Source: Pseudomonadota bacterium (lineage in GTDB: Bacteria > Pseudomonadota > Gammaproteobacteria > Burkholderiales > Sulfuriferulaceae). Taken from it: 39,155 nt of DNA. Numbering within the stretch: position 1 is the stretch's first letter; each line of letters starts with the position of its first letter. The translations under genes were made by a program, and so were the position numbers. The stretch spans positions 1 through 39,155 of the forward strand of contig JAJZUW010000012.1 of the NCBI GenBank assembly GCA_021845925.1, given 5' to 3'. Shown here one piece after another: positions 1-39,155 of this stretch. The notes under the pieces were generated by a model that made no database searches, was not told the origin of the DNA, and was given only the letters and a program-made list of their open reading frames with translations.

Positions 1-71
1 AGAATTTCCATCACCAGCGCACTTTTGCGCTTGGCTGTCCAGCGTTTCACTTCTTCCATTATCGTGCTCAC
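1..71 (-). CDS. IS3-family transposase OrfA, N-terminus only (runs off the window)
   Basis: The minus strand carries an AAGGAG ribosome site nine bases before a GTG at 71. About 23 codons follow before the window ends, starting VSTIMEEVKRWTAKRKSALV. This basic, helix-rich beginning resembles the helix-turn-helix OrfA (DUF1153-like) of IS3-family elements, which binds the element's ends and, by frameshifting, fuses to OrfB to make the active transposase. An internal ATG at 59 is a possible alternative start. Only the first residues can be seen, so the family call rests on a short match from memory. Confidence 0.6.
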   Translation of the reverse strand, partial: MSTIMEEVKRWTAKRKSALVMEI

Positions 72-126
72 GGTACCAATCTCCTTATAGATTATCACCT
101 GAGCAGGTTTTTACTGGGTCATTACA
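1..126 (-). mobile_element. Left end of an IS3-family insertion sequence inserted into an older IS
   Basis: Reading the minus strand from 126, the element starts 5'-TGTAATGACCC, giving the TG...CA termini expected of IS3-family ends, and leads within about 55 bases to the OrfA start. At 127 the sequence changes at once to the interior of another OrfB gene, where the residual TG of a leucine codon is followed by the conserved PAERVIRAL segment. The boundary is therefore placed at 126/127. The other end of the element and any target duplication lie outside the window. Confidence 0.55.
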
Positions 127-479
127 TGCCAGCAGAACGAGTCATCAGGGCGCTTGCTCAGATCATTGAATGGCGCGGCAAACCGTTGGCAATCCGTAGC
201 GACAACGGCCCGGAATACATCAGCGAATTGCTGCGTGAATGGTCGGAAAAGCATGACATCCGGCTCGATTTCATCCAGCCGGGCAACCCGCAGCAGAACG
301 CCTATGTGGAGCGCTTCAACCGGACAGTGCGCTATGAATGGCTATCGCAGTACCTGTGGCAAGATCTGGCTGAAGTACAACTCTTCGCCACGCAGTGGAT
401 GTATGATTACAACCACGACCGCCCACACATGGCCTTGGGCGGAATGACACCGAAGCAGCGGTTGGCCATGGCCGCTTAA
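127..479 (+). pseudogene. 3' fragment of IS3-family transposase OrfB
   Basis: This is the C-terminal third of an IS3-group DDE transposase (rve integrase core). It keeps the second catalytic aspartate in SDNGPEYIS, the glutamate in NAYVERFNRTVRYEWL, and the typical tail DYNHDRPHMALGGMTPKQRL. The first catalytic aspartate and everything before it are missing because another IS end abuts at 126. The ATG that opens the reading frame at 126 is created by the junction and is unlikely to be a real start. The fragment cannot make an active transposase. Confidence 0.85.
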
Positions 480-517
480 CTCTACTTCTAACTCCGGCTA
501 AAAATGGGGGGATTACC
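480..517 (+). repeat. Probable right terminal inverted repeat of the truncated IS3-family element
   Basis: Straight after the OrfB stop comes a short A/T and G-run sequence ending in TGGGGGGATTACC. Its reverse complement starts GGTAATCCCCCCA, which shares the TAAT and CCC core with the end of the neighbouring element (TGTAATGACCC). I place the old element's right end at about 516-517. The exact base is uncertain because no second copy is available for comparison. Confidence 0.45.
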
Positions 518-776
518 GACCAATTTGAATCTTCCAACAGAAATTTAGTAGCGATTTCACTTGAAATATGTCGCTGAGAGCTGGCCCACAAGCAACACTT
601 ACCGGTTACAAACTCCGCACCTTCGATTCGTCGTTCTTGTCTCGCCTGCACTTATGACGATTTCAATATCCTGTACTTCCTTGCAATGCGTTGCCATAAT
701 TATCTGCATCATAAGCGGTTCAATGGTCTGGCGCTGCTTTATCCATCACACAATCACCCAACATTGTTCAGCATTT
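518..776. other. Non-coding stretch between IS remnant and orphan membrane gene
   Basis: About 260 bases, visibly richer in A and T than the flagellar and housekeeping blocks. The short open frames here have no recognisable product and no good ribosome site. I see no clear promoter, RNA gene or terminator. It is probably old flanking DNA at the IS insertion site. Confidence 0.4.
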
Positions 777-1370
777 CTAGCTTTCTTTCGTACCGGCATT
801 GGCTGAAACCGACCATGTGATACGCGTACGACCATAACTCCAGGAAATCAGCCACCAGAATGAAGTGATATTCAACAGAATACTGATCACAATACTCAAT
901 GCACCTGGCTTGTTCAGTGTGGCCATTGAAAATGCACCTGCGCTGAGCAGCACGATAACCATTCGAATGGGAAGACCCAGCAACAGAGCGCGCCAGATCA
1001 AGCCCCAGTACAGCCCCCACGCTGCAGCCATAGGCAATGGCGTTGACAATTCTGCGCCATCGCGCAGGACAACCGGGTTAAACGTGTTCCCACCTATCTG
1101 AACAGGACGGTCAAAAACCTTGCGCCGGATGACATCAATCTGGACCCAAAACAAGGCGCCGACCATGGCAAAGATCCCAACTCCTATTAGTGGGAGGGAT
1201 AACGGCATCTGCGCCAATTTTAGTGACTTGAGTACGACAAACAGCACCACTAAAATAAGAGAACCCGCAAAACCGATGCCTATCGTTGGCATGATGACCG
1301 CACGAAACATGCGCCACCATAAAGTCATTGCCAATTGAAATGGTGCTGGGTGACGTTGATTTTGAACCAT
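777..1370 (-). CDS. Small polytopic membrane protein of unknown function
   Basis: A 197-residue protein that I do not recognise. A strong GAGGAG ribosome site lies about eight bases before the ATG at 1370, supporting a real gene. It has four or five hydrophobic segments, at roughly residues 22-48, 57-76, 112-145 and 150-172, with a short basic loop (IRRKVFDR) after the second. There is no signal peptide, cysteine cluster or enzyme motif. Its neighbours are IS debris on one side and a 700-base gene-poor stretch on the other, and it belongs to no operon. Base composition is lower in GC than the core blocks, consistent with acquired DNA. A small transporter or an accessory membrane subunit is possible, but nothing in the sequence decides it. 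Confidence 0.6.
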   Translation of the reverse strand: MVQNQRHPAPFQLAMTLWWRMFRAVIMPTIGIGFAGSLILVVLFVVLKSLKLAQMPLSLPLIGVGIFAMVGALFWVQIDVIRRKVFDRPVQIGGNTFNPVVLRDGAELSTPLPMAAAWGLYWGLIWRALLLGLPIRMVIVLLSAGAFSMATLNKPGALSIVISILLNITSFWWLISWSYGRTRITWSVSANAGTKES

Positions 1371-1860
1371 TGCGGCATCTCCTCTTGACTTCGGCTAAAC
1401 GAATCTGGTATTCGACACAAAATTTGCGCTCCAGCGAAACAATGCCTTATGGCTCGCATTTCGTAAGACAATCTCTGTATTATTATTTTCCAAATGATCT
1501 TACATCAGGCCAATTTGCAAAGCAACACAATCGAATATCAGTTCATATGAATCTTATGTCATCATTTACGGCAAGCTTTGATACTGCCTTCGATTCATGT
1601 TTTGTCTTGCACAACGTCAGGCTGATTTCCACTTGAAAGCAAGTCACCATCACAATTCGTTGCGATCCAGAATGCCTAAGCCGCCTGCAGTTTCGGGCGT
1701 ACTGCCCGCCGCCAGCGCACGGATGCGTTCGTGTCTGGCGTCGGGCAGGGCCCTGGGTGTTGATCAGGTCAGTGATGTCGGCCACACCATGGTCATATCG
1801 GCGTTGCGATGTCTGATTAGTGACAATGCCCGCTTTCAAGTAGATTGGCCTGCAGGTTAG
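1371..1860. other. Gene-free stretch with a possible decayed coding segment
   Basis: Almost 500 bases without a convincing gene. Positions 1380-1640 are AT-rich. Positions 1640-1860 are more GC-rich, and on the minus strand adjoining frames give protein-like text broken by stops and a shift (VADITDLINTQG in one frame, then ARHERIRALAAG in another). This could be a decayed gene fragment, but I cannot name a family and chance is not excluded. No promoter or RNA structure stands out. Confidence 0.3.
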
Positions 1861-2008
1861 ATTCTGCGACTTCGCTTCGCTCCGCGCAGAATGACGGGTG
1901 GGACTCCGCGCAGAATGGCGGGTGGGACTCCGCGCAGAATGACGGGAGACTCCGCGCAGAATGGCGGGTGGTGCCTGGTTGTCATTCCGCGCGCAGTCGC
2001 GGAATCCA
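1861..2008. repeat. REP-like palindromic repeat cluster with four short tandem units
   Basis: The cluster starts with ATTCTGCGACTTCGC and closes with a hairpin built on ATTCCGCG / CGCGGAAT. Between them the unit TCCGCGCAGAATGRCGG recurs at 1881, 1905, 1929 and 1951, with spacings of 24, 24 and 22 bases. The same two arm types flank each unit of the array at 38771-39155, so this is a dispersed family. Length, palindromes and intergenic position resemble bacterial REP/BIME elements and neisserial dRS3-type repeats. The short frames read through it on both strands are artefacts. Confidence 0.8.
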
Positions 2009-2010
2009 TG

Positions 2011-2035
2011 AAAAAACCCGCAGTTACGCGGGTTC
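2011..2035 (-). terminator. Intrinsic terminator after tRNA-Ala
   Basis: On the minus strand a perfect 7-bp stem AACCCGC / GCGGGTT (2034-2028 with 2021-2015) encloses a six-base loop and runs into six consecutive T residues. It lies about 35 bases downstream of the tRNA 3' end, in the right orientation to end that transcript. Confidence 0.85.
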
Positions 2036-2069
2036 TTTGGATGCTACCGGATGGTGCCGGAAGCGGTAT

Positions 2070-2145
<76 letters not shown>

Positions 2146-2156
2146 GAAAGACCAAA

Positions 2157-2186
2157 ATTATAATACGAAGCAGCCGCGCCTGTAAA
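2157..2186 (-). promoter_or_regulatory. Sigma-70 promoter of tRNA-Ala
   Basis: The minus strand has TTTACA (2186-2181), an 18-base spacer and a perfect TATAAT (2162-2157). The last base of the -10 box lies 12 bases before the first base of the tRNA, the usual spacing for a stable-RNA promoter. Confidence 0.8.
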
Positions 2187-2242
2187 CAGGAATTGTGACA
2201 AAAAAATGCCTGCGCAGTCAGTTGGCATCCGGATGCTGCGGG

Positions 2243-3805
2243 TCACTTTTCACCGCGCATCCCGGCCAGATGCTGGCGGGCACGCGCCACCAGATCGGAA
2301 GGCAGGCCGTTTTTTTCGGCAATGATCAATCCGAGCGACTGGCCGGCATGTCCCAGTTCCAGCTGATAGGTTGGCGAAAGACTGTCAAAATCGAACTTCA
2401 TGCAGGCATTGGATAACCAGGTGTGCCGTTCGGCAAACCCTTTCAGTGGAGTCAGATGGGTGGTGACAATACCCATCACCCGCCGACCGGACAATTCGTC
2501 CAGCACGGCCATGGCAAGCGAGGCCCCCTCCTCCGGATCGGTCCCGGTACCCAGTTCATCCATTAATACCAGCGTATGATCATCGGCTTCGGTCAACAGA
2601 CGTTTCAGCACTTCGACGTGACCTGCAAAGGTGGACAGGTGGTGGTGAAGGCTTTGTTTGTCGCCAACGTCGACGATCACACGGGTAAAGTTGCCAACGG
2701 TGCAGCTGCCCTCGGCCGGCAGATGCAATCCGCAATGCGCCATGGTTGCCAGCAGCCCTGCCGTTTTCAGCACAACCGTCTTGCCGCCGGTATTCGGGCC
2801 GGTGATCACCAGCATGGGGTGTGTGGCGTCAAGATCCAGGCTGAGCGGCACCAGCCGGGAAATCTGGCGTTGCTGGAATTGCAGCAGCAATTGCGGATGA
2901 TAGGCCTGTTCCAGCTTGAGTACGGGTTGATCAACCAGTTCGGGTGCGCTGGCATTCATGGCAGCCGACAGCTGGCCGCCAGCCAGGGCCAGATCAACCC
3001 AGATCATTTCGTCGATCAGACGGTGCAGTGCAGGCAGATGATCGCGCAGCATGTCGGTAAGCTGGCGCAATACCAGCTGGTTTTGCGCTTCGATCTGACC
3101 GGAAATGGTTTCCAGCCGGTTATTCAGCGCCACGGCACCAATCGGTTCGACCAGGGTATCCCGCCCGCCTGCAGATGTACCACGCCGGACTCCCTTGATT
3201 TTTTCGGCCTGTGGCGTACGCACAGCCAGCACCCCGCGCATGCCATGCCATTGCACGGCCTGACTGCCATCAAACAATCCCCGGTTTTCCGCTGCACTGG
3301 TGACTGCCAGCAATGATTTTTCGACATCGGTGCGGACTTCGGTAAACCGGGCATGCAGTTCACGATGCGGTTCACTGGCATCTTCACGCAGTCGCCCCTG
3401 GGCATTGATGGCAAGATCAATGGCGGCAACCAGATCGCCAGGCATCAGCAGCATGGCAGGCTCGGCGCACAATCCGGGATGTCTTCCGGCCAGAGCGTGC
3501 AGATCGCCAGCAATCCGGACCACTTGCCGGACATGATGAAAGGCACTGGCCGACAACGCAGACCCGCTCTGGCCTGCCTGACGCAAGGCAGCGCGCACAT
3601 CCGGCACGTCGCCCAGACGTGGCATTTCGCCCGCAGCCACCAGACGTCTTGCTGCGCCAACCGAAGCCTGCATGGCGCGAGCAATGGTCAGATCCGGCGC
3701 TGGTTCGAGCTGATGCGCAGCATCGTTGCCATACGGTGTCAGCGCCAATCGGGCAAGTATCCGGCGAATGCCGTCAAATTCGAGGGTCTTGAGATCGCTT
3801 TGCAT
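2243..3805 (-). CDS. Short MutS2-family ATPase without Smr domain
   Basis: A 520-residue MutS-superfamily protein. The N-terminus (LKTLEFDGIRRILA) and core/lever helices match MutS2. The C-terminal ATPase has Walker A GPNTGGKT, the Walker B region LVLMDELGTGTDPEEGASL, and the dimer-interface threonine-histidine segment VTTHLTPLK. MutS2 proteins bind branched DNA or collided ribosomes rather than mismatches. Canonical MutS2 has about 780 residues, with a coiled coil and an Smr nuclease domain after the ATPase; here the frame ends shortly after the equivalent of EKNGLPSDLVARARQ. There is no visible frameshift, and the following DNA is intergenic with a tRNA promoter. It is either a naturally short subfamily or an old truncation. 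It is read in the same direction as, but well separated from, the flagellar genes. Confidence 0.88.
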   Translation of the reverse strand: MQSDLKTLEFDGIRRILARLALTPYGNDAAHQLEPAPDLTIARAMQASVGAARRLVAAGEMPRLGDVPDVRAALRQAGQSGSALSASAFHHVRQVVRIAGDLHALAGRHPGLCAEPAMLLMPGDLVAAIDLAINAQGRLREDASEPHRELHARFTEVRTDVEKSLLAVTSAAENRGLFDGSQAVQWHGMRGVLAVRTPQAEKIKGVRRGTSAGGRDTLVEPIGAVALNNRLETISGQIEAQNQLVLRQLTDMLRDHLPALHRLIDEMIWVDLALAGGQLSAAMNASAPELVDQPVLKLEQAYHPQLLLQFQQRQISRLVPLSLDLDATHPMLVITGPNTGGKTVVLKTAGLLATMAHCGLHLPAEGSCTVGNFTRVIVDVGDKQSLHHHLSTFAGHVEVLKRLLTEADDHTLVLMDELGTGTDPEEGASLAMAVLDELSGRRVMGIVTTHLTPLKGFAERHTWLSNACMKFDFDSLSPTYQLELGHAGQSLGLIIAEKNGLPSDLVARARQHLAGMRGEK

Positions 3806-4011
3806 GAATGACGCACCGAAAATTAACGATCATAACAAGCAAGCGGATGCCTGTTCAAGCCCGAATTGCCGAGGCACGAACGATCCATTTCTGGATGGAC
3901 ATATCCTTATTTTGGCAACAATGCCTGATTCGGTGGCTGTGACCGCCTGCGTCCGCAAACGCGATGACAAACAGAAATCGTGGTGGGCCCGTCCTGAATC
4001 AGGACATGGCT
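3806..4011. other. Intergenic region between motD and the MutS2-like gene
   Basis: About 200 bases separate the end of the flagellar operon from the MutS2-like gene on the same strand. A perfect but loop-less palindrome GTCCTGAATCAGGAC lies near 3990-4004. It lacks a T run, so it is a poor terminator. The MutS2-like promoter should be here, but no convincing -35/-10 pair is visible. Confidence 0.35.
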
Positions 4012-4818
4012 CTACTTTTCCTTTCCGGTGACAAAAGTGGTCTGGCGTGCAGCCTCGTACTGAGGCGCCAGCACCATGACCTCGACGCGACGATTGCGCG
4101 CACGCCCTTCTGGTGTGTCGTTGGGCGCCAGCGGCTGGTTTGAACCGTAACCAACCACCTTGAGCCGGTCATCCGGAATACCATCGCTGCCCAGCTCACG
4201 TGCCACGCTACCAGCCCGCACGGCGGACAATTCCCAGTTGGACGGATAAACCCTGCTTTTGATGGGCTGGTCATCCGTGTAGCCATCGACTTCCAGGTCG
4301 TAGCGTTTGTCTTTCAGCACGCCGGCAATGGCCTGCAAAGCCCGGCGCGAGTCTGGTGAAAGCGTCGCGTCACCGGAAGCAAACAGCAGGCTGGCATTGA
4401 TTTCGATATCCACGCCCTTTGAAGTTTGACTAACCCGCACCACACCTTGCTGGACCAGCGGATCCAGCGTACTGGACAGGTTTTTGGCCACCTGCTTCAT
4501 GGCTTCGGCTTCAGCGGCCTGTTCGGGTGCTGGCTTCGGCGCCACCTGTGTGGCTGGCGCGGCTGATGTCCGCGCTGCACCTCCGCGAAGCGAATGGGGC
4601 AAGGGCATCTGCTGAGGCAGCACCATGACTGGAACGCCTCGGCCAAAGGCTTCCCCCAACGCTTGCGACAGAACGCGATATTTGCCTTCGTTGACTGCGG
4701 AAATCGAATACATCACCACAAAAAACGCAAACAGCAGGGTGATGAAGTCGGCGTAAGACACCAGCCAGCGTTCAAGGTTTTCGTGTTCGTGTTCACCATG
4801 TCGTTTGCGTCTGGCCAT
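4012..4818 (-). CDS. motD: Flagellar stator protein MotD (MotB family)
   Basis: A MotB-type stator subunit that anchors the motor's ion channel to peptidoglycan. A basic N-terminal tail (ARRKRHGEHEHENLERWL) leads to one membrane helix with SYADFITLLFAFFVVMYS, where the aspartate of YADF is the expected ion-carrying residue. An alanine/proline linker follows at about residues 90-115, then an OmpA-like peptidoglycan-binding domain with TDDQPI, NWELSAVRAGSVARELG and ARNRRVEVMVL. It follows motC by a few bases. I chose the ATG at 4818; a GTG directly before it (4821) is equally in frame. In Pseudomonas MotC/MotD form a second stator set used for swarming; whether another MotA/MotB set exists in this genome cannot be seen. 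Confidence 0.92.
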   Translation of the reverse strand: MARRKRHGEHEHENLERWLVSYADFITLLFAFFVVMYSISAVNEGKYRVLSQALGEAFGRGVPVMVLPQQMPLPHSLRGGAARTSAAPATQVAPKPAPEQAAEAEAMKQVAKNLSSTLDPLVQQGVVRVSQTSKGVDIEINASLLFASGDATLSPDSRRALQAIAGVLKDKRYDLEVDGYTDDQPIKSRVYPSNWELSAVRAGSVARELGSDGIPDDRLKVVGYGSNQPLAPNDTPEGRARNRRVEVMVLAPQYEAARQTTFVTGKEK

Positions 4819-4822
4819 CACA

Positions 4823-5563
4823 TCATTCCACGTAGGCGGCCAGGCGGTCTTCGATCACCCGTGGATGATCTCCCTGGGAAATAGCCAGCAAGCCCTCCAG
4901 CACGAGCTCACGCTGACGCACCTGCCGGTTGATGATGGAGCGCAGCCGGTGTCCAACCGGCAGATACACCAGATTGGCCAGACCGACCCCATACACGGTT
5001 GCCACAAACGCGACGGCAATGCCACCCCCCAGTTTGGTGGGATCGGACAGATGCTGCATGACGCGGATCAGCCCGAGCACAGCACCGAGGATACCAATGG
5101 TTGGTGAATAACCGCCCGCCGATTCCCAAATCTTGACCGCTGCCCGGCCATGCATTTCGTACGCATCGATTTCGCTTTCCATGATCTCGCGCAGGTGATT
5201 CACCTCGATGCCATCGATGATCATGCGCAAACCCTTTTTCACGAATGGGTCCTTGCTGGCATTCATGTGCGATTCCAGACTGAGCAGCCCTTCGCGACGC
5301 ACATTCTGGCTCCATTGCACAAAATCGTGCATCAGGCGCTTGCGTTCATCCGGCGGCGGCGTCACCAGCCAGCGCAACATTTGCACACCAGAACGCAGAA
5401 TAGATATATCCGTCTGGGTAATTACCGCACCAGCAGTACCCAGCACAACAATGAAAAACGCCTCCGGCTGGGCGAGCGAAGCCACCTGGCCTCCGCTGAT
5501 CCCATAGGCCACCAGAATACCCACCAGTGCGAGTGAAATACCGCCTACGCTTCCCCAGTCCAC
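4823..5563 (-). CDS. motC: Flagellar stator protein MotC (MotA family)
   Basis: A 246-residue inner-membrane stator subunit of the MotA/TolQ/ExbB class. It has four hydrophobic segments (about residues 5-25, 33-52, 150-175 and 180-205) with the large cytoplasmic loop of MotA between the second and third. The conserved segment ESAGGYSPTIGILGAVLGLI corresponds to the third helix lining the ion path. With MotD it converts ion flow into torque on FliG. The start is a GTG with a GAGGAG ribosome site, so the gene begins inside the last codons of fliA, a 19-base overlap that suggests translational coupling. Confidence 0.92.
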   Translation of the reverse strand: MDWGSVGGISLALVGILVAYGISGGQVASLAQPEAFFIVVLGTAGAVITQTDISILRSGVQMLRWLVTPPPDERKRLMHDFVQWSQNVRREGLLSLESHMNASKDPFVKKGLRMIIDGIEVNHLREIMESEIDAYEMHGRAAVKIWESAGGYSPTIGILGAVLGLIRVMQHLSDPTKLGGGIAVAFVATVYGVGLANLVYLPVGHRLRSIINRQVRQRELVLEGLLAISQGDHPRVIEDRLAAYVE

Positions 5564-6279
5564 GCCTTGCTCCTCAAGGTCGCCCGGATACGGGAAATGG
5601 CCTGACTGTGCAACTGGCTGACCCTGGATTCCGAAACCCCCATGACCGCACCAATTTCCTTCAGGTTCATCTCCTGCTCGTAATACAGGCCCATCAGAAT
5701 TTTTTCGCGTTCCGGCAGACTGTCAATGGCCTCGATCAGGGCGTGGCGAAAACTCTCCTCCATCAGCCCGGACAAGGGATCACCATTGGCATCTACCAGA
5801 TAACGTTCAAGAAAATTGTCACGTTCATCGTTGTCGTCCTGATAATCCTCATAGTAAACGAGCTGGTGCCCGCCTCCCTCCGACAACTTTTCCTGATACT
5901 CGGCCAATGGCATTCTGAGATGCTTGGCAATTTCGGTTTCTGTTGGCGGACGACCCAATTGCTGCTGCAGATCCGACATGGCCGATTCAATCTTGCGCAT
6001 ATCCTGACGCAAATTGCGTGGCAACCAGTCCATTCCACGCAATTCGTCGAGCATCGCACCGCGGATTCTCTGCACAGCATAGGTTTCAAACTGGGCGCCA
6101 TGGGTTTCTTCATACCGGTTGACGGCATCAAGCAGCCCCATCATGCCAGCCTGGATCAGGTCATCCACCTCCACGCTCGGCGGCAACCGGGCTTTCATCT
6201 GGTAGGCGAGTCGTTTCACCAGAGGGGCATGCTGCAACAGTATCTGGTTTTTGTCCGCTTTGCCTGTTACGGTGTACAT
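5545..6279 (-). CDS. fliA: RNA polymerase sigma factor FliA (sigma-28)
   Basis: A 244-residue sigma factor for late flagellar genes. Region 2 includes LVKRLAYQMKARLPPSVEVD with the DLIQAGMMGLLDAV core and FETYAVQRIRGAMLDELR. Region 3 is the segment with MRKIESAMSDLQQQLGRPPT. Region 4 ends in SLPEREKILMGLYYEQEMNL and a helix-turn-helix GAVMGVSESRVSQLHSQAI. It directs polymerase to promoters of filament, motor and chemotaxis genes, and in other bacteria is held in check by FlgM. It lies four bases after flhG and overlaps motC, so its expression follows the flhA-flhF transcript. Its length is typical of the family. Confidence 0.96.
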   Translation of the reverse strand: MYTVTGKADKNQILLQHAPLVKRLAYQMKARLPPSVEVDDLIQAGMMGLLDAVNRYEETHGAQFETYAVQRIRGAMLDELRGMDWLPRNLRQDMRKIESAMSDLQQQLGRPPTETEIAKHLRMPLAEYQEKLSEGGGHQLVYYEDYQDDNDERDNFLERYLVDANGDPLSGLMEESFRHALIEAIDSLPEREKILMGLYYEQEMNLKEIGAVMGVSESRVSQLHSQAISRIRATLRSKAWTGEA

Positions 6280-6283
6280 CGTG

Positions 6284-7042
6284 TCAAATCATGCTCAGTT
6301 GTCCCGCTACACGCTGGAACGCCACCGAAGCCATCGCCGAAGGAAATGCGTCCACGACCGGCCGCCCCAGCCTTGCTGCCCGATGCACGTGTTCATCCTG
6401 CGGGATAAAACCCATGTCGTGCAGGGAAACGGCCAGGTAGCGTCTGGCTGTTTTGGCAAGATTAGCATAAATCAGCCCGGCGCGAGACGCATCAACACCA
6501 CTTACCAGTACACCAAACTCCATTTTTCCGGTCGATGCGACCATTTGCTTGATCAGGGCGTAACCTTTCTTGATCGTGTCCGGTTGCTCATTCACATGCA
6601 CCACCATCCAGGATTGTTCCAGCACACTGACAGGCAGACTGCCCTGTGCATCCGGTTCCGCATCCACCAGCATGGTGGAAAAGCGTCTGGACAGCTGGTC
6701 GAGCATCCGGCACAGGCTGGCATCGGTCGAGCGCGAGCGCACAGTCTCGCGCTGCAGCCCATGCCCCAGGGAACATCTGGCAAAGCCGGAACTGGTGCGG
6801 TTGATGATGGCGTCGCCCAGGACCCGCCGACCGGCAACCACGTCCAGCAATGCGGTTTCCTGCATCGGGCAGGCTCCCCGCGTATCGACCAGCAGGGTTT
6901 CCCCGCCTTGTCTGGCCAGACTGGCTGCCAGATTTGCCACGACCAGTTTGCGGGTGGGATCTCCCGTGGCAGACAGAAAGGTAATCCGGCGCGGTTTTGG
7001 TGCCGCTGCCAGCATGCGCCGCAATCCAGCGGCCTGATCCAT
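6284..7042 (-). CDS. flhG: FlhG/FleN-like flagellar number regulator with degenerate P-loop
   Basis: A MinD/ParA-fold protein of 252 residues, recognised by position (after flhF, before fliA) and by its start MDQAAGLRRMLAA, the conserved FlhG N-terminal motif. In FlhG/FleN an ATP-switched dimer restrains FlhF or FleQ and so limits flagellar number. Here the deviant Walker A (normally KGGVGKT) reads SATGDPTRKLVVANLAASLA, without the signature lysine and with no GK[TS]. The later segments LLVDTRG and LVDAEPDAQGSL are only loosely like switch I and Walker B. It is probably unable to hydrolyse ATP, or it has been reshaped. The ATG at 7042 is preferred over a TTG at 7057 that would overlap flhF, because it restores the family's usual N-terminus. 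Confidence 0.85.
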   Translation of the reverse strand: MDQAAGLRRMLAAAPKPRRITFLSATGDPTRKLVVANLAASLARQGGETLLVDTRGACPMQETALLDVVAGRRVLGDAIINRTSSGFARCSLGHGLQRETVRSRSTDASLCRMLDQLSRRFSTMLVDAEPDAQGSLPVSVLEQSWMVVHVNEQPDTIKKGYALIKQMVASTGKMEFGVLVSGVDASRAGLIYANLAKTARRYLAVSLHDMGFIPQDEHVHRAARLGRPVVDAFPSAMASVAFQRVAGQLSMI

Positions 7043-7049
7043 GATTTCT

Positions 7050-8330
7050 TCAAACAAGATTCAGCCCTCCCAGTTCGCGGGCAACCTTTTTGGTACCCGA
7101 AACGACCAGCGCGAGATCTTCGTCCTGGTACTGGAATACCGACATTTCACGGCGGACACGGAAGGCACGATCCACCAGCAGCTCACGATTCATCAGATGC
7201 AGATCTTCTGGCACGCGCTGACCATTTGCCGCATAGTAAAGCTTGAGTCTGTTGCGGATCATCACGTCCAGTACATTGCCCATGGTGGCGGCTTCATCCA
7301 GCTTGGTGACAATGCATCCGGTCAGTCCCGATCCCTGATACGCCTTGACGACTTCATTCAGGGTTTCACCGGTGGACGTGGCATTCAGACAGAGCAGACG
7401 CTGAACTTCCACGCCGGCGCCGGACAGCATGGCTACCTGTTCGGCCACCATGTGGTCGCGCTGGTTCATGCCCACGGTGTCAATCAGCACGGTATGTTTC
7501 TGACGCAATTCGGACAGGGCGATGCGCAGATCACTTTCATCGCGTACCGAATGCACCATCACGCCGAGGATCTTTCCATAGATGCGCAACTGTTCGTGTG
7601 CGCCAATCCGGTAGCCATCGGTGGTGATCAGCGCCAGGCTGTTGGCGCCATGGCGCATCACGCAGCGGGCAGCCAGCTTGGCGGTCGTGGTGGTCTTGCC
7701 CACTCCGGTTGGTCCGACCAGGGCAAACACGCCACCACGATCCAGTACATCCTGTTCGTTGTTCATAACCTGCAGATTGCGTGAAAGCGCCGACTTGATC
7801 CAGTGCATGCCTTCCTGCTGGTTTCGGACTTCGGGCATGTGTTCCAGCAGATGCCGCGACAGCCCCGGACTGAAGCCGGCGGTCAGCAGTTCGCGCAACA
7901 ACTGGGCACGGTGGGGTTCACGTTCGCGGCGGGTTTCCCAGGAAATTTCGGCCAGCTGCATTTCCAGCATGCTGCGCATGGCACGAATTTCCTGCATCAT
8001 GTCGAGCATTTCGCGCGGCATGCCGGACATGGCTGCCGGAGCCTCGTCCGACCAGCCGGCCACACTATTGGGCGTGCGATCCTTTACCGGCGCGGCGGGC
8101 CTGCTCACGGCGGCGGGTTCGCGTGCAGGCTCCCAGTCCAGTTTCGGCTGTACTTCCCTGTCTTCGGCTGGCGCAGACAGCGAAGCGATATCCAGACTGG
8201 CAATTGCCATGATTTCGACCCCATCCGCAACATTCCGGTTGGACAGGATCACCGCATCACCGCCCATCGCCTCGCGCACCAGACGCAAGGCTTCGCGGGT
8301 ATTTGCCGCGACAAATTTCTGTACGTTCAT
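7050..8330 (-). CDS. flhF: Flagellar biosynthesis GTPase FlhF
   Basis: An SRP-type GTPase (426 residues) that marks the pole where the flagellum is built. The N-terminal B domain (about 1-130) starts MNVQKFVAANTREALRLVRE and contains a proline/alanine-rich linker. The N domain is about 135-195. The G domain carries the G1 loop GPTGVGKTTTTAKLA near residue 206, then ITTDGYRIGAHEQL, IDTVGMNQRD and TKLDEAA. These match the FlhF/Ffh/FtsY family. The start ATG overlaps the flhA stop as ATGA with an ideal GGAGGT site five bases upstream, so it is strongly coupled to flhA. Partner FlhG is next, although its P-loop is altered. Confidence 0.96.
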   Translation of the reverse strand: MNVQKFVAANTREALRLVREAMGGDAVILSNRNVADGVEIMAIASLDIASLSAPAEDREVQPKLDWEPAREPAAVSRPAAPVKDRTPNSVAGWSDEAPAAMSGMPREMLDMMQEIRAMRSMLEMQLAEISWETRREREPHRAQLLRELLTAGFSPGLSRHLLEHMPEVRNQQEGMHWIKSALSRNLQVMNNEQDVLDRGGVFALVGPTGVGKTTTTAKLAARCVMRHGANSLALITTDGYRIGAHEQLRIYGKILGVMVHSVRDESDLRIALSELRQKHTVLIDTVGMNQRDHMVAEQVAMLSGAGVEVQRLLCLNATSTGETLNEVVKAYQGSGLTGCIVTKLDEAATMGNVLDVMIRNRLKLYYAANGQRVPEDLHLMNRELLVDRAFRVRREMSVFQYQDEDLALVVSGTKKVARELGGLNLV

Positions 8331-10405
8331 GCCTGACCTCCAATCAGATTGGTCACCCGGATCTGTTTGCTCTCAGGGATCTCCGGATGGGACAACACAA
8401 CAAGTTGCGGCACGACACGCCGCAGGAATCGGGAAAGCAGCCAGCGCAAAGGTGCGGAAACCAGCAGCACCGGGGTCTGGCCGGATTTTTCAAGCTGTTC
8501 GACAACCGAACGGGTCTGACGGACCAGCGAATCGGCCAGACCAGGCTCGATAGCAGCCTGATCACCACCGGCCTGTACTGCCTGGCTCAGCAAACGCTCC
8601 AGCCTGGTATCCAGCGCCATGACCGGCAGTTCCTGGACAGTGCCATAAATCTGCTGGACGATCGCACCCCCCAGTGCCGTGCGCACCAGCGAGGTCAGTT
8701 CGGCCGCATCCTGGATGCGGGCTGCGTTTTCGGACAAGACGTCCATAATTGTCCGCATATCACGTATATGCACGCCTTCAGACAGCAAATTCTGCAAAAC
8801 CTTCTGCAAGGTTGAAACCGGCATCAGTTTGGGCACCAGTTCTTCGACCAGCTTGGGCGATTCGGTAGCAATGTGATCCAGCAACTGCTGAACTTCCTGA
8901 CGGCCAAGCAACTGGTCTGCATGCTGGGTAATCAGGTGATTGAGATGCGTTGCCACCACTGTGGATGCATCAACGACCGTATATCCGAGCATTTGCGCCT
9001 GATCACGCAATCCGGCCTCAATCCAGATCGCCGGCAGACCGAATGCGGGGTCTGTGGTCGCGATACCTGGCAAGGTGCCGCTGACCACGCCGGGGTTGAT
9101 GGCCAGGAACTGGCCGAAGTGGGCTTCCGAGCGACCGATTTCCACGTCTTTCAACGTGATGCGATAAGCAACCGGCTTGAGTTCGAGATTGTCGCGAATA
9201 TGCACGGCTGGCGGCAGGAAACCGATTTCCTGAGCAAATTTCTTGCGGATTCCCTTGATCCGTTTGAGCAGTTCGCCACCTTGCGCCTTGTCCACCAGCG
9301 GGATCAGGCGATAGCCCACTTCCAGTCCCAGCGTATCCACAGGAACAATGTCTTTCCAGCTGGCTTCTTCGCCTTCGGGCGTTTCGATGACTGGCGGTGC
9401 CTCCGGAGCCGCCGCTTCCTGGGCGCGCCGCTCTTTCAGCCAGGCAGATCCGGCCAGCACCGAGGCCAGCATGATGAATGCCAGATGTGGCATGCCAGGA
9501 ATGATGCCCATGCCTCCCAGAATGCCGGCAGCGATGTACAGCACAACGGGACGGGCAAACAACTGGGCGATCAGCTGGCCACCGATGTCCTGGTCGCTGG
9601 CAACGCGCGACACCACGATACCTGCCGCCGTCGAAATGACCAGCGACGGAATCTGGGCGACCAGTCCATCACCAATGGCCAGCAGGGTGTAATTCTTGAT
9701 TGCCGCGTCGAAGGACATGTCGTGCTGCACCATGCCGACCACCAGACCGCCCACCACATTGATGATGGTCACCAGGATGCCGGCCACCGCATCGCCGCGC
9801 ACATACTTGCTGGCACCATCCATGGCGCCGTAGAACTCGGATTCCTGCGCCACTTCGCTGCGACGGCGACGTGCTTCCTGCTCGCCAATCAGTCCGGCGT
9901 TCAGATCGGCGTCAATTGCCATCTGCTTGCCGGGCATGGCATCGAGAGTGAAACGCGCACCCACTTCAGCGATCCGGCCAGCACCTTTGGTGACCACCAC
10001 GAAATTGATGATGGTCAGAATGATGAACACCACAATGCCGACGGCGTAGTTGCCACCGATCAGAAAATGGCCAAATGATTCGATCACCTTGCCTGCCGCA
10101 TCCGGTCCCGTATGGCCATGGGTGAGCACAACCCGGGTGGATGCCACGTTCAGCGAGAGCCGGAGCATGGTGGAAATCAGCAGGACAGCCGGAAAGGCCA
10201 GAAAATCAAGTGGTTTGACCGTATACAGGCTGGTCAGCAGCACCACCACCGACAGGGCGATATTGAAACTGAAAAACACGTCCAGCAAGAATGGCGGCAG
10301 TGGCAACACCATCATGGACAGCAGAAAAATGATCAGCAACGGCGCCATCAGCATGGTGCTGTTGGGCCGGAACCAGGCCGGAAGCCTTGCCAGCAGTTCG
10401 TTCAT
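8327..10405 (-). CDS. flhA: Flagellar export gate protein FlhA
   Basis: A 692-residue FHIPEP-family protein, full length for FlhA. The N-terminal half has eight or so membrane helices and the conserved cytoplasmic FHIPEP loop (GARFTLDAMPGKQMAIDADL), which couples proton flow to export. The C-terminal half (about from 345) is the cytoplasmic platform that docks chaperone-substrate complexes. The protein forms a nonameric ring in the type III export apparatus beneath the basal body. It begins inside the flhB stop (ATGA) after an AAGGAG site, and flhF begins inside its own stop, so the three genes form one translational string. Confidence 0.97.
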   Translation of the reverse strand: MNELLARLPAWFRPNSTMLMAPLLIIFLLSMMVLPLPPFLLDVFFSFNIALSVVVLLTSLYTVKPLDFLAFPAVLLISTMLRLSLNVASTRVVLTHGHTGPDAAGKVIESFGHFLIGGNYAVGIVVFIILTIINFVVVTKGAGRIAEVGARFTLDAMPGKQMAIDADLNAGLIGEQEARRRRSEVAQESEFYGAMDGASKYVRGDAVAGILVTIINVVGGLVVGMVQHDMSFDAAIKNYTLLAIGDGLVAQIPSLVISTAAGIVVSRVASDQDIGGQLIAQLFARPVVLYIAAGILGGMGIIPGMPHLAFIMLASVLAGSAWLKERRAQEAAAPEAPPVIETPEGEEASWKDIVPVDTLGLEVGYRLIPLVDKAQGGELLKRIKGIRKKFAQEIGFLPPAVHIRDNLELKPVAYRITLKDVEIGRSEAHFGQFLAINPGVVSGTLPGIATTDPAFGLPAIWIEAGLRDQAQMLGYTVVDASTVVATHLNHLITQHADQLLGRQEVQQLLDHIATESPKLVEELVPKLMPVSTLQKVLQNLLSEGVHIRDMRTIMDVLSENAARIQDAAELTSLVRTALGGAIVQQIYGTVQELPVMALDTRLERLLSQAVQAGGDQAAIEPGLADSLVRQTRSVVEQLEKSGQTPVLLVSAPLRWLLSRFLRRVVPQLVVLSHPEIPESKQIRVTNLIGGQA

Positions 10406-11568
10406 GCAGATTCTCCTTCGGCCTGAGCGGTTTCAGCTTCCAGTGGATCCAGTCCGGGCGGCACATCAATGGCGCCAGGCATGACTGGATACTGGCCCCT
10501 GCCCTGTTTCCAGCTTCTCAGCTGATACACATAAGCCAGAACTTCCGCGACAGCGGTATACAGCGATTCCGGAATTTCGCGATCCAGTTCGACATTGGCA
10601 TACAGAGCACGGGCAAGCGGCGGGGCTTCCAGCAACGGCACGCCGTGTTCGTTAGCCAGTTCGCGGATTTTCCCAGCGACTTCTCCCATACCCTTGGCAA
10701 TCACGGTGGGGGCTCGTCCGCTGTTATCTGCGTATTTGAGAGCAACTGCGTAGTGCGTCGGGTTGGTCACCACGACATCGGCCTTCGGCACTTCGGCCAT
10801 CATGCGCCGGCGAGCCAGTTCACGCTGTTGGGCACGGATGCGGGCACGCAGCTGTGGATCGCCTTCGGCCTCACGCGCTTCCTGACGCAGTTCCTGCCGG
10901 GTCATCTTGTGTTTGTCGGCATATTGCCAGAGCTGGTACGGCACATCGATCAGTGCAACAACGCCCAGTGCCAGCGTCATGGACAGGTATGCCTGCCAGA
11001 TCAGGCTGGCAGAATGCGCCAGTCCGGCACGCAAGGGTTCGGTTCCCAGCGACAGGACTTCGTGGCTGTCATGGCGCAACACGGTCCATGCCACCAGCCC
11101 CACCAGCAGTGCCTTGGCAATCGCCTTGACCAGTTCCACCAAGGTGCGCAACGAAAAGATGTGACCAATGCCTGTGAGCGGATTGAGCCGGTTGAAATCG
11201 GGTACCAGCGCAGACGGGCTGATAACCCAGCCACCGATCATGGCTGGCGCCAGAATTGCGGCCAGCACTACGGCTCCGGCGATCGGAGCGAATGCCAGCA
11301 GAACGCCAAGCAGAAGATGGGCAAGATGTGCCGTCAGCAGGCTGAAATCATGGGCTTCGGCAGGCTCGAACTGCAAACCGCCTCGCAGCAGGGTTTGCAG
11401 TGAACTGACGACCGGATGTCCGGCAAACCAGATACTGCCGCCGGACACCAGCAGACTGACGAACATCGCCAGTTCGCGGGATCGGGGAACGTCGCCTTCC
11501 TCGCGTGCTTTTTCAAGCCGCTGGGGCGACGCCTGTTCCGTCTTTTCGAGATCGCTTTCTTCTGCCAT
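10402..11568 (-). CDS. flhB: Flagellar export switch protein FlhB
   Basis: FlhB controls the switch from rod/hook to filament export. The N-terminal region has the expected MAEESDLEKTEQASPQRLEK and AREEGDVPRSRE motifs, followed by four membrane helices to about residue 215. The C-terminal cytoplasmic domain carries the self-cleaving NPTH site (DVVVTNPTHYAVALKY). I place the start at the ATG at 11568, which gives the family's standard beginning of 388 residues and lies close behind GGGGAG. An upstream in-frame ATG at 11595 would add nine residues unlike the family. It is the first flagellar gene of the operon; the 110 bases before it have no clear promoter. Confidence 0.96.
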   Translation of the reverse strand: MAEESDLEKTEQASPQRLEKAREEGDVPRSRELAMFVSLLVSGGSIWFAGHPVVSSLQTLLRGGLQFEPAEAHDFSLLTAHLAHLLLGVLLAFAPIAGAVVLAAILAPAMIGGWVISPSALVPDFNRLNPLTGIGHIFSLRTLVELVKAIAKALLVGLVAWTVLRHDSHEVLSLGTEPLRAGLAHSASLIWQAYLSMTLALGVVALIDVPYQLWQYADKHKMTRQELRQEAREAEGDPQLRARIRAQQRELARRRMMAEVPKADVVVTNPTHYAVALKYADNSGRAPTVIAKGMGEVAGKIRELANEHGVPLLEAPPLARALYANVELDREIPESLYTAVAEVLAYVYQLRSWKQGRGQYPVMPGAIDVPPGLDPLEAETAQAEGESA

Positions 11569-11682
11569 GTTCCTGGGCTCCCCTGCCAGAGGCATTCCGG
11601 TACGGAATCCCCACTGGGCACGGTTGCATTATGGAACGGCAGGCCGTCAGTCTATCGGCAGAAAAAAGGCATAAAAATGGGG

Positions 11683-12645
11683 TTATTCGGCAATAGCACT
11701 GTCTGGTTCGCCCCACAGCTCCTGCGGCGTGACCACTGCAGTACCCAGTTTGCCAACCACGATACCGGCCGCCCGATTGGACCAGGCCACGGCGTCTTCA
11801 ATGGCAAGACCTGCGCCCAGCATGGCAGCCAGGGTTGCAATCACTGTGTCGCCGGCACCACTGACATCGAAGACTTCACGCGCCATGGCTGGCTGATGCG
11901 TGACGCCGCTGGCGGTAAACAAGGTCATGCCTTGCTCGCTGCGGGTTATCAGCAGGGCATCCAGGTCGAGTTTCTGGCGCAGGTTATCTGCGCGCCGGCG
12001 AAAATCGGCTTCGTCCTGCCAGGAACCGGCAACAGTGCGGAATTCCGACAGGTTTGGCGTCAGCAGTGTCGCACCGCGATAACGTTCGTAATCGTCCCCT
12101 TTCGGGTCCACCAGCACTGGCACACCTGCCGCACGTGCAGCGGCGATCATGTCCGCCACATCCCGCAAGCCACCCTTGCCATAATCCGACAGCAGCAGGA
12201 TGTCGCTGTGTGGCAGCAAGGCATGAAAGCTGGCCAGTTTGCCGGACAGGACATCGGCGCTTGGCGTCGTTTCGAAATCGATGCGCAACAGTTGCTGCTG
12301 ACGGCCAATCACCCGAAGCTTGATGATGGTGTCCAGCCCCGGATCACGATGCATGCGGGCGACAATTCCGGATTGGGTGAGCAATCGTTCGATGGCATGG
12401 CCTGCTTCATCTTCGCCAACCACCGACAACAGCGTGGTTGCCACACCAAGACTCGACAGGTTGCGCGCCACATTCGCCGCACCGCCCAGACGTTCTTCCT
12501 GACGCGATATGCGCACCACTGGCACCGGTGCTTCGGGCGATATGCGCGACACATCGCCAAACCAGTAGCGGTCCAGCATCACATCGCCCACCACCAGCAG
12601 TCTGCACTGCGTCAGGGCCTGTTGCTGTTCCGGCTGCAATTTCAT
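11683..12645 (-). CDS. rfaE1: D-glycero-beta-D-manno-heptose-7-phosphate kinase
   Basis: A PfkB-family sugar kinase (320 residues) that phosphorylates heptose 7-phosphate at C1, a step toward ADP-heptose for the LPS inner core. It has the N-terminal [21 protein letters not shown], the first PfkB signature with [15 protein letters not shown], and the second signature [17 protein letters not shown] holding the catalytic aspartate. It corresponds to the kinase half of E. coli HldE; the adenylyltransferase half is absent, as in the separated RfaE1/RfaE2 arrangement of many betaproteobacteria. The start ATG overlaps the ugd stop (ATGA). No hldD/rfaD epimerase follows; the flagellar operon comes next. 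Confidence 0.95.
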
Positions 12646-13967
12646 GAACGGCGACCGATGGCAAAGTGTTCGATGCCCAATTCCCGCATCTGCTGCGGAT
12701 CATACAGATTGCGTCCGTCAAAAATCACCGGCTGACGCAGTTTGCTCTGGATCAGGGCAAAATCGGGCACCCGGAACACTTTCCATTCGGTCACCACCAC
12801 CAGGGCATCGGCACCTGGCAGCACGTCTTCGGGTGCATCTACCAGGGTCAGTTGCGGATGGTTGCCATAGATCCGTCTGGTTTCATGTGCGCTGGCAGGA
12901 TCAAAAGCCACGACCTCTGCGCCACGCGCCCACAATCCTTCCATCAGTACCCGGCTCGGGGCCTCACGCATATCATCGGTATTCGGTTTGAATGCCAGAC
13001 CCCACACAGCAAACCGGCGACCAGTCAGATCATTGCCGAAACGGGCAACAATTTTGGACAGCAACAAATGTTTCTGCGCCTCGTTGGCAGCTTCAACGGC
13101 ATCGATCACCCGTGTGGGCACGCCATTTTCAGCGGCAGTCCGGCGCAATGCCTGAACATCCTTCGGAAAACACGAACCGCCATAACCACAACCCGGATAC
13201 AGAAAATGGTAGCCAATGCGCACATCGGAACCAATCCCCTGACGAACGCTTTCGATATCCGCTCCCAGTTTTTCCGCCAGAATCGCCAGTTCGTTCATGA
13301 AGGAAATCCGCGTGGCCAGCATGGCATTGGCTGCGTACTTGGTCAGTTCCGATGAACGCACATCCATCACGATCAGCCGTTCGTGATTGCGCTGGAATGG
13401 GGCATACAGCTTACGCATGAGTTCAGTGGCACGGCTGTCGTCCGTGCCGACGATGATCCGGTCCGGTCGCATGAAATCATCAATCGCGGCTCCTTCCTTG
13501 AGAAATTCCGGATTGGATGCCACGTTGAATTCCAGTTTTTCACCCCGCTTGTCGAGCTCGTCCTGTACGGCGGCTCTCACCTTGTCGGCAGTGCCAACCG
13601 GGACGGTGGACTTGTTGACCACCAACCGGTAACCGTCCATGTAGCGGCCGATATTGCGGGCTGCAGCCACCACGTATTGCAAGTCGGCAGAGCCGTCCTC
13701 ATCCGGCGGCGTACCGACGGCAATGAACTGGATCACGCCATGCAGGGCAGCTTCTTCGACATTGGTGGTGAAATGCAGGCGTCCTGCCGCAACGTTGCGT
13801 CTGACCATATCTTCCAGGCCAGGCTCGTAAATCGGAATACCGCCCTGGTTCAGCACGGCAATTTTGGCCGCATCCACATCCAGGCACATCACGTTGTTGC
13901 CGACTTCGGCCAGGCATGCGCCACTCACCAGGCCGACATAGCCCGATCCCACCACGGTTACTTTCAT
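12642..13967 (-). CDS. ugd: UDP-glucose 6-dehydrogenase
   Basis: A 441-residue NAD-dependent enzyme oxidising UDP-glucose to UDP-glucuronate, a precursor for capsule, exopolysaccharide and aminoarabinose lipid A modification. The N-terminal Rossmann motif is [20 protein letters not shown]. The catalytic cysteine lies in [18 protein letters not shown]. The central helix has [19 protein letters not shown], and the C-terminal UDP-binding domain includes [17 protein letters not shown]. The ribosome site AGGAG stands eight bases before the ATG, and the gene follows pyrF by 18 bases. Length and motifs are complete. Confidence 0.96.
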
Positions 13968-13985
13968 TGTTCTGCTCCTGTGGAT

Positions 13986-14690
13986 TCAAATCATGTTGTC
14001 AATGGAATGCCGGATGACGCGCAAGGCAGCGGCCGGGTCGGCGGCATGGGTGACCGGCCGGCCAATGACCAGGTAATGCGATCCGGCACGCAAGGCAGCT
14101 TCCGGCGTCATCACCCGGCTCTGGTCATGCTGTTCGCCGTCTGCCATCCGGATGCCGGGCGTCACCAGGACGAAATCGCGCCCCAATTCCCTTGCCAGCA
14201 GACTGGCCTCCTGTGCCGAACAGACCACACCATCCAGTCCGGCCTCGCGCGTCAGCCCGGCCAGACGCAGCACGGCAGCTTCCGGCGTGCCAGACAGTCC
14301 GATCGCATGCATGGCTGACTGATTCATGCTGGTGAGCAGGGTCACTCCGATCAGCAACGGTGCGCTGCCGCCCTGTCCTGTTCCGCGTCGGGCCGCTGCC
14401 AGCATGTCGGGTCCACCAAGGGCATGCACATTCAACATCCAGACACCAAGATTGGCCGCTGCGCGGCAGGCCAGTTCCACTGTGGTCGGGATATCATGAA
14501 ACTTGAGATCGAGAAACACTTCAAAACCCATGCCAACGAGCTTTTCAATGCAGGCGGGTCCGGCAGCCGTAAACAGTTGCTTGCCGACCTTGACCCGGCA
14601 GAGATCAGGATCGAGCCGCGCTGCCAGCGCCAGCGCACTGGCCTGATCCGGCACATCGAGCGCCACAATGACTGGATTGACCTGCATCAT
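13986..14690 (-). CDS. pyrF: Orotidine 5'-phosphate decarboxylase
   Basis: The last enzyme of UMP synthesis, a TIM-barrel of about 234 residues. The N-terminus is [20 protein letters not shown], and the catalytic signature is [15 protein letters not shown] with the Asp-Lys-Asp set. The phosphate-binding end includes [18 protein letters not shown] and [14 protein letters not shown]. The open frame extends 31 codons upstream into lapB, but the first plausible start is the ATG that overlaps the lapB stop (ATGA at 14690); a second ATG follows directly at 14687 with better spacing from AGGAAG. The lapA-lapB-pyrF order is a common betaproteobacterial arrangement. Confidence 0.96.
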
Positions 14691-15847
14691 TCTTCCTTTC
14701 GGTTCGGCGGGAAACTGTCCCACTCGCCACAGGCAGGACAATGCCAGAAAAAGCTGCGCGCCCTGAAACCGCACGCAGTACACTGATAAGATTCGCGGGC
14801 CTGTGTGTATTGCACCACACTGCGTCTCAACAAAGGCAGTTCGCTGCCGGCGCGCTGGGCCGGCAACAATTGCTCGGCTTCCAGCATCCGGTCAAGGCAA
14901 CGCAGACTGTTGGTGCGTTGCAACTCGTCGCGCGCCAGTTCCCACGCTGCTGCTGGTCCCTGCAAACGCAGAGTGGCACTGAAAACCGTATTGAACACTT
15001 CGAACGAAAACAGTCGCGCCAGCGCACTGCGCAGAAACGACAGTCCTTCACTCTCACGGCCAAGAGCACGGTAAGCATCCATGATCCGTTCGGCCACGAG
15101 GGCCAGATGTGCCGCACTCTGTGTTTCCACACGACGCCAGGCAGTGACAGCCTGATCGAACTCCTGGCGACTGGCGGCAATATCTCCCAGCATCACATTG
15201 GCACGGATACAGTCTCGATTGGCCGTCAGGGCATCGCTGAGATACTGGCGGGCGACTTCAATCTGGTCATTCATCCACGCCTGCTGGGCCATTTCACAGA
15301 GATAGTGGCCAATTTCTCCCTGCATCGAGTGGCTGGCATTCTGTGACAGCGAGCGCGCCAGACTGACTGCGCGCGCCCAGTCCTTTTCCTGCACATAAAT
15401 TTCCAGCAGGAACTGACGGGCCTGGCCACTGGCGTCTGTCTGCTGAAGCACCGAAAAGATGGCCTCCGCACGATCCAGCAGCCCAGCCTTGAGATAATCC
15501 TGACCCAATTCGAAACGGGCCCGCAATTGCTGGTCGGCAGTGAGATCTTCGCGCTCGACCAGATTCTGGTGCATGCGGATGGCGCGTTCCACTTCGCCAC
15601 GCTTGCGGAACAGGCCGCCCAGCGCAAAGTGAAGATCTACCGTGTCGCTATCAACCCTGACCACCTCGATGAACGCTTCGATGGCACGATCAGGCTGTTC
15701 GTTGAGAAGATAGTTGAGTCCACGGAAATAGGAAGCCGGCACACTGCGCGATTCGGTCATCACGTGCCGGATATCAACGCGGGCTGCCAGCCAGCCCAGA
15801 CCAAAAAAGAGTGGCAATGCCAGCAACCACCAGAATTCGAATTCCAT
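14687..15847 (-). CDS. lapB: Lipopolysaccharide assembly protein LapB
   Basis: A 386-residue inner-membrane TPR protein (formerly YciM). One N-terminal membrane helix (about 5-21, [18 protein letters not shown]) is followed by tandem TPR helices from about 45 to 330 (for example [20 protein letters not shown]). A C-terminal rubredoxin-type metal site CTACGF...CPACGEW lies near 353-373. In E. coli LapB presents LpxC to the protease FtsH, balancing LPS with phospholipid, and the rubredoxin tongue is needed for this. It begins 13 bases after lapA behind AGGA and overlaps pyrF by four bases. Confidence 0.96.
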
Positions 15848-15859
15848 GATTTTCCTGTC

Positions 15860-16135
15860 TCAGGATGACTTGTGCTCGACAGGAACCGCACGGCAGGCGG
15901 CCAGATCCCGCCTGACACGCTGGAGTTCCCGGTGCTGACGGTACAGATAGCCCAGGCAGGCCACCAGCGCTGTTGCAGCACCAAGCGTAAACACCAGCAG
16001 AATCAGCAGAACCAGCGGCATCTGCCACTGGTAGCCAAGATAATAATGCAAAACCACCGGGTCGGTATTCTTGACGGTGAAGCTGAGCAACACCAGAAAC
16101 AGCAACAGTTTGACCAGACCACCCAGATAACGCAT
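15860..16135 (-). CDS. lapA: Lipopolysaccharide assembly protein LapA
   Basis: A 91-residue DUF1049 membrane protein. Two hydrophobic helices (about 8-24 and 38-63) flank the conserved segment FTVKNTDPVVLHYYLG, and a basic cytoplasmic tail (RQHRELQRVRRDLAACR) follows. LapA acts with LapB in LPS assembly at the inner membrane. An AAAGG site lies nine bases before the ATG. It is separated from ihfB by a terminator-like hairpin, so lapAB-pyrF may also use a promoter of its own in the 275-base gap. Confidence 0.93.
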   Translation of the reverse strand: MRYLGGLVKLLLFLVLLSFTVKNTDPVVLHYYLGYQWQMPLVLLILLVFTLGAATALVACLGYLYRQHRELQRVRRDLAACRAVPVEHKSS

Positions 16136-16305
16136 GTGTCACAACCTTTATCCGCTTCCAGGCAGGAAGCATGCGGCTTTCGCCAGAAACCCACCCCGGA
16201 TTCAATCAGAGCTTCAACCGGGTGTCAAGGGAAGACGGATCATGACCTTGCCACCACAACGCAATCCCGATCGCCGCCGGTTTCATCACCACGACGGCAG
16301 CGCCT

Positions 16306-16337
16306 GCAAAAACGGCGCGCCCTGAGGCACGCCGTTT
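16306..16337 (-). terminator. Intrinsic terminator downstream of ihfB
   Basis: The minus strand forms AAACGGCG...CGCCGTTT, an 8-bp perfect outer stem extended by a GCC/GGC inner pairing around a small loop, running into a T tract. It lies about 70 bases after the ihfB stop. It would separate aroA-cmk-rpsA-ihfB from lapAB-pyrF. Confidence 0.7.
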
Positions 16338-16409
16338 CTGTTTGACCATGACTGCTGTCGGGCTGTCATCCCGCTTACGTCCGTGCGGGCTGGCGCCAGC
16401 AACCATCCG

Positions 16410-16697
16410 TTACTGCGCGGTGTAATCCACCCGTTCGCGCAATTCCTTGCCCGCTTTGAAGTGGGGAACGTACTTTTCGGGTACTTCAACCTTAGCACCG
16501 GTTTTGGGATTACGCCCGGTGCGCGGCGGACGATAGTTCAGGCTGAAGCTGCCAAAGCCACGGATTTCAACCCGTTTGCCTTCGGCCAGGCTGCGCGAAA
16601 CGGCATCAAGAATGGTCTTGACCGCCATTTCGGCATCCGTTGCCACCAGCTGCGGATACCGACTGGCCAACTGCGCTATCAACTCCGACTTGGTCAT
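16410..16697 (-). CDS. ihfB: Integration host factor subunit beta
   Basis: A 95-residue HU/IHF-fold DNA-bending protein. It has [17 protein letters not shown], the beta-arm region [20 protein letters not shown] with the intercalating proline tip RNPKTG, and the C-terminal [14 protein letters not shown]. Paired with IHF-alpha it bends DNA sharply at specific sites in transcription, recombination and replication. The frame opens at a GTG at 16703, but the ATG at 16697 gives the family's MTKSEL beginning and sits seven bases after AAAGG. It follows rpsA closely, the standard proteobacterial order. Confidence 0.96.
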
Positions 16698-16708
16698 GAT
16701 CACACCTT

Positions 16709-18430
16709 TCAGGATTCGCTGCTGCGGTTATCCAGCTTTGCCTTCAGCAGAGCACCCAGGTTGGTGGTACCACTACTTGCACCCTGGTCATCCGCCAGCT
16801 TCTGCATGGCTTCATTGTGTTCAGCCTGGTCTTTGGCCTTGATCGACAGATGGATGCTGCGGTTCTTGCGATCCACATTGATGATCATGGCTTCGACAGC
16901 ATCGCCTTCCTTCAGGTGATTGCGAATGTCTTCCACGCGATCACGCGAGAATTCGGAAGCACGCAGGTAGCCTTCGACGTCATTGTCCAGCTGGATCACG
17001 GCGCCCTTGGCATCCAGCGACTTCACCTTGCCGCGTACGATACTGCCCTTGTCGAAACTGGACACGAAGCTGTTGACCGGATCGCTTTCGATCTGCTTGA
17101 TACCAAGCGAAATGCGTTCGCGTTCAACGTCGATGGCCAGCACGACAGCCTGGACTTCATCGCCCTTGTGGAAGTTGCGCACGGCTTCTTCGCCAGGCTG
17201 GCTCCAGGACAGGTCGGACAGGTGCACCAGACCATCGATGCCACCAGGCAAACCGATGAACACGCCGAAGTCGGTAATCGACTTGATCTGACCGCTGACA
17301 CGATCGCCCTTCTTGTGGCTGGCTTCGAAATCTTCCCATGGGTTGGACTTGCACTGCTTCATGCCCAGCGAAATACGACGGCGTTCTTCGTCGATTTCGA
17401 GCACCATGACTTCCACTTCGTCGCCCAGCTGGACCACTTTGGAAGGATGGACATTCTTGTTGGTCCAGTCCATTTCCGACACGTGCACCAGACCTTCGAT
17501 GCCAGTTTCGATTTCCACGAACGCACCGTAGTCGGTCAGGTTGGCCACCTTGCCGAACAGGCGGGTACCGGCCGGATAGCGACGGGACAGACCATTCCAG
17601 GGATCGTCGCCCAGCTGCTTGATACCGAGGGAAACCCGGTTCTTTTCCTGGTCGAACTTGAGAATCTTGGCTTCGACTTCGTCGCCCACCTGCACCACTT
17701 CGGAAGGATGCTTGACACGACGCCAGGCCATGTCGGTGATGTGCAGCAGACCGTCGATACCACCGAGGTCCACGAATGCGCCGTAATCGGTGATGTTCTT
17801 CACCACGCCCTTAACGACTGCACCTTCCTTCAGGTTGGCCAGCAGGGCTTCACGATCGGCACCCATGGTGGCTTCCAGCACGGCACGGCGCGAAACAACC
17901 ACGTTGTTGCGCTTGCGGTCGAGCTTGATCACCTTGAATTCGAGTTCCTTGTTTTCAAAAGGAGTGGTGTCCTTGACCGGGCGGATGTCGACCAGCGAAC
18001 CGGGCAGAAAAGCGCGGATGCCGTTGATCATGACTGTCAGGCCGCCCTTGACCTTGCCGTTGACCATGCCGGTGATGATTTCGCCGTCTTCCATGGATTT
18101 TTCCAGACCGATCCAGGCAGCAAGACGCTTGGCCTTGTCGCGCGACAGCCGGGTAGCACCGTAGCCGTCTTCGAGCATTTCGATGGCAACCGAGACAAAA
18201 TCACCGACCTTGACTTCGAGTTCGCCACGATCGTTACGGAATTCGTCGACCGGAACCAGGCTTTCGGACTTGAGGCCGGCATTGACGGTGACAAAGTTGT
18301 CATCAATGGCAACGACTTCGGCGGTAATGACTTCACCTGCGCGAAGTTCCTGACGGCTGAGGCTTTCTTCAAACAGGGCGGCAAAGCTTTCCATGCCGGC
18401 GTCGGCTTGGGTAGTGGCAGCAATAGACAT
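16709..18430 (-). CDS. rpsA: 30S ribosomal protein S1
   Basis: A 573-residue RNA-binding protein with six S1 repeats. The first two (to about residue 180) bind the ribosome; the rest bind mRNA, with repeat cores such as [40 protein letters not shown] and [21 protein letters not shown]1 recruits mRNA with weak Shine-Dalgarno sites to the 30S subunit. The start ATG at 18430 has no good ribosome site upstream (…CTGGATCCCTCGTTC), as in other rpsA genes, where S1 governs its own translation. The C-terminal tail ([19 protein letters not shown]) is usual for proteobacteria. Confidence 0.98.
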
Positions 18431-18445
18431 GAACGAGGGATCCAG

Positions 18446-18466
18446 AAAACCCGCTGCAAGCGGGGT
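18446..18466 (-). promoter_or_regulatory. rpsA: Hairpin in the rpsA leader between cmk and rpsA
   Basis: The minus strand has CCCGC-TTGCA-GCGGG followed by TTTTC, only about 20 bases before the rpsA start. It looks like a weak intrinsic terminator or attenuator, and it could equally be part of the folded leader through which S1 represses its own translation. The 5-bp stem is short, so complete termination is unlikely. Confidence 0.5.
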
Positions 18467-18484
18467 AAATTTAACACCGTCCGG

Positions 18485-19162
18485 TCACAAGGCGGAACCG
18501 GACACCTTGGCCTGCCACTGTGAAAGCACAAATGACACCGCCTCGGCGATGCCCATATGGCTGGTATCCAGCAGCACGGCATCCGGCTGGCAGACCAGCG
18601 GCGCTACCGCACGCGTCGAATCGCGCAGGTCGCGCTGGCGAAGATCTTCCAGCAGGTTATCCAGTGTAGCACCCATTCCTTTTTCGATCAACTGTTTATA
18701 ACGCCGATCCGCACGAACTTCAACGCTGGCCGTCAAAAAAATCTTGAGAATGGCATCCGGGAACACCACCGAACCCATGTCGCGACCATCCGCGACCAGA
18801 CCTGGAGGCTGGCGAAAAGCCCGCAAGCGGTCTTGCAGCGCATCGCGTACAGCAGGGAAACGTGCCACCAGCGAAGCGCCGTTGCCAGCGGCCTCGCTGC
18901 GCATGGCGTCGGTCACGATCTCGCCAGCCAGCCAGACATTTCCCTGACCAAAGCGGACATCCAGCTGTTCGGCCAACTGCACCAGCGGCTGTTCATCGTC
19001 CAGGGAAATGGCCCGGCGCAAAGCCGCCAGCGCAACCAGGCGATACAAGGCTCCACTGTCAAGGTAGTGGAATCCGAGCGCATCTGCCACCAGGGCAGCC
19101 ACGGTTCCCTTGCCAGACGCCGAGGGCCCGTCAATTGCAATGACCGGTGGCAAACCCATCAT
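18485..19162 (-). CDS. cmk: Cytidylate kinase
   Basis: A 225-residue kinase that phosphorylates CMP and dCMP with ATP. The N-terminal P-loop is [20 protein letters not shown], and the nucleotide segment [17 protein letters not shown] follows. The conserved [20 protein letters not shown] holds the CMP-binding aspartate, and the LID region [15 protein letters not shown] follows. It begins two bases after the aroA stop, with GGGAG overlapping the end of aroA. ATG codons at 19162 and 19159 are both possible. The aroA-cmk-rpsA-ihfB order is conserved across proteobacteria. Confidence 0.96.
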
Positions 19163-19164
19163 CC

Positions 19165-20460
19165 CTACTCCCGCACCGATATACGCGCAAAATCATCAAA
19201 GTAGCCCGGATAAGTCTTGTTGACACAGGCCGGATCATTGATACGGACCGGCACGCCGGCCAGCGCGATCAGCGAAAAGCACATGGCCATGCGATGGTCG
19301 TCATAGGTATCGATCGTGGCCGGCAAAAAACGTTCGGGCGGAACAATTCGCAAGTAATCCTCGCCCGCCTCGACTGTTGCGCCGACCTTGCGCAGTTCGG
19401 TTGCCATGGCAGCGATCCGGTCGGTTTCCTTGACCCGCCAGCTGCCGATATTGCGCAGCACACTTTCCCCGCGGGCAAACAGGGCCACGATCGCCACTGT
19501 CATGGCTGCATCGGGGATGTGATTGAAATCGGCATCAATGCCGCGCAGCTCTTCGTATTCATCATCATGCGAAGCGGTAATGGCATGCGCCTCATAATCA
19601 ATCTGGGCCCCCATCCGGGCCAGCGTTTCGGCAAAACGCACGTCGCCCTGGATGCTGTCGCGACCGACCCCTTCCACACGTACGGGTCCGCCGCCGATCA
19701 CCCCGGCCGCCAGAAAATAGGACGCCGAGGACGCATCGCCTTCCACATCGATCTGACCAGGGCTGGTGTAACGGGAACCTGCGGGCACATAAAATTCATT
19801 GCGGCCGCGCACCTCGACCTGAACGCCAAACCGGCGCATCAGATTCAGGGTGATATCGATGTACGGGCGCGAGATCAGCTCGCCCTCGACCTGCAGGATC
19901 ATTTCCCGGCCAGTCAGGGGCGCAGCCATCAGCAGACCAGTCAGGTACTGGCTGGACACATTGCCGCGCACGCTGACCCGCGCAGAATCGTTCAGCAACG
20001 GCGGCGCAATCACCAGAGGCGGACAACCTTCCTGGCCAGCATATTCGATCTGGGCGCCCAACTGGCGCAAGGCATCCACCAGATCGCGGATGGGACGCTC
20101 GTGCATCCGCGGCGTGCCGGTCAGCCGGTAGTTTCCACCCGCCAAAGCAAGCACGGCGGTCAGCGAGCGAAAGGCCGTGCCGGCATTGCCAAGAAACAGA
20201 TCGGCTTCCCGGCCGGGCAACGCACCAGCGCAGCCATGGACAATCAGCGTGTCGGCAGCAACCTTTTCGCAGGAAACGCCAAGCAGGCGCAATCCTTCCA
20301 GCATGACTTTCGTATCGTCCGAGTCCAGAAGACGGGTGATGCGGGTCGTGCCGGCCGACAGCGCTGCCAGCAGCAGAATCCGGTTTGACAGGCTTTTGGA
20401 GCCAGGCAGACTGACTGTGCCGCGTGCGGCAGTCAGCGGTAATAAATCAAGATATGACAT
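19165..20460 (-). CDS. aroA: 3-phosphoshikimate 1-carboxyvinyltransferase (EPSP synthase)
   Basis: The sixth step of the shikimate pathway, transferring enolpyruvyl from PEP to shikimate 3-phosphate. It has [20 protein letters not shown] at the N-terminus, the PEP loop [39 protein letters not shown], the active-site region [16 protein letters not shown], and [19 protein letters not shown] near the C-terminus. An in-frame ATG at 20535 lies just upstream of the predicted transcription start, so the ATG at 20460 (431 residues, MSYLDLLPL) is preferred and matches family length. The class I-like LGNAGTA loop suggests a glyphosate-sensitive type, though this is inference. Confidence 0.97.
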
Positions 20461-20533
20461 GCGTATAAACTCGCGAATCTGGCCGGAATTGCCGTTGACG
20501 ATCCGGCCGGCATCAGCACGGCCAAATCGTGGC

Positions 20534-20562
20534 ATTATAGCATGCCGGACCAGAGGTCAGAA
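20534..20562 (-). promoter_or_regulatory. Promoter of the aroA-cmk-rpsA-ihfB operon
   Basis: The minus strand has TTCTGA (20562-20557), a 17-base spacer and a perfect TATAAT (20539-20534) preceded by TG one base upstream, an extended -10. The weak -35 is compensated by the extended -10. The start would fall near 20527, giving a leader of about 65 bases before aroA. Confidence 0.7.
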
Positions 20563-20665
20563 CCGCTACGGATGATCCATCAGACAGATGACAAATCAAA
20601 TCGTTCGTCCAGAAGTAGCGCTGCTGTCTGTCACGCCATCGTCCTTGCAATCCGGACCAACACCC

Positions 20666-20679
20666 TGTCAATATTGACA
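20666..20679. promoter_or_regulatory. Perfect 14-bp palindrome upstream of the yjbQ-family gene
   Basis: TGTCAATATTGACA is a perfect inverted repeat about 24 bases before the ATG, upstream of the AGGAG site. It overlaps the place where a -10 box would sit if TTGCAA at 20645 is the -35. This position suits a repressor operator, but no regulator gene adjoins it. Confidence 0.45.
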
Positions 20680-20702
20680 TATTTGCATCAACAGGAGTCT
20701 AC

Positions 20703-21122
20703 ATGAAACATTTTCGCAAGGAACTGTGGTTCAATGTGCCTGCCCGGCGCGCATTCATCAACATCACCAATCAGGTAGAAGCCTGCCTCCAGGAAAGTGG
20801 CATCCGCGAAGGGCTGGTGCTGGTCAATGCGATGCACATCTCCGCTTCGGTGTTTGTCAATGACGACGAATCCGGGCTGCACCACGATTTTGACGTGTTT
20901 CTGGAAAAACTGGCACCACATGAACCCATTGCATCCTACCGGCACAATGACACCGGTGAAGACAATGCGGATGCCCACATCAAGCGGCAGATCATGGGAC
21001 GGGAAACCGTGGTCGCCGTGACGCAGGGCAAGCTGGATTTCGGTCCGTGGGAACAGATTTTTTATGGTGAATTTGACGGCAAGCGCAGGAAACGCGTGCT
21101 GGTCAAGATTATCGGCGACTAA
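20703..21122 (+). CDS. yjbQ: YjbQ family protein (UPF0047)
   Basis: A 139-residue protein matching the YjbQ/UPF0047 family along its whole length. It has the conserved [40 protein letters not shown], the histidine/aspartate segment [20 protein letters not shown], and the C-terminal [19 protein letters not shown]. Some members complement thiamine phosphate synthase mutants weakly, but the physiological role is unsettled. An AGGAG site lies five bases before the ATG. It stands alone, divergent from aroA, with a perfect palindrome in its leader. Confidence 0.92.
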
Positions 21123-21234
21123 AAACAACAATTGCCGAAGACCCGGGTGTTCCGCTGATCGCAAAATCGCTCAAGCTTGGCGGAACCGGACCGTTAACGG
21201 GCCAACAAAAACAAAAATCATGGGAGCAACAGTC

Positions 21235-22413
21235 TTGAAAAAAGCCTTGATCTGGCCATTTCTGGCTTGCCTGATACTACCGCTCATCGCCGCCTGGTTT
21301 GCCTGGCCAGTCACCCACCTGCCGCCCGGGTTCGGCATTTTTCCGCCCGAACAAGTGCCAGGAACGCCCGGATTCAATCTGTTGGTCTTCTGCCTGCTCG
21401 CTGCATTCTGCGCCGTGATTGTCGCCCTGTACCTGTTCCCGGCATGGTTCGGTTTCCAACCGGTTACGCCGCCTCCCGAACCACAGAAATACCCGTTGCC
21501 GGCAAGATTCTGGGCAGGCCTGCTGATCACCCTGTTTTTCTGGTGGCTGATGTGGAAACGGATCACCCCTTTCGGTACCCTGGTCTATTTTGCCTTCACC
21601 CCCATGTGGTGGGGATTCATTCTGCTGCTGGATGGCCTGAACTGGCACCGGGGCGGCTGGTCGCTCATGGCCAACCGTCCACGGACCTTTGCCATCAGTG
21701 CTCTCGTTTCCGTCGGTGGCTGGTGCTTTTACGAGTATTTCAACTATTTTGTCCTGTCGGACTGGTATTATCCCAACGGTCACATGGCCGCCCTGCCGCA
21801 TGCGGAAATCGTGCTGCTGTTCCTGCTGGCCTATACCACGGTCTGGCCGGCCATTTTCGAATGGCTGAACCTGTTGCTGAGTTTCCCGCGCCTGCGCGCA
21901 CGTTATAGCAAGGGACCTCAGCTCAAACCATCCGGCACGCGCATGCTGTCGGTTGGCTTTCTGCTGATCGTCGCAACCGTTTTTCTGCCTTATCCGCTAT
22001 TCTGGGGCATCTGGATCGGTCCGCTTGCCGTACTGGCTGGCCAACTGCTGCGCAAGGGAATCTGGACACCATTCTCGGCTCTGGAACAGGGCAATTGGGC
22101 ACCATTCATGCTGAGCGGACTCGCCTCCCTGTGCAACGGTATTTTCTGGGAACTCTGGAACCACGGCAGTGAATCGCCCAATTTTCTTTCCGGACATGTT
22201 CCACCTTTCCCGACCAATCCGAATTTCTGGATTTACGACATTCCGTATGTCAATGTTCTGCATCCTTATTCGGAAATGCCGTTGCTGGGCTATTTCGGCT
22301 ATCTGCCGTTTGGCGTGCTGGTTTGGGTGTTTTTCATCTGGGCAGGAAATGTGCTGGGATTCGACACCAGCTTTCGTCCAGCGGAACTTGGCAAGCCATC
22401 AACCGGCCGATAA
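21235..22413 (+). CDS. Polytopic membrane protein, unrecognised
   Basis: A protein of about 392 residues that I do not recognise. It has nine or ten hydrophobic helices, unusually rich in tryptophan, phenylalanine and proline, for example LITLFFWWLMWKRITPFG and LVWVFFIWAGNVLGF. Candidate conserved spots are FEWLNLLL, CNGIFWELWNHGSES and FYEYFNYF, with acidic and aromatic residues at membrane edges. The open frame reaches back to 21064, into the previous gene. An ATG at 21220 has no ribosome site, whereas a TTG at 21235 has GGGAG eight bases upstream and begins a good membrane helix (KKALIWPFLACLILPLIA), so I prefer it. Nine bases later a diguanylate cyclase begins on the same strand, suggesting a shared transcript. 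Confidence 0.75.
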   Translation: MKKALIWPFLACLILPLIAAWFAWPVTHLPPGFGIFPPEQVPGTPGFNLLVFCLLAAFCAVIVALYLFPAWFGFQPVTPPPEPQKYPLPARFWAGLLITLFFWWLMWKRITPFGTLVYFAFTPMWWGFILLLDGLNWHRGGWSLMANRPRTFAISALVSVGGWCFYEYFNYFVLSDWYYPNGHMAALPHAEIVLLFLLAYTTVWPAIFEWLNLLLSFPRLRARYSKGPQLKPSGTRMLSVGFLLIVATVFLPYPLFWGIWIGPLAVLAGQLLRKGIWTPFSALEQGNWAPFMLSGLASLCNGIFWELWNHGSESPNFLSGHVPPFPTNPNFWIYDIPYVNVLHPYSEMPLLGYFGYLPFGVLVWVFFIWAGNVLGFDTSFRPAELGKPSTGR

Positions 22414-22422
22414 ACTGACAAC

Positions 22423-24060
22423 ATGAGCGATCCTGCCATTTCTTTCTGGTCGTTGTTGCGGTTTGCCGCGTTCTGGCTCTCCGTGCTGTGCTTCAGCTCG
22501 ACAGCAGCTGCAACAATGCGCCTGCAGGGAAACTGGTATCCGCCGGACAGCTGCCAGGTAGAGTCGCCAGACCTGTCAGCCGGCAGCCATCCGGTCAGCG
22601 TCCTGGAACGCACGCACGGCAATTATTGCTGGCATGGCCAGCTGACACTGACCGCGCCGGAAGACCTGGTCATCGATTTCAGCAACACCACAGTAATCGG
22701 TCGATTTCAGCACACCGTGTATGATGCCTCTGGCCATGTTGCCGGTGCTGCCAGTGGCGGCATCATGAGCCACAAACCTGATCCTTTCCTGCTGCGTCAC
22801 GGCAGGATGTTTCGTCTGCCAGCCGGACAGTACACCTTGGTCACCCGGCTGGACTCGCCGTTTCTGCTTGCCCAGCCAGAGCCTGATGTCGCCCCCCTGG
22901 ACCAGTATCTGCAGGCGCTCAAAATGGGAGACGCCGTCACCCTGATCTGCCTGGGAATCCTGATCGGACTGATGTTTTACTACCTGGTGCTGGCCAGTCT
23001 GCGCAGGAATCTGACCGACCTGCTGTATTCGCTGTTCCTGTTCGGAAACCTGCTCTACAACGGAACATCGTTGCTGGTTTTTCCCGAACTGTTGCATATT
23101 CACTGGTTTTACCTGATCAGCTTTCCGATCCTGCTGTCCAACATTGTCTACATCCTGTTTGTCATGCAACTGCTCAACATCAAAAAAGACAACCACCCCT
23201 GGCTGTATCGCACCGGCCAGTTCCTGGTCGGCATACTGTCCATTTTTGCGCTGTGCGGTTTTATCTTTCCGCACGAATCACTGGAACTGGACCGCGCAGG
23301 CGTGTCGATTTTTCTAAGTTTTGGCCTGATTTCAGGCGCCATCCGCACCTGGCAGGGGCATCATTCCGCACCCGCCTATCTGAACGCAGTTGTTCTGTTC
23401 TTCATCATGGGCATCTTGTCGATTTCGCTTGGCAAACTGGCTGACAACCAGATGATCGACATCGAACACCTTGGCCTGATTGCCGTCACGATTGAAGCCC
23501 TGTTGCTGGCTCTGGTGGTGGCCAGACAGTTTTCCCATCTGCGCGCCCAGTTTGAGCATGCGTGGACACATGCCATGCATGACTCGCTTACTGGTTTGAA
23601 AAACCGGCGTGGCTTTCTGGAATCCGGCGTGGCCGAAACCGAACGCAGCCGACAGAACAACCAGTCGATGTCCATCATCTTCCTGGATCTGGACAACTTC
23701 AAGCAACTCAACGACACCTACGGCCACGACGCCGGCGACGCGGCCTTGCGCGCTACGGCAAAGGCCCTGCGCACCAACCTGCGCGCCAACGATCTGCTCG
23801 CCAGGCTCGGTGGTGACGAATTTGCCATTCTCCTGCCGGAAATCGACCATAACGCCGCCATGGAAACCGGTCGCAAGGTGTTCCTTGCCGTCAACACGGC
23901 CCTGCTGGATTTTCCACCGGTCACTGCCAGCATGGGCGTGATTCGTTTTGAACGAACCACACGCAGTTTTGCCGCCATGATGAAAATCGCCGATGACCTG
24001 ATGTACGAGGTCAAGAAAAACGGCAAGAACAACATGAGCTATCGCCAGTTCGACGACTGA
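22423..24060 (+). CDS. Membrane diguanylate cyclase with 7TM-DISM-type sensor
   Basis: A 545-residue sensor that makes cyclic di-GMP. A signal helix (about 9-28) is followed by a periplasmic beta-rich domain of the DISM kind (about 30-155). Seven membrane helices span about 165-375, and the GGDEF domain starts at HDSLTGLKNRRGF. The active site GGDEF is intact at residues 463-467, with DLDNFKQLNDTYGHDAGD upstream. The inhibitory RxxD site (RAND) stands exactly five residues before it, so product feedback is expected. The 7TM-DISM class senses carbohydrates or other external ligands in some bacteria. It probably shares a transcript with the unrecognised membrane protein before it. The ATG has no strong ribosome site. 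Confidence 0.9.
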   Translation: MSDPAISFWSLLRFAAFWLSVLCFSSTAAATMRLQGNWYPPDSCQVESPDLSAGSHPVSVLERTHGNYCWHGQLTLTAPEDLVIDFSNTTVIGRFQHTVYDASGHVAGAASGGIMSHKPDPFLLRHGRMFRLPAGQYTLVTRLDSPFLLAQPEPDVAPLDQYLQALKMGDAVTLICLGILIGLMFYYLVLASLRRNLTDLLYSLFLFGNLLYNGTSLLVFPELLHIHWFYLISFPILLSNIVYILFVMQLLNIKKDNHPWLYRTGQFLVGILSIFALCGFIFPHESLELDRAGVSIFLSFGLISGAIRTWQGHHSAPAYLNAVVLFFIMGILSISLGKLADNQMIDIEHLGLIAVTIEALLLALVVARQFSHLRAQFEHAWTHAMHDSLTGLKNRRGFLESGVAETERSRQNNQSMSIIFLDLDNFKQLNDTYGHDAGDAALRATAKALRTNLRANDLLARLGGDEFAILLPEIDHNAAMETGRKVFLAVNTALLDFPPVTASMGVIRFERTTRSFAAMMKIADDLMYEVKKNGKNNMSYRQFDD

Positions 24061-24156
24061 TCGCCTCCGGACGTGAGAGCCAAGCGCGCCACAGCGGAAC
24101 CTGGCTGCCCCATGCCGAATCAGTTTCGGAAAAAATATTGCAGGCCGGTACTATCA

Positions 24157-24185
24157 CTGACACAATTAAACGCTACAATCATATT
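24157..24185 (+). promoter_or_regulatory. Possible promoter of the tripartite efflux operon
   Basis: CTGACA (24157-24162), a 17-base spacer and CATATT (24180-24185) lie about 30 bases before the adaptor gene, in an AT-rich patch. The match is modest (5/6 and 4/6), but position and composition fit. No regulator gene of the MarR or TetR type adjoins the operon. Confidence 0.4.
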
Positions 24186-24214
24186 TTTCTGACCTGTCCA
24201 TACCCGGCATCACC

Positions 24215-25252
24215 ATGAACACGACCGCTTCGTCCCGCCTGCGTCGCCCACTGCTGATCGGTGGCCCTGTTCTGATTCTGATCATTGTGCTGGCAGTCTG
24301 GCTGACCAGCGGTCGATATATCACTACCGACGATGCCTATACCCATGCTGCCCAGGTGAATATCAGCGCCAACATTGCCGGCCGGGTCAGTCATGTGGAT
24401 GTACGCGACAACACGCTGGTGCAGGCGGGCCAGGTCCTGGTCAAGCTGGATGACAAAGACCAGCGCATCGACGTATCCCATGCGCAGGCAGCTCTGGCCG
24501 ATGCCCGCGCAGTCATCATCGCCCGTCGGGCAGTCTGGCAACAGCGCAAGGCTGAATCCGAAGCCGCCAGGCAGACACTGGTCTGGCAAACAGCTACGCT
24601 GGCCCGTATCAGCCTGCTGGCCGGCAAAGGCATTGCCTCCCGCGCACAGCTGGATGATGCGCAACATGCGGTGGATTCTGCCCGTCAGCAACTGGTTGCC
24701 AGTCAGCAGGCGCTGGCAGCAGCTCTGGCCGATCTCAATGGAAAGCCGGACCTGCCGCCAGAGCAATATCCTCTGGTACAACAAGCAGCCGCCAGGCTGG
24801 CCAGCGCACGGCTCAGATTGTCATGGACCACGATTTGCGCCCCGACGGCTGGTTACGTCACCCAGGTGACCAACCTGCAGCCGGGAGATACCATCCGGGC
24901 TGATACCCCCCTGTTTCCACTGGTGTCATCGACTGATGTCTGGGTAGATGCCAATGTCAAGGAAACCGACCTGCCTGACATCAAGCCCGGACAAACGGCC
25001 AGCGTCACCGTTGATGCGCATCCTGGCCAGGTGTATCACGGCGTGGTCGACAGCATTGCTCCGGGCACCGGTGCCAGTTTTTCCCTGTTGCCACCCGAGA
25101 ACGCCACGGGCAACTGGATCAAGGTTGTGCAGCGCGTGGTCGTCCGCATCCGGCTGACCGATACCGACAGCAAATACCCGCTGGGCAACGGATTCAGCAG
25201 CATCGTCGACATCGACACCGGACGCACCAGACTGCAAAAATGGCTGAAATAG
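24215..25252 (+). CDS. HlyD/EmrA-family periplasmic adaptor
   Basis: A 345-residue membrane-fusion protein that links an inner-membrane pump with an outer-membrane channel. It has a short cytoplasmic start, one membrane helix (about 13-33) and the lipoyl half-motif YTHAAQVNISANIAGRVSHV. A coiled-coil hairpin runs from about 85 to 175, then the second lipoyl half (TICAPTAGYVTQVTNLQPGD) and a beta-barrel domain (DTPLFPLVSSTDVWVDANVK). Length and order match the EmrA/VceA type. Its end overlaps the pump gene by 13 bases, so the two are translated together. Confidence 0.92.
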   Translation: MNTTASSRLRRPLLIGGPVLILIIVLAVWLTSGRYITTDDAYTHAAQVNISANIAGRVSHVDVRDNTLVQAGQVLVKLDDKDQRIDVSHAQAALADARAVIIARRAVWQQRKAESEAARQTLVWQTATLARISLLAGKGIASRAQLDDAQHAVDSARQQLVASQQALAAALADLNGKPDLPPEQYPLVQQAAARLASARLRLSWTTICAPTAGYVTQVTNLQPGDTIRADTPLFPLVSSTDVWVDANVKETDLPDIKPGQTASVTVDAHPGQVYHGVVDSIAPGTGASFSLLPPENATGNWIKVVQRVVVRIRLTDTDSKYPLGNGFSSIVDIDTGRTRLQKWLK

Positions 25253-26847
25253 ACAACAGCTCAGCGCTTGACGAAGTCATCACCGAGGCTGGTGAAGGCG
25301 CGGCATCCCCTCCGCCACCACACCAGTCGCTGACCGGAAAACCGCTCAACCGGACACTGATCACATTTTCGAGCATGGCGGCGACCATCATGCAGGCGCT
25401 CGACTCGACCATCGCCAATGTCGCATTGCCACGCATGCAGGGCACCCTGTCCGCCACCCAGGACCAGATGAGCTGGGTGCTGACATCGTACATCATTGCT
25501 GCGGCGATCATGATTCCGCTCACCGGCTGGCTGGCCGGCCGCTTTGGTCGCAAAAAGGTGTTTCTGATCTCGATTGTCGGCTTTACCGTCAGCTCGGCTT
25601 TGTGCGGCATCGCCACCAGCCTGCCGGAAATCGTGATTTTCCGGTTGCTGCAAGGCATGTCCGGGGCAGCACTGGTGCCATTGTCACAAGCCCTGCTGTT
25701 CGACATCAATCCGCCAGAAAACCATGGCAAAGCAATGGCCATGTGGGGGGTCGGCGTCACGCTCGGCCCTGTGCTCGGCCCCTTGCTTGGCGGCTGGCTG
25801 ACCGAAAACTACAGCTGGAACTGGGTGTTTTTCATCAATGTACCGATCGGTATCATCGCTTTTCTCGGGCTGTCGGCGTCCATGCCGGAAACCAGACCAC
25901 ATAACCAGCCCTTCGATTTTACCGGCTTCATCAGTCTGTCCCTGTTCATGGGCGCACTGCAACTGTGTCTCGACCGCGGTGAGCTGAAGGACTGGTTCTC
26001 GTCGCCGGAAATCATTCTCGAAGCACTGGTGTCCATGACCGCACTGTATACCTTCCTGGTCCACTCGCTCACGCACAGGCACCCGTTTGTCAGCCTGAAA
26101 CTGTTTGCCGATGCCAATTTCCTGACCGCAAACGTGTTCATCTTTCTGATTGGTGCGGTATTGTTCGCCACACTTGCACTGGTGCCGCCGATGCTGCAGA
26201 ACGACATGAATTATCCGGTGATGATGAGCGGAATTGTCACGGCGCCACGCGGCGCCGGCACCATGCTGAGCATGATGGTGGTCGGCCGCCTGGTCGGCCG
26301 TTATGACCCTCGACTGATCATCGCCACCGGGCTTGGCCTGATGGCATTTTCCCTCTGGCAAATGATGGGTTTCAACCTGCTGATGGACCAGAATCTGATC
26401 GTGATTTCGGGCATTCTGCAAGGATTCGGCATCGGTCTGGCCTATGTCCCGGTTTCGACGGTCGCCTTTGCCACGCTTGACCCGGCACTGCGCAACGAAG
26501 GCACAGCCTTCTTCAATCTGCAGCGCAACATCGGCAGCGCGATCGGTATCTCCATTGTCCAGACATTGCTGACCCGCAATACCCAGTTCATGCATGAACG
26601 CCTCGGTGAGCACATCACTCCCTGGCATACCGGCATTCCATTGTATGGCAGCGTTTTCACCGACCCTGACCGTGCCACTGACCTGCTGAGTCTGAACCAG
26701 TCCATTACCGGCCAGGCCAGCATGATTGCCTATCTGGACGACTACAAGCTCATGCTCTGGCTGACTTTGGTCCTGATTCCCCTGCTGGTGATCATCAAAC
26801 CGCCTGTCCGGCGAGCCGGCCCACCCGAACCTGCTGTCATGGAATGA
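25240..26847 (+). CDS. EmrB-type MFS multidrug efflux pump (DHA2, 14 helices)
   Basis: A 535-residue proton antiporter of the DHA2 family. The first helix carries LDSTIANVALPRMQGTL. Motif A is LAGRFGRKKVF, and the antiporter motif C GVTLGPVLGPLLGGWLTENY is followed by WNWVFFINVPIG. About 14 helices are visible. With the adaptor before it and the outer-membrane lipoprotein after it, it forms a complete tripartite system that expels drugs or toxic compounds straight to the outside. Substrates cannot be read from sequence. The ATG lies inside the end of the adaptor gene, and the stop overlaps the next start (ATGA). Confidence 0.95.
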   Translation: MAEIDNSSALDEVITEAGEGAASPPPPHQSLTGKPLNRTLITFSSMAATIMQALDSTIANVALPRMQGTLSATQDQMSWVLTSYIIAAAIMIPLTGWLAGRFGRKKVFLISIVGFTVSSALCGIATSLPEIVIFRLLQGMSGAALVPLSQALLFDINPPENHGKAMAMWGVGVTLGPVLGPLLGGWLTENYSWNWVFFINVPIGIIAFLGLSASMPETRPHNQPFDFTGFISLSLFMGALQLCLDRGELKDWFSSPEIILEALVSMTALYTFLVHSLTHRHPFVSLKLFADANFLTANVFIFLIGAVLFATLALVPPMLQNDMNYPVMMSGIVTAPRGAGTMLSMMVVGRLVGRYDPRLIIATGLGLMAFSLWQMMGFNLLMDQNLIVISGILQGFGIGLAYVPVSTVAFATLDPALRNEGTAFFNLQRNIGSAIGISIVQTLLTRNTQFMHERLGEHITPWHTGIPLYGSVFTDPDRATDLLSLNQSITGQASMIAYLDDYKLMLWLTLVLIPLLVIIKPPVRRAGPPEPAVME

Positions 26848-28268
26848 GCATGTCGCATATCCGCTTTTACCGACTGATTTCCCTGCTGTCCATGTGCCTT
26901 GCCGGCTGTACACTGCCAGCCACTATTCCGGGCAATGCCCCGCAACCAGACCACTGGCTGCCGGCGGATGAAACACCAGCACGTGCAAGCACCAGCAACA
27001 CCCTGATGCCGACCCAATGGTGGCAAGGCTTTGCCTCTGCGCAACTGGATACCCTGATGGATCGCGCACTGCAACATAACCGTGATCTGGAAACCGCACG
27101 CGCTTCGCTGGCCGAAGCGCATCAGGTATGGCTGGCCAGCGCCGACAGCCAGTGGCCGCAGACAGACCTGCAGGCAGATGCCGGAAGACAGAAATATGGC
27201 CAGGCTCTGTTCGGGCCGGTGAATTTTGTCATTCCACCTTTCAGTTATGTCGAAGCCGGACCTGCCATCAGCTGGACGGCAGACCTGTCCGGCCGTCGAC
27301 GGGCCAGCGAAGCGCGCGCCCGCGCGCTGGCCGCTCATGAACAACATCGCCTCGATGCGACCTGGCTCATGATCAGCCAGCAGATTGCCATGCTCAGTTT
27401 TGACCTGGCCGAAGCGAAGGACGAACAAGATCTGCAACAACAGGTGACGGACATTGACCGGCGTCTGCAGGATCTGGTCAGGGAATCGCGGCGCGCAGGC
27501 TCAGCCACCCTGCCCGATGAAACGTCTGCTGCCGCGCGTCTGGACGCGGATCAGGCAGCCCTGCCGGAACTCGCACAACGCATCAGCCGCGACCGCCACG
27601 CACTGGCTGTGCTGCTGGGCAGCACACCGGACCAGCAACAACTGCCTTCGTTCCATCTGGCGGATTTCAGCCTGCCGGACTCGCCCGTCAACCTGCCTTC
27701 CGCACTCGCTCACCAGCGTCCGGACATACTTGCTGCCGAAGCCAGCCTGCAGGCGGCAGGTGCCGCCTGGGGCTATGCCAGCGCCAGCCATTACCCCGAC
27801 ATCACGCTCAGTGCCCAATGGCTGCAGGAGGCACTGACGCCGGCTGGCCTGTTCCACGCTGCCAATGCTGCCTGGGCACTGGGCGCCGGAATTGATCTTC
27901 CTCTTGCCGACGGCGGTCAGCGCGATGCACAGACCGAAGCGGCCCGTCAGGCCATGCTGGCCGCCCGGTCACAGTACCAGCAGATCGTGCTGGATGCCTT
28001 CAGGCAGGTCGCCGACCAGCTGACAGCACTGGATCATGATCACCAGCTGGCAGAAGTCCGCCACCGGAGTCTGCTCGCATCGCAGGAACAGCTGGATACC
28101 GATCGCTTCCGTCTGCAAACCGGCGACGCAGGCCTGTTGCCGGAACTGATGGCTCAGCGCGCTTTGCTCGAAGCCCGCATGAACGAACTGCGGGCACGGC
28201 TGGACGGACTGCGCGACAGCGCCGGGCTGCTGGTCAGCCTTGGCGGATCACGTCTTCCGTCTCGCTGA
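26844..28268 (+). CDS. NodT/OprM-type outer-membrane efflux lipoprotein
   Basis: A 474-residue outer-membrane factor of the RND/NodT lipoprotein class. The signal peptide ends in the lipobox LAGC, so the mature protein is acylated at that cysteine (about residue 22). The early motif TQWWQGFASAQLDTLMDRAL is typical, followed by two repeated halves of long helices and strands such as ALQHNRDLETARASLAEA and QRPDILAAEASLQAAGAAWG. It trimerises to a channel-tunnel. The start overlaps the pump gene as ATGA; an ATG two codons later is also possible. Its last 21 bases overlap the end of the convergent P-type ATPase gene. Confidence 0.94.
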   Translation: MSMSHIRFYRLISLLSMCLAGCTLPATIPGNAPQPDHWLPADETPARASTSNTLMPTQWWQGFASAQLDTLMDRALQHNRDLETARASLAEAHQVWLASADSQWPQTDLQADAGRQKYGQALFGPVNFVIPPFSYVEAGPAISWTADLSGRRRASEARARALAAHEQHRLDATWLMISQQIAMLSFDLAEAKDEQDLQQQVTDIDRRLQDLVRESRRAGSATLPDETSAAARLDADQAALPELAQRISRDRHALAVLLGSTPDQQQLPSFHLADFSLPDSPVNLPSALAHQRPDILAAEASLQAAGAAWGYASASHYPDITLSAQWLQEALTPAGLFHAANAAWALGAGIDLPLADGGQRDAQTEAARQAMLAARSQYQQIVLDAFRQVADQLTALDHDHQLAEVRHRSLLASQEQLDTDRFRLQTGDAGLLPELMAQRALLEARMNELRARLDGLRDSAGLLVSLGGSRLPSR

Positions 28269-30593
28269 CAGTCTGCGCAACACACTGACCTTGACCTGAT
28301 CAACCAGCAGCAGATAGATCACGACCACGACCAGCAGCATAGCCAGCCAGGCGAGAGGCACCGCAGTCATCAGGAGGCCCTGCGAGGCCAGCAGACAGAC
28401 CAGCAGAATATCCAGCACCGAAGCCAGAATCAGCCAGCCGCCCGGCCGCGAACGCCAGAAGTGGTCACGCTCGCGTACCAGATAGACATTCCCTTGACCG
28501 GTAAACACCAGCATCGCAAAAATCAGGGTTTGCAAACGGGCAAGCGGCACATGGAACACATCGCGTCCCAGCAGGAACACGCTGAATGACAGCACCAGCA
28601 CCATCGCGGCGAGCGCACCTGCTCCGGCCAGCAACCGGGGCACATTCCAGTGCTGCGGACGGGCAGGCGCCGTGACCCGGTCGGATGCAATGGACATGGT
28701 GACAAAATCATTGGTAAACAGCAGCAGCACCACCAGTCGCGGGGTAACGACAAACGTACCGGTCAGCATGAAACCGAAACTGAGAAAGATCGCAATTTCA
28801 ATGGTCTTCATGATCTTGTTCAAAATGTATGTAACCATGCGCTGATAAATCCGCCGGCTGGTTTCCACGGCAGCCAGCACATCCACCAGCCCGGGTCGCG
28901 TCAGCACCAGGCTGGCGGCCGCCTTGGCAACATCCGTGGCACTGGAAACCGCTATGCCGACTTCGGCCAGCTTGAGTGCTGGCGCGTCATTCACGCCATC
29001 GCCACTCATGCCGACAACCGCACCGGACCGCTGCAAGGCTTGCACCAGACGAAACTTGTCTTCCGGCAATACCCGGGCGAACACATCGTATCCGGATGCA
29101 TCGCCAGCCAGTGCCTGGGGCAACTGTTCTGGCGGACATACCCGGTTTCCGATGCCAACCTGGCCGGCAACCGCCCGCGACGTGGCCGCACCGTCTCCGG
29201 AAACCATCATCACGCGCACCCCGAATTCCCGCAGACTGGCGACCAGTCTTGCCGAATCCTCGCGTGGCGGGTCCTGCAAGGCAAGCAAGCCGGCCAGACG
29301 CAATGCCTGGCCCGGCTCGGCAACAGCCACCGCCAGCACACGTGCGCCATCGGCACCTTGGGATTCCACTTCGGCAGCCAGTTCCGCCGGCTCGGCCAGC
29401 ATGTGCATGATCGTGGCAGGCGCGCCTTTCATGACCCGCATCGCGCCTTCCGGCAACAGATAGTCAGCTTCCGATCGCTTAGTGGCCGGATCAAACGGCA
29501 CGAAACGCGTTCGCTGTGGCATGTTGTCCAGTGCCTGGCGATCACGAGCCACAGCCAGAATGGCCAGATCAATCGGGTCCTGCGTTGCTTCATCGCTGGC
29601 CATGGCGGCCAGACGCAACAGCGCTGCTTCATCCGATTTTGCAGCAGGCCGAAGACGCGTCAGCGTCAGGTGATTCATGGTCAGTGTTCCGGTCTTGTCG
29701 CTGGCCAGAACGTCCATCGAAGCAGCTTCTTCAATCGCGGACAACCGGGTTACCAGCACGCCGTTTCTGGCCAGTTCCAGCGCACCAAGCGCCGTAGCCA
29801 GCGTATAGGTGGCCGGCAAGGCAACCGGAACCGATGCGACAAGGAGCATCAGGGCGAACGGCAGAATGTCGGTTAGCGGCATGCCGGTCAGCCAGGCATA
29901 GGCCAGCATGCAGACGGCCAGCGCAATATCGACCACCACCAGATATCGAACAATGGTAAAAATCAGGGTTTCGAGATGACTCGCCGTTCGTGCGCCACGC
30001 ACCAGCTCGGCCGTTTTGCCAAATCCGGTTGCAGTACCGGTTGCCACAACGTCACCGGAAGCTTCGCCACGCTGGACAACCGAACCAGCACGTGCGGTGC
30101 TTCCTGCGCCGGCTTCAACCGGCAGCGATTCGCCGGTCAGGACAGACTGGTCAATCTGCAGGTTGCCGTCAGTCAGCAGTATGTCTGCCGGCACCATGTC
30201 GCCCATGCGCAGGTGCACGCGATCACCGGGCACCAGTTCCCGCGATGGCAACAACTGCCAGTGCCCGTCGCGTCGCACGCGAACCTTGATTTCAAGCCGT
30301 TGCCGCAACAGTGCCAGCGCGCGACTGGCACGCCCTTCCTGCACGAAACCAAGCAGAGCATTGAACACCAGCAACACACCAATGATGATGGCTTCATCCT
30401 GTTTGCCCATCACCACCTGCAACGCCATGGTCGCTTCCAGCATCCAGGGCACTGGCGCCCAGAATTTCTTCAGCAGCAACCAGACGGCTGGTGGCCGCTT
30501 TTCCACCACTTCGTTGTAGCCAGAACGAACCCGCCGGCGCGACACTTCCTCGCTGTCAAGACCACCCGAATCCCGCGCGGTTTCCGCAGACAT
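28248..30593 (-). CDS. P3A-type proton-pumping P-type ATPase
   Basis: About 781 residues, resembling plasma-membrane H+-ATPases of plants and fungi and their bacterial relatives. The order is an N-terminal cation-ATPase domain, two helices (WMLEATMALQVVMG, AIIIGVLLVFNALLGF), an actuator domain with LTGESLP, the phosphorylated aspartate D299 in DKTGTLTMN, and a hinge with GDGVNDAPALKLAEVGIA. Six C-terminal helices follow. The M6 region FTNDFVTMSIASDRV keeps the asparagine-aspartate pair expected of proton pumps. There is no N-terminal heavy-metal domain. The ATG at 30593, five bases after GGAGAG, is preferred over one at 30614. It could aid cytoplasmic pH control; the proton specificity is inferred from family. 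Confidence 0.9.
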   Translation of the reverse strand: MSAETARDSGGLDSEEVSRRRVRSGYNEVVEKRPPAVWLLLKKFWAPVPWMLEATMALQVVMGKQDEAIIIGVLLVFNALLGFVQEGRASRALALLRQRLEIKVRVRRDGHWQLLPSRELVPGDRVHLRMGDMVPADILLTDGNLQIDQSVLTGESLPVEAGAGSTARAGSVVQRGEASGDVVATGTATGFGKTAELVRGARTASHLETLIFTIVRYLVVVDIALAVCMLAYAWLTGMPLTDILPFALMLLVASVPVALPATYTLATALGALELARNGVLVTRLSAIEEAASMDVLASDKTGTLTMNHLTLTRLRPAAKSDEAALLRLAAMASDEATQDPIDLAILAVARDRQALDNMPQRTRFVPFDPATKRSEADYLLPEGAMRVMKGAPATIMHMLAEPAELAAEVESQGADGARVLAVAVAEPGQALRLAGLLALQDPPREDSARLVASLREFGVRVMMVSGDGAATSRAVAGQVGIGNRVCPPEQLPQALAGDASGYDVFARVLPEDKFRLVQALQRSGAVVGMSGDGVNDAPALKLAEVGIAVSSATDVAKAAASLVLTRPGLVDVLAAVETSRRIYQRMVTYILNKIMKTIEIAIFLSFGFMLTGTFVVTPRLVVLLLFTNDFVTMSIASDRVTAPARPQHWNVPRLLAGAGALAAMVLVLSFSVFLLGRDVFHVPLARLQTLIFAMLVFTGQGNVYLVRERDHFWRSRPGGWLILASVLDILLVCLLASQGLLMTAVPLAWLAMLLVVVVIYLLLVDQVKVSVLRRLSARRKT

Positions 30594-30821
30594 GGCACTC
30601 TCCGTTTGACGCAATGCTGTCCATTATCACCCGACAGGCTGTCAGCAGCTTGAAAACCCAATCACCCTTTCCTTGACAATGGTTTAAAAAATGATAACAC
30701 TTGGCAACAGGCAGTATGACAACGATTCGAATGCCAGCCCGGTTCCGGCTGGCGCAAGCGGTCCCTTTCAAAACACAATTCACCAGCGCGACCGTTCCTG
30801 GTCCGACTGCGGGGAGACGCC

Positions 30822-32435
30822 ATGAAAATTGCCCAAAAACTGCCTCTGGTTCTGGCCCTGTGTGTGCTGCTGTCAATAGGCAGCGGACTGTATGGCATTT
30901 TCAGGCTGGCCGATCTGGCCAGACAATATGACGATATCATCCGCGTGGACTATGGCAACGAAATCATCGTTGACCGCATGCTGCTGGATTTCAAGATCCA
31001 GGTCCAGAACTGGAAAGACACCTTGCTGCGCGGGAAGAATCCCGCCGCTTTCGATAAATACTGGAATGCCTTCCTGAACAAGGAAGCAGACGTGCGCAAG
31101 GATGCAAGCGAACTGCAGGCCAACCTGCCGCCAGACAGCGAAGCCGCCGGACTGGTCAGCCAGTTTGTCGAGAATCATGTCACCATGGGCAACAACTATC
31201 GTCGAGGCCTGTCCCTGTTCAAAGCTGCGAATTTTGATCCGACCGCCGGGGATCGCAGCGTTGCCGGAATGGACCGCCCACCCACCAGAACCCTGCAGGC
31301 GGCCGGCAAGGCCATTCTGGCAACCACGCGTGCGCATCTTGAACAGATCCGCCAGCATCGCCAGTCGGTGGTGGCCTGGAGTCTGGCGCTCATGGCGCTG
31401 GTCGCCCTGCTGACCATCGTGCTGGCCTGGTGGCTGATTCGTGAAATCACCGGCCCTCTGCACCAGGCTGTTCAGATTGCCAGCCGGGTTGCAGATGGCA
31501 ACTTGAACACATTGCCGCAAGTGACCCGTGAGGATGAATTTGGCGAACTGTTGAACGCACTCGCAACCATGACCGGACACCTGGCCACAGTCGTCAGTCA
31601 GGTGCGTCAGGGTACCCATACCGTTGCGACAGCAACCGGAGAAATCAGCACAGGCAATCTGGATCTGTCCAATCGCACGGAAAAGCAGGCCGGCTCACTG
31701 GAAGAAGCTGCATCCGCCCTGGAAGCGATGACTTCGACCATCCGCCAGAGTTCGGACCATGCACATGAAGCCAGCGACCGGGCCAGACAGGCCACCGAAG
31801 TTGCCGAACGGGGAGGCGCAATGGTTGGCGATGTGGTGAACACCATGGTCTCCATCAACAATGCATCGCGCAAGATTGCCGACATCATCGGCGTGATTGA
31901 CAGCATTGCCTTCCAGACCAACATTCTGGCCCTGAATGCTGCTGTGGAAGCAGCCCGTGCCGGCGAACAGGGGCGCGGTTTCGCGGTGGTGGCCAGTGAA
32001 GTCCGCAATCTGGCGCAACGCAGTGCCAAAGCTGCCAAGGAAATCAAGGCTCTGATTGACGATTCGGTCAGCCAGGTTGAACTGGGCAACCACCAGGCAG
32101 GCCTGGCGGGTGATACCATGACCGAGATTGTTCACAGCATCCAGCAGGTGTCCAGCATCATCGATGACATCAGCCAGACCAGTCGCGAACAGAGCCGTGG
32201 CATGCAGGAAATCAATCAGGCCATCACCATCATCGACGAAAACACACAACAGAATGCCGCACTGGTCGAGCAGGCAGCAGCTGCAGCCAGATCGTTGCAG
32301 GATCAGGCCGTTACCCTGGAAAACCTGGTCGATGCCTTTGTTCTGGATGATGCGACAAGCCATCCGACAACAGCCAAGTCACCCATTACTGGCATGCATG
32401 CACCTCTGGCACGTCAGCTGCCTTCACGCGCCTGA
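30822..32435 (+). CDS. Methyl-accepting chemotaxis protein
   Basis: A 537-residue chemoreceptor. A membrane helix at about 8-28 is followed by a periplasmic helical ligand domain of about 150 residues, a second helix (about 188-208, SLALMALVALLTIVLAWWLI) and a HAMP domain starting at REITGPLHQAVQIA. The signalling hairpin has the conserved tip IGVIDSIAFQTNILALNAAVEAARAGEQGRGFAVVASEVRNLA, given here only to mark the family, at about residues 345-390. It gathers in arrays with CheA and CheW to steer the flagella. The C-terminus lacks the NWETF-type pentapeptide that tethers CheR/CheB. GGGGAG lies before the ATG. The ligand domain is a four-helix-bundle kind, ligand unknown. Confidence 0.93.
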   Translation: MKIAQKLPLVLALCVLLSIGSGLYGIFRLADLARQYDDIIRVDYGNEIIVDRMLLDFKIQVQNWKDTLLRGKNPAAFDKYWNAFLNKEADVRKDASELQANLPPDSEAAGLVSQFVENHVTMGNNYRRGLSLFKAANFDPTAGDRSVAGMDRPPTRTLQAAGKAILATTRAHLEQIRQHRQSVVAWSLALMALVALLTIVLAWWLIREITGPLHQAVQIASRVADGNLNTLPQVTREDEFGELLNALATMTGHLATVVSQVRQGTHTVATATGEISTGNLDLSNRTEKQAGSLEEAASALEAMTSTIRQSSDHAHEASDRARQATEVAERGGAMVGDVVNTMVSINNASRKIADIIGVIDSIAFQTNILALNAAVEAARAGEQGRGFAVVASEVRNLAQRSAKAAKEIKALIDDSVSQVELGNHQAGLAGDTMTEIVHSIQQVSSIIDDISQTSREQSRGMQEINQAITIIDENTQQNAALVEQAAAAARSLQDQAVTLENLVDAFVLDDATSHPTTAKSPITGMHAPLARQLPSRA

Positions 32436-32463
32436 CAGGCTACATCTCCTGGCCGGTGCTGGC

Positions 32464-33120
32464 TCATGAACGGCGAGTATGCGCTTGCCACTCGGCAACG
32501 CCATCGGTCAACTGGTCGGCTCTGTAGCCATGCTGGCGCAACAGGTCTACAGCATCGCGTGCCATCAGGCAATAAGGGCCGCGACAATACGCGACGACAG
32601 GCATTTCGCGGGGGATTTCATCCAGACGGCCGGCCAGTTCATCCAGCGGCATGGAACGCGCAAATGGCAGATGTGCGTGCCTGTATTCATCCACCGGACG
32701 GACATCGATGACGGTGACTTCGCCCGCCCTTGCCCGTCGCATCAGTCCGTCACGGTTACTGGGTTCGAGCATTTCCGGTTCGGCAGTCATGCGCTTGAGC
32801 GCCTCGCGCAACCCGGTCAACTGCTGTTCGGCCAGCGAGTGCAGCATGACCCAGAAATCGGCCACGCGGGGATCTGCCAGCCGGTAGAAAATCTGCTTGC
32901 CTTCACGTCGGGTTTCTACCAGATGCGCCCGGCGCAATTCGCGCAGATGCGCACTGGCGAGTTTCATGCTGATGGCTACTTCACTGGCCAGGCGATCGAC
33001 TGATTTTTCTCCCTGACACAGCACCTCAATCAGCTCAAGCCGCTTCGGACTGGATACCGCCTTGCCGATCCTTGACACGTGATCATACAGCATATCCTTG
33101 ATTTCGCGAGAATTTTCCAT
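32464..33120 (-). CDS. ArsR-family regulator fused to a rhodanese domain
   Basis: A 218-residue fusion. Residues 1-100 form an ArsR winged helix (SPKRLELIEVLCQGEKSV, then ISMKLASAHLRELRRAHLV and the wing RREGKQIFYRL). Residues 120-218 form a rhodanese domain (VIDVRPVDEYRHAHLPFARS, active loop YCRGPYCLMARDA). Only three cysteines occur: C35 in the regulator, and C179 and C184 in the rhodanese loop. In BigR/SqrR two regulator cysteines form a tetrasulfide on sensing persulfide; the second is missing here. The start at 33120 is preferred over 33141, which lies at the predicted transcription start. It is divergent from a persulfide dioxygenase-like gene, its likely target. Confidence 0.92.
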   Translation of the reverse strand: MENSREIKDMLYDHVSRIGKAVSSPKRLELIEVLCQGEKSVDRLASEVAISMKLASAHLRELRRAHLVETRREGKQIFYRLADPRVADFWVMLHSLAEQQLTGLREALKRMTAEPEMLEPSNRDGLMRRARAGEVTVIDVRPVDEYRHAHLPFARSMPLDELAGRLDEIPREMPVVAYCRGPYCLMARDAVDLLRQHGYRADQLTDGVAEWQAHTRRS

Positions 33121-33148
33121 CTTTACACTGTTACCTTCCATGGTCCGG

Positions 33149-33179
33149 ACAATCTATACAGGCCCCATTGCCTTGTCAA
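33149..33179 (-). promoter_or_regulatory. Promoter of the ArsR-rhodanese gene, with motif ACAATCTA over the -10
   Basis: On the minus strand TTGACA (33179-33174), a 17-base spacer and TAGATT (33156-33151) make a good sigma-70 promoter. The 8-mer ACAATCTA (plus-strand 33149-33156) covers the -10 box. The same 8-mer recurs in the divergent promoter region, which suggests autoregulation by the ArsR protein. Confidence 0.7.
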
Positions 33180-33230
33180 CCAGAGCGCCCGCTGGCACAC
33201 GCCAATCCGGTTCCCGGGCGAAATCCATCC

Positions 33231-33259
33231 TTGACAAAACCAGCAGTATTGCCTAGTCT
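33231..33259 (+). promoter_or_regulatory. Promoter of the persulfide dioxygenase-MFS operon
   Basis: A perfect TTGACA (33231-33236), a 17-base spacer and TAGTCT (33254-33259) lie about 50 bases before the ATG at 33309. The -10 is weak (3/6), so firing is likely to depend on conditions or to be easily repressed. Confidence 0.6.
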
Positions 33260-33264
33260 TGCCT

Positions 33265-33293
33265 TAACAATCTAACAATCTTTAGATCATTGT
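33265..33293. promoter_or_regulatory. Candidate operator: tandem TAACAATC plus partial palindrome
   Basis: TAACAATC occurs twice in direct tandem (33265-33272 and 33273-33280), creating ACAATCTA at 33267-33274. An imperfect palindrome ACAAT...ATTGT spans 33275-33293. The block sits on the expected transcription start of the plus-strand operon, where a bound repressor would block polymerase. The match with the divergent promoter makes the ArsR-rhodanese protein the likely binder. Confidence 0.55.
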
Positions 33294-33308
33294 CAATCAG
33301 GAGCAACC

Positions 33309-34064
33309 ATGTTTTTCAGACAACATGCAGGTGAAGCCGCTTCGCTGTCCTATTTCCTGGGTTGTGGCGGCAAAGGCAAAGCCATGGCGGTCGATGTCGT
33401 TGCCGGCGATGAAGCCTGGTTTCTCAGTGAAGCCGAAAAACAGGGTGTCAGCATCGAGTATGTCGTCGATACCCACATTCATGCCGATCACTATTCGGGG
33501 GGACGCAAGCTGGCAGAAATGTCTGGCGCCCGTTATGCCCTGCATGAATCAGCCCGCAACTCGGTTGCGTTCGACTTTTATCCGTTGCATGACGGACAGG
33601 TGCTGGAACTGGGCAACGTCAGCGTGACCATCCTGCACACGCCCGGACACACGCCCGAAAGCGTCTGTCTGCTGGTCAGTGACAACCGACGCGGCCCGGA
33701 ACCCTGGTTTGTTCTGACCGGAGACACGTTGTTTGTCGGTGCCGTCGGCAGACCGGACCTGCTTGGGCGCGAATCCGAAATGGCCGGTCAACTGTATGAC
33801 AGCCTGCATGACAAACTGCTTGCCCTGGCTCCCGAAACCGAAATCTATCCTGGCCATCAGGCAGGCAGCGTCTGTGGCGCCGGTCTGTCAGGAAAACCCT
33901 CGTCCACCATCGGGTTCGAATTGCGTCGCAATGCAGGTCTTGCCATGAATCGCCAGGCATTTGTCGAATGGCTGACTCGGGAAATACCGCCCCGTCCGGC
34001 AGACATGGACCGTATCGTCGCGGCCAATGTTGCCAGCACATTGCCGGAGCATCCATTTGCGTAA
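33309..34064 (+). CDS. ETHE1-like persulfide dioxygenase (MBL-fold)
   Basis: A 251-residue metallo-beta-lactamase-fold protein. It has THIHADHYSGG with H56, H58, D60 and H61, then HTPGHTPES with H114, D139 in TGDTLFVGAVGRPDL, and YPGHQAGSVCGAGLSGKPSS with H183. The GRPDL and PGH motifs and the expected iron ligands (H56, H114, D139) are those of ETHE1/Blh persulfide dioxygenases, which oxidise glutathione persulfide to sulfite. Unlike BigR-operon Blh enzymes it has no attached rhodanese domain; that activity may sit in the divergent regulator. An AGGAG site precedes the ATG. It is followed at once by an MFS transporter. Confidence 0.9.
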   Translation: MFFRQHAGEAASLSYFLGCGGKGKAMAVDVVAGDEAWFLSEAEKQGVSIEYVVDTHIHADHYSGGRKLAEMSGARYALHESARNSVAFDFYPLHDGQVLELGNVSVTILHTPGHTPESVCLLVSDNRRGPEPWFVLTGDTLFVGAVGRPDLLGRESEMAGQLYDSLHDKLLALAPETEIYPGHQAGSVCGAGLSGKPSSTIGFELRRNAGLAMNRQAFVEWLTREIPPRPADMDRIVAANVASTLPEHPFA

Positions 34065-34071
34065 CGACACC

Positions 34072-35361
34072 ATGGCAACACCGCCGGCAGCGGCATATCC
34101 ACGCGGCATCCGCGAAAACCTGAACCAGTTCATCCAGCAGGCGATCCAGGTGTTTCTGGTTGGCCTGGTCATCGGCATGGAACGCAACGTTCTGCCTGTG
34201 CTCAGCAACCAGTTTGGTGTGGCCAGCGGCTCGTTCCTGTATCTGATGGGGTTTGTCGTATCGTTCGGTCTGGTCAAGGGCATGCTGAATTTCGTGGCCG
34301 GACGGCTGTCGGAAAGGATTGGTCGCAAGAAGGTTCTGCTTCTTGGCTGGCTGGCCGCCTTTCCGATACCGTTCATGATCCTGTATGCCGACAACTGGAA
34401 CTGGATCATCGCCGCCAACGTGTTTCTTGGCATCAATCAAGGCTTCGCCTGGAGCATGACGGTGACCAGCAAGGCGGACATCACCCATCCATGGCAGCGC
34501 GGATTTGCCACCGGAATCAACGAATTTGCTGGTTATGCAGCCGCAGGCATCGGCGGACTGGCCACCGCATGGCTGACCTTGCGCTATGGCGCCCGTGAAG
34601 CCCTGGCCGGCTTCACCCTGGTGACTGCCGGCACCGGCCTGCTGATGGCGCTGGCATTCGTCCGGGAAACCCTGCCCTGGGCAACCAGCGAAAGCCGCGA
34701 ACGTGCGTCTGCCAATACCGGCCAATCCTCCGGCTGGGCGGAGTTGCCGGCGCATCCCGGCACACGAGATATTTTTGTCCTGGTTTCCTTTCGCCATCCC
34801 ACGTTTCGGGCATTGTGCCAGGCAGGGGTCAGCAACAAGATTGCCGACGCTTTGCTCTGGGTGCTGTTTCCGCTTTATCTGCACGATCAGGGACTCGATC
34901 TGCTGCAAACCGGATCCATCAGTGGCATTTATGCCCTGGTCTGGGGTGCAGCACAGCCCGCAACCGGCGCCTTGTCAGACCGTATTGGACGCAAGATTCC
35001 GGTTGTCGGCGGGCTCTGGCTGCTGGCTGCTGGTATTGCCAGCGTTCCGCTGGTGCATGATGCCGGTGGCTGGACAGTGTCAGCCATCGTGATGGGTCTG
35101 GGCATGGCGTTACTGTATCCGAACCTGATTGCCGCCATGACCGATCTGGCACCACCGCTTTGGCGCAGTTCGGCACTGGGCACATACCGTTACTGGCGTG
35201 ACACCGGCTATGCCATCGGTGCCATTGTGCTCGGTCTGACCGCACAAGCCAGTCATGCGCTGGCTGACGCCTTCTGGCTGACCACCGGCCTGCTGCTGCT
35301 TTCCGGCCTGCATGTCGCGGTGACAGCACGCGAGACGCACAATCCACGTCAAACCCGGTAA
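34072..35361 (+). CDS. MFS transporter linked to the sulfur-responsive operon
   Basis: A 429-residue major facilitator with about 11-12 helices. The motif A-like loop GRLSERIGRKKVLLLGWLAAF occurs after helix 2 and again in the second half as GALSDRIGRKIPVVGG. The frame extends upstream to 34027 inside the preceding gene, but the ATG at 34072, seven bases after the dioxygenase stop, is the natural start. Linkage makes it the likely exporter or importer of a sulfur compound made or used by the dioxygenase, such as sulfite or thiosulfate, but the substrate is not shown by sequence. Family members with this two-motif layout include many unassigned transporters. Confidence 0.88.
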   Translation: MATPPAAAYPRGIRENLNQFIQQAIQVFLVGLVIGMERNVLPVLSNQFGVASGSFLYLMGFVVSFGLVKGMLNFVAGRLSERIGRKKVLLLGWLAAFPIPFMILYADNWNWIIAANVFLGINQGFAWSMTVTSKADITHPWQRGFATGINEFAGYAAAGIGGLATAWLTLRYGAREALAGFTLVTAGTGLLMALAFVRETLPWATSESRERASANTGQSSGWAELPAHPGTRDIFVLVSFRHPTFRALCQAGVSNKIADALLWVLFPLYLHDQGLDLLQTGSISGIYALVWGAAQPATGALSDRIGRKIPVVGGLWLLAAGIASVPLVHDAGGWTVSAIVMGLGMALLYPNLIAAMTDLAPPLWRSSALGTYRYWRDTGYAIGAIVLGLTAQASHALADAFWLTTGLLLLSGLHVAVTARETHNPRQTR

Positions 35362-35378
35362 ATCCACTCAATAACAAC

Positions 35379-35406
35379 TGGACAGCGCCTGTTAATATCG
35401 TATACT
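35379..35406 (+). promoter_or_regulatory. Promoter of the GGDEF-EAL gene
   Basis: TGGACA (35379-35384), a 16-base spacer and TATACT (35401-35406) each match the consensus in five of six bases. The start would be near 35413, giving a leader of about 55 bases to the GTG at 35469. Confidence 0.7.
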
Positions 35407-35468
35407 GAACTACCGCAGGAGAAACAGGACAGTGGTTTCATCACCTGCCATGATCCGGGAGCTAAGGG

Positions 35469-38261
35469 GTGCAAAACCTGTTGGTATCGCTCATGTTGTT
35501 TCTCGGCGGCATCGCTGCCTATGCAACTGTCCAGAATCTGGTCATTGGCCTGAGTCGACCACGCAGCCTGCCCCATCTGCTGTTTTCCCTGCTGTGCTTC
35601 GAATCCATTGTGTTCACGCTGTTCCGCATGGCCAGCCTGACAGCCAGCGATCCGGCTTCATATCTGCTGTCCACCCGCCATGAACTATCCATCATTGCCC
35701 TGTTCCTGGCCACATTCCCCTGGTTCGTCGCCGAATACACCGGCATACGTCTGACCAGCCTGTTGCGCCTGCTCACGTTTGGCTTCATGCTCATGCTGGC
35801 GGCCAACCAGGTTTCTCCCTATACCGTTCAGTTTGCTACCTTCACCGGTATCCGGACTATCCGGATGCCGTGGGGAGAAGTCCTGACCCAGGGCATCGGC
35901 CAGCCTGGAGGCTGGATGACGTTCGCCGTGATCAACCTGCTGGTCATGCTGAGCTATTGCGGATATGCCCTGTACCGGCATTACCAGCAGCACCGCAGGA
36001 TGCAGAATGTCTGGCTGCAGCTTGCATTCTGGTTTTTTCTGGCCAATATCGTCTGGGGAACATTGATCCGGTTATCCTTCATTCATGGAGTGAGTCTGGG
36101 TCCGATTCCTTTCCAGCTGCTGATCGTGACCATGGCCGCCGTCTTTTCTCATGAGACCATGCAAAAGCTGCACCAGTCGGAAAACAACATCCGTTCTATC
36201 CTGGAACACTCCGCCACCGGAATCATTGCATTTGACCCGAACAGTGGTCATATCACCAGCGCCAATTCAAGCGCCCTGCAGCTGACGGGCCTGGATAGCG
36301 TGATCGTCCATACGCTGAATATCCGCCAGATTCTGCATCCGGATGACCAGGTCCAGTTCGAGACCGAGCTGGAAAACCTGAAAGCCGGCCTCATCCGTGC
36401 CGCACACTGCGAATGTCAGGTCCGTCGTGCCGATGGCAGCTATCGCACGACAGAAAGTTATTTCTCGCCATTACTGGACAAAAGCGGCAGCAACACCGAA
36501 ATCATTCTCAACATGACGGACATCAGCGACCGCAAGCGTGCCGAAGCCGCACTCAAGGCAAGCGAAACGCGTTTTCGCAGCCTGTTTGAACGCTCGCCGA
36601 TGGGAATCTCGCTCAGTCAGGATGGCCGCATGCTGGATGTCAACCAGGCCTTCCTGTTCATGTTCGGTTATCAGAATGCTGTGGAACTGCAAGGCTCGCT
36701 GGTGATGAACCTTATTGCACCAAACTGGCGAAAACAGGTCAGCGAAATCATGGAACACCGTAAACTGAAAGGCCATGAGGACACCTCTTACGAAACCCGC
36801 TGTGTTCGCAAAGACGGCAGCGAGTTTCCTGTGTTCATCGCCACCAAACGCATCGATACCGAAGAAATTCCACTGACGATCGCCTATCTGATCGATTTTA
36901 CCGAACGCTTTGAGGCAGCAGCACGGATCCAGAATCTGGTCATGTTCGACCAGCTGACCCAACTGCCCAATCGCCAGCTGTTGCAGGACCGGATGCAGCA
37001 TGCCTTGCTGAGCAGCGCACGCAGCCGCCTGTTTGGTGCCATCCTGCTGATCGATCTGGACAATTTCAAAACCATCAATGACACCATGGGGCATTCGGCT
37101 GGTGATGGCGTGCTGCAGAAAGTGGCCGATCTGCTGCGCCAGCTATTTTCCGGCAGCGGCACCATCGCCCGTCTGGGCAGCGACGAATTTGTCCTGATCC
37201 TGGAGGGACTGTCGGCCGTGCGGCAGGAAGCAGCCAGCCAGACAGAGGCCGCCAGCACACGCATTTTCCAGGAAATCAACCGGCCACACCTGATCGACGA
37301 ACAGCTGATCCATACCTCGGCCAGCATCGGTGCCGCCCTGTTCGTCGGCAATGAGGTGCCGGTCGACACCCTGATGCGCCACGCCGACATCGCACTCCAT
37401 CAGGCCAAAACCGATGGCCGGAATGCATTGCGCTTCTTCGATCAACGCATGCAGGAACATGTCAGCCAGCGCGCGTCCCTGGAAAGCGACCTTCACCGGG
37501 CCATCGCCGAGGGCGAGTTCGAACTGCACTACCAGATCCAGGTTGACGAACTGGAACGCGCCATCGGCGCAGAAGCGCTGATCCGCTGGCGCCACCCCAG
37601 GCTTGGCATCATTTCGCCCATCCAGTTCATACCTCTGGCCGAGGAAACCGGCCTGATCCTTGCCTTGGGCGAATGGATCATCAACACGGCATGCACCCAG
37701 CTCAAGTCCTGGCAGAATTCACCGGCGACCCAGCATCTGGATCTGGCCATCAATGTCAGTTCGGTGCAGTTCCGCCGTGGTGATCTGGTCGGCACGCTAC
37801 GCGCCTGCCTGAACCGTCATGCCATCAATCCAAAGCACCTCAAACTCGAATTGACTGAAAGCCTGTTGCTGGAAGATATTGAAACCAGCGTCGGCATCAT
37901 GCAAGCCATCAAGTCGATGGGGATCCGCTTCTCGCTTGATGACTTCGGGACTGGTTACTCTTCCCTGCAATACCTGCGCCGTTTGCCACTGGATCAGCTG
38001 AAAATCGACCGTTCCTTTGTCAGCAGCCTGAGCGAAGCCAACAATGACCATGCCATTGTTCGAACCATCATTGCGATGGCAAACAATCTTGGACTGGATG
38101 TGATTGCCGAAGGTGTTGAAACATACGAGCAACACCAGATACTGCTGGACAGTGGTTGCCGGCATTTTCAGGGATATCTTTACGGCAAGCCCCTGACTGT
38201 CGTAGCATTTGAATCCATGCTCACCACCAGACCGTATACGGAAACGGACAACCCGACATGA
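35469..38261 (+). CDS. Membrane PAS-PAS-GGDEF-EAL cyclic di-GMP protein
   Basis: A 930-residue signalling protein. The N-terminal 240 residues hold about seven membrane helices. Two PAS domains follow (about 240-360, ILEHSATGIIAFDPNSGH, and 365-480, LFERSPMGISLSQDGRML). The GGDEF domain has the altered motif GSDEF at 570-574 and no RxxD site. The EAL domain at 702 has AEALIRWRHP, LELTESLLL, DDFGTGYSSLQYL, LKIDRSFV and GVETYEQHQ, all key residues. It most likely degrades cyclic di-GMP, with GSDEF serving as a GTP-binding switch or with weak synthesis. The start is a GTG with GGGAG seven bases upstream; an in-frame stop lies just before it. It overlaps the next gene by four bases. Confidence 0.93.
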   Translation: MQNLLVSLMLFLGGIAAYATVQNLVIGLSRPRSLPHLLFSLLCFESIVFTLFRMASLTASDPASYLLSTRHELSIIALFLATFPWFVAEYTGIRLTSLLRLLTFGFMLMLAANQVSPYTVQFATFTGIRTIRMPWGEVLTQGIGQPGGWMTFAVINLLVMLSYCGYALYRHYQQHRRMQNVWLQLAFWFFLANIVWGTLIRLSFIHGVSLGPIPFQLLIVTMAAVFSHETMQKLHQSENNIRSILEHSATGIIAFDPNSGHITSANSSALQLTGLDSVIVHTLNIRQILHPDDQVQFETELENLKAGLIRAAHCECQVRRADGSYRTTESYFSPLLDKSGSNTEIILNMTDISDRKRAEAALKASETRFRSLFERSPMGISLSQDGRMLDVNQAFLFMFGYQNAVELQGSLVMNLIAPNWRKQVSEIMEHRKLKGHEDTSYETRCVRKDGSEFPVFIATKRIDTEEIPLTIAYLIDFTERFEAAARIQNLVMFDQLTQLPNRQLLQDRMQHALLSSARSRLFGAILLIDLDNFKTINDTMGHSAGDGVLQKVADLLRQLFSGSGTIARLGSDEFVLILEGLSAVRQEAASQTEAASTRIFQEINRPHLIDEQLIHTSASIGAALFVGNEVPVDTLMRHADIALHQAKTDGRNALRFFDQRMQEHVSQRASLESDLHRAIAEGEFELHYQIQVDELERAIGAEALIRWRHPRLGIISPIQFIPLAEETGLILALGEWIINTACTQLKSWQNSPATQHLDLAINVSSVQFRRGDLVGTLRACLNRHAINPKHLKLELTESLLLEDIETSVGIMQAIKSMGIRFSLDDFGTGYSSLQYLRRLPLDQLKIDRSFVSSLSEANNDHAIVRTIIAMANNLGLDVIAEGVETYEQHQILLDSGCRHFQGYLYGKPLTVVAFESMLTTRPYTETDNPT

Positions 38262-38794
38262 AATTTCTTGAAACCCTGTTTGAAGGCATTCTCTGGCGAA
38301 GCCGCTATGTGGTTGTTTTTGCAGTGATCGCCAGCATGGCTGCCACCATCGGCATTTTTTACATGGTAACTGCCGATGTGGTCTACATGATCGAACACCT
38401 GGTCCATTACACCAGTCCGGAGTTGTCCGCCGAAGCCAGACAGGTTCTGCATGCCGAAACCATCACACATATCGTGGAAGTGGTGGATGGCTACCTGCTG
38501 GCCACTGTGATGCTGATTTTTTCGCTGGGCCTTTATGAACTGTTCATCAGCGAAATCGATGAGGCAAAAGGCGAAGCACGTTCAAGCCGCATCCTGTTCA
38601 TTGAAAGCCTGGACGATCTGAAAACCCGACTTGGCAAAGTCATTCTGATGATCCTGATCGTCACGCTGTTTCAGGAAGCCATCAAGGTGAAGATCGAAAC
38701 ACCGCTTGACCTGCTGTATCTCGGTGCCGCCATTGCTCTGGTCGGCGCAGCGCTGTTTCTTTCGCATGCCGCGGATGGCAAGAATACCCACTGA
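38258..38794 (+). CDS. UPF0114/YqhA-family membrane protein
   Basis: A 178-residue inner-membrane protein of the UPF0114 family, with three or four helices (about 17-42, 70-92, 125-145, 150-170). The conserved pieces are LFEGILWRSRYVVVFAVIAS, VVDGYLLATVMLIFSLGLYE, FISEID and DDLKTRLGKVILMILIVTLF. Its function is not established. It is translationally coupled by an ATGA overlap to the PAS-GGDEF-EAL gene, which hints at a role with that protein. The last seven codons (ADGKNTH and stop) also form the start of the 140-bp tandem repeat that follows. Confidence 0.88.
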   Translation: MKFLETLFEGILWRSRYVVVFAVIASMAATIGIFYMVTADVVYMIEHLVHYTSPELSAEARQVLHAETITHIVEVVDGYLLATVMLIFSLGLYELFISEIDEAKGEARSSRILFIESLDDLKTRLGKVILMILIVTLFQEAIKVKIETPLDLLYLGAAIALVGAALFLSHAADGKNTH

Positions 38795-39155
38795 ACAGAA
38801 GCCTGGATTCTGCGACTTCGCTACGCTTCGCGCAGAATGACGGAAGTGTGGAAAGCCGAATAACGTTACCCCAAAGCGTCATTCCGCGCGCAGTCGCGGA
38901 ATCCACCACCCCGGATGGCAAAAATATCCACTGAACAGAAGCCTGGATTCTGCGACTTCGCTACGCTCCGCGCAGAATGACGGAAGTGTGGAAAGCCGAA
39001 TAACGTTACCCCAAAGCGTCATTCCGCGCGCAGTCGCGGAATCCACCAGCCCGGATGGCAAAAATACCCACTGAACAGAAGCCTGGATTCTGCGACTTCG
39101 CTACGCTCCGCGCAGAATGACGGAAGTGGGGAAAACCGAATGGCGTCACCCCAAA
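38771..39155. repeat. 140-bp tandem repeat array carrying paired palindromes
   Basis: Units begin at 38771, 38911 and 39051 (period exactly 140); the third runs off the window. Each starts with a copy of the last codons of the preceding gene (GGATGGCAAAAATAYCCACTGA), then has a hairpin ATTCTGCG...CGCAGAAT (38807-38838 in unit 1), a spacer, and a hairpin ATTCCGCG...CGCGGAAT (38881-38902). The arms match the cluster at 1861-2008. Units 1 and 2 differ by a few bases, so the duplication is not brand new. The minus-strand frames that run through it are repeat artefacts. Confidence 0.92.

Follow-up and report, generated by a model that had tools for sequence, protein, structure and literature searches.

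A two-cysteine rhodanese loop as the putative switch of an ArsR-type regulator beside a probable persulfide dioxygenase gene

How an ArsR-type repressor could sense sulfane sulfur with cysteines placed outside its DNA-binding fold is the question raised by a locus at positions 32464-35361 of a 39,155-nucleotide stretch of bacterial DNA, referred to here as the window. According to the excerpts available, the ArsR persulfide sensors described so far carry a cysteine pair inside the DNA-binding fold, the sensor residues of SqrR, BigR and HlyU being found in α2 and α5 (PMC10509353, PMC5823870). The window regulator lacks cysteines at both SqrR/BigR positions and presents instead a conserved pair in a fused rhodanese domain. 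The explanation favoured here, to which we assign as a whole a probability of about 0.6, is that the protein acts as a repressor at a dyad preceding a dioxygenase-MFS operon, that C179 and C184 of the rhodanese form a sulfane-sulfur switch, and that release of the repressor induces the operon. Within it, the notion that the regulator controls the neighbouring gene for a sulfur-detoxifying enzyme is very probably correct.

Organization of the locus

The regulator is encoded on the minus strand (32464..33120, 218 residues, with the stop codon at the 32464 end). The longest open reading frame begins at 33141 and yields 225 residues; the second ATG (33118-33120) was taken as the start because relatives start nearby and it places about 24 nt of leader behind the -10 of the predicted promoter, a TTGACA-17-TAGATT element given by the promoter scan at 33151..33179 (minus). 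Pfam identified an HTH_5 winged helix (32914..33051, minus; E 6.4e-7) and a Rhodanese domain (32482..32745, minus; E 2.2e-10). The fusion of both domains claimed by the first-pass annotation was thus borne out, as was its divergent orientation with respect to a dioxygenase-like gene (Lactamase_B) and an MFS gene (MFS_1) on the opposite strand. The three cysteines that it listed, C35, C179 and C184, are correct when counted from the second ATG (42, 186 and 191 in the longest frame), and the protein has no others. An AF2 model of the regulator had a pTM of 0.47, too low to place the domains relative to each other. Between the genes, no known RNA element was found at Rfam gathering scores (32000-36000), and the locus gave no match to phage records at E 1e-15.

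The first gene on the plus strand (33309..34064) encodes a metallo-beta-lactamase (MBL) fold protein of 251 residues, with Lactamase_B as its only Pfam domain, which is a probable persulfide dioxygenase without a rhodanese of its own. Its residues H56, H58, D60, H61, H114, D139 and H183, which we take to be the metal ligands, reproduce the HxHxDH, H, D set of the persulfide dioxygenases of this fold. An earlier description as ETHE1-like with intact ligands therefore stands for the ligands and is loose for the type, since human ETHE1 (4chl) scored 60 bits and the best solved matches, the MBL-rhodanese proteins 3tp9 and 3r2u, 139 and 131 bits; a plain ETHE1 type was rejected on this basis. The sulfurtransferase fusion expected of Blh is likewise absent, and the Blh model gave 54 bits against a cut-off of 625. 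CstB, Blh and PRF are further MBL dioxygenase-rhodanese fusions. As in 3tp9 and 3r2u, the window locus brings together an MBL dioxygenase and a rhodanese in one system, but here the rhodanese is carried by the regulator and the dioxygenase is a single-domain protein. In Rhodococcus, the MBL protein adjoining the regulator has about 454 residues and also matches a rhodanese query. The second gene, 7 bp 3' of the dioxygenase gene, encodes an MFS transporter of 429 residues (34072..35361, plus), for which a start at 34072 is more plausible than one at 34027, which lies within the dioxygenase gene. The regulator and a close relative of the dioxygenase co-occur in the same 13 of 18 genomes of the genus, which share ancestry and therefore do not amount to 18 independent cases.

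Cysteines of the regulator

The CRGPYC loop (32569..32586, minus) contains C179 and C184, both invariant in the 78 aligned relatives (one of two identical proteins having been removed from a set of 79), and a CRGxxC loop was found in all 79 fusion proteins, window protein included. When 32 further rhodanese domains drawn from 7 genomes were aligned, none showed a cysteine at +5 (30 listed loci were usable, and four from the window's genome, already counted, were entered once). Exactly two cysteines, those of the rhodanese pair, are present in 48/79 fusion proteins; of the 27 that have MBL and MFS genes nearby, 12 show the same. The invariance of the pair, together with the lack of any other cysteine in these 48 proteins, therefore favours sensing by the rhodanese pair itself. 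Accordingly, the earlier suggestion that the rhodanese loop replaces a missing sensor cysteine is preferred as far as the comparison goes, while sulfane sulfur as the signal is something that we infer. The comparison supports a sulfur-linked locus, in which the loop may substitute for the ArsR sensor cysteines that are missing.

A different proposal of the first-pass annotation was that the loop hands sulfane sulfur to C35 (codon 33016..33018, minus) in the winged helix, which would then be the switch. This cysteine does occur in the window protein and in 14 others of the 78, those nearest to it; however, 53 proteins have Ala at this position, 6 have Ser and 4 another residue, and the 26 aligned proteins with MBL and MFS genes nearby include 11 with Ala and 2 with Ser. 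Moreover, C35 falls three residues past the α2 sensor cysteine of BigR, SqrR and HlyU, which aligns with E32 of the regulator, and there is no cysteine between residues 36 and 178. With Cys in only 15/78 proteins, and not at the sensor position of the known systems, the relay was rejected as a mechanism for the family, and it seems improbable as the explanation of the switch. The comparison supports that C35 is dispensable across the fusion family; it may have a role in the window protein alone.

The automatic name "metalloregulator" points to yet another possibility, that of a metal or metalloid sensor whose rhodanese merely delivers or removes sulfur. Indeed, the regulator exceeded the cut-off of the NCBIfam HTH_metalloreg subfamily (76 vs 55 bits), and metal genes are present at some fusion-regulator loci. 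Against this, 54 of the 78 aligned proteins have no cysteine up to residue 113 and the window protein, as judged by eye, lacks the α5 metal site, so that such a function appears very improbable. Should the rhodanese pair be the sensor, the widespread regulators now called "metalloregulator" would include sulfur sensors.

CRGPYC does not have the usual CxxGxR form, whose last residue is required by the thiosulfate rhodaneses tested, according to the accessible part of PMC8533005. It lies in a loop that aligned as two residues longer, and it departs from the six-residue loop of the thiosulfate rhodaneses, which has Arg, Thr or Ser at its end. The absence of the CxxGxR form would suit a cysteine pair that works as a general disulfide switch for oxidants or disulfide stress, with the sulfur genes as one of several outputs.

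A dyad at the dioxygenase promoter

A 20-bp operator-like dyad, AATCTAACAATCTTTAGATC, was found at 33269..33288 (no strand), 20 bp 5' of the dioxygenase ATG, and it is the best match in the 39 kb (22.5 bits vs 9.3). A promoter-like TTGACA-17-TAGTCT element, identified by eye at 33231..33259 (plus), with a weak -10 and absent from the promoter scan list, sits just 5' of it. The ATTC...GAAT template was picked after inspection of 22 upstream stretches, and 31 of the 56 tested promoters that were unseen at the time of that choice passed. In total, a dyad precedes the regulator at p<=0.05 in 44/77 relatives, about 4 being expected (L055, at a contig edge, and L060, with a run of N, were left out); no significant dyad was detected within 120 bases at 33/77 regulator promoters, a group to which the window's own regulator, G001 and G003 belong. 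The dyad thus marks many promoters of the fusion-regulator family as a putative operator, and it is new in this analysis.

The dioxygenase operons of G013 and G009, which are unlinked to the regulator, keep the dyad at 29.9 and 32.1 bits, and these sites were absent from the scoring matrix. A later dyad pattern was composed when they were already known and is circular in part; the window's genome contains five further dyads with one mismatch. Within the clade of the window, it is dioxygenase and DsrE genes that the dyad marks, which argues against a general disulfide switch. For the near relatives of the window, the comparison supports a connection of the regulator with the dyad and the operon, and the dyad allows likely targets of the regulator to be listed in related genomes.

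Spread of the family and a model for sensing

ArsR-rhodanese fusions were present in 43 of 397 sampled genomes of the phylum and on plasmids of at least four other phyla, and the idea of an oddity of the window's genome was rejected. The fusion itself is widespread and already known, rhodanese-like domains in ArsR repressors being mentioned in the available portion of PMC3817168. The 79 loci are an uneven sample: they come from genomes of the genus, from near matches, from an even draw over the phylum (43 loci, L081-L123) and from 16 plasmids picked for taxon spread from 60 listed of 198 matching records; L057, on the same contig as L021, was left out of all counts. Neighbour counts are lower bounds because loci cut by contig ends were kept in.

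MBL and MFS genes are both found near the regulator in 27/79 loci, which include plasmids of Rhodococcus, Deinococcus, Acidiphilium, Acidithiobacillus, Cytobacillus and Bradyrhizobium. Of the 43 loci drawn evenly from the phylum, 6 have both genes nearby and 18 have a fatty-acid hydroxylase gene there (20/79 overall). In Lactobacillaceae, the regulator adjoins thioredoxin genes; on one Lactiplantibacillus and one Leuconostoc plasmid it is followed by genes for thioredoxin, thioredoxin reductase and DsbA. The signal may therefore differ, or be wider, across the family. Both kinds of neighbours speak for the general disulfide switch which, considering the dyads of the window's clade, we regard as unlikely, albeit a competitor of some weight.

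In the favoured sulfane-sulfur model, the ArsR-type repressor would occupy the dyad at 33269-33288 and hold the dioxygenase-MFS operon off. In the rhodanese loop, sulfane sulfur, as persulfide or polysulfide, would be loaded onto C179, with C184 completing a di- or polysulfide bridge across CRGPYC. The altered loop would signal through the long α5, which connects rhodanese and winged helix, and the protein would leave the DNA. The dioxygenase would then oxidise persulfide and the MFS protein export a product or a sulfur compound, so that the signal drops. Dioxygenase chemistry and repression by the regulator we infer by analogy; the sulfane-sulfur ligand, the cysteine bridge, the allosteric route and the exported compound are the conjectural steps of the model.

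In more general terms, the rebuilt rhodanese loop, as a two-cysteine CRGxxC switch, could serve as effector domain in a large class of ArsR repressors spread over several phyla. The sensing of sulfane sulfur would then have been relocated out of the DNA-binding fold into a module derived from a sulfurtransferase, separately from the SqrR/BigR mechanism; we put this forward tentatively, at a little short of even odds. Among the matches listed from the open-licence PubMed Central literature, in the portions available, no test of sensing by an ArsR-rhodanese fusion was found. A large published ArsR-family network omitted proteins above 150 residues, as stated in the available text of PMC10509353, and the fusion therefore lies outside it.

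The window regulator resembles SqrR, BigR and HlyU in its ArsR fold, in the probable control of a persulfide-oxidising gene and in a putative operator near the promoter, and their two-cysteine chemistry resembles that proposed here for the pair. The BigR model, however, gave 59 bits against a cut-off of 155, and the α2 and α5 cysteines of these sensors are lacking. HlyU reacts with polysulfide and not with H2O2 or GSSG, according to excerpts of PMC10509353. ChrB of Ochrobactrum, like the window protein, regulates transcription and has a rhodanese-like domain at its C terminus, but it is a chromate regulator and is separated from ArsR in the part of PMC3817168 available. The BH2092 rhodanese (3nhv/3o3w), the first rhodanese in the fold search with the regulator, has a CWGPAC loop with the same two-cysteine spacing as CRGPYC; unlike the window regulator, its solved chains (113-144 residues) have no DNA-binding domain. 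For the winged helix, the best match in sequence and fold, and the closest solved relative, was Mb0332 (2kko/3gw2, fragment 1-100), which is 37-38% identical to the regulator in a comparison over this domain only. Its ortholog in M. tuberculosis is presumably Rv0324. A role in bedaquiline tolerance is reported for Rv0324 in the accessible text of PMC9480834.

The locus and its candidate operator

The regulator gene (32464-33120, minus strand) encodes 218 residues; domain search finds an ArsR winged helix in them, followed by a rhodanese domain at the C-terminus. Divergent from it lie, by the same search, a gene for a metallo-beta-lactamase (MBL)-fold protein, a probable persulfide dioxygenase (33309-34064), and an MFS transporter gene (34072-35361). 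If translation began at the upstream ATG (33141), the regulator would be seven residues longer; its relatives begin near the second ATG in the alignment, and counted to that ATG the leader behind a promoter-like site that ends at 33151 would be about 24 bases long. Genes for a P-type ATPase (28248-30614), a HAMP and MCP chemotaxis protein (30822-32435) and a PAS-GGDEF-EAL protein (35469-38261) lie close by, with no evident connection to the sulfur locus. A nine-sequence AlphaFold model of the regulator comprises the winged helix, a helix at 84-113 and the rhodanese domain (mean pLDDT 79.9, pTM 0.47), and the domain arrangement predicted in it is not reliable. In a Foldseek search Mb0332 came first, and further ArsR proteins, SqrR and BigR among them, were also matched; the C-terminal part matched BH2092 and dioxygenase-rhodanese fusions.

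A 20-bp dyad with ATTC...GAAT ends was found within the 120 bases ahead of the regulator start in 44 of 77 relatives (p<=0.05 against shuffles), 23 of them at the floor of p, 0.005; these promoters include some on plasmids of Cytobacillus, Hymenobacter, Lactiplantibacillus and Leuconostoc. The template had been picked after viewing 22 upstream stretches, and 31 of the 56 unseen stretches passed. The test failed in 33 of the 77 promoters, among them those of the related genomes G001 and G003 and of Rhodococcus (L066), Deinococcus (L068) and Bradyrhizobium (L079), and the 120 bases of the window's own regulator promoter gave no significant dyad. When the 39 kb were scanned with a matrix of 17 sites from near relatives, none from the window, the top place was 33269-33288 (22.5 bits; next 9.3), which lies on the dioxygenase side, 20 bp ahead of the dioxygenase ATG. 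Control of the dioxygenase-MFS operon by the regulator via this candidate dyad is, in our judgement, very likely (probability about 0.85).

Unlinked operons and the wider reach of the dyad

In two related genomes the regulator and the operon are on different contigs: C19 and C11 in G013, both genes being far inside large contigs, and C96 and C13 in G009, where the genes flanking the regulator are the same as in G013. The matrix, which contained none of the operon sites of G013, G009 and G008, gave 29.9 bits at 70 bases ahead of the unlinked dioxygenase start in G013 and 32.1 bits at 54 bases in G009, with 9.3 and 11.7 bits for the runners-up in the respective stretches. The G008 dyad (30.1 bits) lies 49 bases ahead of the dioxygenase; there regulator and dioxygenase are at contig edges, so they are possibly neighbours. 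As controls, a second dioxygenase-MFS operon of G003 scored 7.4 and three more distant MBL genes 1.8, 11.7 and 11.0; in G203, where the dioxygenase is unlinked, a weak site (13.9) lies 18 bases ahead of it. The second G003 operon (L135, 2053-4450) has a single-domain ArsR-like gene (3324-3680) between its dioxygenase and MFS genes and no dyad; this type of operon would there be under another regulator.

The pattern AWTCYAA-N6-TTRGAWT occurs exactly at eight places in 18 genomes, and at none in the five of these that lack the regulator. Four are ahead of the regulator (G012, G015, G016 and G017, whose sites had shaped the pattern), three are ahead of the dioxygenase (G008, G009 and G013) and were already known from the operon scan, and one, in G008, is new, about 107 bases ahead of a DsrE gene. 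With one mismatch allowed, the 13 regulator-bearing genomes have 38 places versus 8 for the backward control pattern, and the five regulator-less genomes 7 versus 6. Five more one-mismatch places lie in the window's genome, and the regulator-less G002 has one 20.6-bit site inside an unrelated ORF. In G013, two one-mismatch sites stand in tandem (L182, 3287-3331) between divergent DsrE and SAM-methyltransferase genes, which suggests that the regulon extends further, to a sulfur carrier and a methyltransferase; DsrE relatives lie beside the regulator in 13 of 79 sampled loci and methyltransferase relatives in nine of 79.

Of the 18 genus genomes, the 13 that have the regulator also have close dioxygenase relatives (fragments in the case of G006); among the other five, G002 has only distant ones (<=42%), and G007, G010, G011 and G014 have none at E 1e-25. 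Shared ancestry weakens this co-occurrence. Among the 42 other phylum genomes that carry the regulator, close relatives of the dioxygenase (E below 1e-60) occur in seven and adjoin the regulator in six.

Cysteines of the regulator and the dioxygenase

The first-pass annotation had placed the regulator's cysteines at 35, 179 and 184; these numbers are correct, and there are no others. All 78 aligned relatives, the window's protein among them, share C179 and C184, and likewise the rhodanese residues D139, R141, E145, Y178, R180, G181, G198 and W211. At residue 35 the same alignment shows Cys 15 times, Ala 53 times, Ser six times and another residue four times. The 15 C35 proteins belong to the window's nearest relatives (at least 56% identical), and at similar distance the position holds Ser (loci L055, L059) or Ala (L062, L022, L023). 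The 26 aligned proteins with MBL and MFS genes nearby (27 loci, two with an identical protein) divide into 13 with C35, 11 with Ala and two with Ser. No Cys occurs up to residue 113 in 54 of the 78, and 48 of 79 regulators have exactly two Cys, so that no other chain residue there could take sulfur. BigR, SqrR and HlyU have their own alpha2 Cys, whereas the window regulator has E32 at that place of the alignments, three residues ahead of C35. The regulator would quite likely respond to sulfane sulfur, and we lean towards the C179/C184 pair as its sensor; a passage of sulfur to C35 is improbable. Every ligand and release step of this mechanism is one that we infer.

The loop holding the pair, CRGPYC, is unusual among rhodaneses. 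Aligned with 32 other rhodanese domains (six in the window genome, 26 in six related ones), it is two residues longer; none of the 32 has a Cys at +5, most have CxSGxRS or a near variant, and 30 keep the first Cys. The solved rhodanese BH2092 has a CWGPAC loop. C179 and C184 may be positioned to bridge. In the tested rhodaneses thiosulfate use requires Arg, Thr or Ser at the loop end, according to PMC8533005, so this domain is unlikely to be a thiosulfate rhodanese.

The closest solved relatives of the dioxygenase, which is without a rhodanese domain of its own, are MBL-rhodanese proteins, with which it shares a GSxCGxxLxxxPSST-like segment. C189, the Cys of this segment, occurs in all 32 aligned relatives but one truncated row (31 of 32) and presumably corresponds to a functional Cys of CstB. 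Eight of these 32 proteins, encoded by the MBL genes of L068, L069, L071, L073, L079, L119, L120 and L122, have both ligand D139 changed to His and H183 to Ala, which suggests a putative variant metal site beside the same regulator type.

Spread and neighbours of the fusion

The ArsR-rhodanese fusion is common, and neither the architecture nor the window's instance is new. At E 1e-20 the regulator has matches in 13 of 18 genomes of its family and in 43 of 397 phylum genomes, its own counted. At E 1e-15 it matches 198 plasmid records (196 covering at least 80% of the query), of which 124 come from seven genera of Lactobacillaceae; the remainder include Rhodococcus, Deinococcus, Hymenobacter and Cytobacillus. 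Among the plasmid matches listed, 54 of 60 are annotated as 'metalloregulator ArsR/SmtB family transcription factor'.

Tallied from locus rows, MBL and MFS genes occur in the stretch around the regulator in 27 of 79 loci. Because they are near it in six of 43 loci of the even phylum draw versus 18 of 43 for a fatty-acid hydroxylase (identified by domain search), and thioredoxins lie downstream of it on two Lactobacillaceae plasmids, the sulfur-operon reading holds for the clade of the window and for several scattered cassettes but not for the family as a whole. Over the full sample the hydroxylase gene is near the regulator in 20 of 79 loci (L067, 3049-3900; L080, 3038-3886; 18 more), mostly divergent, and some of these loci also carry a gene for a VTT-rhodanese membrane protein. 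On the food-related plasmids of Lactiplantibacillus and Leuconostoc (L075, L076), the regulator, with a dyad ahead of it, stands first in a cassette that encodes thioredoxins, thioredoxin reductase, DsbA and a flavin oxidoreductase.
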